Assembly (NCBI GenBank): GCA_031285965.1
Contig: JAITVD010000047.1
Coordinates: 1 to 64,000, forward strand
Source of the DNA: Azoarcus sp.
GTDB lineage: Bacteria; Pseudomonadota; Gammaproteobacteria; Burkholderiales; Rhodocyclaceae
Length of the DNA: 64,000 nucleotides
Reading direction: 5' to 3'
Shown here in pieces: positions 1 to 64,000 of the stretch. Both the position numbers and the translations under genes were made by a program. The notes under the pieces are model-generated. The model ran no database searches and had not been told where the DNA came from. It saw nothing but the letters and a program-made list of their open reading frames with translations. Every line of letters starts with the position of its first letter. Position 1 is the first letter of the stretch.

Positions 1-49
1 TTTTTAGCAAGTTTTTAGCAAGTTTTTAGCAAGTTTTTAGCAAGTTTTT
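1..49. repeat. 11-bp tandem repeat, cut by window edge
   Basis: Four perfect head-to-tail copies of an 11-base A+T-rich unit (TTTTTAGCAAG) fill positions 1-44 and a partial fifth copy (TTTTT) follows. The array probably continues to the left outside the window, so the true copy number is unknown. It lies about 120 bases upstream of the diguanylate cyclase start. Confidence 0.9.
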
Positions 50-87
50 CACACTTTCAGATCATCTGTCCACTCTCGCCGATGACA

Positions 88-116
88 TTTCAGCATAATC
101 TCGGATGATGCTGAAA
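88..116. repeat. 9-bp inverted repeat upstream of the cyclase gene
   Basis: TTTCAGCAT (88-96) and ATGCTGAAA (108-116) are perfectly complementary around an 11-base loop. No T-run follows on the plus strand, so a rho-independent terminator is not obvious. It could be a protein-binding site or the end of a transcript entering from the left. The role is unknown. Confidence 0.45.
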
Positions 117-165
117 CTAAGGTGAAGTGTTGTGAATTAAGGCACTACATGTCACGGAGCAAAAA

Positions 166-2103
166 ATGGCTCTCAATTCCGTAAGAACACTAAACTTCAA
201 AGTTTCTCTGTTTTTTATTGTCGTTTCCATTTGCTTGGTTGTCGTTTTAGCGACGATTACCTTTTTTGCCTTTCGCCAGTTTTCCACCGCGACCGCAACA
301 GAGCATCTCCGCACGGCGGCGGAGATCGTCCGGGTTCATCTGACCGAATCAATGATTAACGGTGTCATTGACAAACGCCAGTCTTTCCTGCTGCGTCTCG
401 CCGAAGTCAAAAATCTCAAAACAGCCCATATTATCCGCTCTCCCGTTGTCAACACACAATTTGGCAATAGCCATAAGGGCGAGTATTTTCCAGATGAAAT
501 TGAAAAAAGCGTTTTGAAAAATGGAGAGTCTATATTCAAAGTACTAGAAGATGAAAATGAAATAATATTTCGTGGAACGATTCCCTACATCGCCAATATA
601 GAAGGCACACCCAATTGCCTGCAATGCCACAGCGCAAAACCCGGTGAGGTGCTCGGCGCAATCACGATGACGATGTCCATTACCCAACAGCACCAGAAGA
701 GCATCATCACGGTCATCAGCATCACGGGAATTGTCGCTGCCGCTGTCATCGTGCTGTTTTTCCTGCTCTCCTACCTGCTCAAGCCTATTTCGGATACGGC
801 TCGTGATATTGAGTATTCCGTGCAAAACGCCATTGATGGCAATTTTAGGAGCGAAATCAAAACACAGACGAATGATGAAATCGGGCAGATCGCCAATGAC
901 ATGAATCGGCTGCTCAGGTTCCTTGATGAGGGCTTGAACAAAATAACCAGCTATATCGCCCAATTGGTTGATCGGCAGCAAAACAGGGATGAAAACCAGT
1001 TGCTCGCCGCCATCAATATGGTCAAAAACATGACGCATATTACCCAATACAAATCCGCGATTGAAGAAGATGATTCAAAGCTGGATGTTTACCAGCGGCT
1101 CATTAGGACACTGAGCGTAAAGTTTTTCAATGGCGAGGGCGAATTTTCCATTTTTGAAGTGTCCACCAGTGGACAGGAACTTCACGCAATTCACTTCGGC
1201 GAGGAAAAAAAGACACCCCACCCCTGCCGTTGGTGCAAAGAAAGCATTCTTTCAAACCCGAAAGGCTGCCGTGTTTTCCATACCGCGCACATGATAAACG
1301 GCCTGATTCAGCCCGACATCTGCTACAGCTTCCGGCAAGACGGCCAAGCGCCTGCCTTGCCAGAAGGCAGTGAAACCATCGTGCCGATGGTAGACAAGGA
1401 ACGCCGTTACAACCTGTGCTTCCCCATCCTGAAATCTGGCGTCGTGGGCAGCATCGTGCAGATCATCGTCAAGGAGACGGACAGGGAGCACATCCAAGCC
1501 GCGCTTCCCTACATCAAGGTTTATCTGGCCGACACCGCGCCAGTGCTCGAAGTGCGGCGGCTCATGGAAACCTTGCGGGAGTCCTCGCTGCGCGATGCTA
1601 TGACGGGGCTGAGCAACCGACGTTTCCTGGAGGAATACATTGACACCCTGACCGCCAGCACGCGCCGCAAGCAGACGCATATCTCCATCCTGATGCTCGA
1701 TCTGGATCACTTCAAGATGATTAACGACACCTATGGGCACGACGCGGGCGATTCGATGCTGAAAGCCCTGGCCGATGTCCTCAAGGCGGCGGTACGCACC
1801 TCGGACATCGTCATCCGCTATGGCGGAGAAGAATTCATGATCGTTTTGCAGGACACTTCCAGCGCCTACGCGCTTGGCGTCGCCGAAAAAATCCGCGCCT
1901 CGGTGGAGGCCATGAAAATCCCTTACAGCGGGACGGCCTTGCAAAGGACAATTTCAATCGGCATAGCCGATTTCCCCGGCGACAGCCACACTTTCTGGCA
2001 AGCGGTGAAATTCGCCGACGTTGCCCTCTACCGCGCCAAGGAAACAGGGCGCAACCGGGTCGTGCACTTCACTCATTCCATGTGGCAAGACAACCGATAC
2101 TGA
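166..2103 (+). CDS. membrane sensor diguanylate cyclase with periplasmic c-haem motif
   Basis: Predicted inner-membrane protein of 645 residues that makes c-di-GMP from two GTP. A first membrane helix lies at about residues 14-37. The periplasmic segment ends with a covalent haem-binding CxxCH motif (C151, C154, H155). A second helix at about 180-205 leads into a HAMP-like region. A cytoplasmic region then carries four cysteines (C354, C357, C368, C386) that could bind metal. The C-terminal GGDEF domain has GGEEF at 553-557, with an RxxD inhibitory site (RTSD) five residues before it, so it looks catalytically competent and product-inhibited. GGAG at 156-159 supports the ATG at 166. The haem suggests redox or gas sensing, but the ligand is not known. 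It appears to stand alone; the next gene is convergent. Confidence 0.85.
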   Translation: MALNSVRTLNFKVSLFFIVVSICLVVVLATITFFAFRQFSTATATEHLRTAAEIVRVHLTESMINGVIDKRQSFLLRLAEVKNLKTAHIIRSPVVNTQFGNSHKGEYFPDEIEKSVLKNGESIFKVLEDENEIIFRGTIPYIANIEGTPNCLQCHSAKPGEVLGAITMTMSITQQHQKSIITVISITGIVAAAVIVLFFLLSYLLKPISDTARDIEYSVQNAIDGNFRSEIKTQTNDEIGQIANDMNRLLRFLDEGLNKITSYIAQLVDRQQNRDENQLLAAINMVKNMTHITQYKSAIEEDDSKLDVYQRLIRTLSVKFFNGEGEFSIFEVSTSGQELHAIHFGEEKKTPHPCRWCKESILSNPKGCRVFHTAHMINGLIQPDICYSFRQDGQAPALPEGSETIVPMVDKERRYNLCFPILKSGVVGSIVQIIVKETDREHIQAALPYIKVYLADTAPVLEVRRLMETLRESSLRDAMTGLSNRRFLEEYIDTLTASTRRKQTHISILMLDLDHFKMINDTYGHDAGDSMLKALADVLKAAVRTSDIVIRYGGEEFMIVLQDTSSAYALGVAEKIRASVEAMKIPYSGTALQRTISIGIADFPGDSHTFWQAVKFADVALYRAKETGRNRVVHFTHSMWQDNRY

Positions 2104-2164
2104 TACCGAAAGCGCCCCTGCTCCGCCGTGTAATGGGCGGAGCCGGGACGCTCGCGGGGGTCAA

Positions 2165-3199
2165 TCAATCCCGTTCAGACGCCGTGTCGTACTCGTCGTC
2201 GTGCCCTTCCATGTCGTCGTCAATATCGTCGTCGTAGCCGTCGTCGTCCTCATGCTCCGGGTTCAGACGGACGTTCTTGGCAACGATGCCCTTGTCGCCG
2301 CGCGCGGTCACGAACAGCACTTTGTCTTCGTAACGCAGGCCATCAATCGTAATGTCGATCAGGTCGCTGGCGTGGAAGAAATAATTGTCCGTGCCCGAAG
2401 CGGGCTTGATGAAGCCATAGCCCTTTCCGGCAATGAGATTGACAATCGTCCCCTCGCACTCGACGCCCTCGATGAAATCCGCAGGCAACGTGCGCGACCC
2501 CATCTCGCCGCGATGCTGACGCCAATCCCACTCGCCTTGGGCGGGGGCTTGCGGGAGGAACAGGTTGTCGATGATCTGGTCGTGCCGACGGGAGCGGTCG
2601 TCGATCAGGGGCTTCATCAGCACCGGATAATTGACGCGGTCAATCAGGCCGGTGGAGACCTGTGTGCGCATCATGCGCCCGTCTTCGCGCTCATATTCAA
2701 ACTCCCAGCCCAGCAGCATCACCCTTGCGCCCAGCGTGTTGAGCTTGCGCACGAGCGGCACGAAATCGCCGTCGCCCGTGATGAGCACGCAGACATCGTA
2801 ATCTTTGAGGCTGGTCTGCTCATAGGCTTCCAACGCCAACCAGACATCAATGCGTTTTTCTTCAAATGAGCCGTCGGGGCGGCATGCCAGATGTTGCTGA
2901 TACAACGCAATGTCGGCGCGTGTCAGGGCATCCTCGAAAACACGGTCAGAGAACAGGCGGTCTTGATCTGATGCCTGCTGCGCGGTCAGGCGACCTTGGA
3001 AATACGCCGCGTCCACAATCTGGCAGCGGCTGGGCGAGATGCCTTCGCGCTGCGCGACCTCGGAGACGATGAAATCATGTATCCCGCGAAACGACAAACG
3101 CGCCCGCCGTTCATGTTGGTACACGTAATAGCTGCTGACCTTAAAAAAGTAAGCGCCATCGTAGAAGACCGCAATCCTGCAAATGTCTTTCTCTCGCAT
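2165..3199 (-). CDS. NYN/LabA-like domain protein with C-terminal cold-shock domain
   Basis: Protein of 344 residues. Residues about 8-190 look like a NYN (PIN-like, LabA/DUF88) domain: the pattern FYDG (D14), D118 and TGDGDF (D143, D145) supplies the acidic residues typical of these predicted metal-dependent RNases. Residues about 248-312 form a cold-shock-like OB fold with a KGYGFIKP RNP1-type motif and NYFFHASDL. The last 30 residues are almost all Asp/Glu. The combination suggests an RNA-binding RNase or RNA-turnover factor, but no substrate can be named. AGGAAGG lies just upstream of the ATG at 3199. It runs convergently with the upstream cyclase gene, and cysS lies beyond it on the same strand. 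Confidence 0.75.
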   Translation of the reverse strand: MREKDICRIAVFYDGAYFFKVSSYYVYQHERRARLSFRGIHDFIVSEVAQREGISPSRCQIVDAAYFQGRLTAQQASDQDRLFSDRVFEDALTRADIALYQQHLACRPDGSFEEKRIDVWLALEAYEQTSLKDYDVCVLITGDGDFVPLVRKLNTLGARVMLLGWEFEYEREDGRMMRTQVSTGLIDRVNYPVLMKPLIDDRSRRHDQIIDNLFLPQAPAQGEWDWRQHRGEMGSRTLPADFIEGVECEGTIVNLIAGKGYGFIKPASGTDNYFFHASDLIDITIDGLRYEDKVLFVTARGDKGIVAKNVRLNPEHEDDDGYDDDIDDDMEGHDDEYDTASERD

Positions 3200-3328
3200 C
3201 TTTCTTCCTTCCTAAAAAGAACACTACACAACACGCCGAACCGGAGAACAGCCTCCGGCCATCACAACTTTGCCTGAACTCTTCTAAGTCTGGCAAAAAA
3301 ACTATCAGGGCTTGGCGGCTCCCCTTTT

Positions 3329-4717
<1,389 letters not shown>

Positions 4718-4776
4718 GAAAACCTTAGGGAACAGCGCCAAAGCTTAAACAGGCGGCAGTAAATTTCATTTTCATT

Positions 4777-4804
4777 TTGAGCGCGGAAAAGTTGTTGTTA
4801 GAAT
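4777..4804 (+). promoter_or_regulatory. possible sigma-70 promoter for ppiA-ppiB-lpxH
   Basis: TTGAGC (4777-4782) and TAGAAT (4799-4804) are separated by 16 bases. They match the -35 consensus at 4/6 and the -10 consensus at 5/6. Transcription would start about 95 bases before the ppiA ATG. This is a pattern match only. Confidence 0.45.
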
Positions 4805-4906
4805 CCCGCGCAGTGTCTAGATATTTTTAGAGTATAGCACGGCAATACGCATCTTTTTCCGCCCTGTCAGGCTATCCACAAACCCCTCACCCCGCCCGGA
4901 GTTTCC

Positions 4907-5557
4907 ATGATCCGACAACTTTTTGCTTTTTTCTGCGGCCTGTGCGCGTTTGCCGCCCACGCGGACAACCCGCAGGTGGAACTCAAGACCAATCTTGGCG
5001 CAATCGTGCTTGAATTGAACGCCGAACAGGCTCCCAAGACAGTCGCCAACTTTTTGCAGTATGTTCGGGACGGCCACTACAACGGCACGATTTTCCACCG
5101 CGTCATCAAGGGCTTCATGATTCAAGGCGGCGGCATGGATGAATCGTTCTCGGAAAAGCCGACCCGCATGCCCATCGACAACGAAGCCGCCAACGGGCTG
5201 AAGAACGAAACCGGAACCGTGGCGATGGCCCGCACCAACAACCCGCACTCGGCCACCGCGCAGTTCTTCATCAACGTCGCCAACAACGCCTTCCTCGATT
5301 ACAGCGCCCCCGACACGAGAAATTGGGGCTATGCCGTATTCGGCAAGGTCATCAAGGGCATGGAAATCGTGGAGAAAATCGAGAACCGCCCGGTACAGTC
5401 ACGCGGAATGCACGAAAACGTTCCGGTCAACACGGTCGTCATCGAAACGGCCAGCGTCCTTGAAAAACCGCCCGCCCCACCCCCGGAGGCCAAGCCCGCA
5501 AACGCTTCGGCAGCCAAGCGCAAAGGCGCGGCAAACCGCCAAAGAAAATCCAGATAA
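4907..5557 (+). CDS. ppiA: periplasmic peptidyl-prolyl cis-trans isomerase (cyclophilin)
   Basis: Cyclophilin-type proline isomerase that assists folding of exported proteins. The first 19 residues ([19 protein letters not shown]) form a clear Sec signal peptide. The isomerase core follows: [13 protein letters not shown] carries the catalytic Arg, and [21 protein letters not shown] is the conserved substrate-binding stretch. The mature protein ends in a Pro/Ala/Lys/Arg-rich tail of about 35 residues that is absent from the cytosolic paralogue next door. GGAG lies upstream of the ATG. Seventeen bases separate it from ppiB, so the two are probably co-transcribed. Confidence 0.92.
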
Positions 5558-5574
5558 ACCAAAGGAATCACAGC

Positions 5575-6069
5575 ATGGCTGTCAAACTTCATACCAATCT
5601 CGGAACCATCACGCTTGAGCTTGACGCGGACAAGGCACCGGCCTCCGTCGAGAACTTTCTTGGCTACGTCACCTCCGGGCACTACGACAACACCCTCTTT
5701 CACCGGGTTATCGACGGTTTCATGATTCAGGGCGGCGGCTTCGAGCCGGGCATGAAACAGAAGCCGACCAGCCGCTCAATCAAAAACGAAGCCGACAACG
5801 GGCTTAAAAACACACGCGGAACCGTGGCGATGGCTCGCACCAACGAACCGCATTCAGCCACCGCGCAGTTCTTTATCAACGTCGCCGATAACGGTTTCCT
5901 CGATTTCCGCGCCCCCGACCCGCAAGGTTGGGGCTATTGCGTGTTTGGCTGCGTCAGCGATGGCATGGATGTCGTCGACAAAATCCGCAAAACACCGACC
6001 GGAAACAAAGGATTTCATCAGGATGTCCCTGAAGAGAACATCGTCATCGAACGCGCCGAAATCGTCTGA
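5575..6069 (+). CDS. ppiB: cytosolic peptidyl-prolyl cis-trans isomerase B
   Basis: Cyclophilin of 164 residues without a signal peptide, which places it in the cytosol. [15 protein letters not shown] contains the catalytic arginine; [16 protein letters not shown] and the downstream GYCVFGCV strand complete the family pattern. It is strongly similar to the preceding ppiA over the whole core, so the two look like a tandem paralogous pair split between periplasm and cytosol. Four bases separate its stop from the lpxH start, in keeping with a ppiA-ppiB-lpxH operon, an order known from other betaproteobacteria. Confidence 0.94.
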
Positions 6070-6073
6070 GCTC

Positions 6074-6862
6074 ATGCCAAACGATACTTGCCCATCGACA
6101 CGGATAGCGGAGGCTATCGCCGCGCCGAAATTGCCGAGCCTGTTCGTGGCGGACTTGCACCTCAGCGACAAGCGCCCGCAGACTGCCGCCGCCTTCCTTG
6201 GATTCCTCTCCGGCCCAGTCCGGCAGGCGGGCAGCGTTTTCATCCTCGGCGACCTGTTCGACTCCTGGGCGGGCGACGACGACATCGACTCGGATTTCAA
6301 CCGGAGCGTCTGCGATGCCCTTGGCGCGGCCACCTCTGCCGGAACCGCCATCTATTTCATGCTGGGCAACCGCGACCTTCTCGCCGGAAAAGGTTTTGCG
6401 CAAGCCACAGGCGTGCAGCTTCTCGACGACATGGCATCCATCCGTCTGGGCGCTCGCTCGCTGCTGCTGTCTCATGGCGACATCCTTTGCACGGACGACC
6501 ACGAATACCAAGCCTTCAGGCAGCAAGTGCGCAATCGGGAATGGCAGGCCGAATTTCTTGCCAAACCGCTGGAGGCGCGGCGCAAATTCATCGAAACGGC
6601 ACGGGAGCAGAGCGAGGCCGCCAAGCGCGGGAAACGTGCGGAAATCATGGACGTCAACGCCGACACGGTCGCAAACTTGCTGCGTTCGCACGGCTACCCC
6701 GTTCTCATCCACGGGCATACGCACCGCGCAGCGCGACACGCCTACCTGATCGATGGCCATCGCTGCGAACGCTACGTGCTCCCCGACTGGCACGACCAAG
6801 CCGTTTGGCTGGCTTTTGACGGAAACGAATTTAGCGTCCATTCCGGCGGCGAACCGAAATAA
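6074..6862 (+). CDS. lpxH: UDP-2,3-diacylglucosamine diphosphatase
   Basis: Peripheral membrane pyrophosphatase of lipid A synthesis that hydrolyses UDP-2,3-diacylglucosamine to lipid X and UMP. The calcineurin-like metallophosphoesterase motifs appear in order: FVADLHLSD, GDLFDSW, LGNRD, LSHGD and IHGHTHR, which together bind two metal ions. The open frame extends back inside ppiB, but the ATG at 6074 sits right after the ppiB stop and gives 262 residues, slightly longer than the typical 240. The roughly 25 extra N-terminal residues before the first motif are not conserved-looking, so a later start is possible. Confidence 0.92.
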   Translation: MPNDTCPSTRIAEAIAAPKLPSLFVADLHLSDKRPQTAAAFLGFLSGPVRQAGSVFILGDLFDSWAGDDDIDSDFNRSVCDALGAATSAGTAIYFMLGNRDLLAGKGFAQATGVQLLDDMASIRLGARSLLLSHGDILCTDDHEYQAFRQQVRNREWQAEFLAKPLEARRKFIETAREQSEAAKRGKRAEIMDVNADTVANLLRSHGYPVLIHGHTHRAARHAYLIDGHRCERYVLPDWHDQAVWLAFDGNEFSVHSGGEPK

Positions 6863-6991
6863 GCCGTAAGCGTTTTTATTTGTCCAAGCCTATTCTCTCC
6901 GCACAGACACGGGCCATCGCGCCAATGCGATCAATGGAAAATGCTGCACCGTAGCATGCGATAATGCGCCGCTTGACAGAAGGGAGTTCAT

Positions 6992-8125
6992 GTGTCGGAA
7001 CCAATCATTATCGGGGCGCTGCGCGAAACCGTGGCGGGCGAGCGTCGCGTCGCGGTGACGCCGGATGCCGCCAAACGCTATCAGGCGCTTGGAGCGCAAC
7101 TGTTGCTGGAACGGGGCGTCGGCATCAATGCGTTTCTGGCTGACGGCAGTTTTCCGTCGGAACACTTTGCGGCATCCCGCCTCGAAGTCTTGCGGCAAGC
7201 GGATGTCGTGCTGAAAGTCCAGCCGCCGGATGCCGAAGAACTGGCGGCGATGAAAGAAGGCGCCGTCCTGATTGGGCTTTTGCAGCCCTATTCCGACCCT
7301 GAACGGGTCAGGACGCTTCTGAAAAAGAAAATCACGGCTTTTGCGATGGAACTTCTGCCCCGCATCACGCGGGCGCAGAGCATGGACATTCTTTCTTCGC
7401 AGGACACGATTGCCGGTTATCAGTGCGCGCTCATCGCGGCGAACCACTGCCCGAAATTCTTCCCAATGCTCACGTATGCCGCTGGCACAATCCGTCCGGC
7501 GCGCGTGCTGGTCATCGGCGCGGGCGTTGCGGGATTGCAGGCTATTGCAACGGCGTGGCGGCTGGGCGCGGTCGTCGAAGCCTACGATGTGCGCCCCGAA
7601 ACACGCGAGCAGGTCGAATCCTTGGGCGCAAGGTTCGTCGATACTGGCGTTTCCGCCATCGGCGCGGGCGGCTATGCGCGTGAGCTGACCGATGACGAAA
7701 AGCGTCGGCAAGCCGAAAAACTGGGGCGCACCGTGGCGCAATGCGACGTGCTGATTACCACGGCGGCCATTCCGGGAAAACGCGCCCCGCAAATTGTCAG
7801 CGCGGACATGGTGGCGGCTATGAAGCCAGGCGCGGTGGTCGTCGATATGGCTGCCGAAATGGGCGGCAACGTGGCGGGAACGGTCGCGGGCGAGGAAGTA
7901 CGCACAGAAAATCAGGTGCTCATCGTCGGACCAACCCACATCGCCAGCCGCATGCCGATGCACGCTTCGGAGATGATTGCCAAAAACCTGTTCAATTTCA
8001 TTTCCCCTTTCATCAAAGAAGGGGCGCTGACGCTTGATTGGGAAGACGAAGTGCTTGCCAACACCTGCATGACCCATGCCGGAGAAATCCGGCACGCGGG
8101 GGTCAAGCAGGCGCTCGGGCTATAA
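6992..8125 (+). CDS. pntAA: NAD(P) transhydrogenase subunit alpha, soluble NAD-binding part
   Basis: Domain I of the proton-translocating transhydrogenase, which binds NAD(H) on the cytoplasmic side. It has 377 residues and lacks membrane helices because the alpha subunit is split into two genes here, as in Rhodospirillum. The alanine dehydrogenase/PntA fold is visible: an N-terminal ETVAGERRVAVTP stretch and a Rossmann motif VLVIGAGVAGLQAIATA. The start is a GTG at 6992 with GGGAG six bases upstream; an out-of-frame ATG overlaps it at 6990. It is first in a three-gene operon with pntAB and pntB. Confidence 0.95.
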   Translation: MSEPIIIGALRETVAGERRVAVTPDAAKRYQALGAQLLLERGVGINAFLADGSFPSEHFAASRLEVLRQADVVLKVQPPDAEELAAMKEGAVLIGLLQPYSDPERVRTLLKKKITAFAMELLPRITRAQSMDILSSQDTIAGYQCALIAANHCPKFFPMLTYAAGTIRPARVLVIGAGVAGLQAIATAWRLGAVVEAYDVRPETREQVESLGARFVDTGVSAIGAGGYARELTDDEKRRQAEKLGRTVAQCDVLITTAAIPGKRAPQIVSADMVAAMKPGAVVVDMAAEMGGNVAGTVAGEEVRTENQVLIVGPTHIASRMPMHASEMIAKNLFNFISPFIKEGALTLDWEDEVLANTCMTHAGEIRHAGVKQALGL

Positions 8126-8142
8126 CAAGGAAAAAGAGTTTC

Positions 8143-8433
8143 ATGGAAGATTTTTTTATTGCCGCGTATCTCTTCATGCTGGCCGCTTTTACCGGCTATG
8201 AAGTTATTTCGCGGGTTCCTGTCATCTTGCACACCCCACTCATGTCGGGTTCCAACTTCATACACGGTGTCGTCCTCGTCGGCGCGATGGTGGCTTTGGG
8301 GCAAGCCGATACATTGACTGAAAAAACCATCGGCTTCATTGCCGTGCTGCTTGGCGCGGCCAATGCCGCAGGCGGCTACGTCGTGACTGAGCGCATGTTA
8401 GCGATGTTCAAGAACGAAAAGAAAGGAAACTGA
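8143..8433 (+). CDS. pntAB: NAD(P) transhydrogenase subunit alpha, membrane part
   Basis: Short protein of 96 residues with about three membrane helices that supplies the alpha-side part of the proton channel of transhydrogenase. The family pattern is seen in the GYEVISRVPVILHTPLMSG stretch and in NFIHGVVLVGAM. It starts 17 bases after pntAA at an ATG preceded by AAGG and ends four bases before the pntB start, so the three genes are tightly coupled. Length and position match PntAB of split-type transhydrogenases. Confidence 0.93.
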   Translation: MEDFFIAAYLFMLAAFTGYEVISRVPVILHTPLMSGSNFIHGVVLVGAMVALGQADTLTEKTIGFIAVLLGAANAAGGYVVTERMLAMFKNEKKGN

Positions 8434-8437
8434 ATCC

Positions 8438-9847
8438 ATGCAGGAAATCAGATGGCTGATTGGCATCAGCTACTTTATCGCTGCCGTCCTCTTTATTCTC
8501 GGGCTGAAAAAGATGAGTTCGCCCGTCACGGCGCGCAAAGGCATCGTTTGGGCCGGAGCGGGCATGGTTTTGGCCACAGTGGCCACCTTTCTGACGCCGG
8601 GCGAATCAACGCTGTTCGTGCCAGCGGACAACATTCTCCTGATGCTGGTTGCGATTGCCATTGGTGGCTCCATTGCCTGGGTTTCCGGCAAAAAAGTCGC
8701 CATGACCAACATGCCGCAGATGGTCGCCATCTACAACGGCATGGGCGGCGGCGCGGCGGCGGGCATTGCCGCCGTTGAATTCGCGCGCGGGCAGATGTCC
8801 GGCTCGCTGCCGCTTACGCTGGCAACGCTGGGCGCTTTGATTGGGTCAATATCGTTTTCCGGCTCGTGCGTGGCATTTGCCAAGCTGCAAGGCTTGATGA
8901 AAAAAGCCTTCCGCCTGCCCGCGCAGAACGCCATCAATATCGTTCTGGCTTTTGTGGCGCTTGGGCTGGGAATCGCCATCGTCTTATGCGGCCAAAGCGC
9001 CCCGGCTGTCCCCGCCTGGCTCATCATTGGCTTTTTCCTCTGCGCGTTCGTGCTGGGCATCGTCGTCACGCTGCCCATCGGCGGCGCGGACATGCCCGTG
9101 GTAATTTCGCTGTTCAACGCCTTCACCGGCCTGGCGGTCGGCTTTGAAGGCTATGTCATGAAAAACCCGGCGCTCATCATCGCGGGCATCGTCGTCGGCG
9201 CAGCCGGCACGTTGCTCACGCAATTGATGGCCAAGGCGATGAACCGCCCAATCACGAACATCCTGTTCCAGCCCATCAGCGGCGAGGCGCGGGCGGGCGG
9301 CACCATTGAAGGCTCGATGAAAGAAATCTCCTCCCTCGACGCGGCGGCGATGATGCACTACGCCAGCAAGGTCATCATCATCCCCGGCTACGGCATGGCC
9401 GTGGCGGGCGCGCAGCATAAAGTCTGGGAGATGACCGAATCGCTCGAAAACGCCGGGGTCGACGTCAAGTTCGCCATCCATCCGGTCGCCGGGCGGATGC
9501 CGGGGCATATGAACGTGCTGCTGGCCGAGGCGGGCGTGCCTTACGAGAAAATTTTCGATCTGGAAGAAATCAATTCCGATTTCAACCAAGCCGACATTGC
9601 GCTGGTCATCGGCGCGAACGATGTCGTCAACCCCGTGGCGCGAACCGACAAAACCAGCCCGATTTACGGGATGCCCATCCTGAACGCCGATTTCGCCTCC
9701 AACGTCATCGTCATCAAACGCGGACAGGGCGCGGGCTATTCCGGCATCGAAAACGCCCTGTTCTATATGGATAACTGCCGAATACTCTACGGCAGTGCGC
9801 AAAAAGTCATTGCGGACGTAATCCAGAACCTCAAAATGATGGAATAA
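8438..9847 (+). CDS. pntB: NAD(P) transhydrogenase subunit beta
   Basis: Integral membrane subunit of 469 residues. The N-terminal two-thirds contain about nine hydrophobic helices forming the proton pathway. The C-terminal domain III binds NADP(H), with the PGYGMAVAGAQHKVWEM and HPVAGRMPGHMNVLLAEA motifs and IGANDVVNP. The complex uses the proton gradient to reduce NADP+ with NADH, supplying NADPH for biosynthesis. AAGGAAA precedes the ATG. It is the last gene of the pnt operon; about 90 bases separate it from the FIST gene. Confidence 0.95.
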   Translation: MQEIRWLIGISYFIAAVLFILGLKKMSSPVTARKGIVWAGAGMVLATVATFLTPGESTLFVPADNILLMLVAIAIGGSIAWVSGKKVAMTNMPQMVAIYNGMGGGAAAGIAAVEFARGQMSGSLPLTLATLGALIGSISFSGSCVAFAKLQGLMKKAFRLPAQNAINIVLAFVALGLGIAIVLCGQSAPAVPAWLIIGFFLCAFVLGIVVTLPIGGADMPVVISLFNAFTGLAVGFEGYVMKNPALIIAGIVVGAAGTLLTQLMAKAMNRPITNILFQPISGEARAGGTIEGSMKEISSLDAAAMMHYASKVIIIPGYGMAVAGAQHKVWEMTESLENAGVDVKFAIHPVAGRMPGHMNVLLAEAGVPYEKIFDLEEINSDFNQADIALVIGANDVVNPVARTDKTSPIYGMPILNADFASNVIVIKRGQGAGYSGIENALFYMDNCRILYGSAQKVIADVIQNLKMME

Positions 9848-9940
9848 GCAACACAGAGTCCGCCAAGATTGCTTGGCGTGTTCCACGATTTTCCATAAAG
9901 GATGCCTTCATGGGCGGCGTAGCCATTCGACGGAGAATGT

Positions 9941-11146
9941 ATGCGCGTTAGCATCGGTTATAGCGAAAACCCCGACACTTCTACCGCAGGCACACAGGCG
10001 GCGCTCGACGCTTTGAACCATGCTGGGGTGCAGCGCCGTTGCGACATGGTGTTGCTGTTCACCACTTCCCGCCATGATGCCCAGCTATTGCATGACGCGG
10101 TGGCTTCAATCGTCGGACACGAGACACCGATTGTAGGGGGCGGCTCGGTCGGCATCATCACTAAAGACTATTTAGGTTATGCAGGCCATCAGGTCGGCCT
10201 TGCCGTTTTCTGGTTTGAAGGCATCAATTGCCAGATTTTCGCTGAACCCGGCCTCCGGCAAAGCGAAAAGGCAACGGGCGAACGCCTTGGCAAGCGCCTT
10301 GCTGAAATCGGCACTGCCCCGGATTCCTCCGTTCTGCTCTTTTACGATAGCATCGACCGCACTCAGGGCGACCCTAGGCTGCTCATGGCCACCCCCATGC
10401 TCGAAGGCATCGAAAAAGGTCTTGGGTTTCTCCCAAAACTGGTCGGCGCGGGGATGATAGGCGACTATTTTTTCACCCCGATCAAGCAGTGGGTCGGCCA
10501 CGGCTTAGGCGAGCATCAGGCCGTAGCTCTGCTCTTCGATGGCGGCTTGCGCATCGACAGCGCAATCATGCACGGTTGCTATCCTGCCACCGGGTACTAC
10601 ACCGTCACCAAGGCAGAAAAGCAGGTGATATTGGAAATCAATGGACAGCCCGCCCTCAAATTTCTCAAAAGCATCCTTGGTTCCGCCCTGAAGCCGGAAG
10701 AATATGCTTTTTTAATTATTTTAGGCATCAACGAAGGCGAGAAATGGGACGACTTCCACGAGGACAATTACGCTAACCGCCTCGTGCTGTCCGTCGATAA
10801 AGAGCGCGATGGCGTGGTCATGTTCGAGCCGGACATGGTGGAAGGGACCCGTTTCCAAATCATGCACCGAAGCCTGAATCTCGATTACATCCCGCCCAAA
10901 ATTGATGAGCTTTTCGCCAGCCTACAGAACCGGAAACTGGTTTTCGCGCTCTACATCAACTGCTCTGGCCGAGCCGCCGGCATCTCTGGAAAGGATATTG
11001 AGGATGGCTATGTGGTGCAAAACAGCGTCCGTGGCAGAGTGCCGCTGCTGGGAATCTATAGCGGCGTAGAGATTGCTCCGGTAAAAGGGCGGTCACGCGC
11101 ACTCGATTGGACAGGCATTTTTTGCCTATTTAGCGTGCCCGAATGA
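9941..11146 (+). CDS. FIST-domain sensory protein
   Basis: Soluble protein of 401 residues with no signal peptide or membrane helix. The N-terminal half, with the STAGTQAALDAL and PIVGGGSVGIITKDY segments, matches FIST_N. The C-terminal half, including AGISGKDIEDGYVVQNS and PLLGIYSGVEIAP, matches FIST_C. FIST domains are regarded as small-ligand sensors that usually sit in histidine kinase, chemotaxis or cyclase pathways. Here the output is probably the next gene, whose ATG overlaps this stop codon (ATGA at 11143-11146), so the two proteins are likely made in a fixed ratio and act together. GGAG lies just upstream of the start. The ligand is unknown. Confidence 0.8.
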   Translation: MRVSIGYSENPDTSTAGTQAALDALNHAGVQRRCDMVLLFTTSRHDAQLLHDAVASIVGHETPIVGGGSVGIITKDYLGYAGHQVGLAVFWFEGINCQIFAEPGLRQSEKATGERLGKRLAEIGTAPDSSVLLFYDSIDRTQGDPRLLMATPMLEGIEKGLGFLPKLVGAGMIGDYFFTPIKQWVGHGLGEHQAVALLFDGGLRIDSAIMHGCYPATGYYTVTKAEKQVILEINGQPALKFLKSILGSALKPEEYAFLIILGINEGEKWDDFHEDNYANRLVLSVDKERDGVVMFEPDMVEGTRFQIMHRSLNLDYIPPKIDELFASLQNRKLVFALYINCSGRAAGISGKDIEDGYVVQNSVRGRVPLLGIYSGVEIAPVKGRSRALDWTGIFCLFSVPE

Positions 11147-12321
11147 GGAAAACATTGGAACAGGATTCCCAGACAGCCGAAATCGAGGAGCTTCGCCGGG
11201 AACTCGACTACATGCGCCGCTTGACGGAGGGCTGCAACGCCCAGCGGCTAGCCAACGACATCAGAACCATCGCCGTCCGGTACGAACTTGAACAGAAGCG
11301 CAACGGATTCCGCCTGATGGCCGAACTTGCCATCGCCTTCAACAAAAAGACAGACAAGCAGAGCATTTTTAGCTCAATCAGCAAACGGCTCAACTCGTTC
11401 CTCAACATGCAGCGCACCATCGTGCTCCTGCCCGATGGCGTTGGCGTATTCAAGGCCGCCATCCTTCATGGCTATCCTCCAGAAGAACGGGAAGATATGG
11501 AGAAATGCCACATTCCGGTGGACAAAGAGTTGCTTGATCCGCAGCACCCTGTCCTTGTCACCGGCGCCGACCCTGCCACCCGTTTCAAGGCGCTCCGGGA
11601 AACATTGCGCTTACCCTACTTCATCGCCATGCCAGTATTTATCCGCCATGAAGTGGCGGTCTTGCTGATTACCGGGCGTATTCACGAACAGCAGCCATAT
11701 CTGCCGCGCCTGGGCTGGAACGATGTCGAAACGATGCAGACGGTCAGCGCCTACGTAGCGGCCATTCTGGCCAATCAGCGGCTGCACCAGGCAGAGAACC
11801 TGGCCAAGCTCGACCCGCTGACCGAACTTCTCAACTTGCGCGGCATCACTGAACAGTTGCAGCATGTCCTTGCCTTGGCTCGCCAAGACGGTTTCTTTGC
11901 CGCGGTCATGTTTGTCGACCTAGACTGCTTCAAAACGATAAACGACACTCACGGCCATATCGTCGGCGACCTCATATTACAGATCGTCGCCAAGCGGATC
12001 ACTAGCTGCGTCCGCAAATCGGATTTCGTGGGCAGAATCGGCGGCGATGAGTTTGTCATCTTGCTCTCGCATATCAACCAGCCCGCGAACGCCGCTCTGG
12101 TAGCTCAAAAAATCACCGATCTGCTGGGGCTGCAAATCAACGTCCGCAATTCCAGTTGCAAAATAAATGTGAGCGCCAGCATCGGAATCGCCGTTTTCCC
12201 CGACCACGGCAATGATGAGACCGCCCTCATCCACGCAGCCGACAAGGCCATGTACTCCGTCAAGCGCAGCGGAAAAAACGCTTATGCCTTCGCGGAACGA
12301 CCGTTTCCCCTCTCGCCGTAA
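11143..12321 (+). CDS. GAF-GGDEF diguanylate cyclase coupled to FIST protein
   Basis: Cytosolic protein of 392 residues. The first 60 or so residues are heptad-like and charged (probable coiled coil), residues about 65-205 look like a GAF sensor domain, and the C-terminal domain is GGDEF with an exact GGDEF motif at 300-304. RKSD lies five residues before the motif and forms a standard RxxD inhibitory site, so it should synthesise c-di-GMP under product control. It overlaps the FIST gene by four bases. I infer that the FIST protein passes a ligand signal to this cyclase, perhaps through the coiled coil. Confidence 0.85.
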   Translation: MRKTLEQDSQTAEIEELRRELDYMRRLTEGCNAQRLANDIRTIAVRYELEQKRNGFRLMAELAIAFNKKTDKQSIFSSISKRLNSFLNMQRTIVLLPDGVGVFKAAILHGYPPEEREDMEKCHIPVDKELLDPQHPVLVTGADPATRFKALRETLRLPYFIAMPVFIRHEVAVLLITGRIHEQQPYLPRLGWNDVETMQTVSAYVAAILANQRLHQAENLAKLDPLTELLNLRGITEQLQHVLALARQDGFFAAVMFVDLDCFKTINDTHGHIVGDLILQIVAKRITSCVRKSDFVGRIGGDEFVILLSHINQPANAALVAQKITDLLGLQINVRNSSCKINVSASIGIAVFPDHGNDETALIHAADKAMYSVKRSGKNAYAFAERPFPLSP

Positions 12322-12339
12322 CCGCGGTTCCGTCAGGCT

Positions 12340-12651
12340 TTAGTAACGCGCCCCCATTCCCATCATTCCTGCCAAAAAGAACAGGGCAAAGCCGCTCCAG
12401 AACAGCCTAAGGGCGTATTTTTTACGGACGAGCAGCCCATATCCCATCATAAAGGATGAAGTCATCACGCATAGCAAAATCCCCGGTATGGATGCCCCGA
12501 TCGAAATACCTAGGGTAATGGTCATAAACACGGCGGCAATCGCGGCTGCCAGATCGGGCGTCTGGGCGAGGAACCACAGGAAAAATATTCCCACGATGAA
12601 TAAGGAGCCAGCGAGCAGCCGGCGATAGTAAACGGTGTATGCGATTTTCAT
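12340..12651 (-). CDS. small membrane protein of unknown function
   Basis: Protein of 103 residues with three predicted membrane helices (about 11-31, 36-65 and 82-100) and a basic loop, RKKYALR, between the second and third. GGAGGG lies about ten bases before the ATG at 12651. I recognise no family. It runs convergently with the cyclase gene to its left, with 18 bases between the stops, and no neighbour suggests a function. Confidence 0.55.
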   Translation of the reverse strand: MKIAYTVYYRRLLAGSLFIVGIFFLWFLAQTPDLAAAIAAVFMTITLGISIGASIPGILLCVMTSSFMMGYGLLVRKKYALRLFWSGFALFFLAGMMGMGARY

Positions 12652-12673
12652 TTTTTGAATTCCCTCCTTCTCC

Positions 12674-12928
12674 TCAATTTCCGCTTTGCAAAAAACTCCT
12701 CAAAAACAAAAAGCCATGCCGAGCTTTCGATGGAGACAGAGTCTTTTGCAAAGCATCTGCGCCGCCCTTCGGTTGCAGCTTTGGCAGCAAAGTGTTGAAG
12801 CCCGCAAAAAAACCGGGCGTACAAACAGCGTTGTAAGCCCGGACGATAGCCCGCGTCTCGTTGGAGGCGCAGAAAAACGGAAACTCAGGCCGCCCATATG
12901 CGGCATCATGGAACCCTTCCAGCATCAC
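12674..12928 (-). pseudogene. remnant of an AhpC/TSA thioredoxin-like protein
   Basis: The minus-strand reading frame at about 12806-12889 reads FPFF, ETRAIVRAY, then AVCTPGFF and GFN, close to the FPYL-DETQ-ARAYGAVCTPDFFGF stretch of thioredoxin-family (AhpC/TSA-like) proteins. The N-terminal catalytic part is missing, and after GFN the frame no longer resembles the family. Only a GTG is available as a start. I read it as a decayed fragment in the 418-base gap between the small membrane gene and purF. The rest of the gap shows no gene. Confidence 0.45.
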
Positions 12929-13069
12929 ATCCTCTTGAATTTCAGCGATATGGAATAGCCGGAAGTCTACTCTTTTTGTCTCTTTACGTGACTATATTCA
13001 CAGAAAATTTTTTGTAGACACGGATATCCGCTCCACAGAGTTGTTTTTACAGCAAGAAACCGCAAAAAA

Positions 13070-14608
13070 TCAGTGTTCTTCGTATTCGAGCAAGTTGAGG
13101 TCAAGTTGCGCCCCACCCTCCCCTGCATCGGTCGCCGCGCTGAAATCTTTGCCGCCAGAACGACTTTCGATACCGGAAAGATATTCCGGGGTAATGTCGC
13201 CGGTGATGTACTCGCCGTCGAAACAGGAAGTCTCAAAATGCCGAATCGAGGGGTTGAGCGTCTGGACGGAAGCACGAAGGTCTTCAATATCTTGGTAAAG
13301 CAGGCCGTCCGCGCCAATTTCGCGGCAAATCTCGTCCTCGCTGCGATTATGGGCGATCAGGTCGGCACGCGACGGCATGTCGATGCCATAGACATTCGCG
13401 TGGCGCACGGGCGGCGCGGCGGAAGCGATATATACCTTGACCGCGCCCGCCTCGCGCGCCATGTTGATGATTTCCTTGCTGGTCGTGCCGCGCACGATGG
13501 AATCATCGACCAGCAGCACGCTCTTGCCCTTGAATTCCTGATGAATCGTGTTGAGCTTCTGCCGGACGGATTTTCTGCGCAGGGCTTGGCCCGGCATGAT
13601 GAAGGTTCGCCCAATGTAGCGGTTCTTGACGAAACCTTCCCGATACGGCAAGCCCAGCCGCAGCGCCATTTCCTGCGCCGACGGGCGGCTTGAATCAGGA
13701 ATCGGGATGACAACGTCGATGCCCGCGTGCGGCATTTCGCGTTTCATTTTCTCGGCAAGGTACTCGCCCATCTTGAGACGCGCTTCATAGACCGATACGC
13801 CATCCATGATGGAATCCGGGCGCGCGAGGTAGACATATTCAAATATGCACGGCGCGGCCTTAGTGCCTGTCGCGCATTCACGGCTGTGAAAGTTGCCTTC
13901 CGTGTCGATTAGCACCGCTTCGCCCGGCGCGAGGTCGCGCAGAAGTTTGAAGCCCAAAGCATCGAGCGCGACCGATTCAGAAGCCACCATCCATTCACAC
14001 TTGCCGTTTGGCAGCTCGTTTTTGCCGATGACCAGCGGGCGGATGCCGTGCGGGTCACGGAAAGCGAGCAGCCCGTAGCCCGCAATCATCGCCACAGCAG
14101 CGTAAGCCCCACGGCAACGCCGATACACGCCCGCCACGGCACGGAATATCGCCGCCTCGTCGAGTTTCAGGCCGCTGGCAGCGTCCTCCAGTTCGTGCGC
14201 CAGCACGTTGAGCAGGACTTCTGAATCGGAGTTTGTATTGATGTGGCGGCGGTCTGAAAGAAAAATCTCGCGCTTCAGTGCTTCCGAATTGGTCAGGTTC
14301 CCGTTGTGCGCCAGCAGCAACCCAAAAGGCGAATTGACATAAAAGGGCTGCGCCTCGGCAACATTGAACGCTGAGCCAGCCGTGGGGTAACGCGCATGCC
14401 CGATGCCCCAGTTGCCCGCAAGGCTACGCATATTGCGGGTGCGGAAAACATCGCGCACAAGGCCAGACGCTTTGTGCATACAAAAGCGGTTGCCCTCCGC
14501 CGTGGCGATGCCCGCCGCATCCTGTCCGCGATGCTGCAATACCAGCAATCCATCATAAAGAAGCTGGTTGACCGGAGAAGCAGCGACGACCCCGAGAATT
14601 CCGCACAT
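13070..14608 (-). CDS. purF: amidophosphoribosyltransferase
   Basis: First committed enzyme of purine synthesis, making phosphoribosylamine from PRPP and glutamine. The protein starts MCGILGVV, so Cys2 becomes the N-terminal nucleophile of the class II glutaminase domain. The phosphoribosyltransferase half carries the PRPP loop [14 protein letters not shown]. The 512-residue length is normal. It lies downstream of cvpA with 11 bases between them, the same cvpA-purF pairing as in E. coli, and is the last gene of the large minus-strand supercluster. Confidence 0.97.
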
Positions 14609-14619
14609 GAAGCACCTTC

Positions 14620-15117
14620 CTATTTGAAACCGATACTATCGACAACTGAGCCAGTGTCCGGCAACCACGATTTGACCGCATCCACCGCCTGTTCAAGCGG
14701 AGAAGCAAAAAGCGACCCTTCCCACCACGGTTCGCGTGACATGCCAACTAGCCCGCCAACCCAAACCACGGCAAACGCAATCAAAAAACCACGGGCAACA
14801 CCGAACACAGCCCCCAAAAACCTGTCTGTCGAACCCAATCCCAATGTATGCAGCAGACGCCGCAAAAAAAGTTTGAGCAGCGACACCACCAACAACACGG
14901 CGAAAAGGATGAGCGCGAACGCGGCAACCATTCGCCAGCGCGGGTCGGCAATCGCATTTTCAAGCTGGAGCGCGGCAACATCGGCATAGCGGCTCGCCAC
15001 GATCAGGGCCAATACCCAAGCCGCTAGCCCCAATAGCTCGCTCACCAATCCCCGCCATAATCCCAGTACGGCGGACAAGCCGAGAATGGAGAGGAACGCA
15101 TAGTCGAAAACCGTCAT
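14620..15117 (-). CDS. cvpA: CvpA family membrane protein
   Basis: Inner-membrane protein of 165 residues with four predicted helices, of the colicin V production family. The family pattern is visible in [20 protein letters not shown] at the N-terminus and in the segment [14 protein letters not shown]. In E. coli cvpA is needed for colicin V export and affects envelope stress tolerance; the biochemical role is not settled. It sits between the SPOR-domain gene (20 bases upstream) and purF (11 bases downstream), the usual arrangement. Confidence 0.9.
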
Positions 15118-15137
15118 GCTGAGTCAGTGTCCAATGT

Positions 15138-15842
15138 TCAACGCGACACCAGCACCGCTTTGCGCCCTTGAGCTTTCAGGCGAGCCACGGCTTTCTCCCC
15201 TTCATCGCGGGACAGCGGGCCAATACGTACCCGCACCACCTTGCCCGCCTTTTCCGCGTAAGCCGCAAAACCTTTCTTTTTCAATTCTTTCGCATGTTTG
15301 TTGGCTCTGGCCGCATTGTTGTAAGCGCCAATCTGAACGAATACTTGGTCTTTTGCCTTGGGTGAAGCCTTCGGAGCCGTGTCATTGAGCAGAGCTTGCA
15401 CCCGTGCGGCCTCATCATCCTTCGCGGGGCGAGCCGCTTGAGGCGGCGCGTTTTCTGGGCGGGCTTCTCTGGCAGGGCGCGTGGCGGGCGGCTCCGGCAC
15501 GGGCTGAACCGAGCGCGGTGGAGAGGATTGCGCGGGCAAAGAAGGAGGAATTTCCAGAGGGATTTCGGGAGCCGCCGGGGCAGCGTCCGGTTCGATGACG
15601 CCGCTGCCGGATTCGGAACCGCCTTCGGGAGGAAGCGGCGGCAATTCAGCCTCGCCGCGTCCGGGAATGGAAACCTGCATATCGGGCACGGCTCGCGGCG
15701 CTTCACTGTTATCCAGCGCCAACGGCAATATGATGACAGCCAGCACGGCCAGCACGCTTGCGCCCACAAGGCGGCGGCGAGCGCGTTTCTTGATTTCGGT
15801 GCCGTCTGCGTCGTTTGCCGGAAAATCGCTAAAGTCGCTCAC
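15138..15842 (-). CDS. SPOR-domain membrane protein (DedD-like)
   Basis: Bitopic inner-membrane protein of 234 residues. A short cytoplasmic basic segment (KKRARRR) precedes a membrane helix at about 25-46, followed by a Pro/Glu/Ala-rich periplasmic linker. The C-terminal SPOR domain (about residues 160-234) begins QVFVQIGAYNN and ends with KVVRVRIGPLSR. SPOR domains bind denuded glycan strands at the septum. Position between folC and cvpA matches dedD of other proteobacteria, so a supporting role in cell division is likely. Confidence 0.85.
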   Translation of the reverse strand: MSDFSDFPANDADGTEIKKRARRRLVGASVLAVLAVIILPLALDNSEAPRAVPDMQVSIPGRGEAELPPLPPEGGSESGSGVIEPDAAPAAPEIPLEIPPSLPAQSSPPRSVQPVPEPPATRPAREARPENAPPQAARPAKDDEAARVQALLNDTAPKASPKAKDQVFVQIGAYNNAARANKHAKELKKKGFAAYAEKAGKVVRVRIGPLSRDEGEKAVARLKAQGRKAVLVSR

Positions 15843-15869
15843 TTGAAACCTCTATTGGCATATCGCGCA

Positions 15870-17195
15870 TCAGCAGCGGTTCTGAATTTCAGCCAACACA
15901 TCAGCCACGGTCAAGAAGGAACCAAACACGACGATTCTATCATCGAGCGCGGCGCGTTTCCGTGCCCGCGCAAAAGCGTCGGCGGGCGACGCGGAACCTT
16001 GTTCGATTCTGCCCTCTTCCACTCCCGCCGCCCGCAAGCGCCCAATCAAGGTTTCCGCGTCAAGCCCTCTTGAGCCAGACAATGTGCAGGGCAGCCAATG
16101 GTCGACTCGCGCATTCATGCTTTTCGCAACGCCTTCCACATCCTTGTCGGCGAGCATTCCGAAAACCGCCCAAGTCTCGGGGGCAAATCCCATCTGCCCA
16201 AGATTGTCGGCCAGAACGTCCGCTGCCTGCGGGTTATGGGCCACATCGAGCACCACTTGGGGCTGCCCCGGCAAAGTCTGGAAGCGTCCCGGCAATTCGA
16301 CCCGCATCAAGCCCTGCCGGATGGCTTGCATGGAAACGGGGATACGCGCCCGCAAGGCATCGAGCGCCGTCATCGCCGTAGCAGCGTTGGAAAGCTGGTT
16401 CGCGCCGCGCAAGGCGGGATGGGCAAGCCCTCCGCGCCGCGAAACGCCCGCGTTGCCGCATGTCATCGGCGCGTCGCTTCGCCAGTAGCTCCATTGCTGG
16501 CGGTCAGTATCGACACCGAAATCGCGCCCGCGAACCCACAGTTGCGCCCCTATCGCTTGCGCGTATTCGACGAGGCTTTGCGGCGGACATGGGTCGCCGC
16601 AGACCGCCGGACGGCTTGAACGGAAAATGCCCGCTTTCTCGAAACCAATCACTTCGCGCGTGTCGCCAAGATAATCCATGTGGTCCATCGCCACGCCGGT
16701 GACGACCGCGCAATCGGCATCAATGGCGTTGACCGCGTCGAGCCGACCGCCCAGCCCAACTTCAAGAATGATGGCATCGAGCCGCGCCGCGCAAAAAATC
16801 TTCCAAGCCGCCAGCGTGCCGTGCTCGAAATACGTCAGAGGCACATTGCCACGGGCGGCCTCGACATCGGCAAAAGCAGCGGCCAGCGCCTCATCGCTGG
16901 CTTCAGCGCCGTTGACGCGCACACGCTCGTTGTAACGCAGCAGGTGGGGCGAGGCATAGCAGCCGACGCGGTAGCCTTCGGCGCACAGGATGGCTTCGAG
17001 CATGGCGCAGACCGAACCTTTGCCGTTGGTTCCCCCAACGGCAATCACTGCCGCGTCAGATTTGACGTTCAGCGCGGCGAGCACTTCTGATACACGCTCC
17101 AGCCCGAGGCAAATGTTCGCGCCGTGCCGCGCATCAAGCAGTTCCAGCCAGTCGGACAGCGTTGTCGGCAATCCTTGGCAGCCCGAATCAGTCAT
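15870..17195 (-). CDS. folC: bifunctional folylpolyglutamate synthase/dihydrofolate synthase
   Basis: Mur-ligase-like ATP-dependent enzyme of 441 residues that adds glutamate to dihydropteroate and then extends the glutamate tail. The P-loop [36 protein letters not shown] and the conserved [13 protein letters not shown] are present. Its start overlaps the end of accD by eight bases, showing translational coupling in the accD-folC pair that is conserved among proteobacteria. The SPOR gene follows 27 bases later. Confidence 0.95.
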
Positions 17196-18060
17196 GAACC
17201 GCCGGTTGCCGATTGAGAAGGCTCAATAGCCCGGCTAGGCATTCGCGCAACTGCCGACGGTCTACGATCATGTCGATCGCGCCTTTTTCGAGCAGAAATT
17301 CGGAACGCTGGAAGCCTTCAGGGAGTTTTTCGCGCACCGTCTGCTCGATGACCCGTGGCCCGGCAAAGCCGATCAACGCGCCGGGCTCGGCAATCACCAC
17401 ATCGCCCATAAAGACAAAGCTCGCCGACACGCCGCCCATCGTTGGGTCGGTCAGCACGGTGATGAACGGCAGCCCTTTCTGCCCAAGCAGGGTAATCGCT
17501 GCCGTGGTCTTGGCCATCTGCATCAGCGAAAGCAAACCTTCCTGCATCCTTGCCCCGCCAGAAGCCGTGATGCAGATGAAAGGCAAGCATTGGTCGAGCG
17601 CGACGCGCACACCCCGCACAAAACGCTCCCCGACCACGGAACCCATCGAGCCGCCAAGAAAATCAAATTCAAAACATGCCGCGACCAGCGGCACGCCCAG
17701 CACCGACCCCTGCATGACCCGCAGCGCCTCGGTCTCCTCCGTATCCTTCGCGGCGGCGGCCAAGCGTTCCGTATATTTGCGCGAATCCTTGAATTTGAGC
17801 GAATCGACAGGAACCACTTCCGTGCCAATTTCCAGACGGCCTTCGGCATCGAGCAGCAGGTCGAGCCGCGCACACGCGCTGATGCGCAGGTGATGCCCGC
17901 ATTTCGGGCACACATGCAGGTTGCCCGCGAGATCGGAGTGATAGAGCACCGCCTCGCAGGCCGGGCATTTGTTCCACAGCCCTTCCGGGATCGACCTGTT
18001 GTGCACAGCGCCTTCGTCGCGCTTGATCCGGGGAGGAAGCAGTTTTTGCAGCCAACTCAT
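17188..18060 (-). CDS. accD: acetyl-CoA carboxylase carboxyltransferase subunit beta
   Basis: Beta subunit of the carboxyltransferase that moves the carboxyl group from biotin to acetyl-CoA, giving malonyl-CoA. An N-terminal zinc ribbon with two CxxC pairs (CPAC and CPKC) spans about residues 33-55. The crotonase-like core has [19 protein letters not shown] and the [18 protein letters not shown] stretch. Length 290 is typical. It starts three bases after the trpA stop. The partner biotin genes accB and accC are elsewhere in this window (36847-38700); accA is not here. Confidence 0.97.
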
Positions 18061-18063
18061 GTT

Positions 18064-18873
18064 TTATGCTCCGGCGAGTTCATCGAGCGCAACACGAATG
18101 CCGCGCACGAATGTTTCAACATTGGCACAGGCTTGACCGCGCTCGCTTGCCTCGATTTCCTGAACGATACGGCTGCCGATCACCACCGCGTCGGCCACCG
18201 CCCCGATTTTTTTTGCCGTTTCGGCATCCCGAATGCCAAAACCCACGCCGACCGGCATTCCCGCCACAGCGCGGATACGCGGGATGCGGCGGGCAATCTC
18301 ATCCATATCGATGCTTGCCGCCCCGGTCACGCCTTTCAGCGAAACGTAATAAAGGTAGCCGCTGCCCGCTTGGGCAACGTCACGGAAACGCTGTTCGGAA
18401 GAAGTCGGCGCGAGCAGGAAAACCTGATCCAGTCCGGCGGCACGCATGCTCGCGGTCAAGTCCGCGCATTCCTCGGGCGGATAATCGACCACCAGCACAC
18501 CATCGACGCCCGCCTGCTTTGCCGCATCAACAAAAACGGAAACACCCATCGCTTCGATGGGATTGGCGTAGCCCATCAGCACAACCGGGGTCAGGTCGTT
18601 TTCCGCGCGGAAAGCACGAACGATGCCGAGCACGCGGGCAAGGCTCATGCCTTTGGCCAAAGCCCGTTCCGAAGCGCGTTGGATGACCGGCCCATCGGCC
18701 ATCGGGTCGGAAAACGGCACGCCAAGCTCGATGATGTCCGCGCCGCCCGCCACGAGCGAGCGCATCAACGGCACGGTCGATTCAGCGTCGGGGTCGCCCG
18801 CCGTGATGAAAGGAATCAGCGCCTTGCGCCCTTCGGCTTGCAATCGCTGGAAAATTGTCTGGATTCTGGACAT
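18064..18873 (-). CDS. trpA: tryptophan synthase alpha chain
   Basis: TIM-barrel enzyme of 269 residues that cleaves indole-glycerol phosphate to indole, which is tunnelled to TrpB. The catalytic Glu is in [17 protein letters not shown], the catalytic Asp in [11 protein letters not shown], and the phosphate-binding GVGFGI is near the C-terminus. The frame opens upstream, but the ATG at 18873 ([11 protein letters not shown]) matches the family start and follows trpB after 13 bases. Confidence 0.96.
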
Positions 18874-18886
18874 AAAACCCTGCCGT

Positions 18887-20101
18887 TCAGAACTGGATGC
18901 CTGAACGCTCGGCGACAGTGTGCATGTCTTTGTCGCCGCGCCCGGAAAGGCAAACCAGCAGGAGCTTGTCACGCGCCATCGTTGGCGCGATTTTCATGGC
19001 ATGCGCCAGCGCGTGTGAGGATTCCAGCGCCGGAATGATGCCTTCAAAACGGCAAAGCGCGTGGAAGGCTTCGAGCGCCTCGCTATCGGTCGCGGCGACA
19101 TATTCGGCGCGTCCGCTATCCTTCAGCCACGCATGTTCCGGCCCTACACCCGGATAATCTAGCCCGGCGGAAACGGAATGGGTTTCGATGACCTGCCCGT
19201 TCTCGTCCTGCATTAAATAGGTGCGGTTCCCGTGCAGGACGCCCACCTTGGCATTGGCCGTGAGCGGCGCGGCATGACGACCCGTTTCGATTCCTTCCCC
19301 GGCGGCTTCGACCCCCACCAGACGTACTTCCTCAAAGGGAATATAGGGATGAAAAAAACCAATCGCGTTGGAGCCGCCTCCCACGCAGGCAATCGCCACG
19401 TCCGGCTGGCATCCGAAAGATTCCTTCATCTGCGCCAAGCATTCCCTGCCGATGACCGTCTGGAAATCGCGCACTATCATCGGATAAGGATGAGGCCCCG
19501 CGACCGTGCCGAGAATGTAGAAGGTATTGGAAACGTTCGTGACCCAGTCGCGCATGGCTTCGTTGAGCGCGTCCTTGAGCGTCTTTGAACCGGAATCCAC
19601 CGGAACGACGGTCGCCCCGAGAAGTTTCATCCGATAGACGTTGGCAGCTTGCCGCTTCACGTCTTCCGTGCCCATGTAGACCACGCACTCGAAGCCGTAG
19701 CGAGCCGCGACGGTGGCCGTTGCCACGCCGTGCTGACCCGCGCCGGTTTCAGCGATTACCCGGGGCTTGCCCATGCGCTTGGCCAAAAGCGCCTGCCCGA
19801 CGCAGTTATTGACCTTATGCGCACCCGTATGGTTGAGATCCTCGCGCTTCAGAAGTATCTGCGCCCCGCCCAGATGCTCCGAAAGGCGCTTGGCATGATA
19901 AATCGGGCTGGGACGACCAACGTAATGCCTGAGCTCGTGTTCATACTCGGCGATAAAAGCCGCATCCTTACGACACGCCTCAAAGGCCACGCTCAGTTCT
20001 TCCAGCGCGGGCATGAGCGTTTCGGCGACAAAAACGCCGCCATATGAGCCGAAATGCCCCCGCGCATCAGGTAACGAATACTGCTGCCGCATTTCAGCCA
20101 T
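18887..20101 (-). CDS. trpB: tryptophan synthase beta chain
   Basis: PLP-dependent enzyme that condenses indole and serine to tryptophan. The PLP lysine lies in [23 protein letters not shown] and the phosphate loop [10 protein letters not shown] are intact. The start is uncertain: ATG at 20101 (MAEMRQQYS) overlaps trpF by eight bases and has AAGGAG 12 bases upstream; an in-frame GTG lies closer to that site, and an ATG at 20092 would give the family-like start [15 protein letters not shown]. With the first choice the protein has 404 residues. It lies in a trpF-trpB-trpA block typical of beta- and gammaproteobacteria. Confidence 0.95.
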
Positions 20102-20741
20102 CAGCGTCACGAACTCCTTTGACAAATGCGGCGATTTTCGCCGCGTCTTTGATTCCTTTTGCCACTTCTACCCCGCTCGACACATCAACCGCCCAAGGCC
20201 GTACCCGGATGATGGCCTCGCCGATGTTATCCGGGCAAAGCCCGCCTGACAGCACAACCGGGCGCTTCAGTTCCGGGGTGGCGAGCGACCAGTCAAATGT
20301 TTTGCCGCTGCCGCCGTAGCCATCCACAAAAGCATCCAGCAACAGCGCCCGCGCGCCGGAGTGGCGGGCGGAGAATTCTAACAGATCGACGCCGGGACGC
20401 ATTCGGGCGGCTTTTATCCAAGGCAGCCGACAATCCATACCGGGAACCGCAGACAGAGCCGCGCATTGGGCATCGCTCTCGTCGCCATGAAACTGAAGCC
20501 ATTGCAGGGGAACGCGGCGCAAGGCATCTGCCACGAATTCAGCCTGCGGATTGACGAACAGCCCCACCGCCGCAACAAAGGGCGGCAGCAGCGAGGCCAA
20601 TTCGGCGGCGCGGCTGAACAGGACGTTGCGCGGGCTGGGCGGATAGAACACAAAACCGACCGCATCGACCCCTGCCTCGACCGCCGCGACAACATCCTCC
20701 TCTCGGGTCAGGCCGCAAATTTTGATTCGGGTACGCGACAT
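20094..20741 (-). CDS. trpF: phosphoribosylanthranilate isomerase
   Basis: TIM-barrel isomerase of 215 residues acting between TrpD and TrpC in tryptophan synthesis. It begins with the family start [13 protein letters not shown], which contains the catalytic cysteine, and has [12 protein letters not shown] next to it; the phosphate loops [10 protein letters not shown] and DVSSGVE are near the C-terminus. The ATG directly abuts the truA stop codon. Unlike in E. coli it is a stand-alone gene, not fused to trpC. Confidence 0.95.
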
Positions 20742-21536
20742 TCAAAGCACGTCAAAATAAGGTTTCGTCAGGATACGCCCGCCTTCTGGCAACGACCAGA
20801 GCGACGGATACGATACCCCGCAGAAGTAAAGCCCGTCCGGGGCGAAAGTTGCCGCGCCCATCGAGCGGTCGCGGCAAGCGAGAAGCTCCCCAATCCATTG
20901 CGGCGGACGCTCGCCCTTGCCAACACAGACCAACGCGCCAACGAGGTTGCGCACCATATGGTGCAAAAAACCGTTGGCGCTGAAATCGAACACGATGATG
21001 CCACCTTCACGCGCCACACGCGCCACGTTCATTATCCGTACAGGCGTTTTGCTCTGGCAGGAGGCCGTGCGGAAGGAAGAAAAATCATGCCTTCCAAGCA
21101 ATTGAGCGGCAGCGGCAGCCATTTTTTCCACATCAAGCGGCAGATGAAACCAACCCACCCGCCCAGCCAGCACCGCTGGCCTGACCGGCGCATTGTGAAG
21201 CAGATAGCGATAACTGCGCTCAAACGCAAGAAAGCGGGCATGGAAACGTTCGTCGACCTCAACTGCCCAGCGTATCGAGATGCTTGCGGGCAGCCAAGCA
21301 TTGGCTCCCCGCACCCAAGCCGTCAGCGGACGATGCGCGGCGGTATCGAAATGGACAACCTGCGCAGTGGCATGGACGCCGGTATCGGTGCGCCCCGCCG
21401 CATGTAGCCTGATGGATTCCCCGGCGATGATTCCAAGCGCCCGCTCGACGGCATCTTGCACCGTGCGCCCATGTAGCTGACTCTGCCAGCCCTCGAAAGC
21501 ATCTCCCGCATATTCGATGCCCAGCGCAATCCTCAC
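20742..21536 (-). CDS. truA: tRNA pseudouridine(38-40) synthase
   Basis: Converts uridines 38-40 of the anticodon arm to pseudouridine. The catalytic Asp is in the conserved AAGRTDTGVHA, preceded by the N-terminal RIALGIEYAGDAFEGWQ and followed by the HHMVRNLVGAL helix. Several in-frame starts exist; the GTG at 21536 forms a GTGA overlap with the stop of the gene upstream and gives the family-like N-terminus, 264 residues. truA next to trpF is common in betaproteobacteria. Confidence 0.94.
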   Translation of the reverse strand: MRIALGIEYAGDAFEGWQSQLHGRTVQDAVERALGIIAGESIRLHAAGRTDTGVHATAQVVHFDTAAHRPLTAWVRGANAWLPASISIRWAVEVDERFHARFLAFERSYRYLLHNAPVRPAVLAGRVGWFHLPLDVEKMAAAAAQLLGRHDFSSFRTASCQSKTPVRIMNVARVAREGGIIVFDFSANGFLHHMVRNLVGALVCVGKGERPPQWIGELLACRDRSMGAATFAPDGLYFCGVSYPSLWSLPEGGRILTKPYFDVL

Positions 21537-22144
21537 CGCGACCACCAAAACACCAAAAGGGCAAATGCGGTAACTAGTAAGGCAATGTCCCTGAAACCCA
21601 AGTGCTCGCGTGTCAATCGGATGCTTTCAAAGCCCGCAACGGCAACGGGCGGATCAAGCCAGCCCTTCCAGTCCCGCCAAGGCTGTTTGCCCCGCTGCGT
21701 TACATTGGCGTAGCGCAGCACGAGAAGCAAGCGCAAGGCGGCGCGTTCCGCAGACAAGCCGAATACGGCGCAGGGACGAAAAAGCGCGTAAAGACCGCTC
21801 ACGAGGCGCTCCGTCGGCATACGCCCAAGCAAGACCGCCACCCAGCACACGAGCGCCAACAAGCGGCTGGCATGGGTCAGCGCGAGCAGCAACCCCTCTT
21901 TGCTGGGACTGATGCGCAACCCGTCAGGAAAAACGACCTCCCCCGGCGTAAACAGCGCGAACAGCACGAAGATAGCCAGCAAGAGAACACGAACCCTGAC
22001 AAGCAAGCGCAAGCAATAAGTGCGCGCGCAGACGAGCGCCACGGACAAACTTAAGACGAGCGACACGGCCAAGACCCAGCCTTCCGCTTGCTGCATGAAA
22101 ACAGCCGCTACTGCCCACAAGAAAAGAATCAAGCCCGCATGCAT
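21533..22144 (-). CDS. EcfT/CbiQ-like membrane protein
   Basis: Hydrophobic protein of 203 residues with about five predicted helices. The family resemblance to energy-coupling-factor T components (CbiQ/EcfT) lies in the pattern of LKFSPSKEGLLLALTHASRLL-like sequence here (ISPSKEGLLLALTHASRLLA) and the cytoplasmic RYANVTQRGK stretch. Known EcfT proteins link a substrate-binding S component to two ATPases; none of those partners is encoded nearby. It is translationally coupled to truA (GTGA overlap) and lies 54 bases after fimV. The assignment is moderate, and a transport role is inferred only. Confidence 0.5.
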   Translation of the reverse strand: MHAGLILFLWAVAAVFMQQAEGWVLAVSLVLSLSVALVCARTYCLRLLVRVRVLLLAIFVLFALFTPGEVVFPDGLRISPSKEGLLLALTHASRLLALVCWVAVLLGRMPTERLVSGLYALFRPCAVFGLSAERAALRLLLVLRYANVTQRGKQPWRDWKGWLDPPVAVAGFESIRLTREHLGFRDIALLVTAFALLVFWWSR

Positions 22145-22198
22145 AAAGGAACGCCGCCGCGTGAGAAGCGCGGCGGCAGGAAGAAAAGCAAAACAGGT

Positions 22199-25162
22199 TC
22201 AGCCCATCTTGGCGATCAATGCCTTGGCTTCCGCTTTTTGCGCGGCATTGCCTTCGGCCATGACCTCACGCAGCAGTCCCAGCGCACCCTCCGTATCGCC
22301 CATGTCTCCATAAGCCAGCGCCAGTTCGAGCTTGGTATCAACCTCTTCCGTATCGGCTGCCGCAGCCGCCGAATTGCCTGCGGGCACACGCGACTGGCTG
22401 CCTTTGGCTTTGCCGTCCCTCGCGGGGGCAACAGAAGCCGTGGCGGTGTCCGAATCGACATCATCAAGGTCAAGATCAAAATCGAGCGCGTTCGGGTCGA
22501 AGCTGGTCTTTTCAAGATCCATCATCACATCATCGCCACGCTCGCTTCCGCCTTGAGCGGAGGGCAATACGACCGTCGCGCTCATGTCGCCCGAAGCAAC
22601 ATCCTGGCTTCCTACGGGCAAATCGAAATCAAGCGGGTCTGTCAGATTTTTCGTTGACTTGGGCAGGGCAGATTTGCGGCCAGCGGTCCTGGAAGCGACA
22701 CCAACTGCTTTGGGCGCGGAGACGGAAATAGGCTGCTTACCCGCTTCGGAAGTTGATTGCGACTTGCCGAGATCGAAGTCTATGCTGCCCGGCGCTTTTG
22801 GCTCAGTTTCAGCCGGTTCAAACTGAAAATCGACCTCCGAGGGCGTTGCGGCTTCCTGCCGCTTGGGCTGGGCGGCAGCGGCAGGAACGGCATCGCCAGC
22901 CAATTCCTTCGGTCGCTCGTCAGTACCTGTTTTCACTGCGGGTGCGGAAGGGGCTGATGAAACGCCAAAATCCAGATCAGACAAGGTCGCGCCAGAATTG
23001 GCAGGATTCTTTTCCGCCTCCAGATCCATCCTAGTGGTTTCTTCAATCGCGGGTTCAAGCCCTGGCAATCGCGACACTTCGTTGCCGTCCTGTCCAGACG
23101 ATTTGCCGGAATAGAGCGGATTGGAGGGGTCGAGCCGCCGCCCCATCTGCGCTGCTTTTTCCCAATCCCGCCCTTGGCCTTGTGTAATTGAGAAAAGCTC
23201 GGTTGCCTTCTCCTCAAACTGCTTCAGATCCTGCCTTTGGGCATAAATTTCAAGCAGCTTGACATAGATCGCCCCGCGTTTCGGATCAACTTTGAGCGCG
23301 TCATTAAGGATTTCCTCGGCTTGGCTGTCCCGACCATAAGCCATATAGACATCGGCCTCGGCCACTGGATCGACCCCTTCGTTGGTGTCGATTGACAAGC
23401 CGGTCTGGCTGAAATCGGTATGGATGACACTGCTAGCAGACGTGTCGACATTCTGGCCGCCGTTATCCCCGAAGATTGAAGTCGCATCTTCCGGGAACAT
23501 GCTCGTTGCATCTTGCGAGAGGGTATACAGCCCCATGTCGGCGCGTTTTTTCCGGGAACGGATGCCAAGGAAAATAGCCAAGATGGCGATGACCAGCGCA
23601 AAGCCTCCCAAGATTTGCGGATCGGTCAGCTTCTCCATGAGCGGGTCTTGGTAAGGCTCAGGAGCACTATCGGTTTCCACTTGCAAGGGCGCGGCAGGTT
23701 CTTCAGCCACGGGTTCCTGCGGAGCTTCTTCTACTGGCGGCGCGGCAGGTTCTTGAGGCGGCTGCGCGACTGGAGGCTCCGCAGGCGCGGCGGGCTGTTC
23801 CGGCGCGGGCGGCGGCACAGGAGCGGGCGGCGGTTCGGCGGCTACGACGGGCGCGGGCGTTGGCGCGGGAGTCTGTGCAGCCGCAGTCTGTTGCTGCTTG
23901 CGGGCTTCTTTTTCCTTTTCGACGATCAGTTTTTCTTGGGCCTTGAGAATATCCTCAAGCTCTTTGACCCTCGACTCGGCCTCTTTCTGTGCGCTCAATG
24001 CCGCAGCGGCATTTTCTTCCGCCTGCCTCAGACGATCTGCATTGCCTCCTTGCCCAGAGGCATCGCCCGACGAAATCGCCACTCTGTCACGATCCTGCTC
24101 AGCAACTGGCGGAACCGTGTCGATAGTGCGCGTTCTTCCGGCGCTTTCTTCTGCCGGAACTGCGGGACGGCTGACGACCTCTCCAGCCACACGGGCGCGC
24201 CAATCGTTAAATGCCTGCGTTTGGACACGGACTTCCCTGCGCGCTTCGGTATTGCTGATGTTCCGCGCTTCATCGGCAGACGGCATTTTGAGAATGACGC
24301 CAGTTCTAAGCCGATTGATGTTGTTGTCGATGAACGCCGACGGATTGGCGCGGTGCAGGGCAACCATCATCTGATCGAGCGACACATCCAGAGGCGCGCG
24401 CCCTCGGGCGATGGAACCCAATGTATCGCCCTTCTTGACGGCGTAATCGCTTCCGTCCGCCTCCGAATAAGACGGCGTGTAAGAGGGCGCGGGCGGCGGG
24501 GCAAGCCTTTCAGGCTCGACCGGCGGACGTTCCGGCGGCATGTCGGGAACAGGGGCGGGTTCCGGCACAGGCTCTTGCACATACGGAGAAGGAGCCTGTT
24601 CTGGAATAGGCGGCTGCTCGATGACGGTCGGCGCTGGCTCAGGCGTGGGTTCGGGTACAGGTTCGGCCGTTAGCTCCGGCATCGGCAGAGAAGCGGGCGG
24701 CGTTTCGGCGATGGGAAGCGGCGCTGGCTGGGTGACGATTGGCTCGACGGGCGCCGGCGGGCGAATATCAACATCAGGCGGGTCGAGCAGAATATTGTAG
24801 GTACGTGATACGCGCCCGTCATCCCAGTTCAACTGAACCACCAGACTGGCGACCGCTTCATTGACCGGAATATCGCTGCTCAATTTCAATACCGAGCGAT
24901 CACCACGGTTTTCGACTGCGACCTTCACATTGGGCACGAAGCTGGCATAAGGAACGCCGCCTTGCTGAAAGGCATCGGCAGGCGCAATACGAGCCGTCAG
25001 CGACTGAAGCTCCTGCTGGGTCGCGTTGATCTGGATTTCGACATTCAGCGGCTCTCCCAGCTTGCTTCGGACGGAGTATTGCCCCAGTCCGGCGGCCTGT
25101 GCGCTAAACGGTAAAAAAGAGATCGCTGCCGCGATCAGGGATGCCTTAATAATCGGTTTCAT
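22199..25162 (-). CDS. fimV: FimV-like peptidoglycan-binding pole organiser
   Basis: Large membrane protein of 987 residues. A Sec signal peptide (about 1-23, ending FSAQA) precedes the FimV N-terminal domain. A Pro-rich linker leads to a LysM domain (about 237-293, YAVKKGDTLGSIARG) that binds peptidoglycan. A coiled coil and a second Pro/Ala-rich linker follow, then one membrane helix at about 514-534. The acidic cytoplasmic half ends in the conserved FimV C-terminal TPR-like domain (LALAYGDMGDTEGALGLLREV). In Pseudomonas FimV organises the pole, type IV pili and cAMP signalling. The frame opens 12 codons earlier, but the ATG at 25162 has a Shine-Dalgarno site and gives a proper signal peptide. 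It lies between asd and truA, as in related genomes. Confidence 0.92.
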   Translation of the reverse strand: MKPIIKASLIAAAISFLPFSAQAAGLGQYSVRSKLGEPLNVEIQINATQQELQSLTARIAPADAFQQGGVPYASFVPNVKVAVENRGDRSVLKLSSDIPVNEAVASLVVQLNWDDGRVSRTYNILLDPPDVDIRPPAPVEPIVTQPAPLPIAETPPASLPMPELTAEPVPEPTPEPAPTVIEQPPIPEQAPSPYVQEPVPEPAPVPDMPPERPPVEPERLAPPPAPSYTPSYSEADGSDYAVKKGDTLGSIARGRAPLDVSLDQMMVALHRANPSAFIDNNINRLRTGVILKMPSADEARNISNTEARREVRVQTQAFNDWRARVAGEVVSRPAVPAEESAGRTRTIDTVPPVAEQDRDRVAISSGDASGQGGNADRLRQAEENAAAALSAQKEAESRVKELEDILKAQEKLIVEKEKEARKQQQTAAAQTPAPTPAPVVAAEPPPAPVPPPAPEQPAAPAEPPVAQPPQEPAAPPVEEAPQEPVAEEPAAPLQVETDSAPEPYQDPLMEKLTDPQILGGFALVIAILAIFLGIRSRKKRADMGLYTLSQDATSMFPEDATSIFGDNGGQNVDTSASSVIHTDFSQTGLSIDTNEGVDPVAEADVYMAYGRDSQAEEILNDALKVDPKRGAIYVKLLEIYAQRQDLKQFEEKATELFSITQGQGRDWEKAAQMGRRLDPSNPLYSGKSSGQDGNEVSRLPGLEPAIEETTRMDLEAEKNPANSGATLSDLDFGVSSAPSAPAVKTGTDERPKELAGDAVPAAAAQPKRQEAATPSEVDFQFEPAETEPKAPGSIDFDLGKSQSTSEAGKQPISVSAPKAVGVASRTAGRKSALPKSTKNLTDPLDFDLPVGSQDVASGDMSATVVLPSAQGGSERGDDVMMDLEKTSFDPNALDFDLDLDDVDSDTATASVAPARDGKAKGSQSRVPAGNSAAAAADTEEVDTKLELALAYGDMGDTEGALGLLREVMAEGNAAQKAEAKALIAKMG

Positions 25163-25376
25163 CGCCACCCTCAAATCCTGCTGCCTTTCCTGAGCCAAGC
25201 AAAGGACAATCTATATAGTGAAATTGATGCCACAATTTACCATTACTCCAAGATATTTGCAGCAACCATTTCAGGCCGAAAAGAGTATTGCTCACGCAAT
25301 TACGGGAAACACTTATAAGGAAAAGGCTTTCCGCGCCAACACGAGCACTCCGCATCTTCAGCCATTCCATCCAAAT

Positions 25377-26510
25377 TTATTCTTCTAGCAATATGCGCAG
25401 CATGCGCCGCAACGGCTCCGCCGCGCCCCAAAGCAACTGGTCGCCAACAGTGAAGGCTCCGATGTATTCCGGTCCCATTGCCAGTTTATGGATACGCCCC
25501 ACAGGAACGGAGAGCGTTCCCGTCACGGCGGCGGGCGTCAGCTCGCGCTCGGAAATTTCGCGTTCGTTGGGCACGACCTTCACCCATTCATTCGCCAAAG
25601 CGAGGATTCCGCATACCTCGTCGAGCGGCGCGTCTTTTTTCAGTTTGATGGTCAGCCCTTGGGAATGGCAGCGCATCGCGCCGATGCGCACGCAAAGCCC
25701 GTCGACCGGAATGCTGCCCGCCGCGCGGAAAGGCGGCTTGCCGAGAATCTTGTTGCACTCCGCCCCGCCCTTCCATTCTTCCTTGGATTGCCCGTGCTCG
25801 ACCGGCACGTCAATCCACGGGATGAGGCTGCCCGCCAGCGGCGCGTTGCGGAAGTTTTTGGTCGGGAACGCCGGGGAACGCATGGTTTCGGACACCTTCC
25901 TGTCGATGTCCAGAATGGCAGATGCCGGGTCGGCCAGCAGGTCGGCCACCGAGGCGTGGAGCGCGCCCATCTGCGAGAGCAGTTCGCGCATGTTCTGCGC
26001 GCCCGCGCCCGACGCGGCCTGATAGGTCATCGATGAGACCCATTCGACGAGGTCGTGCTGGAACAGCCCGCCCAGCCCCATCAGCATCAGCGACACCGTG
26101 CAGTTCCCGCCAATCCAGTTCTTGCCGCCCCTCGCAAGCGCGTTTTTGATAACGTCCAGATTGACCGGGTCGAGAATGATGACTGCGTCATCCGCCATCC
26201 TGAGCGCCGACGCGGCATCTATCCAGTGGCCTTGCCAGCCCGCGCCGCGCAGCTTCGGAAAGACTTCTTTCGTGTAATCGCCGCCCTGGCAGGTCACGAC
26301 AATATCGCAGGTCTTGAGCATGTCGATGCCGCCCGCGTCCTGCAAAGGCAGCGCCGCCTCTTTTCCGCCAAAAACAGGCGCTTGCCCCCCCGCGTTAGAG
26401 GTCGAGAAATAAACAGGCTCAAACAGGGCGAAATCCTTTTCATCCATCATCCGCTGCATGAGCACGGATCCCACCATTCCTCTCCAGCCAACCAGAGCTA
26501 CTCGTTTCAT
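25377..26510 (-). CDS. asd: aspartate-semialdehyde dehydrogenase
   Basis: NADPH-dependent enzyme of 377 residues converting aspartyl phosphate to the semialdehyde, the branch point to lysine/diaminopimelate, threonine and methionine. The Rossmann start [21 protein letters not shown] is exact for the Gram-negative type, with the catalytic cysteine in [11 protein letters not shown] and the substrate-binding [10 protein letters not shown]. It follows leuB after 125 bases. About 214 bases without a gene separate it from fimV; I see no clear terminator there. Confidence 0.96.
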
Positions 26511-26569
26511 GATTTCCTCACAACAAAAACAAAACCACTTCCCGCACAGGATGCCTTATTGCATAAGAC

Positions 26570-26583
26570 GGCAAAATTTTGCC
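26570..26583. repeat. perfect 14-bp palindrome upstream of asd
   Basis: GGCAAAATTTTGCC is fully self-complementary and sits 60 bases upstream of the asd start. It could be an operator for a dimeric regulator or part of a processed leader. No regulator is identified. Confidence 0.4.
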
Positions 26584-26603
26584 CAAAACCCTCATTGCAA
26601 TAC

Positions 26604-26627
26604 GGGCTTTGCTTTTCAAAAAAGCCC
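26604..26627 (-). terminator. weak hairpin after leuB
   Basis: GGGCTTT (26604-26610) pairs with AAAGCCC (26621-26627) around a 10-base loop, starting nine bases after the leuB stop. The T-run after the stem on the minus strand is poor, so this may only attenuate transcription into asd. Confidence 0.3.
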
Positions 26628-26635
26628 ACGTCCTG

Positions 26636-28070
<1,435 letters not shown>

Positions 28071-28095
28071 GGTCGATTGTCCGAATGCCAAAAAA

Positions 28096-28737
28096 TCACC
28101 CCGCAAACAGCCACGGAAACCGCTTCTGGCGGCGAGCCTCAAACTCGCGGATTTCATCGGCATGGCGCAGCGTCAGGCCAATGTCGTCCCAACCGTTCAA
28201 GAGGCATTCCTTGCGGAAAGCGTCCACTTGGAACGGAACCGCCACACCGTCAGACCGCAAAAGCGTCTGTTCCGCCAAATTCACCAACAGCGAAAAACCC
28301 GGCGTGGCTTCCACGAGGCCGAACAGCGCGTCAATGTCCGCCTTGGGCAGCGCCAAGGGCAGCAAGCCGCTCTTGAAACAGTTGTTGAAGAAAATATCGG
28401 CGAACGATTCGGCAAGAATCACCTTGAAACCGAAATCCGCCAGCGCCCAGGGCGCATGCTCGCGGCTGGAGCCGCAGCCAAAATTGGCGCGCGCCAGCAG
28501 AATCGACGCGCCCTGGTAACGCGCCTGATTGAGCACAAAATCGGGATTCAGCGGACGGCGGCTGTTGTCCATGCCCGGTTCGCCGTGGTCCAGATAGCGC
28601 CATTCGTCGAACGCATTTGGCCCGAAACCGGAACGCTTGATGGATTTCAGGAATTGCTTGGGAATAATCGCGTCCGTGTCGACGTTATTGCGATCCATCG
28701 GGGCAACAAGGCCCGTAAATGTCATGAATTTTTCCAT
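28096..28737 (-). CDS. leuD: 3-isopropylmalate dehydratase small subunit
   Basis: Swivelling-domain subunit of 213 residues that works with LeuC to isomerise 2-isopropylmalate to 3-isopropylmalate. The family markers [23 protein letters not shown]-type start, the substrate-binding [20 protein letters not shown] and a loop with FKSGLLP are present. The ATG at 28737 (MEKFMTFTG) is chosen over an upstream in-frame start. It follows the entericidin-like gene after 34 bases and is part of the leuC-ecn-leuD-leuB order. Confidence 0.96.
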
Positions 28738-28771
28738 CTTCTTTATGCGCCCGCAGGGCTTTTGCGCAACC

Positions 28772-28906
28772 TCACTGGCTTGCCCTCTGAACCGCCTTGC
28801 CGCCCGCCTCGATGTCCTTGCCAACGCCGCGCACGGTATTGCAAGCCGTCAGACCGGAAACAAAAACCGCCAGCAAAATCACGCAAAGCAACGTTCCCCG
28901 TTTCAT
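28772..28906 (-). CDS. ecn: entericidin-type small lipoprotein
   Basis: Protein of 44 residues (start [18 protein letters not shown]) with a lipobox LTAC at about 19-22. The mature part [19 protein letters not shown] matches the entericidin A/B family. Such lipoproteins are anchored in the envelope, and E. coli entericidins have been linked to programmed cell lysis. GGAGG lies just upstream of the ATG. A leuC-ecn-leuD arrangement is common in betaproteobacteria, so this looks like a native operon member. Confidence 0.88.
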
Positions 28907-28922
28907 TTTGGTTCCTCCGCAG

Positions 28923-30332
28923 TCAAAGAATGTCCCGCACATCGGCAAAATGCCCCGCGATGGCCGCCGCCGCCGCCATTGCCGGGCTGACGAGATGGGT
29001 TCGCCCTCCCGGCCCCTGCCGCCCCTCGAAATTGCGGTTCGAGGTGGAAGCGCAACGCTCGCCCGGCGAGAGCCTGTCCGCGTTCATGGCAAGGCACATC
29101 GAACAGCCCGGCTCCCGCCATTCAAACCCCGCCGCAATAAAAATTTTGTCCAGCCCCTCCGCTTCCGCTTGGCGCCTGACCTGACCGGAACCCGGCACGG
29201 CCAGCGCCAGCCTGACGTTGTCCGCCTTGCGGCGGCCTTCCAGCACCGCAGCCGCCTGACGCAGGTCTTCAATGCGGGAATTGGTGCAGGAGCCAATGAA
29301 CACCTTGTCGATTTTGATGGACTGAATCGGCATCTCCGGCTGCAAGCCCATATAGGCAAGCGCGCGTTCCATGCCTTCCCGCTTTGCCGCGTCGGCTTCT
29401 TTTTTGGGGTCAGGAACCCTGCCCGTGATGGGCACGACCATCTCCGGCGACGTGCCCCATGTGACTTGGGGCAAAATTTCCGCCGCCACCAATTCCACGG
29501 TACGGTCGAACACGGCGCCCTCATCCGAACGCAGGCCGCGCCAAGCCGCTGCCGCTTTGTCCCAATCCGCGCCGCGTGGCGAAAACGAACGGTCTTTCAG
29601 GTAATCGAGCGTCATCTCGTCGAGAGCCACCAGCCCCAGCCGCGCGCCCGCCTCGATGGCCATATTGCAGAGCGTCATCCGCCCTTCCATCGAAAGCCCG
29701 CGAATAGCGGAACCGGCAAATTCCATCGCATAGCCCGTGCCGCCCGCCGTGCCAATCTTGCCGATGATAGCCAGCGCCACATCCTTGGCGGTCACGCCTT
29801 TACCCAAATGGCCTTCGACCCGAACCAGCATGGCTTTCGATTTTTTCTGCACCAAGCATTGTGTCGCCAGCACATGCTCGACTTCGGAAGTGCCGATGCC
29901 GTGCGCCATCGCCGCGAACGCGCCATGCGTGGACGTGTGCGAGTCGCCGCAGACAACCGTCATGCCCGGCAGCACCGCGCCGTTTTCCGGCCCGATGACA
30001 TGGATGATGCCCTGCCGCGCATCTCTAAACGGGAAATAGGCCAGCGCCCCAGTTTCACGGATATTGATGTCCAGCGTTTCCACCTGCAAACGGGAAACCG
30101 GATCGAGGATGCCTTCCTCCCATCGGTCGGTCGGCGTGTTGTGGTCGGCGGTCGCCACGATGGAAGAGACGCGCCAAGGCTTGCGCCCCGCGAGCTTCAG
30201 CCCTTCAAAGGCTTGCGGGCTGGTGACTTCATGCACTAGGTGGCGATCGATATAGATCAGCGCCGTGCCGTCCGGCTCTTCGCGGACAACGTGGTCTGAC
30301 CAGAGTTTTTCGTAAAGCGTCTTGGCGCTCAT
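28923..30332 (-). CDS. leuC: 3-isopropylmalate dehydratase large subunit
   Basis: Aconitase-family [4Fe-4S] enzyme of 469 residues forming a complex with LeuD. The N-terminus [14 protein letters not shown] is typical; [15 protein letters not shown], the cluster cysteine in FIGSCTNSR and the paired cysteines in [10 protein letters not shown] are intact. The ATG at 30332 is used rather than an upstream in-frame start five codons earlier. It is the first gene of the minus-strand supercluster; the 100-base gap to aroC probably contains its promoter. Confidence 0.97.
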
Positions 30333-30433
30333 CAAACTTTCCAACAAACTTTCAGGGAAAAGAAGCGTTAATTATTTCACATGACCATCGGCAGAGGTAG
30401 CCGGAAAGCGGCTTCGCCGACGCTAACAGCTTA

Positions 30434-31570
30434 TCAGCCCTTCGGGGGCGAAGGCGGCTGCGCGTCCGCTGAAGGAGCCTGAGCCGCAACCTTGGGTGTG
30501 TCCGTGCGCACGTCGCCGCACTGTGCGCGATGGCGCAAAGCATGGTCGATCAGCACCAGCGCCAGCATCGCCTCGGCCACGGGAATGGCGCGGATGCCCA
30601 CGCATGGGTCATGGCGTCCGCGCGTGCTCACCGTCACCGCCTCGCCAGCGATGTTGATTGAACGCTTTTCGCGGCGGATGCTGGAAGCGGGCTTTACCGC
30701 CAAGCTCACGAGAATGTCCTGCCCCGACGACACGCCGCCGAGCACACCGCCCGCGTTATTCGACAGGAAGCCTTCGCGGGTCATCTCGTCGCCATGTTCC
30801 GAGCCGCGCTGCCCGACCGACGCGAAGCCCGCGCCAATCTCGACCCCTTTGACCGCGTTGATGCCCATCATCGCGTGGGCGATGTCGGCATCGAGCCGCC
30901 CAAACACAGGCTCCCCCCACCCCACCGGCACGCCAGCGGCGACTACGTTGATGCGTGCGCCGATTGAGTCTCCCTCGCTCCGCAGGGCATCCATGTACGC
31001 TTCGAGCTTGGGCTGAAGGGAAAGGTTGGGCGCAAAAAAAGGGCTGCCCGCGACAAAATCCCAAGACTCGAAAGGAACCGGAATTTCGCCAAGCTGCGCC
31101 AGATAGCTGCGAACCACGACACCAAATTTTTCGGCCAGCCACTTACGCGCAATAGCGCCCGCCGCCACCCGCACCGCCGTCTCCCGCGCGGAAGCTCGTC
31201 CGCCCCCACGGTAATCGCGCACGCCGTACTTCTGCCAGCAGGTGTAATCGGCATGGCCCGGACGGAAGAGTTCGGCAATGTCGCTGTAATCTTTTGAACG
31301 CTGGTCTTGGTTGCGAATCAGCAGGGCGATAGGCGCACCCGTCGTCAGCCCTTCAAAGACACCGGAGAGGATTTCCACTTCGTCCGGCTCGCGCCGCTGC
31401 GTGACATGGCGCGAAGTTCCGGGCTTGCGCCGGTCAAGGTCGGCTTGAATGTCTGCTTGCCCAAGCGCCAAGCCGGGAGGGCAGCCGTCGACCACGCAGC
31501 CGATGGCCGAACCGTGGGATTCGCCAAAAGAAGTGACACAGAACAGCGTGCCAAAGGTATTGCCGGACAT
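30434..31570 (-). CDS. aroC: chorismate synthase
   Basis: FMN-dependent lyase of 378 residues that makes chorismate, the precursor of tryptophan and other aromatics. [19 protein letters not shown], the RRKPGTSR-type loop and [15 protein letters not shown] with the conserved arginines are visible. The C-terminus is extended by about 15 Pro/Ser-rich residues beyond the usual end. The upstream in-frame extension is ignored; the ATG at 31570 gives the family N-terminus. It is divergent from xthA. Confidence 0.96.
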
Positions 31571-31869
31571 GGAAACGCCTGCCAAGAAAGCGGAAGGCGC
31601 GGATTTTAGCATCCGCGAAGCCCTGCGCGAATTCGGCATCCACCAATAAATGCGCCCCGCTACACGCAAATCGGGCGTTTCGCGGGGCGAAGAGGGGAAC
31701 CATGCCACCAAAATACAAGCAAGCTCCATGCCACATACACATCTGATTGAAATTACATGAAATTTGAGAAAGGCTATTTTTCGATGTAAAGTGTTTCGAC
31801 ACTTCCTGACATATTTTCTGCCACTTGTTTTGTCATTTTGTCGAAACTGGACACTGCACCCCTCCGAAC
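31571..31869. other. divergent intergenic region aroC/xthA
   Basis: About 300 bases between two divergent genes that must hold both promoters. The half near xthA is A+T-rich with a small GTGT-TTCG-ACAC hairpin near 31788-31800. I cannot assign a convincing -35/-10 pair, and no small gene is supported. Confidence 0.4.
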
Positions 31870-32643
31870 ATGAAAATCGCCACTTGGAACGTCAACTCGC
31901 TGAGAGTCCGCCTGCATCACCTTCTGGACTGGCTGGACACACACCGCCCGGACGCGCTTTGCCTGCAAGAACTAAAACTTGAGGACAAAGCGTTTCCAGA
32001 GGACGAACTCCGGGCTGCTGGTTATTACGCAGCGTTCTCCGGGCAAAAAACTTACAACGGGGTCGCCATCCTCGCTTCCTCGCCGCCGAAGGATGTCCAG
32101 CGCGGCATCCCCGGCTTCGCCGACGAGCAAAAACGCCTGATCGCCGCGACCGTTTCCGGCGTGCGCATCGTCTGTGGCTATTTCCCGAACGGACAGGCGC
32201 TAGATTCCGACAAATTCGTCTATAAGCTGGGCTGGCTCGACGCGCTGACCCGCTGGCTCAAGCAAGAGGCTCTGCCCGCCCATCCCAATCTGGTGCTTGC
32301 GGGCGATTTCAACATCGCGCCCGACGCGGCGGACGTGCATCCCAACTGGGGGGGGGAAATTCTCGTTTCTCCGCCAGAACGCGCCGCATTCCGGGCGCTT
32401 ATGGAAACCGGCCTGACTGACGCTTTCCGCCTGTTTGAGCAACCCGAATCCAGCTATACATGGTGGGATTACCGAATGGGCGCTTTCCGGCGCAACTTCG
32501 GGATGCGCATCGACCACATCCTCGTCTCCAATCCCCTGCGGAATGCCTGCCGCGCCTGCTCGGTGGATAAAGCGCCGCGCTCGCTGGAACGCCCGTCAGA
32601 CCATGCTCCGGTAATGCTCGAACTGGACTGGCATACTCAATAA
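31870..32643 (+). CDS. xthA: exodeoxyribonuclease III
   Basis: AP endonuclease and 3'-5' exonuclease of 257 residues in base excision repair. The endonuclease/exonuclease/phosphatase family motifs are in order: [22 protein letters not shown] with the metal-binding Glu, GDFNIAP with the catalytic Asp, and RIDHILVS and SDHAPV near the C-terminus. The upstream in-frame ATG at 31825 is rejected because [10 protein letters not shown] is the family start. Confidence 0.95.
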
Positions 32644-32681
32644 ACAAGCCCGATGCCGCGAACAAAGGGTATGCCACATGA

Positions 32682-33316
<635 letters not shown>

Positions 33317-33317
<1 letters not shown>

Positions 33318-34000
33318 TGAACTTCTATACGACCTTGTCTTCTGCCCGCCGCGCCCTGCTCGCTGGCGCGTTCGCCATTGCGGGCGTCACCCTGCTGCAA
33401 GGCTGCTTTCCGGTTCTGGCCGTCGGCATCGGGGCCAGCGCGCTGATAGCCGCCGACCGCCGCACATCAGGAACCTATGTCGATGATGAAAGCATCGAAT
33501 GGAAAGTCAGCGACCTCATACGCAAGCACTTCGGCACCATCAACCACGTCAACGTGACCTCCTACAACCGCAGCGTGTTGCTGACCGGCGAAGTGCAGAA
33601 CGAAAGCGTGAGCGCCGAAATGCAGCGGCTCGCGGGCACGGTTCAGAACGTGCGCGGCGTCGCCAACGAACTGGTCGTAGCGCCCCCCTCGACACTGACT
33701 TCCCGCAGCGGCGACTCCGCCATCTCCACGAACGTGAAAAGCCGCTTCCTCACCAGCAAGGACTTTTCGGCGAACCACATCAAGATTGTCACCGAGGCGG
33801 GGACTGTTTTCCTGCTCGGAATCGTGACCCGCGCCGAAGGCGACGCGGCGGCTGAAATCGCCCGCACCAGCAAAGGCGTCAAACGGGTCGTGAAGGTATT
33901 TGAATATATCGGCGAGACCGAAGCCCAGGCTGTTGATGCCCGCGTCAACAACACGAGCGGCGAACCCAGCACAAACGGCTCGCCTCCAGAAGCGCCCTGA
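33317..34000 (+). CDS. BON-domain outer-membrane lipoprotein (YraP/DolP-like)
   Basis: Predicted lipoprotein of 227 residues. The signal sequence ends with LLQGC, making C30 the lipidated residue. Two BON domains follow (about 55-120 and 130-200), with the recurrent HVNVTSYNRSVLLTGEV and IKIVTEAGTVFLLG strands. In E. coli the homologue DolP binds anionic phospholipids and protects outer-membrane integrity. The ATG overlaps the gmhA stop by one base. The last 20 residues are Ser/Pro-rich. Confidence 0.88.
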
Positions 34001-34016
34001 TTTTTCCGCAAAAACG

Positions 34017-34059
34017 CTGCCCCCATCCTCTCCCGCCAAAAGAGAGAGGATGGGGGCAG
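34017..34059. terminator. 16-bp perfect hairpin between convergent genes
   Basis: CTGCCCCCATCCTCTC (34017-34032) pairs perfectly with 34044-34059 around an 11-base loop. It starts 17 bases after the BON gene stop. Read on the minus strand it is followed by a TTTTT run, fitting the end of mpl transcription; on the plus strand no T-run follows. It may serve both genes. The CATCC/CCTTCGGGATG sequence further right (about 34095-34115) looks like a dispersed intergenic repeat type. Confidence 0.6.
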
Positions 34060-34187
34060 TGTCGTCCAGCGTCGCGGCACGCCCTTCCCCGCCTCATCCG
34101 TCCCTTCGGGATGCCTCCGCCACAAGGAAGAAAGCCGGGGCAACGAGAGAAAGGCGGCAGCTTTGGGAAAAACGTTCCGCCGAAGCT

Positions 34188-35546
34188 CTAAAGCATCGCC
34201 AGCGCGTTCAGCAATTTCTGATGGATGCCGCCAAAGCCGCCGTTGCTCATTACAACAACGTGGTCGCCGGGACGCGCCTCGGCAGCCACGGCGGCGACCA
34301 GCGAGGCAAGGTCGTCATGGCAGGACTGGTGCGCGCCCAAAGGCGCGAGAGCGGCTTGCGCGTCCCATCCAAGATTGCCGCAGTAGCAGAACACCTGATC
34401 GGCCAGCCGGAGGCTTTGCGGGAGCAAGTCTTTCATCGTGCCCATTTTCATGGTGTTCGAGCGCGGCTCCAGCACCGCGATAATCCTCGCCACGGGTCCC
34501 ACCTTGCGGCGCAGCCCGTCAAGCGTGGTGGAAATGGCGGTGGGATGATGGGCAAAATCATCATAGACCGTCACGCCGCCCGCTTCGCCGCGCACTTCCA
34601 TGCGGCGCTTGACGTTCTTGAACTCGGACAAAAACGCGAGGCCGTCCGCGAGCGACACGCCAACATGCCGAGCCGCCAGCAGCGCCGCGCAAGCGTTGGC
34701 ACGGTTATGCGCACCCGTCAGTTCCCACAGCGCGCGGCCAATTTCGTAATCGTTTTCGTCGTGGATAACAAGGCTGCCGTCCGCATCATCGCCTTGCGCG
34801 CGCCAGCCGCCCTTCCAGCCGTTGAACCAATCCACAGGTGTCCAGCAGCCGCGAGCGAGCACGCGCTTCAGGCTCTCTTCGCGGGCGTTCGCAATGATGC
34901 GCCCCGTGGCGGGCAAAGTGCGCACGAGATGGTGGAATTGCGTCTCGATGCTGGCAAGATCGGCGAAAATGTCCGCATGATCGAACTCTAGGTTGTTCAG
35001 GATGACGGTGCGCGGGCGGTAATGGATGAATTTGGAGCGTTTGTCGCAGAACGCGGTGTCGTATTCGTCGGCCTCAATGACGAACAAGGGCGTTTTGCCA
35101 AGGCGGGCGGACACGCCGAAATCCATTGGCACGCCGCCAATCAGAAAACCGGGATTAAGCCCCGCTCTTTCGAGGATGAAAGCCAGCATGGAAGCCGTCG
35201 TCGTCTTGCCATGCGTGCCAGCCACACCCAGCACCCACCGCCCCTGTAGGATATTTTCGGCGAGCCATTGCGGCCCGGACACATAAGCCAGCCCTTGGTC
35301 AAGAATCGCCTCCAGCAAGGGATTTCCACGGGAAACAGCGTTGCCGATGACGAAAACGTCGGGCTTGAGGCTGGTCTGCGCGGCATCGAACCCTTCAGTG
35401 AGCACGATGCCCGCCGCTTCGAGCTGGTCGCTCATCGGCGGGTAAACGTTGGCGTCGCAGCCTGTGACCTTATGGCCGGAAGCCGCCGCCAATTGCGCGA
35501 CGCCGCCCATGAACGTGCCGCAAATACCGAGAATATGAATGTGCAT
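34188..35546 (-). CDS. mpl: UDP-N-acetylmuramate:L-Ala-gamma-D-Glu-meso-DAP ligase
   Basis: Mur-ligase family enzyme of 452 residues that reattaches the recycled murein tripeptide to UDP-MurNAc. The N-terminus MHIHILGICGTFMGG with LAAASGHKVTGCDANVYPPMS, and the P-loop GVAGTHGKTTTASML, are diagnostic of Mpl rather than MurC. The middle domain has DEYDTAFCDKRSKF. The frame opens much further upstream inside the divergent neighbour, so the ATG at 35546 is chosen. It is monocistronic and convergent with the BON gene. Confidence 0.95.
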   Translation of the reverse strand: MHIHILGICGTFMGGVAQLAAASGHKVTGCDANVYPPMSDQLEAAGIVLTEGFDAAQTSLKPDVFVIGNAVSRGNPLLEAILDQGLAYVSGPQWLAENILQGRWVLGVAGTHGKTTTASMLAFILERAGLNPGFLIGGVPMDFGVSARLGKTPLFVIEADEYDTAFCDKRSKFIHYRPRTVILNNLEFDHADIFADLASIETQFHHLVRTLPATGRIIANAREESLKRVLARGCWTPVDWFNGWKGGWRAQGDDADGSLVIHDENDYEIGRALWELTGAHNRANACAALLAARHVGVSLADGLAFLSEFKNVKRRMEVRGEAGGVTVYDDFAHHPTAISTTLDGLRRKVGPVARIIAVLEPRSNTMKMGTMKDLLPQSLRLADQVFCYCGNLGWDAQAALAPLGAHQSCHDDLASLVAAVAAEARPGDHVVVMSNGGFGGIHQKLLNALAML

Positions 35547-35640
35547 GGAACGAAAAGCCTTGAAGTGGAGTGGGAGTGACAAAAGCGCCCCGTGTAGAAT
35601 GCGCAGGATTCTACCTGAAGGCATCCTTCTTTCCTTTTTT

Positions 35641-36240
35641 ATGACGGAACACGGCTTTCCCCCACGCGGCGCGCAGCGCCGCCGAGAAATCGCCGCGCTG
35701 GCGGCGCGCATGATGGCCGAAGATGGCATCGACGACTTTGGTTTCGCCAAGCGCAAAGCGGCACGCCAGCTTGGCGCAACTGAAGGCTCAAGCGAATTTT
35801 TGCCCACCAATGCCGAAATCGAAACCGAACTGCGCCGCTGGCAAACCCTGTACCAGAGCGAGGAACTTCCCGAACGGCTGGCCGACATGCGCGGCGCGGC
35901 GGCGGGGCTGATGCGCTTGCTGGACGGATTTCGCCCTTACCTCACCGGCAGCGCGCTCGATGGCACTGCCGGACGCTACGCGGAAATCGAACTCGACCTA
36001 TTTCCCGAAAGCGCCAAGGATGTTGAAATTTTCCTCCTCGACAACGCGCTTGCCTTCGAGCACCGCGAAACGCGCAAGACACTGCACGATGCACCGGAAG
36101 AAGTGCTGCTCATGGAATGGGAGGACATCCCAGCCCGTCTGTCCATCTACCCCGCCCCGGCGGAACGCAGCCGACGGCAGGCTCGCGCACGGCTGGCGCA
36201 GGTCGAAGCCCTGATTGCCGCGCCGCCAGCCTCTTCATGA
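35641..36240 (+). CDS. conserved hypothetical, possible nucleotidyltransferase fold
   Basis: Soluble protein of 199 residues. The first 50 residues are Arg/Ala-rich and helical. The segment LTGSALDGTAG (G103-S104) followed 12 residues later by ELDL (E117, D119) fits the Gly-Ser plus [DE]-x-[DE] signature of polymerase-beta-type nucleotidyltransferases, but the third acidic residue is not obvious. The ATG at 35641 is chosen because the longer frame overlaps mpl. It is divergent from mpl by about 95 bases and followed by aroQ after 42 bases. No firm function. Confidence 0.6.
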   Translation: MTEHGFPPRGAQRRREIAALAARMMAEDGIDDFGFAKRKAARQLGATEGSSEFLPTNAEIETELRRWQTLYQSEELPERLADMRGAAAGLMRLLDGFRPYLTGSALDGTAGRYAEIELDLFPESAKDVEIFLLDNALAFEHRETRKTLHDAPEEVLLMEWEDIPARLSIYPAPAERSRRQARARLAQVEALIAAPPASS

Positions 36241-36282
36241 AGATACTGGACAAATTGCTACAAACTGTTACAAACTTCGCCC

Positions 36283-36771
36283 ATGAAGCAACAAAAGAAC
36301 CGTAAAACCCAACCTCCCGCGCAAGGTCGCATCTTGGCGCTTCATGGGCCGAACCTCAATTTGCTCGGTATGCGGGAACCTGAAGTGTATGGCAGCACGA
36401 CCTTGCCCGACATACACATCGCAATGGAAGCCAAGGCTCGGGCGGGCGGCATGCAGCTTGAATCTTTCCAGAGCAACCACGAAGGCCAACTGATCGACCG
36501 CGTCCAAGCGGCTGCGGTCGAAGGCATCGACTTCATCATCATCAACCCTGCGGCCTACACCCATACCAGCATCGCGCTGCGCGACGCGCTGGCCGCCGTG
36601 CGGATTCCGTTCGTGGAAGTGCATCTGTCAAACATCCACGCACGGGAGCCGTTCCGCAAGCACTCTTATTTTTCTGATTTTGCCGTGGGCGTAATCTGCG
36701 GCTTTGGCGTTCAAGGCTATCTGGCCGCCATCGATTTTGCCGTCAGCCAGCTACGCGAACAGACCGGCTAA
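36283..36771 (+). CDS. aroQ: 3-dehydroquinate dehydratase, type II
   Basis: Dodecameric shikimate-pathway enzyme of 162 residues. The type II start [21 protein letters not shown] contains the catalytic Tyr loop; [27 protein letters not shown] and [18 protein letters not shown] are all present. The N-terminus has about 16 extra basic residues. It is followed by accB after 75 bases, an aroQ-accB-accC-prmA order shared with many proteobacteria. Confidence 0.96.
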
Positions 36772-36846
36772 GGCTCGGTTCCCTAGCGGGACGCCCTATC
36801 AGTTCACTTGCATTATTCAACTTGAATCCCTTGTAGGGAGGACATC

Positions 36847-37314
36847 ATGGACTTACGAAAACTTAAAAAGCTCATTGATCTCACGCAGGAATCGGGCATC
36901 TCCGAGCTTGAAATCACCGAAGGCGAAGAAAAGGTGCGCATCGTGAATAAACATCCGGCAAACGTCTCTGCCGACATGCACGCGCCCGTCTATATCCCCG
37001 CGCCGCCCGCACAGCCCGCCGCCACGCCCGCCTTGGCAGCCGCCGACGGCACGGAATCCCTGCTGCCCGAACTGCCGCCGGGGCACATCCTGAAATCCCC
37101 GATGGTCGGCACGTTCTACCGCGCCACCGCGCCGGGCGCCGAGCCGATGACCGACATCGGCAAAAGCGTCAAAGAGGGAGACCACCTGTGCATCATCGAG
37201 GCGATGAAGCTCATGAACGAAATCGAAGCCGACGCTGCCGGAACCATCAAAGCCATACTGGTTGAAAACGGCCAGCCGGTCGAGTTTGGGCAGCCCTTGT
37301 TCGTGATTGGTTGA
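36847..37314 (+). CDS. accB: biotin carboxyl carrier protein of acetyl-CoA carboxylase
   Basis: Carrier protein of 155 residues. The N-terminal [23 protein letters not shown]-type helix-strand element is followed by an Ala/Pro-rich linker and the biotinyl domain (about 80-155), where K121 in EAMKLMNEI is the biotinylated lysine. It shuttles CO2 between AccC and the AccA-AccD carboxyltransferase in fatty-acid synthesis. GGAGG lies just before the ATG. accC follows after six bases. Confidence 0.97.
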
Positions 37315-37320
37315 AATGGC

Positions 37321-38700
37321 ATGTTTGAAAAAATTCTTATCGCCAATCGGGGCGAAATCGCGCTGCGCGTCCTGCGGGCTTGCCGTGAACTGGGCATCAA
37401 AACCGTTGCCGTGCATTCCGAAGCCGATACCGAGGCCAAGTACGTCAAGCTCGCCGATGAATCGGTCTGCATCGGCCCCGCCCCGTCCGCGCTCAGCTAC
37501 CTGAACGTTCCCGCCATCATCTCGGCGGCGGAAGTCACCGATGCCGAAGCCATCCATCCCGGCTACGGCTTCCTCTCCGAAAACGCCGACTTTGCCGAGC
37601 GGGTGGAGCAGTCCGGCTTCGTGTTCATCGGCCCCCGCCCGGAAACGATTCGCCTCATGGGCGACAAAGTTTCCGCCAAAGCGGCGATGAAAGCGGCAGG
37701 CGTGCCTTGCGTGCCCGGCTCGGACGGCGCGCTGCCGGAAAATGATTCCCGCGAAATCATCCGAATCGCCAAGTCCATCGGCTACCCCGTCATCGTCAAG
37801 GCGGCAGGCGGCGGCGGCGGGCGCGGCATGAGGGTGGTGCATACCGAAGCGGCGCTTCTCAACGCCGTCTCGACGACCCGCACCGAAGCGCAGGCCGCTT
37901 TCGGCAACCCCATGCTGTACATGGAGAAGTTCCTCGAAAATCCGCGCCATGTCGAAATTCAGATCATGGCCGACCAACATGGACACGCGGTCTACCTCGG
38001 GGACCGCGACTGTTCGATGCAGCGCCGCCACCAAAAGGTCATCGAAGAGGCTCCCGCTCCCGGAATTGACCGCAAACAGATTGCAACCATCGGCGAGCGG
38101 TGTGCCAAGGCATGCCGCAAAATCGGCTATCGCGGCGCAGGTACTTTTGAATTCCTGTACGAGAACGGCGAGTTTTATTTCATCGAAATGAACACGCGGG
38201 TGCAAGTTGAGCATCCCGTCACCGAGTTCGTCACGGGCATCGACATCATCCAAGCTCAGATCAGGGTGGCCGCAGGTGAAAAACTGCGTTTCACGCAGCG
38301 GGACATCGTGTCGCGCGGGCATGCCGTCGAGTGCCGAATCAACGCCGAAGACCCGTTCAAATTCACCCCCTCGCCGGGACGTATCATAAATTGGCATGCC
38401 CCCGGCGGCCCCGGCGTGCGGGTCGACTCGCATGCTTACGCTGGTTACGCGGTTCCTTCGCATTACGACTCGATGATCGGCAAGCTCATCACCTATGGCG
38501 ACACGCGGGAGCAGGCCATTCGCCGCATGTTGATTGCCCTTTCGGAAATGAGCGTGACGGGAATCAAGACCAACATCCCGCTGCATCAGGAATTGATGCT
38601 CGATACCCATTTCATCAAAGGCGGCACGAGCATCCATTACCTCGAAGAGCGTCTTGATGACATGAATGGCGTCAAGAAAGCCTCGGAGCTTCAGCGGTAA
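37321..38700 (+). CDS. accC: biotin carboxylase
   Basis: ATP-grasp enzyme of 459 residues that carboxylates the biotin on Acc[21 protein letters not shown] opens the biotin-carboxylase N domain, [12 protein letters not shown] is the ATP-binding glycine loop, [14 protein letters not shown] carries the active-site residues, and the C domain ends near SIHYLEERL. It lies six bases after accB and 16 bases before prmA, and is very likely co-transcribed with both. Confidence 0.97.
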
Positions 38701-38716
38701 GCAAGGAACGACGGGC

Positions 38717-39631
38717 ATGTCTGGCTGGCTTTCCGTATCCGTCGAAACTCCCGCCGACCGCGCTGAAGCCTTCTCCGGGGCGCTGATGGAAGCGGGCGCC
38801 ATTTCGGCATCCATCGAAGACGCGGATGCCGGGACAGCCGCCGAAACGCCACAGTTTGGCGAGCCTGCCCAAGCTGACGCAAAACTGTGGGCGCACTGCC
38901 GCGTCGTTGCGCTCTTCGATGCCGCCGACCGCTCAACGCTGGCCGAACGCCTCAGCGAAGCTGCCGCCACGGCAGGAATGGACACCGCGTCGCCCCCCTT
39001 CACCATTGAAGAATTCGCCGAACAGGACTGGGTACGCGCCGTGCAAAGCCAGTTCGACCCCATCCGCATTACGGACAGCCTTTGGATTGTCCCCTCTTGG
39101 CATGAAGCGCCCAAACCCGGCGCAATCAATATTGAACTCGACCCCGGCATGGCTTTTGGAACCGGCTCGCACCCCACGACGCGGCTCTGTCTCGAATGGC
39201 TGTGCGAAACCGTCCGCCCCGGCAGCGCGGTGCTCGATTTCGGCTGCGGCTCAGGCATCCTCGCCATTGCCGCCGCCCGCCTCGGCGCGGCTTCGGCGCT
39301 CGGCGTCGACATCGACGAACACGCCGTGGAGGCCGCGCAGGAAAACGCCGAGCGCAACGGCGTGTCTGGCATCGTGCATGTGCAGCACTCCAGCGCGCCG
39401 ATTGAAGAAAGTTTCGGCCTCGTCGTCGCCAACATCCTGACTAACCCGCTCTGCGTGCTGGCACCCACCATTGCCTCCCGAATCGCGCCCGGCGGGCGCG
39501 TCGCGCTGTCCGGCATCCTCGAACAGCAGGCCACCCAGGTCATCGACGCTTGGTCGGCATGGCTTCCCCTCGAAATAGGCGATGCGCGGGAAGGATGGGT
39601 GCGTCTGGAAGGACGCAGGCCCTCCCAATAG
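38717..39631 (+). CDS. prmA: ribosomal protein L11 methyltransferase
   Basis: SAM-dependent enzyme of 304 residues that trimethylates ribosomal protein L11. The N-terminal substrate domain starts SGWLSVSVETPADRAEAFSG; WHEAPKPGAINIELDPGMAFGTGSHPTT, the SAM motif VLDFGCGSGILAIAA and VVANILTNPL follow. The ATG at 38717 is chosen over one inside the end of accC. The gene has about 117 bases of A+T-rich DNA after it before the zinc-ribbon gene. Confidence 0.95.
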   Translation: MSGWLSVSVETPADRAEAFSGALMEAGAISASIEDADAGTAAETPQFGEPAQADAKLWAHCRVVALFDAADRSTLAERLSEAAATAGMDTASPPFTIEEFAEQDWVRAVQSQFDPIRITDSLWIVPSWHEAPKPGAINIELDPGMAFGTGSHPTTRLCLEWLCETVRPGSAVLDFGCGSGILAIAAARLGAASALGVDIDEHAVEAAQENAERNGVSGIVHVQHSSAPIEESFGLVVANILTNPLCVLAPTIASRIAPGGRVALSGILEQQATQVIDAWSAWLPLEIGDAREGWVRLEGRRPSQ

Positions 39632-39748
39632 GAAACCCGATGAGCGCACACGAAAAAATATCTGAAAACATAGCGAGACCGTGCGCGGGATGGACGATGA
39701 TTTATCATTCCCTATTTACGAAATTTTCAAGGTCATAGTTCACTTCCG

Positions 39749-41569
39749 ATGCTGACCCGCTGTCCAGCTTGCCAAACCGTCTTCCGCCTCACGTCGGAGC
39801 AGTTGCTCGCCCGCCAAGGCCGAGTGCGCTGCGGCAGTTGCCTGCACCCTTTCAACGCGCTCGACCATCTGGCCGAATCCGACCCCAAGGCCGGACAGCA
39901 GCCGCAGCCCTCCCCGCCGCAGCGCCCGCCCGCCAAAGCGCCCGCAACGTCCGCCCCCGCGCAAAAACCCGCCGCAAAGCCCAAGCCCACCGCCGCGCCC
40001 GCTCGCCCAGCGCCCAGCGCGGCCACCGTCATTCCCGCTGCCAAATCGGCGGCATCTCCGCCTCAATCGCCCCCCGCGCCCCAAGCCCCGCCCAAGGCGA
40101 AGCCCGTTCTTGCGCCCGTCATCAAGAAAACTTCGCAGCGTTCATTGAACGAGCTTGATTTTTCGTCCTCGATCGACACGCAATCCAGAATCCCGAAATC
40201 GGGTGCGCAATGGGAATCTTCGCAGGAGATAACGCAACTCGGTCAGAACCTTGCCAAACCGGACATACCGACCAAACTCGCCACGCAACCTGAACCCGCC
40301 CCGGCTCAGGCTGCCCCAAAAGCCAAAACCGCAACGCTTCAGGCAGAGCCACCGCCTTTGCCGAAAACACCGCAGCCCGCCGCTTTCCAAGCACCGCAGC
40401 CCAAAGCCGCCCCCCGCCAAACTGAACGACAGGCAGAGCCTCCCACAGCCATTTCTCCGAAGCAGCAGCCCGCATCGGCTGTTCCCGCCGCGCCTCCGCC
40501 GAAAGCGCCGCCGCCCACCCCGGCAATAACGCCTGCGCCTTTGCCCGAAGCATTTCCGCCATCCTGGGAGACATCCCAAGCCTCCGCGATGCCGTCTACG
40601 CTCGCCGAGGCAGTGCCGCCTTCTTCGGAAACATATCTGCCCCAAGTGACGCGGAGCCGGACAAACCAAGGGATAAAACGAAGGAAGCCCGCAGAGAAAC
40701 AGCCGGAAAAACGCCAAGAAAAGGCGCGGGAGAAATCGCGGAAACAGACGAAACCGCCCAGAATGAGCCGCTTGGCCTCCACGTTCGCCGGACTTGGCAA
40801 AACACTGGAGGAGCATCGCACACGATGGCGGGAACGCCACACGCAGGCTTCATCGCCTGATGTGGTCGATAACGAGGTTTTGGACGAAGTTTTTTCAAAG
40901 CTCGGCATCGAAACCAAAATCGACCAAATCGAGGCCGAATTCAATGCTGAGGCCAAAGCCATCCGAGCGGCGGCGCACGAAAAGAACGGAGCGGCGAGCG
41001 CGAATGCCTCTAAAAAGAGCAATGCCCCGGAATCTTCCCCACCCTCCCATTTTGATGTTTATAGCCGATCCGGGGCGCTTGCCCAGCATCACAGATTTTG
41101 GACGGTTTCCGTCGTCGCGCTGGGAATCGCTCTCGTCGTCCAGTCGGTTTTCGTGTTCCGTAACGGCATTGCCCGCACGCTTCCCGGCACGCGTCCCGCA
41201 TTGGTTTCGCTGTGCGAAACGTTCGGTTGCGCCATGCCCTTGCCGCGCGATGGCTCAAAGATAGATGTCGTGGATTATGGCTTTTTGCAGCGTGGCGGCC
41301 TCGCGGGCCGCTATGCGTTCTACGCGACGGTAAAAAACAATGCAGACTTTGCGCAAGATTGGCCGAATATCGAACTGGTTCTGAAAAACACCATCGAGCA
41401 GGACCTTTCCCGCCGCATCCTCGTGCCGACCGAATGGGCACCGCCTGAAAAGCTCGCCGGAAACGCCAGCATGGCTCCGCGAACCAGCATCGCCGTCAAT
41501 CTGGAAATAGAAATTACGGAAATTGTTCCAAATAAATACGACGTGACTCTTTTCTACCCTTCGAGGTAA
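39749..41569 (+). CDS. zinc-ribbon, DUF3426 membrane protein, unusually long
   Basis: Protein of 606 residues. The N-terminal MJ0042-type zinc ribbon has two CxxC pairs (CPAC and CGSC) in the first 35 residues. A very long Pro/Ala/Lys/Gln-rich disordered linker follows (about 50-330), then a charged coiled region and one membrane helix at about 450-472. The periplasmic DUF3426 domain occupies the last 120 residues. Homologues of this architecture next to prmA are usually much shorter, so the linker is expanded here. Function unknown; a membrane-envelope role is inferred only from topology. Confidence 0.8.
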   Translation: MLTRCPACQTVFRLTSEQLLARQGRVRCGSCLHPFNALDHLAESDPKAGQQPQPSPPQRPPAKAPATSAPAQKPAAKPKPTAAPARPAPSAATVIPAAKSAASPPQSPPAPQAPPKAKPVLAPVIKKTSQRSLNELDFSSSIDTQSRIPKSGAQWESSQEITQLGQNLAKPDIPTKLATQPEPAPAQAAPKAKTATLQAEPPPLPKTPQPAAFQAPQPKAAPRQTERQAEPPTAISPKQQPASAVPAAPPPKAPPPTPAITPAPLPEAFPPSWETSQASAMPSTLAEAVPPSSETYLPQVTRSRTNQGIKRRKPAEKQPEKRQEKAREKSRKQTKPPRMSRLASTFAGLGKTLEEHRTRWRERHTQASSPDVVDNEVLDEVFSKLGIETKIDQIEAEFNAEAKAIRAAAHEKNGAASANASKKSNAPESSPPSHFDVYSRSGALAQHHRFWTVSVVALGIALVVQSVFVFRNGIARTLPGTRPALVSLCETFGCAMPLPRDGSKIDVVDYGFLQRGGLAGRYAFYATVKNNADFAQDWPNIELVLKNTIEQDLSRRILVPTEWAPPEKLAGNASMAPRTSIAVNLEIEITEIVPNKYDVTLFYPSR

Positions 41570-42025
41570 GCCATTTTTGCTTTTGATGCCGCTCGCTCAG
41601 ATACAAGGAGTCCGCTTGTTGATAATAAAAAGCATTTTTTATCAGCATAATATGCAATTAACACCTTTTGAGAACCCCCAACACGAACCCCTAAATTTTG
41701 CGAATAGAAAAAGCCTTTTTGAGGCTATATGAAACGACATAAGAGAAAATAGCCCTCGTGGGTTGCGGTAGGGCGTTGTTGGTTTTTGCTGGTTTATGGC
41801 CTTTTCTGGTCAAACGGGACACTTGTCCCGCACGGCCTCTTTCCGCATCATCCATGTGAAAAACAAAATAACATATTGAAAATAAAATTTTATTTCCGTA
41901 TATCCAGCGGCTGCGGCAAGGGCTGTCCCGCCCCTTAGAGGGCGGGACAGGGGGACAGCATAATGGCGTTCACTCACTCCGCTCCGCTGCGTTCCATGCG
42001 CTCGCCGCGCCTGTTCTCTTGCCTG
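41570..42025. other. A+T-rich non-coding region with inverted repeats
   Basis: No gene is supported in this 456-base stretch. CGGGACA-CT-TGTCCCG at 41815-41830 is a near-continuous palindrome, and an 11-bp stem (41923-41933 with 41940-41950) forms a second hairpin. The hexamer GGGACA/TGTCCC occurs five times between 41816 and 41957. A weaker A+T hairpin near 41619-41645 may end the DUF3426 transcript. The second hairpin lies just beyond the stop of the SUMF1-like gene (minus strand). Confidence 0.5.
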
Positions 42026-42790
42026 TTACTCTGGGGAGAGAGCCAGGCGAAAGCCAAAGGTGACGCGCCGGAGATCCGGCGAATTGCCGTCCCGGTAGCC
42101 GGAGCGGCATTGTCTGGCAGAGTTGTACCCGTACCAACTGCCGCCACGGCGCACGCGGTTGGAGCCATTCTCCGTACCCTTGGGGTTAGTCACTGCTGTC
42201 TTGGGGTAACCGCCATACCAGTCCTGCACCCATTCCCACACGTTGCCATGAACGTCATGCAGACCCCAAGGATTGGGTTGCTTCTGCCCCACAGGGCGGG
42301 ATGTTTCACCTGAATTGCCGTCATACCACGCATAGTCGGACAGTGCGTTCTTGTCGTCCCCAAAAGAGTAAGCACTGTTCGTACCCGCACGGGCGGCGTA
42401 TTCCCATTCCGCCTCTGTGGGCAGACGGTAACGGTTATGTCCCTCTTTGGCGTTCAAACGCTTGATGAACGCCTGCGCGTCATTCCACGACACCCGCTCC
42501 ACAGGATTATTCCGACCTTTGAACTGTGACGGATTGCTCCCCATCACCGCAACCCATTGCGCCTGGGTCACTTCGTATTTCCCCAGATAGAAAGGTTTGC
42601 TGATGGTTACTTTGTGCTGCGGTGTTTCATCGCTGTTGCCTTTCCCAAAGTCGGGGTCAGTCCCCATCATGAACGACCCGGCCGGAATCAGTACGAACTC
42701 CATGCCGATGCTGTTTTTGTAGGTTTGCAATTCGTCTGCTGAAGAAATTCCCGCCGTGCCGAGGCAAAGCAAAACAAGGCACAAAACCAC
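42026..42790 (-). CDS. exported SUMF1/FGE-sulfatase-like protein
   Basis: Protein of 254 residues with a hydrophobic N-terminal signal peptide ending near SSADELQ. The formylglycine-generating-enzyme-like fold is clear: GMEFVLIPAGSFMMG, KPFYLGKYEVTQAQW, PVERVSWNDAQAF, RLPTEAEWEYAARAG, VHGNVWEWVQDW and RRGGSWYGYNS. Only one cysteine lies in the C-terminal region (RQCRSGYR), where true FGEs use a pair, so it is probably not an aerobic FGE. The start is a GTG at 42790 with no strong ribosome-binding site; the frame stays open upstream. It sits alone among core genes. Confidence 0.75.
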   Translation of the reverse strand: MVLCLVLLCLGTAGISSADELQTYKNSIGMEFVLIPAGSFMMGTDPDFGKGNSDETPQHKVTISKPFYLGKYEVTQAQWVAVMGSNPSQFKGRNNPVERVSWNDAQAFIKRLNAKEGHNRYRLPTEAEWEYAARAGTNSAYSFGDDKNALSDYAWYDGNSGETSRPVGQKQPNPWGLHDVHGNVWEWVQDWYGGYPKTAVTNPKGTENGSNRVRRGGSWYGYNSARQCRSGYRDGNSPDLRRVTFGFRLALSPE

Positions 42791-42874
42791 AGCAATGAAT
42801 TTTTCACTCCGTATGATGCCATCCTGTGTGTTGCGAATAAAGAAAAAGCGAAATAACCCAATGCCCTTTTTCCG

Positions 42875-43819
42875 CTAAATCCAAGGATTCTCGCCAAAGG
42901 CATTCTGATACGCGGCTTCGATTTCCGAGCGTCCGGGGCGGTGGCTTTGCCCGCCGCGATGGCTGATCTTGAGTGCCCCCATCACCGAGGCGAGCCGACC
43001 GCAGGAGAGCCAATCCCAGCCTTGCTCGATGCCGTGAAGCAGCCCGGCGCGATAGGCATCGCCGCAGCCAGTCGGGTCGACCAGGGCGGCAGGCGGCACG
43101 GCAGGCACTTCGATGCGATCTCCCCCCACATGGATACGGGAACCTTCGCTCCCAAGCGTCACGACAAGCGCCTCGACCCTGCGGCTAAGCGATTCAAGCG
43201 TCTGCCCAGTTTTGTCGCACATGAGCCGCGCCTCGTAGTCGTTGACCGTGCAGTAACGAGCAAGCTCAAGGCAGCGAAGAAGCTCGTCGCCGGAGAGTAT
43301 CGGCAATCCCTGACCGGGGTCGAACACGAAAGGCACACCCATTTCGGCCAACCCCTCAGCATGGCGCAACATGCCTTCGCGCCCATCGGGCGCAACGATG
43401 GCAAGCCGCGCCCGCTCGCCCACAGCCAAGCGCACGTCGTTCTGGTGCGAAAACAACATCGCGCCCGGATGAAAGGCGGTAATCTGGTTGTCATCTATAT
43501 CGGTAGTGATGAACGCCTGCGCGGTATAAGTGTCCGGCACATGGCGCACGTATTCCCGGTTCATGCCAAGTCCGTCAAGCCGCTGAAGGTAGCTTTCGGC
43601 ATCATCGCCGACGGTCGCCACGATCAGCGGGTCGGAACCCAGCAGCCGCAGGCTGTAGGCGATATTGCCCGCGCAGCCGCCAAAATCCCGGCGAAGCTCC
43701 GGCACCAGAAAAGAAACATTCAGAATATGGATTTGATCGGGCAAAATATGGTTTTTGAAGCGATCCCCAAAAACCATGATGTTGTCGTAAGCCATTGAAC
43801 CGCACACGAGAATGGACAT
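42875..43819 (-). CDS. PfkB-family carbohydrate/adenosine kinase
   Basis: Ribokinase-like enzyme of 314 residues. The N-terminus SILVCGSMAYDNIMVF and GGCAGNIAYSLRLLGSDP form the substrate lid region, and DPTGCGDAYRAGLL carries the anion hole and catalytic Asp of the PfkB family. Betaproteobacterial homologues are often called adenosine kinase; the substrate cannot be decided from sequence alone. The ATG at 43819 gives the family start, whereas the frame extends upstream. It is divergent from lgt. Confidence 0.85.
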   Translation of the reverse strand: MSILVCGSMAYDNIMVFGDRFKNHILPDQIHILNVSFLVPELRRDFGGCAGNIAYSLRLLGSDPLIVATVGDDAESYLQRLDGLGMNREYVRHVPDTYTAQAFITTDIDDNQITAFHPGAMLFSHQNDVRLAVGERARLAIVAPDGREGMLRHAEGLAEMGVPFVFDPGQGLPILSGDELLRCLELARYCTVNDYEARLMCDKTGQTLESLSRRVEALVVTLGSEGSRIHVGGDRIEVPAVPPAALVDPTGCGDAYRAGLLHGIEQGWDWLSCGRLASVMGALKISHRGGQSHRPGRSEIEAAYQNAFGENPWI

Positions 43820-43973
43820 GAAAACGCTCAGCCGTTGGATGAAATGGCATCTATTGTAGAAAATACGGCTCTTGCCCGCATGGTTCCGGCGAAACAAATA
43901 TCCTTCCTGCCCCTACAATGAAACTGGCATCACGCGCTTCTTCCTCCTTCTCCCTTTCTTTCAGACTTCCTTC

Positions 43974-44774
43974 ATGCTGACCCACCCCCAATTCGACCCC
44001 GTTGCCTTTGCCGTCGGCCCCATCAGCGTCCGCTGGTATGGGCTGACTTATCTTTTCGCTTTTGTCTGCTTCATCCTATTGGGGCGGCTGCGCGCGCGCC
44101 GCAGGCCGGAAATGGGCTGGAACGCGCAGTCTATCGACGATCTGCTTTTTTACGGCATATTCGGCGTCATCTTTGGCGCACGTCTTGGAGAAGTCCTGTT
44201 TTTCCAGCCCGACTATTATTTTGCGCATCCCGCCGAGATTTTTGCGGTATGGAATGGCGGCATGAGCTTCCACGGCGGCTTCCTCGGCGTGTTGGTCGCC
44301 ATGTGGTTTTATGGTCGCCGCCACGGGCGGGGTTTTTGGGAAATCACCGATTTCATCGCGCCGATGGTTCCCGTCGGGCTGGCCGCTGGCCGCATCGGCA
44401 ACTTCATCAACGGCGAGCTGTGGGGACGCCCCACGAGCGAGGCGCTGCCTTGGGCCATGCGCTATCCGTGGGTCGACGGCCTGCCGCGCCATCCATCGCA
44501 GCTTTATCAGGTTGCCGGGGAAGGGCTGCTGCTGTTTGCCCTATTGTGGTGGTTTGCTTCCCGCCCCCGTCCTCCACGGGCGGTTTCCGGTTTCTTTCTC
44601 GCCGGCTACGGCATCTTGCGCTTCATCGCCGAGTTCTTCCGTAATCCCGACCCCGGTATTTTCAGCGAGCTTGGCTTGGGATGGACAACCGCGCAATGGC
44701 TGTGCCTGCCAATGATTGGCATCGGCCTATATCTTATTGTCCGTGCATTTATCGCCCCCCATCCGCAGCGATAA
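43974..44774 (+). CDS. lgt: prolipoprotein diacylglyceryl transferase
   Basis: Inner-membrane enzyme of 266 residues with about seven helices that attaches diacylglycerol to the lipobox cysteine of prolipoproteins. [32 protein letters not shown] and the signature [16 protein letters not shown] with its essential arginine are present. The ATG at 43974 gives the family start. It would act on the several lipoproteins in this window (BON, TolC-like, entericidin and 51822). Confidence 0.95.
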
Positions 44775-44837
44775 ACTTCATTATTGCTCCTGAACAAACG
44801 GTTGTTGCTCTGGAATACCGCCCCAGAGCGCCAAATT

Positions 44838-46715
44838 ATGACTATCTCGCGCTTTTTCCGTAATGCCTTTGTCGTAACAAGGTACTGGCTTGCCCGGTAT
44901 CTTGGCGCAGCGGCTTCCGCGCTTTCCGCGCCTGCCGATGCCCCGCAGCAGCCCTCTGAAAATCTTGGGGGCAATAAATCGCGCAATGAAGAAACAGAGT
45001 GCGCGGAAAACTATCTTCTGGCTATTCGCGGCTCAAACGACGGTTTCTGGAATTGGGAGATTTCGGATGATTTCATCTGTTTCTCGCCCCATTTCCACAA
45101 AATGCTCGGTTCTCCGCCCGATACCCCGGCATCCGATACCATGCCGACGGCATTGCTGAAAACACCCTCATCGTTTTTCACTTCACGCCTGCATCCCGAT
45201 GAAGCCGCCATTTTCCGCGCCCGCATAATTGAGCACCTGAAAGGCATCACACCACGGTTCTTTCTTGAGCACCGCATCCGCCATGAGGACGGCAGTTACC
45301 GCTGGATCATGACCCGTGGCCTGGCGCTGCGCGATGGTCAGGGGCGAGCCGTGCGGATGGCGGGTCTCATCAGCGACATCCACCTGAGAAAGTGCGCCGA
45401 GCAGCAACTGCGACACAACGCCACGCACGACAGCCTAACCGATCTGCCCAACCAGCCGCTGTTCATCGAACACTTGCAGCAAGCATTTGCGCGGCGGGCG
45501 GGCGACCCGAACTTTCGTTTTGCGGTGCTGGCGCTCGACCTCGAACGCTTCCATCTCATCAACGACAGCTACAGCCATGCCGTAGGCGACCACTTGCTCC
45601 AGCAAGTCGCCGACCATCTCGGAAGGTCGCTGCGGGGCGGCGACATTCTCGCCCGCTTGAGCGGCGACCAGTTTGTCATCCTGCTGCATGGAATATCTTC
45701 CAATGACGAGGCGCTGAAAACCGCGAGCATCCTGGCGAACCTGCCCGCGTTCATCGTCTTGGGTTCCCAGCAGACCCTGCGAATCGGATGCAGGATTGGC
45801 GTCGCAACGAGCGAAGACGTCAACGATGCCGAAACCCTGCTCCGTAATGCCGACAACGCGCTGCGATCCGCGTGCAGAGGCTCTTCTTCGCCGGTACTGC
45901 TTTTTCAGCCGTCGATGCACGGCAATGCCCTGAGCCAGCTCACGCTGGAAACGGAATTGCGCGACGCTTTGGCAAACGCAAAACTTGATGTTGCCTACCA
46001 GCCGATCATCCGCCTTTTCAATTCCAGCATCGCCAGCCTTGAAGTGCTTGCGCGCTGGCATCACCCCACGCAGGGCTACATTCCGCCCGCCGTATTCATT
46101 CCTTTGGCTGAATCGCTGGATATAGTGCATGAACTCGGCATGTTCGTGCTCAACCGCACCTGCCTCGACATACTGAAGTGGATCGACCAAGTCGGGATTG
46201 ATGCCGTGCGGCCTGTCAGCGTCAACCTTTCGGCACGGCAGCTCACGCGCCCCGACCTTGCGACCGAACTGCTCGATACGATCGCCAGCCACGGACTGAA
46301 ACCCAAACTGCTGCGCTTCGAGGTCACGGAAAGCCTATTTACCCATTCCGACGGCTTAGCCACCGAAATCCTGCAAAAACTGCGCGAAACAGCCGTTGTG
46401 GTGCTAATCGACGATTTCGGAACCGGCTACTCGGCGCTCAGCTACCTGCACACCCTGCCCTGCGACATCCTCAAGCTGGACGGCTCTTTCGTCTCTGGCA
46501 TCACCACCGACTCGCGCCTGCGCGCCATCGTCCGGCACAGCATCGGGCTGGCGCACGACCTCGGCATGACCGTCATTGCGGAAGGCATCGAAAGCAACGC
46601 CCAATCAAACATGCTGCGCTCTGTCGGCTGCGATTTCGGCCAAGGTTTCCTGTTCTCGAAGCCAGTCCCGGCAGACAGCATTTCCGAAAAGCTGGCGACC
46701 CAAGCTAAAGGATAA
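44838..46715 (+). CDS. PAS-GGDEF-EAL protein, probable c-di-GMP phosphodiesterase
   Basis: Protein of 625 residues. A PAS domain (about residues 62-190, IRGSNDGFWNWEISDDF) precedes a GGDEF domain and an EAL domain. The GGDEF motif is changed to SGDQF (275-279), so cyclase activity is unlikely. The EAL domain has E402 in EVLARW, the Asn in SVNLSARQL, DDFGTG (D525, D526), ILKLDGSF and AEGIES, a full set for phosphodiesterase activity. The ATG at 44838 is preferred over a TTG 18 codons earlier. No strong membrane helix is evident. It follows lgt after 63 bases. Confidence 0.85.
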   Translation: MTISRFFRNAFVVTRYWLARYLGAAASALSAPADAPQQPSENLGGNKSRNEETECAENYLLAIRGSNDGFWNWEISDDFICFSPHFHKMLGSPPDTPASDTMPTALLKTPSSFFTSRLHPDEAAIFRARIIEHLKGITPRFFLEHRIRHEDGSYRWIMTRGLALRDGQGRAVRMAGLISDIHLRKCAEQQLRHNATHDSLTDLPNQPLFIEHLQQAFARRAGDPNFRFAVLALDLERFHLINDSYSHAVGDHLLQQVADHLGRSLRGGDILARLSGDQFVILLHGISSNDEALKTASILANLPAFIVLGSQQTLRIGCRIGVATSEDVNDAETLLRNADNALRSACRGSSSPVLLFQPSMHGNALSQLTLETELRDALANAKLDVAYQPIIRLFNSSIASLEVLARWHHPTQGYIPPAVFIPLAESLDIVHELGMFVLNRTCLDILKWIDQVGIDAVRPVSVNLSARQLTRPDLATELLDTIASHGLKPKLLRFEVTESLFTHSDGLATEILQKLRETAVVVLIDDFGTGYSALSYLHTLPCDILKLDGSFVSGITTDSRLRAIVRHSIGLAHDLGMTVIAEGIESNAQSNMLRSVGCDFGQGFLFSKPVPADSISEKLATQAKG

Positions 46716-46913
46716 AAAACCGGAAATAACCTGATGCGGCAGCGCCGCTACGCGCTGCATGGCGTACAGGCGAGAATCACTAGCTTCCCTTATCCCGCAA
46801 GCCATTCAGCCAGCACGGTACTTTTCCCCGCGATACAAAGCGGTACTCGCTCTTACAAAGTATCCTCTATGATTGCGCTAACTATTTAATGTATTGCACG
46901 ATTTACTCACGCC

Positions 46914-48167
46914 ATGATTTCCCGTTCCCTCAATCCCCCCGCCCGCCGCTGGCTCACTTGGCCGCTTGCTGTCCTCGCCGTTGCCGCGCTGGCGCTCATC
47001 GTATGGCAGGCAACATCCCTTTTCAAAAAAGACGACCCGGCAAAAAATTACCAGTTCGCAACCATCCAGCGCGGCGACATTGAAGACCTTGTTACCGCCA
47101 CTGGCATGTTGCAGCCCCGCGAGTACGTCGATGTCGGCGCACAGGTCTCGGGGCAGCTTCAGAAAATCCACGTCAAGGTTGGCACACAGGTACAGGCGGG
47201 CGACCTGCTGGCCGAAATCGACCCCACCGTCTATCTCTCCCGCGTGGATGCCTCCCGCGCCCAACTGCGCAACCTGCGTGCGCAACTGAAGGAACGCGAA
47301 GCGCAACTCACGTTGGCGCAAATCCAGTTTCGCCGCCAGACGGCGCTGATGGCCGAGGAAGCCACGGCGCAGGAGAGCCTGCAAACGGCGGAGGCCACGC
47401 TGAAATCCGCCGAAGCCTCGCTTGAATCTCTCCGCGCCCAAATCGAGCAGACCGAATCTTCATTGCGCGGCGACGAAGCCAACCTTGAGTACGCCCGCGT
47501 CCTCTCGCCGATGGCGGGAACCGTCGTGTCGATTACCGCCCGGCAGGGGCAGACGCTCAACACCAACCAGCAAGCCCCGGTCATCCTCCGTGTCGCCGAC
47601 CTTTCCGTCATGACGGTGCGCACGCAGGTTTCGGAAGCCGACGTTGGGCGGCTGCGCCCCGGCATGCAAGCCTACTTCACGACACTCGGCAGCCAGAACA
47701 AACGCTGGTACGGCAAGCTCGACCAAATCGAGCCAACTCCGACCACGACCAACAATGTTGTGCTCTACAACGCGCTCTTTGATGTTCCAAACGCCGACGC
47801 CCGCCTAATGAGCGACATGACGGCGCAGGTCTTTTTCATCGTCGCGCAAGAAAAGGACGCGCTCCAGATTCCGATAGCCGCTTTGCAGAAGAAAAGCGCC
47901 GCCGCCAGCGGGCAGCGCCCTCCCCAACAGGCATCCGGCGATACCGAAACCGCGCCGCGCACGCGCCAAGCCACGGTCAGGGTGCTCGAAAGCAATGGCA
48001 AGGTCACGGAGCGCGTCATTGAAACCGGTGTCAGCAACCGCATCGTCGCGCAGGTCGTCAAAGGTCTGTCCGAAGGCGACAAAGTCGTGTCCGGCCTCGC
48101 GGGTTCTGAACAGCAAGGCGCGACCAGCGGCGTTCCGCGCCGGATGATGGGCGGGCCGCGCTTATGA
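46914..48167 (+). CDS. macA: MacA-like periplasmic adaptor of efflux pump
   Basis: HlyD/RND-type membrane fusion protein of 417 residues. An N-terminal membrane anchor (about 13-31) is followed by a lipoyl-like half ([32 protein letters not shown]), a long alpha-helical hairpin rich in Ala, Gln and Glu (about 110-190), the second lipoyl half ([19 protein letters not shown]) and a beta-barrel domain. It would bridge MacB and the outer-membrane channel. Its stop overlaps the macB start by four bases (ATGA). The 197 bases upstream hold no recognised gene and no clear promoter. Confidence 0.9.
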
Positions 48168-50137
48168 ACGCTCCCGCAAAATCGCCCAGCGCGGCCTCGC
48201 TGATTGCCGCCGCAACCCCGCTGGTCGAACTCTCGGGCATCACGCGCAGCTTTGGCAGCGGCGAGCTTCGCACGCAAGTGCTGCATGGCATTGATTTGGC
48301 CATTTACCCCGGTGAATTCGTTGCCATCGTCGGCGCGTCCGGCTCGGGCAAATCGACGTTGATGAACATCCTTGGCTGCCTCGACCGCCCCACTTCCGGC
48401 ATTTACCGTTTCATGGGGCGAGACGTGGCCGGATTCGACCGCGATGAACTGGCGCGGATGCGCCGGGAAACCTTCGGTTTCGTTTTTCAGAGCTACAACC
48501 TGCTGGGCGGAGCCAGCGCCCGCGAAAATGTGGAAGTTCCCGCCGTCTACTCCGGCATGCCACCCACCGAGCGCCATGTGCGGGCGGAAAAGCTCCTCGC
48601 CGCCCTTGGCCTTGGCGAGCGCATCACCTACCGCCCCGGACAGCTTTCCGGCGGACAGCAACAGCGAGTTTCAATTGCCCGCGCCCTGATGAACGGCGGC
48701 AGGGTCATTCTGGCCGATGAGCCAACGGGCGCGCTGGACAGCAAAAGCGGCGAAGAGGTGATGAAGCTGCTCACGCAGCTTTCCGCCGAAGGCCACACCA
48801 TCATCCTGATTACCCACTCGCACGAAGTCGCCGCAATGGCTCGCCGCGTCATCGAGATTCGGGACGGCAGCATCATCTCCGACCCCGGCCCGCGCCTGCC
48901 CGACGGCACGGAACCTGACTTCGCGCCGCACGTCGACCGCAGTTCCCCAATGACGGATGTCACCGAAGCTACCCGCACGGCGCTGCGGGCGCTGCGGGCA
49001 AACCTCTTCCGCTCCGCGCTCACGCTGCTTGGCATCGTCATCGGCGTGGCATCGGTCATCGCCATGCTGGCTATCGGCGATGGCGCGAAACAGAAAGTCG
49101 TCGACCAAATCAGCGCGATGGGCACCAACCTCCTCATGGTGCGCCCCGGCGCACCCAATACGCGCGGGCGCGACACTACCGCCACGCTGGTCATCGACGA
49201 CGTAAAAGCCATCGCCGGGCTAGACAACGTTCTTGCCGCCGTGCCGGAACAGAGCACATCCGTCACCCTGCGCGTCGGCAACACCGACCACCGCACCAGC
49301 ACCAACGCGACCTCATGGAACTACATCGTCGCCCGCAACTGGAACGTCGCGGCAGGCACTTTTTTTAGCGAGCAGGACGAATCCCGGTACGCGACCGTCG
49401 CCGTCCTCGGGCAGACCGTCGCAAACGCTCTCTTCCCCGGCGCGAACCCCATTGGGCAATTCGTGCTGGTCAACAACATTCCCTTTCAAGTCATCGGCAC
49501 CATGACGGCCAAAGGCGCGACAGGTTGGGGGCAAGATCAGGACGACGTGGTGCTCATCCCCTACACCACAGGCAGCATGCGCATCTCCGGCCAGCGTTTC
49601 CTGAGAAACGCCACCGTCGCGGTCGACGATGTTTCCCGCATCGACGAAACACAGGCTGCCGTCCACGCCCTCATGCTCACGCGGCACGGGCTGGAAGACT
49701 TCCAAATCAGCAATATGGCATCGATCATCGACACTGTTTCCGAGACCCAGAACACGCTCACCATCCTGCTCGGCGCGGTCGCCGCCATTTCGCTGCTGGT
49801 TGGCGGCATCGGGGTCATGAACATCATGCTGGTCTCCGTCACCGAGCGCACGCGCGAAATCGGCATCCGCATGGCAACCGGCGCGCGGATGCGCAACATC
49901 CTCCAGCAATTTCTCATTGAGGCGCTCGTCGTCTCCGCGCTCGGCGGGCTAATCGGCGTCGCGCTCGGGCTTTCCGCCGCCGCGCTGCTCGCGTACTTCG
50001 GCACGCCCATCAAATACTCTCCCCTGCCAGTCATGCTCGCCTTTGGCTGCGCCTTCGCCACCGGGCTGATGTTCGGCTACCTGCCCGCCCGCAAGGCCGC
50101 CCGTCTCGACCCCGTGACGGCACTGGCCACCGAGTAG
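48164..50137 (+). CDS. macB: MacB-like ABC exporter
   Basis: ABC protein of 657 residues with an N-terminal ATPase fused to the membrane part. Walker A is GASGSGKST, the signature [15 protein letters not shown], and Walker [14 protein letters not shown]. Four membrane helices follow, with the first near residue 300, a large periplasmic domain, and three helices in the FtsX-like C-terminus ([27 protein letters not shown]). MacAB-type pumps export macrolides, peptides or siderophores by a mechanotransmission mechanism. The substrate here is unknown. It is followed by a TolC-like gene after 12 bases. Confidence 0.92.
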
Positions 50138-50149
50138 GAGACAGCGGAC

Positions 50150-51619
50150 ATGGAAATTAAAAAAACTGCCTCGCTCATTCCTCTCTGCCGCCTGTGGAAA
50201 AAAGGCAAGGAAAGAGGAAATTTGCCAGCCCTCATCTGCTGCGCCGCCTTGCTCGCGTCTGCCTGCTCTTTCACAGAGCCGCTCGCCCGTCCCGACATGG
50301 CGCTGCCGGAACAATGGCAGGAAGCCGCCCCCGCCACGGGCGCGGCGATGCCTTCCGCCGACTGGTGGCGCGGCTTTGGCTCTTTACGGCTCGACGCCCT
50401 CATCGCGGAAGCCTTTGCGGGCAACCCAGACCTGCGGGTGCAGGGCGAACGGGTCATTCAAGCGGAACTCGCCCTGCGCGCGGCAAACGCCTCCCTCTTC
50501 CCCAGCTTGAACCTCTCCGGCAACAGCGGACGGAACCGCAACGACCCCGGCTCAAACAGCGCCGCCGCCACGAGCGACAGGGAAAACTCCGCGCTCAACC
50601 TTGCCGCCAGCTATGAAGTCGACCTCTGGGGCCGGGTTTCCGCCGACATCGCCAGCGGGAAGGCAAGCCTTGCGGCCAGCCGCCACGATTACGATGGCGC
50701 TCGCCTTTCGCTGGCCGCAAGCGTGGCAACGGCATGGTTCCAATACCTGGCCAGCGTGGAACGGCTAGACATTGCGCGGGAAAACCTCGCCATCGCGGAG
50801 CGCGTCCATAAAGTCGTCGAAGCCCGCTACCGCCACGGCGCGGTCTCCGCGCTCGACCTTTCGCGCCAGACCACCACCGTCCTCACCCAACGCGCCCAAA
50901 TCGACCCGCTGGAAGTGCAGGTACGGCAAACCCGCATGGCGCTTGACATTTTATGCGGACGCACGCCCTCTCCCGCCGCCGCGCAGGACACCGATACGCT
51001 CGCGGGGCTATCGATTCCCGCCATCGAAGCCGGGCTGCCCTCCGAACTCCTGCTGCGCCGCCCGGACATCGCCAGCGCCGAATCAAGGCTGGACGCGGCG
51101 GCGGCAAATGTCGGCGCGGCCCGCGCCGAGCTTTTCCCGCGCATCACGCTATCCGCCGGAGGCGGGCTGGCAACCGACGTGCTGCTCTCGCTCGCGCACC
51201 CAAGTTCCGTCATCAGCCTTTCGGCGGCGCTTCTGCAAACGGTTTTCGACGGCGGACGCCTGCGGGCACAAGTCGAAACCGCGCGCTCGCAGGAACGCGA
51301 ACTGCTGGAAACCTACCGCAAGACCATTCTTGCCGCGCTCAAGGAAGTTGAAGACTCCCTTTCCAATGCCGCCCGCGACACCCGGCAGGAAGAAGCGCAT
51401 GCACAGATTCTCGCCGAGGCCGAACGTGGGCTACGCCTCGCGGAATTGCGCTACAGCACGGGTGCGGATGATCTTTTGTCCGTACTCGATGCGCAGCGCA
51501 CGCGTTTTTCCGTCCAAGACCAGCTTGCCCAATTGCGGCTAGCGCGGCTCACGGACGCGGTGAATCTTTTCAAGGCGCTTGGCGGAGGATGGAAGCGCCC
51601 GGAGCCAGACCAGCCCTGA
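50150..51619 (+). CDS. outer-membrane efflux lipoprotein (NodT/TolC family)
   Basis: Channel protein of 489 residues that completes the MacAB pump. The signal sequence ends LLASAC, giving lipidated C39 as in NodT/OprM-type proteins. Two OEP repeats are visible, including WWRGFGSLRLDALIAEAF, the AASYEVDLWGRVSA stretch, and RRPDIASAESRLDAAAANVGAARAELFPRI. The N-terminus has a long basic stretch before the hydrophobic core, so an internal start is possible. It closes the three-gene efflux operon. Confidence 0.92.
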   Translation: MEIKKTASLIPLCRLWKKGKERGNLPALICCAALLASACSFTEPLARPDMALPEQWQEAAPATGAAMPSADWWRGFGSLRLDALIAEAFAGNPDLRVQGERVIQAELALRAANASLFPSLNLSGNSGRNRNDPGSNSAAATSDRENSALNLAASYEVDLWGRVSADIASGKASLAASRHDYDGARLSLAASVATAWFQYLASVERLDIARENLAIAERVHKVVEARYRHGAVSALDLSRQTTTVLTQRAQIDPLEVQVRQTRMALDILCGRTPSPAAAQDTDTLAGLSIPAIEAGLPSELLLRRPDIASAESRLDAAAANVGAARAELFPRITLSAGGGLATDVLLSLAHPSSVISLSAALLQTVFDGGRLRAQVETARSQERELLETYRKTILAALKEVEDSLSNAARDTRQEEAHAQILAEAERGLRLAELRYSTGADDLLSVLDAQRTRFSVQDQLAQLRLARLTDAVNLFKALGGGWKRPEPDQP

Positions 51620-51732
51620 GCCTTCGGGATTCTGAATATTCTGAATGACTTGCAAGAAGCCCCAAGCCGCTCGCAGGGCAAACATCCAACAAAAAACGCT
51701 GACATTAACCTTTCAATTGTCCTAACCCATAC

Positions 51733-51760
51733 GTGACTACGCCATGATATGTGTTAAAAT
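51733..51760 (+). promoter_or_regulatory. possible sigma-70 promoter for small lipoprotein gene
   Basis: GTGACT (51733-51738) and TAAAAT (51755-51760) are 16 bases apart, matching 4/6 and 5/6 consensus bases. The start of the small lipoprotein gene is about 60 bases downstream. Pattern match only. Confidence 0.45.
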
Positions 51761-51821
51761 GACAAAGGATGCAGTTTGTCCTTTTTATGGTTTGCCTTTC
51801 CCACTCGCTTAAGGAAAAAAC

Positions 51822-52091
51822 ATGAAATTCCCTCTCTTTGCTGCGGCTCTTCTGGCTCTTGCTGTTTCTGCCTGTTCCGATCAAAGCGCCGCGCCCGCTC
51901 CCGCTGCTGACGACCCAATGGCCGCCCCAGCCGCTGAACAGGCTCCGGCTCCTATGGAAGAAGCGCCCGTTGCCGCGCCCGCCGTTGAACCGGCTGCGGC
52001 TCCTGCCGAAGCGGCTCCGGCTGCTGACGCTGCGGCTCCTGCCGAAGCCCCGGCAGCCGCAGAAGCGCCCGCCGCTGAAACAACCAAGTAA
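51822..52091 (+). CDS. small Ala/Pro-rich lipoprotein
   Basis: Protein of 89 residues. The signal peptide ends LAVSAC, so C18 is lipidated. The mature part is a low-complexity run of Ala, Pro and Glu with PAEAP-like repeats and no predicted fold. AAGGAAAAAA precedes the ATG. A promoter-like site lies upstream and a very strong terminator downstream, so it appears to be an independent, possibly abundant, transcript. Such proteins could act as spacers in the envelope; no function is assigned. Confidence 0.75.
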   Translation: MKFPLFAAALLALAVSACSDQSAAPAPAADDPMAAPAAEQAPAPMEEAPVAAPAVEPAAAPAEAAPAADAAAPAEAPAAAEAPAAETTK

Positions 52092-52156
52092 TCAACAACG
52101 CAGCAAACCGGACGCGCAATGGGCACTGCCCGCGCTTCTGGACATAAGATGTTTTG

Positions 52157-52204
52157 CCCCTGCTTCAGGCGTATAGAGTTTTACGCCTGAAGCAGGGGTT
52201 TTAG
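52157..52204 (+). terminator. strong rho-independent terminator
   Basis: CCCCTGCTTCAGGCGTA (52157-52173) pairs perfectly over 17 bp with 52182-52198 around an 8-base loop, followed by TTTT at 52199-52202. It is about 65 bases after the stop of the small lipoprotein gene and should end its transcript. Confidence 0.85.
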
Positions 52205-52338
52205 TTTGTGGCTTGCTGTGACAAGTTCAATGCGACAAACAACGCGTCGCCCCGGTTCGTGCGGCATTGGACACTCACGGAACATCGATAAGAATAAGAT
52301 TATGCTTTGGCAACCACGTGAATAAAAAAGGAAATATT

Positions 52339-52485
52339 TTGAACGCCCACCAAACCGATAACGTTCTGAATGGCATATTTACGATGTTCGTCCTATCTAT
52401 GGTCATGGCTTCCGTCATCGCCATCCCCGTCATCATCGCCCCGGCACAGGCAGCGACAGCGTGGCGCTTGCTGAAGAAGAGTTGA
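52339..52485 (+). CDS. possible small exported or membrane protein
   Basis: A 48-residue reading frame from a TTG at 52339 with AAGGAAA about six bases upstream. It has one hydrophobic stretch (FTMFVLSMVMASVIAIPVII) ending in APAQA, like a signal peptide or a single membrane helix, and a basic tail (WRLLKKS). No family is recognised, and the non-ATG start keeps confidence low. It lies just after the terminator and opposite the frameshifted lipoprotein gene. Confidence 0.35.
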   Translation: MNAHQTDNVLNGIFTMFVLSMVMASVIAIPVIIAPAQAATAWRLLKKS

Positions 52486-52589
52486 TGCGCAGCGAAGTTC
52501 GTACAGATATTCGGCCATCGGTAGTAGTAGCTTAGTTTGAAAAAATACTACTTCTTTCTTCTCTTTATATTCAAAATTTCCACTGTTCT

Positions 52590-53052
52590 TCACTCATCAC
52601 TGCTCACAGGGCAAGATGCAGGCCGTTCTCTTCTTTTGAAATGATGAAGAATCTTTTCACCGTTTTTGTTTTCGGAAAAGCAGAAAGAACCCCCGTAAAA
52701 ATGTCTGTCGTTATACCTCTGACCTTCTATGGTAACGTTAATATCAACACTATAAAGAAGATTTGTTTTTATCGCCTCTCCTTCGTATGGAATACATTCC
52801 CCAGAGTGGAGGGTCATGTTGTTTAACAATTTACCCATCACTAGGGCTGGTAATTGACCGCTTACTTCATGTTGAACGATGAGAGAATAAATTTTTGCCT
52901 GCTCACCGTGTAGAACTGCATCATCTAAAAGACCAAAACAGGGTACATCATCTTTCATGGCAATGGTGATCTCATGATCGTAAAGCCGTAAAAAAATGAA
53001 AGCAGCCACCCAGAAGAAAGGCCGCTGTACCTAGTAGCAAATATTTTTTCAT
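52590..53052 (-). pseudogene. frameshifted periplasmic lipoprotein, T6SS-immunity-like
   Basis: Reading from the ATG at 53052 gives a perfect lipoprotein signal, MKKYLLLGTAAFLLGGC (C17), then the frame stops after about nine residues. The second frame, open from about 53009, continues YDHEITIAMKDDVPCFGLLDD and runs to a stop at 52590, with no good start of its own. The two frames join if one base is removed from the seven-T run on the minus strand (A7 at 52990-52996 on the plus strand). The result would be an intact lipoprotein of about 150 residues, resembling DUF7480-type putative type VI immunity lipoproteins. Whether this is a real mutation, a phase switch or a sequencing error cannot be told. 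Confidence 0.6.
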
Positions 53053-53064
53053 GATGCCTTCTCC

Positions 53065-53229
53065 TCAGCGTGTCAGGCAATTAGCAGTGTTCGGTTCTAT
53101 TTTGCAGTAAGAACTACTGATCTCTCTAGGCAGGTTTCCTTTATTGCCGGGATTACTGATGAAATCTGACAGCACAGCTTGTAAGGTTTCTTGATTTTCC
53201 GTATGGCAGCAAGGGCATGTCTTTTTCCT
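53065..53229 (-). pseudogene. 3' remnant of a gene upstream of the lipoprotein
   Basis: A frame of 54 codons without an ATG runs between a TAA (53230-53232) and a TGA (53065-53067) placed 12 bases before the lipoprotein ATG. It reads with normal-looking composition (TLQAVLSDFISNPGNKGN, then IEPNTANCLTR). I take it as the decayed C-terminal end of a gene that once formed an operon with the lipoprotein. No family is recognised; an effector identity would be speculation. Confidence 0.35.
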
Positions 53230-53528
53230 TTAGATGAGTTAAAGCCCACCGACAACAGGTTATGGATAGAACAGTGTCACGTATGAGAACGCTGGCATTG
53301 TGCACGGACAGAACTCGTAGCGCAATAAATTAGACAAAATAGGTAAAACACGGAATTGCAAGCAGGGCTTGCTCAGGTTAAAGCAGCCTCGTCGGCATAG
53401 CAGAATTTCAAAGCGAGTCGCAGTCCAGCCCCCCAACAATTTGACCTCGTCCTTTCACCTCGTGTAGGCTACGCGCCGTTTTGGCTTGCCATGCTGTTTT
53501 GGCGAGCAGAAACAAAAATTTCGCATTC
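53230..53528. other. leader region before the cobalamin riboswitch
   Basis: About 300 bases, A+T-rich on the left, with no supported gene. GCAAGC-AGG-GCTTGC near 53357-53371 is a small 6-bp hairpin. The promoter of the B12 uptake operon must lie here or just right of it, but no clear -35/-10 pair stands out. Confidence 0.35.
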
Positions 53529-53701
53529 TGGTGCTGCTGGTCTCTCGGCCAGCGGTTAAACGGGAAAGCGGTGCGCGTCTTTCTGGGCGCAATGCCGCTG
53601 CTGCCCCCGCAACGGTAAGCGAGTGAGGGTTCGCCTCTAGGCCACTGAGCGTTTTGCTTGGGAAGGCGGCGAATCAAGACTTGCAAGCCCGGATACCGGC
53701 C
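53529..53701 (+). promoter_or_regulatory. cobalamin riboswitch
   Basis: The conserved elements of the adenosylcobalamin riboswitch occur in order: GGTGCTGCTGG, GGTTAAACGGGAAAGCGGTG, the CTGCCCCCGCAACGGTAAG core, GCCACTGAG, GGGAAGGCGGCGAATC and the B12 box around AGCCCGGATACCGGCC. It precedes the TonB receptor gene by about 150 bases. ATCTCC at 53785-53790 can pair with GGAGAT at 53835-53840, the ribosome-binding site, so repression of translation when B12 is bound is plausible (inference). It probably controls the whole five-gene operon. Confidence 0.93.
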
Positions 53702-53848
53702 CGACGCGAACCGATGGACGTGCTGCGGGGCTGCGGCTCGCCGGTTCTCATCACCGACGCGCTGCCATGCAAAGCCCGTGCGGCATCTCCGTTTTTCATC
53801 ATCATGATTCCGGCTGCGGGGACGCAAACCGGATGGAGATAGATTGCC

Positions 53849-55915
53849 ATGCCAACGCGCAAATCCTTGCGGGCAGCCCTGTGCTTGCCTGCCGCCGTTT
53901 TTTCTTTGTATTCCCTGCCCTCTTTTGGCCAAGTTTCGTCCGAGCCGCCCGCAGCGCAACAGGCGCTTGATTCCCTTGATGAAGTGGTGGTGACGGCAAA
54001 CCGCGTACAGGAAGCCAAGCACGAAGTCAGCAGCAACGTTACCGTTATCGGTTCGGAAGAAATCAAGGCGTCGACAGCAACAACAGTCGCCGATTTGATG
54101 GCGCAGCATGGCTTTCATGTCGTAACGATGGGCGACAACAGCAATGTCCAGATACGCGGCATGGGCAGCCTGACGATGGCCAACGAGCTTGAAAACCAAG
54201 TGCTGATCCTGCTGAATGGCCGTCGGATTGGCTTAAGCAACTTGGCGCTTGCGGGGCTGGCGAACGTCAAGCAGGTCGAAATCATCCGTGGCGCTTCAGC
54301 CGTTCAGTACGGTTCCTCCGCGCTGGGCGGGGTCATCAACATCATCACCCGGCGCGGCGAAGCCGATAAACCGTTCCTGTCGATTGAAGCGGGCATCGGC
54401 AGTGATTCGCTGAAGCGCGAAACAGTTGCTTTTGGCGGCGCGGCGGACGGATTTGATTTTTCTTTCGGCGGGACGCATTTCAGCCGCGATGACGTGACGA
54501 CAGAAGGCGGGCGGCGCTGGTACAACACGGCAATCGACAAGAGCCTGACCTACGATTTGGACGTTGGCTACACCTTTGCTCAAAACCACCGCGTCGGAAT
54601 CAACCACGCTCAGGGCGAGACTCAATCTGAACTCACCTCAGGCATCCGCCCCTATGGCGGCAACACGCCCGCCAATCCCTACAGCGATTACCTCAAGCGC
54701 AACAAGAATACGGCGTTTTCCTATGCCGGATCGACGGACAGCAAAAACCTCGACTGGATGGTCAATTATTCTTTCGGAAGCACCGATCAGAAAGATACCG
54801 ACCCATCGACGGGGGCTGAAAGCTACCGGAGCGACATCGACAACAAGGTTTTCAACGCGCAGTTGAACTACAACGCCGCGCTGTTTTCAGTGTCCGGCGG
54901 GGTCGATCAATACCAGTACGACGTGTCCGGGTTCGGCAGCGCCCCGGAAACGACGATGAAAGATACCGGCGCTTATGTCACAGGCAAACTGCGCCTGCTC
55001 GATGAGCGGCTGGTTTTCTCGCTGGGCCTGCGCCACGACCGATACGAGAACTCAGGTACGGCAATGCTTTCCTATGATAACAACCATACGGGCGGCTCGG
55101 TGGGCGTCAGCTATTTGCCGCTCGATTGGCTGAAACTGCGCGCCAATTACGCCAGCGGCTTCAAAATGCCCTCGCCGCAGCAGATCGGCGGGGACGGCGC
55201 GATTTTTTACATGGGCAATCCGTCGCTCAAGCCCGAGCAAAACAAAACATGGGAACTGGGCGCGGATATTGACTGGCGTCACATCAATGCCAGCCTGACC
55301 TATTTTCGTTCAGACTGGCAAGACAAGATCGTTGGCATGCCCACTGGTATCCCATGCAACAATCTTTGGGGGATGAATTGCTACCAAAACCAGAACCTGA
55401 AAGAAGCGGAAATTGCCGGGTTTGAAGGTTCCGTGAGATGGGACATTGGCAAGGCGTTCAGCCAAAGCTACAGCCTCGCGCCCTACGCCAGCTTCACTTG
55501 GCTGACGACGCGAAAAAATAAGGATCCCTCGCAATTCATCGCGTATCACGGCGCGGGCAACACAACTCTGCCCAACACGCCCAAATGGATGGCAAGCTAC
55601 GGCCTCGACTACGCGCATCCGGGGCTGAAAATCAAAAGCCGCCTCAATGCCAATTATTACGGCGCAACGCTGACACGGGACTTTAGCGGGACAGTTCCCA
55701 TGCCAGCGGGCGATACCTATTTCTCGCGCCCAAGCGGCACGGTCGTCAATTGGAGCTTTGAGAAAGAACTGGCAGAGTTCAGCAATCGCCGCTATGGCGC
55801 GCTGACCCTGCGCGGCGAAATCAACAACCTGTTCGACAAGGCAAACGAGATGTACTGGAACTACCCCGGCGCGGGACGGAATTTCTACGTCGGGCTGCGC
55901 TATGACTTTAATTAA
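53849..55915 (+). CDS. btuB: TonB-dependent outer-membrane receptor, probable vitamin B12
   Basis: Receptor of 688 residues. A signal peptide (about 1-26) is followed by the TonB box LDEVVVTA, the plug domain (VADLMAQHGFHV, QVLILLNGRRIG, IIRGASAVQYGSSALGGVINIIT) and the barrel, which ends in the aromatic-rich FYVGLRYDFN. GGATGGAGAT just before the ATG is the ribosome-binding site. A riboswitch that binds cobalamin lies directly upstream and ABC transporter genes follow, so B12 or another corrinoid is the likely substrate. Confidence 0.9.
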   Translation: MPTRKSLRAALCLPAAVFSLYSLPSFGQVSSEPPAAQQALDSLDEVVVTANRVQEAKHEVSSNVTVIGSEEIKASTATTVADLMAQHGFHVVTMGDNSNVQIRGMGSLTMANELENQVLILLNGRRIGLSNLALAGLANVKQVEIIRGASAVQYGSSALGGVINIITRRGEADKPFLSIEAGIGSDSLKRETVAFGGAADGFDFSFGGTHFSRDDVTTEGGRRWYNTAIDKSLTYDLDVGYTFAQNHRVGINHAQGETQSELTSGIRPYGGNTPANPYSDYLKRNKNTAFSYAGSTDSKNLDWMVNYSFGSTDQKDTDPSTGAESYRSDIDNKVFNAQLNYNAALFSVSGGVDQYQYDVSGFGSAPETTMKDTGAYVTGKLRLLDERLVFSLGLRHDRYENSGTAMLSYDNNHTGGSVGVSYLPLDWLKLRANYASGFKMPSPQQIGGDGAIFYMGNPSLKPEQNKTWELGADIDWRHINASLTYFRSDWQDKIVGMPTGIPCNNLWGMNCYQNQNLKEAEIAGFEGSVRWDIGKAFSQSYSLAPYASFTWLTTRKNKDPSQFIAYHGAGNTTLPNTPKWMASYGLDYAHPGLKIKSRLNANYYGATLTRDFSGTVPMPAGDTYFSRPSGTVVNWSFEKELAEFSNRRYGALTLRGEINNLFDKANEMYWNYPGAGRNFYVGLRYDFN

Positions 55916-55933
55916 GGTTCCTTGCTGGCAAGC

Positions 55934-56746
55934 ATGAAAGGTTTCATCGCCCTCCTTGCCTTGCTGATTGCGCCGGCGGCTTTTTCCCAAGCGCCGGCGC
56001 AGCCGCCGCAGCGCATCGTTTCGCTTGATTTGTGCACGGACTGGATGCTGGCGCTGTATGTCGAACGGGAGCGCGTCGCGGCGCTCTCGCCGATGCAGCG
56101 CGTCCAGCAGCCGTTCCACCCTGCCCCGTGGATGAAAAACTCTTGGCCCGCGCACGACGGAAACCTAGAGAGCATCGCGCTGTACAAGCCCGACCTCATC
56201 CTGACCGGGCAATACGCCGCCATCGCCCTGCGCGAGCAGCTTCGCCGCCTAGGATTCCGGGTCGAAGTCCTGCCGCTGGCCACGACGCTTGAAGAAGTGC
56301 GTCGCTATGAACGCCAGTTCTTCGCCTATGTGGGGCTGCCGCCGGAACACACGGCAGACGGGCCGCCAGAGCGCGAGCACGGGGAAAAGCGTCTGCTGCT
56401 GCTCGGCGCGAACGCCATCGGAATGGGGCGCGATACGTTTGAGAACGCGCTTATGAACCACGCGGGCTGGCGCAACTACCTGACTGAGAGCGGCCTTGTC
56501 CGGCTCGACCTCGAACAAATCGCGCTCGACCCGCCGAATGCTGTGCTTTGGGCAACGCCAAGCGGCGCGGCGCTGGCAAACGCCTTTGCGGAACATCCTC
56601 TCTGGCGCAGCCTCAATCCTCCCCCGCCGCGCCTAGAAACTGACTACTGGCGCTGGCAATGCCCCGGCCCTTGGAGTTGGGGGCTGATACGGGAACTCGG
56701 GCGCCTCAAGCAACAAGCCGAAGAGCGCGGGGCGACTGCGCCATGA
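55934..56746 (+). CDS. btuF: periplasmic B12-binding protein (BtuF-like)
   Basis: Substrate-binding protein of 270 residues with a signal peptide (about 1-19, ending AAFS). The class III periplasmic-binding fold is indicated by QRIVSLDLCTDWMLALY and LESIALYKPDLILTGQYAA in the N-lobe. It would pass the ligand taken in by the receptor to the BtuCD-like transporter. An upstream in-frame TTG is rejected in favour of the ATG at 55934. It follows the receptor gene after 18 bases and its stop overlaps the permease start (ATGA). Confidence 0.85.
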   Translation: MKGFIALLALLIAPAAFSQAPAQPPQRIVSLDLCTDWMLALYVERERVAALSPMQRVQQPFHPAPWMKNSWPAHDGNLESIALYKPDLILTGQYAAIALREQLRRLGFRVEVLPLATTLEEVRRYERQFFAYVGLPPEHTADGPPEREHGEKRLLLLGANAIGMGRDTFENALMNHAGWRNYLTESGLVRLDLEQIALDPPNAVLWATPSGAALANAFAEHPLWRSLNPPPPRLETDYWRWQCPGPWSWGLIRELGRLKQQAEERGATAP

Positions 56747-57747
56747 ACTTCGCTGAAATCCGCATTCCACGCGCTTCTTTTTTCCTCTTCGCGGGGCTGC
56801 TGGCGGCTTTTTTCCTGTCGCTCGCCATTGGCTCCGCGCCAGTTCCCGTGCTGGGCGGACTGTTCGACTGGCTCATCGGCCAGCCGGGGCTGCCCGCCCT
56901 CGTCATGGGCGAAATCCGTTTGCCTCGCGCCCTGCTGGCGCTTTCCGTGGGCGCGGCGCTTGGGCTGTCCGGCGCGGCATTGCAAGGGCTGCTGCGCAAC
57001 CCCCTTGCCGACCCCAGCCTCACCGGCGCGAGCCAAGGCGCGGCGCTGGGCGCAGCATCCGTTTTCTATTTCGGCGTCCTGCCGGGGCTGGGCGTTTTCG
57101 CGCCCCTGTTGGCCGGACTGGCCGGGGCGGCGCTGGCGCTCCTCCTCACCCTCTGGCTTGCCGGGTCGGGCCGACCAGCGTTGCTGCTGCTTGCGGGGCT
57201 GGCTATCGCCTCCCTTTCCGGCGCGGCGCTGGCCGCCGTGCTCAACTTTGCCCCCAATCCTTTTGCCATGCAGGAACTCGTTTTCTGGCTGCTCGGTTCC
57301 GTTTCGGAACGCGGCATGGCGCATCTGGTTTTTCTCCTGCCCGCCCTCGTCATCGGCGGGGCGCTCATCTGGCGGCAGCGCCCGTTGCTGGCTGCCCTCT
57401 CCCTCGGCGAACAAGTCACTGCCAGCTTGGGGCTGGATGTTCGGCGCGGCGGGCGCATCGTCGTTTTGGGCGCGGCCATGCTGGTCGGCTCCGCTGTGGC
57501 TACCGCTGGAAACATCGGTTTTGTGGGGCTCATCGCCCCCCATCTGGCAAGGCCGCTGGCGCAAAACCGACCAGATCGTCTGCTTATTCCCGCCGCCGCT
57601 ATTGGCGCAACACTCGTGCTGCTCGCGGACATCGTCGCCCGCCTCATGCCACCGGGACGCGAAATCCGTCTGGGCGTTCTGACCGCGCTGATTGGCGCGC
57701 CCCTTTTCATTCGGCTCATCTGGAAAATGCGCAGAGAATGGCTCTAA
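56743..57747 (+). CDS. btuC: B12/FecCD-type ABC transporter permease
   Basis: Integral membrane protein of 334 residues with about ten helices of the FecCD/BtuC family. Family features include the GEIRLPRALLALSVGAALGLSGAALQGLLRNPLADP segment near the N-terminus (seen here in pieces), the ATAGNIGFVGLIAPHLAR loop that contacts the ATPase, and PPGREIRLGVLTALIGAPLFI at the end. The ATG at 56743 overlaps the btuF stop; the frame also opens 28 codons earlier inside btuF. It overlaps the next gene by ten bases. Confidence 0.92.
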   Translation: MNFAEIRIPRASFFLFAGLLAAFFLSLAIGSAPVPVLGGLFDWLIGQPGLPALVMGEIRLPRALLALSVGAALGLSGAALQGLLRNPLADPSLTGASQGAALGAASVFYFGVLPGLGVFAPLLAGLAGAALALLLTLWLAGSGRPALLLLAGLAIASLSGAALAAVLNFAPNPFAMQELVFWLLGSVSERGMAHLVFLLPALVIGGALIWRQRPLLAALSLGEQVTASLGLDVRRGGRIVVLGAAMLVGSAVATAGNIGFVGLIAPHLARPLAQNRPDRLLIPAAAIGATLVLLADIVARLMPPGREIRLGVLTALIGAPLFIRLIWKMRREWL

Positions 57748-58466
57748 TCGAAGTCAAAAACCTGACGCTGAAAGACCGCCTCGACTCCGTTTCCTTCTCG
57801 GTCGAACCGGGCGAGATGCTTGCCGTCATTGGACCGAACGGCGCGGGAAAATCCTCCCTGCTGCAAAGTCTGGCCGGACTGCTGCCCGCCAGCGGCGATA
57901 TTTTTCTGTCCGGCATTCCCCTGCGCGGCATCAAGCCCAACGAGCGGGCGCGGCAACTGGGCTTTCTGCCGCAATTCTGTGATAGCGCGTGGGCGCTGGC
58001 CGTTGAAGAAATCGTGGCATTGGGGCGGCTGCCTTGGCGCGACCGCGACCCCGAAGCCCTCCGGCAAGCCATGCGGGAAACCGGCATCGAGGGCATGGCG
58101 CGGAAAAGCATCAACCAGCTTTCCGGCGGCGAACAGGCGCGGGTATGGCTTGCTCGCGTGCTGGCTGGCACGCCGCAGGTTTTTCTTGCCGACGAACCCA
58201 TTGCCAGCCTCGACCTCTACTATCAGGGCAAAATCATGGACATCCTGCGCCAGCACGCGAGCGGGGCGCGCAGCGTCATCCTCGCCATCCATGACCTCGC
58301 GCTGGCGGCTCGCTACTGCGACCGCTTCTGCCTGCTCAAACAGGGACGCATCCATGCCTTCGGCTCGCCCGAAACCGTCCTCACCGAAGCGGCGCTCTCG
58401 GATGCCTTCGGCGTTCCCATCCATGTCGATTTGGCTCACTCCCCGCCCATCATCCTGCCCGCTTGA
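57738..58466 (+). CDS. btuD: B12/iron-type ABC transporter ATP-binding protein
   Basis: ATPase of 242 residues that powers the BtuC-like permease. Walker A is GPNGAGKSS, the Q-loop lies in GFLPQFC, the signature is LSGGEQARVWLARVL, Walker B is QVFLADEPIASLD and the H-loop is in ILAIHDLALA. It overlaps the permease gene by ten bases and ends nine bases before the adenosyltransferase-like gene, so all belong to one operon. Confidence 0.93.
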   Translation: MALIEVKNLTLKDRLDSVSFSVEPGEMLAVIGPNGAGKSSLLQSLAGLLPASGDIFLSGIPLRGIKPNERARQLGFLPQFCDSAWALAVEEIVALGRLPWRDRDPEALRQAMRETGIEGMARKSINQLSGGEQARVWLARVLAGTPQVFLADEPIASLDLYYQGKIMDILRQHASGARSVILAIHDLALAARYCDRFCLLKQGRIHAFGSPETVLTEAALSDAFGVPIHVDLAHSPPIILPA

Positions 58467-58474
58467 GCATTCCC

Positions 58475-59047
58475 ATGAAACCCGGCAAAAACCTGTCTGA
58501 GCTTTGCTACACCTACATCTTCGAGGCTTCGTGGCTCTGCGACTATGAAGTCGCCACCGACGAGCTTTGCGCCCAGCTTGGCATGGCGTTTTCCGCTGCC
58601 GAGGCGGATGCCGGGCTGCATGACACCCTGCCCGACCTTGAACGCCTTCAGGCGCTCGCCCTGCACGCCAATGGTTCCATTCGGGGAAAACTTGCCGTGA
58701 CGGAAGCCGACCTTGATTGGCTCCACGCGCGTTACGCGCACTTCCAGCAAGAGATTGAAGCCCGCGAGCCGAATCGCCTCAAAAACTTCGTCCTCCCACG
58801 CGGCATCGCCCCTGTGCCGGAACTGCACCAAGCGCGTTCCACGGCCAAAAAAGCCCTGCGATGCCTTGTCCGCTTGGAAAGCGAACAGGCGGAGCGCGTC
58901 CGGCGGGCAATCCCCCCGGAAATCCCCCGCTTCCTCAACCTGCTCTGCAACTTCTGCTTCCTGCTCGCCGTCCTCATCAACCAGCGCCGCAAAACCGGCG
59001 AGCCACTTTTCATGAGCCAAAGCTACAAAATGAAGGAACGGCACTGA
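58475..59047 (+). CDS. divergent PduO-type cobalamin adenosyltransferase-like protein
   Basis: Protein of 190 residues. Family-like segments of the PduO-type ATP:cob(I)alamin adenosyltransferase are present in the right order: TDEL (28-31), FVLPRG (105-110), ARSTAKKALR (120-129, in place of ARTxxRRAER) and FLNLLCNFCFLLA (153-165). The N-terminal TRTGDxGxT ATP-binding loop is missing, replaced by the CYTYIFEASWLCDY region. The enzyme would normally turn imported cobalamin into adenosylcobalamin, the riboswitch ligand. Here it may be catalytically altered or act as a corrinoid-binding helper. It lies nine bases after the ABC ATPase gene. ATG at 58475 is preferred over a TTG at 58463. Confidence 0.7.
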   Translation: MKPGKNLSELCYTYIFEASWLCDYEVATDELCAQLGMAFSAAEADAGLHDTLPDLERLQALALHANGSIRGKLAVTEADLDWLHARYAHFQQEIEAREPNRLKNFVLPRGIAPVPELHQARSTAKKALRCLVRLESEQAERVRRAIPPEIPRFLNLLCNFCFLLAVLINQRRKTGEPLFMSQSYKMKERH

Positions 59048-59110
59048 TAGTGTCGCAAAAAGCAGCAAAAAAGAGGTAAGCTACGCAGTTGAACTTTTTT
59101 GGTATTTGTA

Positions 59111-60874
59111 ATGTCTAAGCAGGTTTCTTCATTAAACCAACCCGCATCCCATACAGATTCGTCCGGTGTTTCAGAGCCTCTTTCCGCAAAACGTACCGAC
59201 TGGGCGGGGCTAGGCTGGCTATATCTATTTTTCTGGTATTTTTCCGGCGTCATGCAGACTTTGCTGATTCCATCCAATGGAATCGAAGGTTTTCGCTGTG
59301 CGTTTTTCATGAGCTTTATGTGGTTTGCTCCCGTTCTGCTATTTCCTCGTTATACCAAGCAAATTTGCGCAGTCATTGGAATCATTCTTTGGGCTGTTTC
59401 AATTACAAGCCTGAGCTACTGGTATATCTATGGAAGCGAATTCTCACAAAGCACCCTTTTTATTATTTTTGAGACAACCGCGCAAGAATCTCAAGAATAT
59501 ATCAGCCAATACATCACTTTTCCTTTAGTGCTTGGCACTATTTTATACACGACTGTTGCCTATTTTCTTTATAAACGTTTGCGCCCAGTGCGCTTGTCAC
59601 GCCCTTACGCAATAGGCTTTGCGTTCGCCGTGCTTCTCCTGAATCTTGGCGAACCTCACTTCAAATATCTCACTGGCAGAACAACCTTTGAAAGCGCCAC
59701 AAACAAATTGCTGAGGCGCATGGAACCCGCCGCGCCGTGGCAGTTTTTGATGAGTTATATTCAATACAAGGTTCAGCTTTCCAACGTCCGCACTTTCCTT
59801 AAAAATAATTCCTCTTTGCCCCCTTTGGGCAATCTCATTGACCGCTCTGGGGATACGCCGCGCACAGTAGTGCTGGTTATCGGAGAATCCACAACCCGCC
59901 GCCGCATGAGCCTGTATGGCTATCCGCGCAAAACAACGCCAAAACTGGATGCGCTGAAAGAAAAAGGGGATTTATTTGTTTTTAATGATGTCATTACCCC
60001 TCGTCCCTATACATTTGAAGTATTGAAGCTGGCTTTAAGTTTTGCCAGCCAAGAAGAAGAGGGACGCTATCTGACTGAGCCAAACATGATGAATCTCATG
60101 AACCAGGCAGGGTACAAAATGTTTTGGATTACAAACCAGCAAGTCCTCCGCGAAGGCAATGCCTTGCAGACTTCGTTTTCGCAACAAGCAAACGCAGCAA
60201 AATATCTGAACAATAACCGTCTCCAGAATGCCTCGCTGCCCGACCAAGTGGTTTTTGAGCCTTTCTCAGAGGTATTGCTCGACCCCGCGCCCAAAAAATT
60301 TATTGTTCTGCATTTGCTGGGTACGCACGCAAAATATTCCCTTCGCTATACAGAGGAATACGATGTATTCACGGGGCGCGACCACGTCCCGGAAAACCTC
60401 TCAGACAGCCAAGCCGAAAGATTCAACAGCTACGACAATGCTGTGCTCTATAACGATTTCGTCGTCTCAAGCCTGATTGATATTTTTTCAAAAAGCCAGC
60501 AAAACGGCTTTTTGGTTTATTTTTCCGACCACGGCGAAGAAGTTTTCAATGACCCCAAGCACGAGATATTAGGCCGAAACGAATACCATCCGACACTGGA
60601 TATGTATGCCGTTCCTTTTATGCTTTGGATGACTCCTGAATGGAAAAAAACGCATTCCCTCAATCTTGGCTCAATGCGCGACCGACCTTACAGCAACGAA
60701 CATTTTATTCACACTTTATCCGATTTAGCAGGCTTGAGCTATGACCGCTTCCGACCCGAAATGAGCTTAGTCAATTCGGGCTTCAAACCCCATACCCGCT
60801 GGATTGGCAATCCAAAATCCAAAAGCGGATTGCACGATTTCGATGCCATCGAACTGAATAAGCCTTTGCCGTAA
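59111..60874 (+). CDS. CptA/EptA-like phosphoethanolamine transferase
   Basis: Membrane enzyme of 587 residues in the sulfatase-like superfamily. The N-terminal part has about five membrane helices (to about residue 180), and the periplasmic catalytic domain starts near 250. GESTTRRRMSLYGYPR (259-273) contains the metal-binding Glu and the Thr that accepts phosphoethanolamine; SDHGEE supplies further zinc ligands. The motif is closer to CptA (LPS core) than to EptA (lipid A), but the acceptor cannot be fixed. The gene is visibly more A+T-rich than its left neighbours and marks the start of an accessory stretch. Confidence 0.82.
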   Translation: MSKQVSSLNQPASHTDSSGVSEPLSAKRTDWAGLGWLYLFFWYFSGVMQTLLIPSNGIEGFRCAFFMSFMWFAPVLLFPRYTKQICAVIGIILWAVSITSLSYWYIYGSEFSQSTLFIIFETTAQESQEYISQYITFPLVLGTILYTTVAYFLYKRLRPVRLSRPYAIGFAFAVLLLNLGEPHFKYLTGRTTFESATNKLLRRMEPAAPWQFLMSYIQYKVQLSNVRTFLKNNSSLPPLGNLIDRSGDTPRTVVLVIGESTTRRRMSLYGYPRKTTPKLDALKEKGDLFVFNDVITPRPYTFEVLKLALSFASQEEEGRYLTEPNMMNLMNQAGYKMFWITNQQVLREGNALQTSFSQQANAAKYLNNNRLQNASLPDQVVFEPFSEVLLDPAPKKFIVLHLLGTHAKYSLRYTEEYDVFTGRDHVPENLSDSQAERFNSYDNAVLYNDFVVSSLIDIFSKSQQNGFLVYFSDHGEEVFNDPKHEILGRNEYHPTLDMYAVPFMLWMTPEWKKTHSLNLGSMRDRPYSNEHFIHTLSDLAGLSYDRFRPEMSLVNSGFKPHTRWIGNPKSKSGLHDFDAIELNKPLP

Positions 60875-60990
60875 GTTTTGCTATCATGCCAAGCAGCATA
60901 AAATAGTCTGCCCAGCGTGGCACTTTGCCGACACATCTTATTCAAATACCAAACCCTGCACCAGCAAGGCAATGCCCATATGGGATAATG

Positions 60991-61908
60991 TCAGAAATAT
61001 CCGATCTGCAAAACGTTCGTCTCTATCGGCTGCTCGTTCTTAATAAGCTCGCGGATGTGTTCAATGAATCGCTTAAACATCCCAACTTGGAATGGGTTCT
61101 TCTCAAGAAACGCTAAGTATTCACCACGAAGCTGCTGACGCTTTGCCGCAGTGGAATAGTGAACCCGAACATTTGAATTAAGCCGTTTTGCTTTTCGCAG
61201 TATGATGATTTCATCTATATCAGTCGATGCCGTGTTCTGAGGAGACATATCAAGCCACTCGCACAGTAGATAGTAGCGAGCACCGACTACTGCTGATTTC
61301 GTATCGTGTGCTGTTGCACAAGCCTCTTGGAACATGGTTTTATCCAAGTTCGTCTTACACTCGGCAGCAACGTAGCTAATAAATGTCTCTTGTGTGGCAG
61401 CGTCTTTGAAATCAGAATGATGTGATGCACGAATAAAAAGAGGTTTCGCAATAGCGAAATCTTGATTTTTCGTTTTTATGGCAATCCCACCGCCAGGTCT
61501 TAAAGCGTCCAAACTTGAATTGAAATACACTGCTGAGAAAGATGGTGTTGGTCCAAGCGTCGCACCAATTGGAACGAGTTCCGGCAGCACCAGCGGATGA
61601 GCAGCCAAGTGAGGAAGGAATTCCTCAATTACACTATTGTCGAGCTTCAGTTGCCCCTTCTGCCGATACAAAAAATCGTTTGGGCTGTCAAAAACAAGAT
61701 CAACATCAATGTAGTTCCGGTAGCCATTGAGCAGTGCAACCATCTTGGCGAGCACCTCATCATAGCTACCCGTAACTTGCTCAATATCCTTGATCCATTG
61801 GTGATAGCGAACAACCGCAGCCTCAACGTGAGGCTTGTCAGATGGTGGCAACTTCTCGTTGGATAATGTTGCACTCAGTTTTTCTAGGTGTGGCATCGGA
61901 AATGGCAT
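60991..61908 (-). CDS. Bpu10I-family type II restriction endonuclease
   Basis: Protein of 305 residues resembling the Bpu10I restriction endonuclease family. The segment YVAAECKTNLDKTMFQEA (E183, K185) is the likely PD-(D/E)xK catalytic ExK, and the downstream ARYYLLCEWLDM stretch is also family-like. The start ATG (61908) has GAGG upstream and lies inside the end of the methyltransferase gene, giving a 71-base overlap. A shorter start four codons in is possible. Bpu10I itself uses two different nuclease subunits for an asymmetric site; only one is encoded here. Base composition is A+T-rich, suggesting transfer. Confidence 0.75.
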   Translation of the reverse strand: MPFPMPHLEKLSATLSNEKLPPSDKPHVEAAVVRYHQWIKDIEQVTGSYDEVLAKMVALLNGYRNYIDVDLVFDSPNDFLYRQKGQLKLDNSVIEEFLPHLAAHPLVLPELVPIGATLGPTPSFSAVYFNSSLDALRPGGGIAIKTKNQDFAIAKPLFIRASHHSDFKDAATQETFISYVAAECKTNLDKTMFQEACATAHDTKSAVVGARYYLLCEWLDMSPQNTASTDIDEIIILRKAKRLNSNVRVHYSTAAKRQQLRGEYLAFLEKNPFQVGMFKRFIEHIRELIKNEQPIETNVLQIGYF

Positions 61909-63145
61909 AGGTTGACCTCAGTGTTTTTTCAGAATGACTGTCAAGGGCATTGAACCTTGGCGATGGCTGAACTGCCTCAACCGCAGCAACCGCCCGCTCA
62001 ATATCCTCCTTTACATCATCCGTATTAGCCAACAGAACACTCTGTTGGAGTACGAGTGCCGCAATTTTTCGTGCAGAGTTTTCAGTATTTTGATGCCTAA
62101 TTTCTTTCTCTATATGGATAATGTCCTCATAAATATGTTGTCCAAACCGATTCATAAACTCTCGTTCTTGCTTGAGAACAATTCGATACCCAACTGCCTC
62201 AACAGCCAAGCGAGCAAAGATTTCTCCATTCAAAAATGACACCCCACGAACACGAGACTCGCGGCCAAGCACAAAGATTTGCCGTGCTGTTACAGTGGTT
62301 GCATCCCAGAGATTTTCTAAGAGGATTGCTAAGTCAAGGCAGTATTGGATGACTGTGAGGAAACGATTTCCACGGTTCTTTCGATTCGATCCAATCTCAG
62401 TACGAGCGACATGAAGTACATCCCAGCCGAGCACCTCCGCTGAAGCTCGGTATTGCTGGTGATAATTATAGACATTGATGTATGGGGGGGAAGTGAGCAC
62501 CAAATCGAAAGGTTTCATCTTTGATGGATAGCGACCATCACCAATCAGAGCCTGTATCGGTTCACGCGAGTATGGAAGAGTAAGCACCGTCTTTCGTAGC
62601 TTCCCCCATGTCTTTTGCAACTTCGCTGAATCAACGCCTTTATAGAAGTCGGCTAAAATAATAAGTGCTTCAAATAATGAATGCACGAATTTATCAGCAT
62701 ATCGAAATTGTTTTATGAGTTCTGATCCGATATTAGCGAAAGATTTTCGATCCTGTGAGGATACCGCGAATGCTCCATTTCCAACAAGAAGCGCAAGCGC
62801 AGTATCAACAGTCGCTAAGATAGTCACCCGCTCGTGCACTTGCAAATTGCAAAGTTCATAAGTTTTAGACAAAAGATATGCGGCAGGATTAACTTCGATT
62901 CCAGTGACCGCAAGCCCATAACGCGCACATTCATGGAATACAGTGCCGCTTCCACTGAACGGGTCAAGAACCCGCATCCCTAGGAGTGTGTATTTTTCCA
63001 AAAGAGCATCGACAAACTGCGGAGAAAACTGCCCGTTCCATGCAAAAAGATTGCTCCGCTCCTTCGTTTCGATGTTTAGCTTACCTTGCGGAATCTCGCT
63101 ACGATCAAGGGGAATAGCATTAAGGATTGATTGAGGGCTATACAC
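61838..63145 (-). CDS. DNA methyltransferase of the restriction-modification system
   Basis: SAM-dependent DNA methyltransferase of 435 residues that would protect host DNA from the adjacent nuclease. VLDPFSGSGTVFHE (motif I, about 60-73) precedes the catalytic TSPPY (218-222) followed by INVYNY. TSPPY is usual for amino-methyltransferases (N4-cytosine or N6-adenine), so base specificity is open. The start is a GTG (63145) with AGAGGT upstream. It precedes and overlaps the nuclease gene, so the methyltransferase is made first, as expected for a mobile restriction-modification pair. Confidence 0.85.
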   Translation of the reverse strand: MYSPQSILNAIPLDRSEIPQGKLNIETKERSNLFAWNGQFSPQFVDALLEKYTLLGMRVLDPFSGSGTVFHECARYGLAVTGIEVNPAAYLLSKTYELCNLQVHERVTILATVDTALALLVGNGAFAVSSQDRKSFANIGSELIKQFRYADKFVHSLFEALIILADFYKGVDSAKLQKTWGKLRKTVLTLPYSREPIQALIGDGRYPSKMKPFDLVLTSPPYINVYNYHQQYRASAEVLGWDVLHVARTEIGSNRKNRGNRFLTVIQYCLDLAILLENLWDATTVTARQIFVLGRESRVRGVSFLNGEIFARLAVEAVGYRIVLKQEREFMNRFGQHIYEDIIHIEKEIRHQNTENSARKIAALVLQQSVLLANTDDVKEDIERAVAAVEAVQPSPRFNALDSHSEKTLRSTYAISDATPRKTECNIIQREVATI

Positions 63146-63165
63146 GCTGTACCTCTATATGTTTT

Positions 63166-63312
63166 TCATTCTCTAACAGTATCAAGTTGCTTCCAGATTC
63201 GTTCGCTGTCTTCATTAGATATTAGTAGCTTCACTAACTCCAGATTGGTTTCCCTACTGTTTTCAAGATAGCGTACCGAGACAGGCCGTCTGTCCCAGAC
63301 GTTGGCGCAATT
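63166..63312 (-). pseudogene. short coding-like remnant before the methyltransferase
   Basis: A frame of 49 codons between stops, with no plausible start codon, ends 20 bases before the methyltransferase start. It reads RPVSVRYLENSRETNLELV and then SERIWKQLDTVRE, which looks protein-like in composition. It may be the tail of a lost gene at the edge of the restriction-modification insertion. No family is recognised. Confidence 0.25.
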
Positions 63313-63360
63313 TCATATCATACCGCAGACTTACCTTTCGCATCAAATCTCCGCGCAGTT

Positions 63361-63723
63361 CTATCCGATGGTATCTGACTTCTGCCGCGAAGGTGCACTT
63401 GCGCGGGCATGGCCGACAGCGGCGACGTACAGTACAAGCGAGAGCGCGATTTCCACGCGCGCCAGCGTTCCCGCAGGGGCGGGGTCGCTGAAACGCCAAG
63501 CACCTTCGAGGAAATACAGGAGCGCCGCCATTGTCAGCCATTGGCTTGTGTAGCGCCGACCGCGCAAAACGCCCGGTATGGCAGGGACGAGCGGCAGGCA
63601 CTTGAGAATCAGCATCGAGCCGCCAGGGCGCAGCGGGGCAAGCCAGCCTTCCCAGAGCAGGCAGAGCGCGATGAGCGCCAGCAGCGCCGCGCATTCAGCG
63701 CGCGCCCACATGCGTTGTTTCAT
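63361..63723 (-). CDS. DUF2069 family membrane protein
   Basis: Protein of 120 residues with about four predicted membrane helices and the DUF2069-type spacing of GGSMLILKCLPLVPAIPGVLRGRRYTSQWLTM and YFLEGAWRFSDP. The function of the family is unknown. It is divergent from the YihY-family gene, with about 110 bases between them that probably contain both promoters. Confidence 0.85.
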   Translation of the reverse strand: MKQRMWARAECAALLALIALCLLWEGWLAPLRPGGSMLILKCLPLVPAIPGVLRGRRYTSQWLTMAALLYFLEGAWRFSDPAPAGTLARVEIALSLVLYVAAVGHARASAPSRQKSDTIG

Positions 63724-63835
63724 TGCCGCGCCTCTCTGCCCGATTTGCGCGCCCTGTTCAGCCAGAAAAGATTCTGCATAAGGTTAATGGAGCCGATAGA
63801 ATCGCGGCATTCTATTCCTTGGCTCAAAACCCGTC

Positions 63836-64000
63836 ATGTCTGCGCGAACCGTTTTTCATTCGCTGCGCGATTTCATGGTGCTTTTTCATGAGCGTTTTTT
63901 GGCAACCCGCTGTTTGCAGGTGGCCGGTAGCCTGACCTATACCACCCTGCTGGCCTTGGTTCCCCTCATTACCGTGGCGTTCATGGTTTTCGGCCATCTG
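63836..64000 (+). CDS. YihY/UPF0761 family membrane protein, cut by window end
   Basis: The first 55 codons of a YihY-family inner-membrane protein (often mislabelled ribonuclease BN). The cytoplasmic N-terminus is followed by the family stretch AGSLTYTTLLALVPLITVAFMVF, the start of the first helix. The rest lies beyond the window. The ATG at 63836 is chosen because it gives the typical short N-terminal segment. Confidence 0.85.
   Translation, partial: MSARTVFHSLRDFMVLFHERFLATRCLQVAGSLTYTTLLALVPLITVAFMVFGHL

Follow-up and report, generated by a model that had tools for sequence, protein, structure and literature searches.

Introduction

Can a single membrane-bound enzyme read one cue outside and another inside the inner membrane, and write both into c-di-GMP? 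The question is raised by a gene near the start of the window, that is, the whole stretch of 64,000 nucleotides of Azoarcus sp. DNA analysed here. The first-pass annotation had described its product as a diguanylate cyclase with a periplasmic c-haem motif and a cytoplasmic four-cysteine module, and had suggested that the protein may sense two cues, redox or metal, at the two faces of the membrane.

The architecture, model folds, conservation and separability reported below support an inner-membrane diguanylate cyclase carrying two separate sensor-like modules. The cyclase half is of the standard type. The outer sensor is like an already known kind, described in a 2026 preprint (PMC12889525). 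The inner four-cysteine GAF domain appears to be the undescribed and unusual part of the protein.

Architecture, topology and catalytic domain

The open reading frame begins with ATG and encodes 645 residues (Table 1). The window opens at the contig start, with 165 bases ahead of the gene, so the upstream context of the cyclase is missing. Positions 1-44 hold, by eye, four direct copies of the 11-base unit TTTTTAGCAAG, which are perhaps the reason why the assembly ended there. Promoter and terminator scans returned signals at chance level only.

Hydropathy profiles with a 19-residue span flagged segments starting at residues 6, 177 and 417. The first two are the predicted membrane helices, whose ends near residues 37 and 200 were judged by eye. 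The third (417-435) was rejected as a further helix; it coincides with a pair of strands in the GAF model described below, which was predicted with confidence. Given helices at starts 6 and 177, the CxxCH motif is placed in the periplasm and all that lies beyond about residue 200, including the cysteine module, in the cytoplasm. Translation and topology thus bear out the annotated positions, namely CxxCH at 151-155 outside the membrane and C354, C357, C368 and C386 inside, ahead of GGEEF. The complete set of cysteines comprises residues 23, 151, 154, 354, 357, 368, 386 and 418.

Behind the second helix lies a HAMP-like segment, for which the window protein reaches 17.9 bits against the PF00672 gathering score of 25. 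Its relatives score 18-31 bits, and the cut-off is passed in two of them, L156 and L158. Among Pfam and NCBIfam families above their cut-offs, the window protein matches only GGDEF (for NCBIfam, among the best 25 of 33 matches listed).

The catalytic domain is unambiguous (168.7 bits against a PF00990 gathering score of 23.8). Both GGEEF and the RxxD inhibition site, positioned five residues ahead of it, are intact, in agreement with the competent domain and I-site that had been annotated. These motifs support a competent-looking diguanylate cyclase.

Table 1. Positions of the cyclase gene and its features in the window
Feature	Position	Strand	Basis or remarks
Diguanylate cyclase gene, 645 aa	166..2103	+	TM - sCache_heme-like - TM - HAMP-like - Cys-GAF - GGDEF
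First transmembrane helix, about aa 12-37	199..276	+	Hydropathy; ends by eye
Periplasmic Cache-type haem sensor domain (predicted), about aa 38-176	277..693	+	AF2, Foldseek, Tll0287 5b82
Met63, proposed distal haem ligand	352..354	+	Met in 121/123 CxxC rows
CxxCH haem c attachment motif (CLQCH), aa 151-155	616..630	+	Sequence, homologue alignment
Second transmembrane helix, about aa 177-200	694..765	+	Hydropathy; end by eye
HAMP-like segment, aa 224-250	835..915	+	Pfam, sub-threshold
GAF-fold module with four invariant Cys, aa 262-470	949..1575	+	AF2 pLDDT 88.6, fold matches
C354, variable fifth Cys	1225..1227	+	110/133
C357, invariant	1234..1236	+	133/133
C368, invariant	1267..1269	+	133/133
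C386, invariant	1321..1323	+	133/133
C418, invariant	1417..1419	+	133/133
GGDEF catalytic domain, aa 475-631	1588..2058	+	Pfam PF00990, E 1.1e-49
I-site RxxD (RTSD), aa 544-547	1795..1806	+	RxxD in 131/131 rows with letters
Active-site GGEEF, aa 553-557	1822..1836	+	GGEEF in 129/131 rows with letters, GGEEI in 2

Homologues and their distribution

The first relatives were collected with residues 1-460 as the query. In the 91 distinct proteins found in this way, C151, C154, C357, C368, C386 and C418 are cysteine throughout, His155 is present in 90 and C354 in 89. Of 297 genomes from the same family, 209 contain relatives. Many of the weaker matches (about 22-30% identity) cover only the first 200-300 residues, and the weaker match in the organism's own genome is a chemoreceptor. 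Strong matches (E below 1e-50) were counted by hand in 83 of the 297.

A scan of public genomes yielded 65 loci, including Azonexus, Dechloromonas, Magnetospirillum, Magnetococcales, Thiocapsa and Thiococcus; purple sulfur bacteria are also among the loci with the cyclase. Azonexus, Dechloromonas, Magnetospirillum, Magnetococcales and the purple sulfur bacteria live along redox gradients. Among 398 genomes sampled across the phylum, 69 matched a profile of the cysteine module, and phage and plasmid records held no relative of the module at E 1e-5. These searches covered cysteine-module cyclases; proteins joining the haem domain to another inner part would mostly escape them.

The joint set comprises 133 proteins, i.e. 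135 minus the weakly aligned outgroup rows L160 and L161. Counts over its rows are no unbiased survey, since the module-profile search favours proteins that keep the module. The two outgroup rows are the weakest profile matches, with another cysteine pattern and a poor alignment (probability 52 for L161). They are GAF-GGDEF proteins with a Cys/His pattern ending in GHYCVP, and may be part of a wider class of Cys/His-bearing GAF domains. The GAF domain of L160 weakly matches GAF-type structures (best E 3.2e-4), and a search with it found no match in the organism's own genome.

The periplasmic haem-type domain

The CxxC pair is present in 123 of the 133 aligned homologues, of which 122 also keep His155. 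The conservation of Met63 is similar (Table 1). One protein, L019, is the sole case of CxxCQ (His155 replaced by Gln), and it has lost Met63 too. L149 is a counter-example, having kept CxxCH with Phe at position 63.

The outer domain was modelled with AF2 on a 38-sequence alignment (A2). The mean pLDDT is 77.5, falling to about 56 near CxxCH, where the model is weak. Against the PDB, Foldseek ranked first the periplasmic sensor of the haem chemoreceptor GSU0935 (3b42, E 2.7e-5), a modest match (TM 0.47/0.54, rmsd 13.6) to a crystal that is a helix-swapped dimer. WalK and CitA follow, and GSU0582 (3b47) stands at rank 8. In a second structure comparison WalK leads (Z 12.6), CitA is at or near the top (Z 11.1), Tll0287 (5b82) is matched over 120 residues at 4.3 A (Z 8.7), and GSU0935 is absent among the best 50 matches listed. 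WalK and CitA are not known to hold haem c. We regard the predicted Cache fold of the outer domain as firm; its closeness to the haem-binding Cache domains is argued from the motif, the Foldseek result and hints from Pfam.

These hints concern PF11845 (Tll0287-like), for which the window protein reaches 14.5 bits and L149 21.5 bits against a gathering score of 24.1. The family is matched weakly by 24 of the 38 members of the outer-domain alignment (best E 0.0074). Because the cut-off is missed, we name the domain sCache_heme-like and do not count it as a member of the Pfam family.

Taken with the Cache model and the Foldseek match to GSU0935, the conserved CxxCH and methionine uphold the periplasmic c-haem-type motif of the first-pass annotation. 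We infer from the motif that one haem c would be attached at CLQCH. From its conservation and its location in the first long helix, Met63 is likely the counterpart of the axial Met60 of GSU0935. The organism's own genome has three matches to cytochrome c assembly-type proteins.

A matching outer domain of the haem type is also found in the chemoreceptor of the organism's own genome (L104, G000:C46:67332-67973). This protein has 544 residues, and its outer domain matches that of the cyclase with a profile E of 2.2e-20. Through the chemoreceptor and the cyclase, one cue may steer both motility and c-di-GMP.

The signal at the haem side

Two kinds of signal have been discussed for related domains. 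The GSU proteins are treated as redox-state sensors (PMC8396549). GSU0935 carries one haem with His144-Met60 ligation, in which Met60 is thought to bind upon reduction; in GSU0582 and GSU0935, NO and CO bind the reduced haem and displace Met60 (PMC8396549). The preprint PMC12889525 proposes that sCache_heme domains fused to signalling modules are NO sensors. Its membrane- and HAMP-linked domain from P. azotoformans shows tight NO binding, with a koff of 6.25e-4 per s, and no stable complex with O2 (PMC12889525).

Both sets of binding data speak for an alternative in which the haem side of the cyclase is an NO sensor and the GAF cysteines are also NO-responsive or merely stabilise the fold. The genomic evidence points the other way. 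In the organism's own genome (97.83% complete), there is no match to the NirS-type family PF02239, the NirK family reaches E 3.9e-6, below its cut-off, and the one haem-copper oxidase match reads by eye as CcoN, not NorB. In the 297 genomes of the family, a strong PF02239 match occurs in 53 of the 83 cyclase genomes (E below 1e-50) and in 140 of the 214 others, with p 0.79, a guide only as the genomes are related. These counts use the 193 strong genomes among 219 with a match, the 26 genomes with weak matches (best E 2.8e-10 to 6e-4) being excluded; PF02239 also takes in NirF- and NirN-like proteins. A link between the cyclase and denitrification was thus tested through PF02239, NirK and the haem-copper oxidase, and was not found. 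Within the window's genus, PF02239 occurs in one of 11 genomes, G265, which is the genome of L019, the protein that has lost the haem ligands; this is a single case.

On balance, we consider the NO alternative conceivable and rather doubtful. NO made by this organism itself is an unlikely signal; NO from outside is a possible one. Lacking support for NirS, NirK or NorB in the own genome and an association with PF02239, we lean to redox or oxygen state as the signal.

The cytoplasmic four-cysteine GAF module

The first-pass annotation had grouped C354, C357, C368 and C386. Three of these are invariant in the 133 homologues. C354 is the weakest of the set, and C418, equally invariant, had been overlooked, so that the set to be considered is C357, C368, C386 and C418. 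C354 is missing in 23 proteins, six of which have a cysteine at position 365. The spacings C357-x10-C368 and C368-x17-C386 are constant, without a single insertion or deletion in the 133 homologues. The distance from C386 to C418 ranges from 11 to 69 residues; it exceeds 19 residues in nine forms, eight of them from the window's genus. Other conserved positions of the module include W356, R369, F389, P420, S424, G425 and Q432.

The stretch between C386 and C418 (window 1321-1419) is a fast-growing insert within the sensor domain. It measures 24 to 69 residues in eight of the 11 proteins of the window's genus (the window protein and L010-L019), 15 residues in the remaining three, and 11-19 residues in 121 of the 122 rows beyond the genus. 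Two further proteins, L152 (G344) and L153 (G317), have three extra cysteines (CADCKESC) in this stretch, and GGEEI replaces GGEEF. These two proteins may pair an additional metal site with a modified cyclase.

Cysteine makes up 1.3% of the homologue proteins, and to judge from the alignment the conservation of the four is not due to chance. The annotation had tied its reading to cysteine conservation among close homologues; the outcome is favourable, with four cysteines invariant over 133 rows. The idea of a vestigial module was rejected on the same invariance.

The fold of the module could be recognised at the structural level. An AF2 model of residues 262-470, built on a 50-sequence alignment (A1), reached pLDDT 88.6 and pTM 0.84. 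Foldseek returned 17 matches with an E of at most 0.001, for the most part GAF domains and phosphodiesterases that carry one; the fold matches include 5w10, 3ci6, 4y2f and the GAF domain of NifA (8jrc), with a best Z of 14.6. At the sequence level, the window member has no match to Pfam GAF or GAF_2 at E 1 and misses their gathering scores. A Pfam scan of 50 module members found no family covering the module, with two weak GAF_2 matches (best E 0.074) and one to GAF (E 0.11). Searching solved structures by sequence alone yielded no useful match for the outer or the inner module.

In the model, C357 and C368 directly precede two short helices, a loop carries C386, and C418 belongs to a long strand. 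This arrangement suggests that the four cysteines sit around the usual GAF ligand place. The pattern of conservation resembles that of a metal site in which four ligands are constant and a fifth cysteine nearby is expendable, and the four cysteines probably hold a metal. The annotated sensor-like cysteine module therefore stands, with strong constraint and with its fold corrected to GAF.

Separability of the two modules and the role of the cysteines

Ten of the 133 rows are without CxxC. One of them, L128, is cut by a contig end and was excluded, which leaves nine truly haem-less proteins. The four cysteines are kept in all nine, as they are in all 123 rows with CxxC. L105 is without the haem domain. 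It is likewise missing from L144, L145 and L146, whose N-terminal membrane part is short, and L156 and L158 carry Pfam sCache_2 in its place. The haem-less L154, L155 and L157 adjoin L156 and L158 in a maximum-likelihood tree built on the cytoplasmic half (53 of 135 rows, midpoint root; four incomplete rows, L128, L085, L091 and L043, were left out). Its topology calls for three changes of the haem label, possibly one gain and two losses.

Since the nine haem-less homologues keep the four cysteines, the Cys-GAF and GGDEF core is constant and the haem optional. The haem-less proteins also led us to reject the view that haem and cysteine module are obligate partners. The cysteine module matters to the cyclase without haem, as its retention in these proteins indicates, an observation that fits sensing and stability equally.

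The role of the cysteines can be conceived in other ways. The four-cysteine site could be structural zinc, or rubredoxin-like iron, that supports the fold and leaves the haem domain as the sole sensor. Four invariant cysteines are compatible with Zn(Cys)4, and the dispensable fifth cysteine, C354, fits such a site as well. Against this stands the retention of the module in the haem-less L105 and L144-L146 and in the sCache_2-bearing L156 and L158, and we consider a purely structural site unlikely.

A cytoplasmic thiol/disulfide switch free of metal would agree with the even number of invariant cysteines. The free methionine-R-sulfoxide reductases 3mmh, 3ksf and 3rfb, GAF-fold enzymes of a group that uses pocket cysteines, are also among the structural matches. 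However, none of the four cysteines is lost in any of the 133 rows and, in our judgement, the fixed C-x10-C-x17-C pattern together with this full retention is more typical of metal ligands; a thiol switch seems improbable. Least probable of all is a GAF pocket that binds a nucleotide, quinone or other small ligand and is lined or closed by the cysteines, since the cyclic-nucleotide GAF domains 5w10 and 3ibj are among the best fold matches but no nucleotide-binding set was recognised among the conserved positions, and the fold does not reveal ligands.

Genomic neighbourhood

The neighbourhood of the cyclase gives no functional lead. In a comparison of 72 loci, whose flanks are often broken by contig ends, no family occurred in more than 15 loci, the cyclase and its antisense shadow frames aside. 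Within the window's genus, a NYN/cold-shock-like gene faces the cyclase in convergent orientation (four loci), with cysS nearby. In Dechloromonas/Azonexus-type loci, an lrgA/cidA-like gene is often found downstream (10 loci). These gene names were assigned by eye.

The window contains further genes of the c-di-GMP type, a GGDEF protein at 11143-12321 and a PAS-GGDEF-EAL protein at 44784-46715. A cobalamin riboswitch (53512-53717, 110.4 bits) directly precedes a TonB-dependent receptor gene (53849-55915).

A proposed model of signal transduction

With slightly better than even confidence, we favour a redox- or gas-sensing diguanylate cyclase with a second, metal-holding GAF sensor beside the catalytic domain. 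Haem loading, the metal, the identity of the signal and the direction of control are what we infer in the following scheme. The periplasmic Cache domain would carry one haem c on CLQCH, with His155 and an exchangeable Met63 as the likely axial ligands. By analogy with GSU0582 and GSU0935, Met63 would be displaced when the haem changes its oxidation state or takes up a diatomic ligand such as NO or CO; the second membrane helix would shift in response, and the movement would be relayed via the HAMP-like coil to the GAF-fold domain. There, the cysteines of C357-x10-C368-x17-C386-x31-C418 would most likely bind a metal centre, for which an Fe-S cluster is slightly favoured over structural zinc. 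The metal state of the GAF domain would then set how the long C-terminal helix presents the two GGDEF domains for c-di-GMP synthesis.

Comparison with known systems and significance

The outer part of the protein resembles the sCache_heme/Tll0287-like sensors, such as GSU0935 and GSU0582 of Geobacter: a periplasmic domain of predicted Cache fold between two transmembrane helices, CxxCH before the last strand and a conserved methionine that may correspond to Met60 of GSU0935. According to PMC12889525, sCache_heme domains occur fused to MCP, kinase, GGDEF and EAL modules; the word GAF is absent from its main text. The window cyclase differs from this kind in falling below the PF11845 cut-off and in placing its GGDEF output behind a Cys-GAF domain.

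A similar combination is that of GSU2622 of Geobacter sulfurreducens, described in PMC8396549 as a single protein in which a haem motif is likewise joined to HAMP, GAF and an enzyme of the c-di-GMP type. By that description, its output is HD-GYP and thus c-di-GMP breakdown. For a cluster in a GAF domain, the kinase CSK/Hik2 (Chloroplast Sensor Kinase) offers a precedent: it senses redox through a [3Fe-4S] cluster in a GAF-domain protein (PMC6949291). It differs in being a histidine kinase with one ligand cysteine identified, and the relevant part of PMC6949291 reports no C-x10-C-x17-C-C set. Control of c-di-GMP synthesis by the state of a cofactor or metal would be shared with DgcO, VcBhr-DGC and DgcZ, whereas these and others rely on protoglobin, hemerythrin or CZB zinc sensors (PMC8846402). 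The text of this 2022 census makes no mention of iron-sulfur or Fe-S. Among the open-licence literature matches listed, none described this architecture or a C-x10-C-x17-C GAF domain in a cyclase.

A bolder reading, which we advance tentatively and would not yet bet on, is a dual-cofactor diguanylate cyclase (haem c plus Fe-S GAF) that gates on combinations of redox states, its four-cysteine GAF domain representing an unnamed family of metal sensors and the constant, perhaps older part of the protein. If this dual-cofactor reading is true, c-di-GMP would be made only when the periplasmic and cytoplasmic redox states combine in particular ways, and a haem Cache, an sCache_2 or no outer sensor at all would have been fitted onto a constant Cys-GAF. 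A redox-active cluster at the GAF cysteines, if present, would bring an Fe-S class into the known set of cofactors that govern c-di-GMP synthesis. The cyclase would then also offer a natural system for testing how periplasmic and cytoplasmic redox are weighed against each other by one enzyme, for which nature supplies the versions: haem with Cys-GAF, Cys-GAF alone, and Cys-GAF with another outer sensor.

Follow-up and report, generated by a model that had tools for sequence, protein, structure and literature searches.

The last gene of a riboswitch-controlled operon for cobalamin uptake encodes a PduO-like protein of 190 amino acids (aa) that lacks the ATP-binding loop, is confirmed on sequence evidence as a member of a discrete conserved clade and not a decayed copy, and most likely acts as a carrier receiving imported B12 rather than as an adenosylating enzyme. 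Within the papers and models searched, this clade is a previously unrecognised branch of the B12-adenosylating enzymes, no description of it having been found in those models or in the literature outside subscription journals. The observation in the initial annotation of such a loop-less protein at the end of a B12 operon is confirmed, and the finding is larger than had been seen there. The operon lies in the window, i.e., the whole stretch of 64,000 nucleotides (nt) analysed, and its designation as a riboswitch-controlled B12 uptake operon proved real, with a riboswitch of 110 bits followed by genes for a TonB receptor, a substrate-binding protein, a FecCD permease and an ABC ATPase (Table 1). 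Pfam gives no firm assignment for the strongly diverged protein encoded at 55922-56746, whose designation as BtuF-like comes from gene order and relatives. The host belongs to the Rhodocyclaceae/Zoogloeaceae and probably imports B12, and a contig scan revealed two close relatives in the MAGs 'Azoarcus sp. Pmx449_bin12' and 'Zoogloeaceae Nc350_bin138'. A terminator 3' of the loop-less gene did not emerge, the RNA fold being no better than that of shuffled sequences. Directly 3' of the loop-less gene, at 59099-60874 of the window, a sulfatase-family protein is encoded, possibly of the membrane phosphoethanolamine-transferase type; a homologue is also located near the loop-less gene in locus L092, but behind a gene of opposite orientation.

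Table 1. Features of the cobalamin uptake operon and of its terminal loop-less gene (positions in the window; residue fractions refer to 62 aligned clade proteins)
Feature	Position	Strand	Basis or conservation
Cobalamin riboswitch, controls the operon	53512..53717	+	Rfam RF00174, 110.4 bits, E 8.7e-27
TonB receptor	53849..55915	+	Pfam Plug and TonB_dep_Rec; NCBIfam TonB-B12 138 bits (below model cut-off)
BtuF-like substrate-binding protein, divergent	55922..56746	+	Gene order and orthologues at the same place in relatives; family matches weak
BtuC-like permease	56743..57747	+	Pfam FecCD 249 bits; NCBIfam BtuC model 175 bits (below cut-off)
BtuD-like ATPase	57738..58466	+	Pfam ABC_tran
ATP-loop-less PduO-like protein, 190 aa, last gene of the operon	58475..59047	+	Pfam Cob_adeno_trans; clade alignment and tree
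Clade-specific N-terminal segment CYTYIFEASWLCDYEVATDE, residues 11-30, in place of the ATP loop	58505..58564	+	Y12, D23, E25, D29, E30 62/62
Clade motif H-x-N-G-S-x-R-G, residues 64-71	58664..58687	+	N66, G67, S68, R70, G71 62/62; H64 60/62
FVLPRG, residues 105-110, Phe105 = human Phe170	58787..58804	+	62/62 conserved
R121-xxx-KKALR129 = human R186...R190 R191 A192 E193 R194	58835..58861	+	Alignment, 62 members

The open reading frame begins with an ATG at 58475 and ends with the stop at 59047. The PduO-family segments noticed earlier are borne out by the match of residues 27-167 to Pfam Cob_adeno_trans (PF01923; 50.2 bits, cut-off 24), the sole family above cut-off, with PF02572 (BtuR/CobO) remaining unmatched. 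Because this alignment enters the profile only at position 31, the N-terminal ATP loop must be missing, and the reported absence of TRTGDxGxT thus holds, extending to 62 of 62 relatives; KKALR in place of RRAER is likewise present, at residues 125-129. With the NCBIfam adenosyltransferase equivalog TIGR00636, the protein scores 48.2 bits and two Vibrionaceae clade members 57 and 69.5 bits, all below the cut-off of 108. An alternative N-terminus restoring the ATP loop was rejected, since the only in-frame start codon 5' of 58475 is a TTG at 58463 (the frame there reads PRAGGSLLRPLLPAQTGTHP...), codons for T-[KR]-T-G-D in a row are absent from the entire window, and relatives have the same MKPGKN..EL(C)Y start. 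An AlphaFold model built from three sequences only reached a pLDDT of 59, and with this low-confidence model the 44 best PDB matches in Foldseek were all PduO-type proteins or scaffolds derived or engineered from them, at a best E of only 0.013, a probability of up to 1.00 and TM of 0.37-0.49 by query. The model says only that nothing but PduO-type structures appears to match well.

Residues were compared between 62 distinct clade proteins and 71 canonical proteins using the numbering of human adenosyltransferase (ATR), whose sequence was checked against 2IDX. The T-[KR]-T-G-D-x-G-[TS] loop is found in none of the 62 clade members and in 71/71 canonical proteins, its conservation in the latter being by construction as they were picked by the T-x-T-G-D motif. 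Gly63, Asp64, Gly66 and Ser68 of the loop are missing in all 62, and Lys78 is replaced by Glu or Asp, with an uncertain alignment at this position next to the deletion. Arg190 and Glu193, each present in 71/71 canonical proteins, are changed throughout the clade to Lys and to V/I/L/F, respectively; Ser217 is replaced by A/C/V/G and Asp218 by Asn, again in 62/62. In human ATR, the contacts with ATP or PPPi are made by Gly63, Ser68, Lys78, Arg190, Glu193, Arg194, Asn214 and Ser217, whereas Phe170 lies under the cobalt, 3.6 A away, in the base-off complex (PMC8633584), and Arg186 contacts both ligands (PMC9262797). Phe170, Arg194, Asn214 and Asp90 are kept in every clade protein aligned, and Arg186 and His183 in 60 each. 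By this residue comparison, it is mainly the ATP half of the active site that is gone, with the corrinoid half there. Residues 68-80 of human ATR form a roof over ATP, and the AdoCbl-bound structure is resolved only after residue 79 (PMC8633584), hence the ATP-ordered hairpin 68-80 is disordered in that state and its deletion is compatible with corrinoid binding.

The clade has also acquired invariant residues of its own, including Y12, D23, E25, N66, S68, R70, K125, N159 and S181, and at residues 64 and 66, where canonical proteins have D and G, it carries H and N. A conserved cysteine as cobalt ligand was rejected, since no Cys is invariant among the relatives (residue 11 is A/S in some, residue 22 is T in some and residue 32 is S in 6/62). 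Bacillota members are not among the 62 proteins; in the Lysinibacillus protein, the Asn214 position is apparently occupied by G, and the Enterococcus protein is more divergent still.

A profile built from 14 relatives, when searched in order, class and phylum samples, separated clade members (144-336 bits) from canonical proteins (at most 67 bits) with a clean gap. The clade occurs in 73/150 Vibrionaceae-type genomes, in some members of other gammaproteobacterial and betaproteobacterial families, in Aeromonas, and in Lysinibacillus fusiformis and Enterococcus faecalis of the Bacillota, with phyla beyond Pseudomonadota sampled through plasmid records. In a tree based on the helical domain, leaving out the N-terminal loop columns, it forms a group apart from 49 canonical ATRs (support 100/100), and remains whole upon addition of Bacillota and Aeromonas rows, the Bacillota branches being long. 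Being fixed across 62 relatives, the substitution pattern is far beyond chance, and dN/dS values among relatives of 0.03-0.20, where computable (0.03 for the Vibrio pair L100/L101), reveal purifying selection on the loop-less protein.

The genomic context was examined at 48 loci chosen by protein match and not by context. A TonB receptor and/or a FecCD-type importer adjoins the gene in 42/48, one locus is at a contig end, and a cobalamin riboswitch above the Rfam threshold is present in 28/48; as the loci are related, these counts are not independent, and the variety of arrangements speaks more strongly. With X denoting the loop-less gene, these arrangements comprise riboswitch-btuB-F-C-D-X; riboswitch-receptor-binding protein-X; trmA opposite X followed by riboswitch-btuB (Vibrionaceae genera g660 and g663); X divergent from btuFCD-type operons (g665, g668 and one g491); receptor-importer-X (g669); hutWXZ-X opposite tonB-exbBD-hutBCD (seven Vibrio-type loci, hutW uncalled in one); and riboswitch-X-substrate-binding protein (Lysinibacillus). 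The question raised at the outset, whether the clade always follows btuCD, hence receives a qualified answer, because some members neighbour only btuB, others are divergent from btuFCD or follow hutWXZ in Vibrio, and 5/48 loci have no transport neighbour (G370; G047 and G102, both behind a tldD-like gene; Enterococcus; Aeromonas). Within the genus of the host, 6/6 genomes that encode the orthologous BtuC also hold the loop-less gene, versus 2/6 of those that do not (one-sided Fisher p about 0.03).

Several individual loci show features of their own. In Azospira sp. I09, the complete riboswitch-btuBFCD-loop-less-gene operon is plasmid-borne, on a conjugative IncP replicon (L191, NZ_AP021845, 949-7138), with a second, opposite riboswitch and metE nearby, constituting a mobile B12-uptake island. 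In Aeromonas caviae (L196, 7689-9140), an IS66-type transposase gene is situated directly behind the loop-less gene, where btuB is expected. In two genomes of one genus (L090, 4672-6939; L091, 3244-5262), the gene lies directly behind a TldD-like gene with no importer, and its product is without Arg186. The record CP031730 (L194), named as a Stenotrophomonas rhizophila plasmid, contains the sporulation gene ytvI and the gene order of a Lysinibacillus plasmid, and is probably mislabelled or contaminated.

Concerning whether a second, canonical BtuR or PduO accompanies the loop-less protein, the genome under study does have a canonical PduO on contig 34 (204 bits), and no BtuR (PF02572) was found in it. 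All carrier genomes checked hold a canonical BtuR and/or PduO, fragmentary in one (G102), and the four Vibrio carriers tested have BtuR only, with no canonical PduO. B12-binding enzyme domains are present in 18/18 carriers tested and CbiC is absent in 17/18, so these carriers most likely import B12.

In Vibrio, a fourth gene behind hutWXZ encodes a clade member (L100, 8442-9002; L192, 6001-6534). The assignment to Vibrio is inferred from the hut locus, the similarity of HutZ to the solved HutZ 3TGV and a V. campbellii record with the same arrangement, and HutW, HutX and HutZ of L100 score above their NCBIfam cut-offs. The V. cholerae hut operon has been described as containing three genes only (PMC6775658), and no description of the fourth gene was found in the literature outside subscription journals. 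In the tree, the hut-linked proteins form one long branch inside the loop-less clade, and they might perform the same acceptor role for heme or still for cobalamin.

From its residues and gene neighbourhood, we consider the loop-less protein to be, by a narrow measure, probably a cytosolic, ATP-independent acceptor or chaperone for base-off corrinoid (tetrapyrrole), coupled to import and built on the trimeric PduO fold. It would form the PduO trimer, take up cobalamin arriving through BtuCD and bind it between subunits in the base-off state, above Phe105, with the upper face of the pocket open owing to deletion of the ATP hairpin; from there, the cobalamin would pass to the true adenosyltransferase or straight to a B12-dependent enzyme. 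Among the functions suggested initially, that of a chaperone is well supported by the loss of ATP-side residues in every relative, the retention of corrinoid-side residues and the separate canonical PduO, while that of an inhibitor is disfavoured by Vibrio carriers with only the unrelated BtuR. Two residues that touch ATP in human ATR, Arg194 and Asn214, persist in the clade, so the ligand could be phosphorylated or a nucleotide. Human ATR binds cobalamin more tightly when ATP or PPPi is present, and substitution of Arg190 or Glu193 lowers its AdoCbl affinity 40- to 120-fold (PMC8633584); as both residues are changed in the clade, the pocket there might have a low corrinoid affinity if the new N-terminal motif does not make up for the loss. 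Speaking against an acceptor of B12 are the position of the Vibrio hut branch with heme genes, the five loci without a transport neighbour and the low confidence of the fold model. More tentatively, the clade as a whole could represent an unnamed, widespread non-catalytic PduO-fold family serving as cytosolic receiving partner of TonB/FecCD-type tetrapyrrole importers, with cobalamin as the ligand in most lineages of the two phyla and heme in the Vibrio hut branch.

The main rival to this acceptor role, although we regard it as unlikely, is an upper-ligand processing enzyme that strips imported cobalamin of its cyano, methyl or adenosyl group ahead of the canonical adenosyltransferase, using the new N-terminal motif or conserved H64/K125/Cys as a functional analogue of MMACHC/CblC. 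The position right after the importer suits such an enzyme, and the upper (ATP) face, rebuilt with invariant Y12, D23, E25 and N66-G67-S68-R70, seemingly offers more than a passive carrier needs; the BtuM transporter is described as coupling import with decyanation (PMC6072759). The lack of an invariant cysteine argues against it. A transferase that draws on a donor other than ATP, be it a different nucleotide or some other cofactor, would account for the fixed replacement motif and for Arg194, Asn214 and the Lys at 190 in 62/62, yet is improbable, given that the loop, Lys78, Glu193 and Ser217, which hold the triphosphate and adenine, are gone in 62/62 and the neighbouring genes point to no candidate donor.

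An inhibitor or regulator tuning AdoCbl production through mixed trimers with canonical PduO would draw on the same fold, a probably shared trimer interface (Asp90 of DEL invariant, Arg186 nearly so) and the canonical PduO of the same genome. This is quite improbable, because the four Vibrio carriers tested have only BtuR, of a different family, and nevertheless maintain the protein by strong purifying selection (dN/dS 0.03 for L100/L101), and because the adjacency to importers rather than to pduO would be left unexplained. That heme or general tetrapyrrole handling is ancestral and cobalamin secondary is slightly less credible still: the seven loci directly behind hutWXZ suggest it, but they form a single long branch within the clade, and the importers at the other linked loci, among them the single linked locus of the Bacillota, are of B12 type or unassigned, frequently accompanied by cobalamin riboswitches. 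The loss of catalytic residues would also be expected of a decaying, functionless adenosyltransferase duplicate, an explanation of practically negligible probability that is rejected by the dN/dS values and by motifs that do not vary within the clade and can be made out in both phyla.

Humans possess dedicated B12 chaperones. To our knowledge, no B12 chaperone is recognised in bacteria, and we know of no established route from imported B12 to the cytosolic enzymes. The loop-less clade provides a concrete, riboswitch-linked candidate for such a chaperone that is testable in cultured hosts and, if the proposal is true, would parallel in bacteria the chaperones that traffic cobalamin in mammals. 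Furthermore, a protein can carry the annotation 'ATP--cob(I)alamin adenosyltransferase', as one does in Azospira, and yet be without an ATP site, which affects predictions of which organisms make coenzyme B12. Compared with PduO-type ATRs (PF01923, TIGR00636; human MMAB/ATR), the clade shares a homologous fold from helix 1 on, as indicated by the Pfam match and by hhalign (99.6%) and, on the low-confidence model, suggested by the Foldseek matches, together with the retained Phe170, Arg186, Arg194, Asn214, Asp90 and His183, but differs in the deleted ATP loop, the changes at Arg190, Glu193, Ser217 and Asp218, scores below the equivalog cut-off, its separate place in the tree and its encoding with importers. 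The processing chaperone MMACHC/CblC may occupy a similar place in the pathway as the first cytosolic acceptor after import, but has no sequence similarity to the 190-aa protein in the searches run and has a different fold. HutX/ChuX, a cytosolic heme carrier likewise encoded with a tetrapyrrole importer and adjoined by the Vibrio clade copies, belongs to a family unrelated to the clade and binds heme. The proposed holding and handing-on of base-off cobalamin most resembles human ATR in its role as AdoCbl escort to methylmalonyl-CoA mutase (PMC8633584), except that human ATR also makes AdoCbl, whereas the loop-less clade is without the ATP side.
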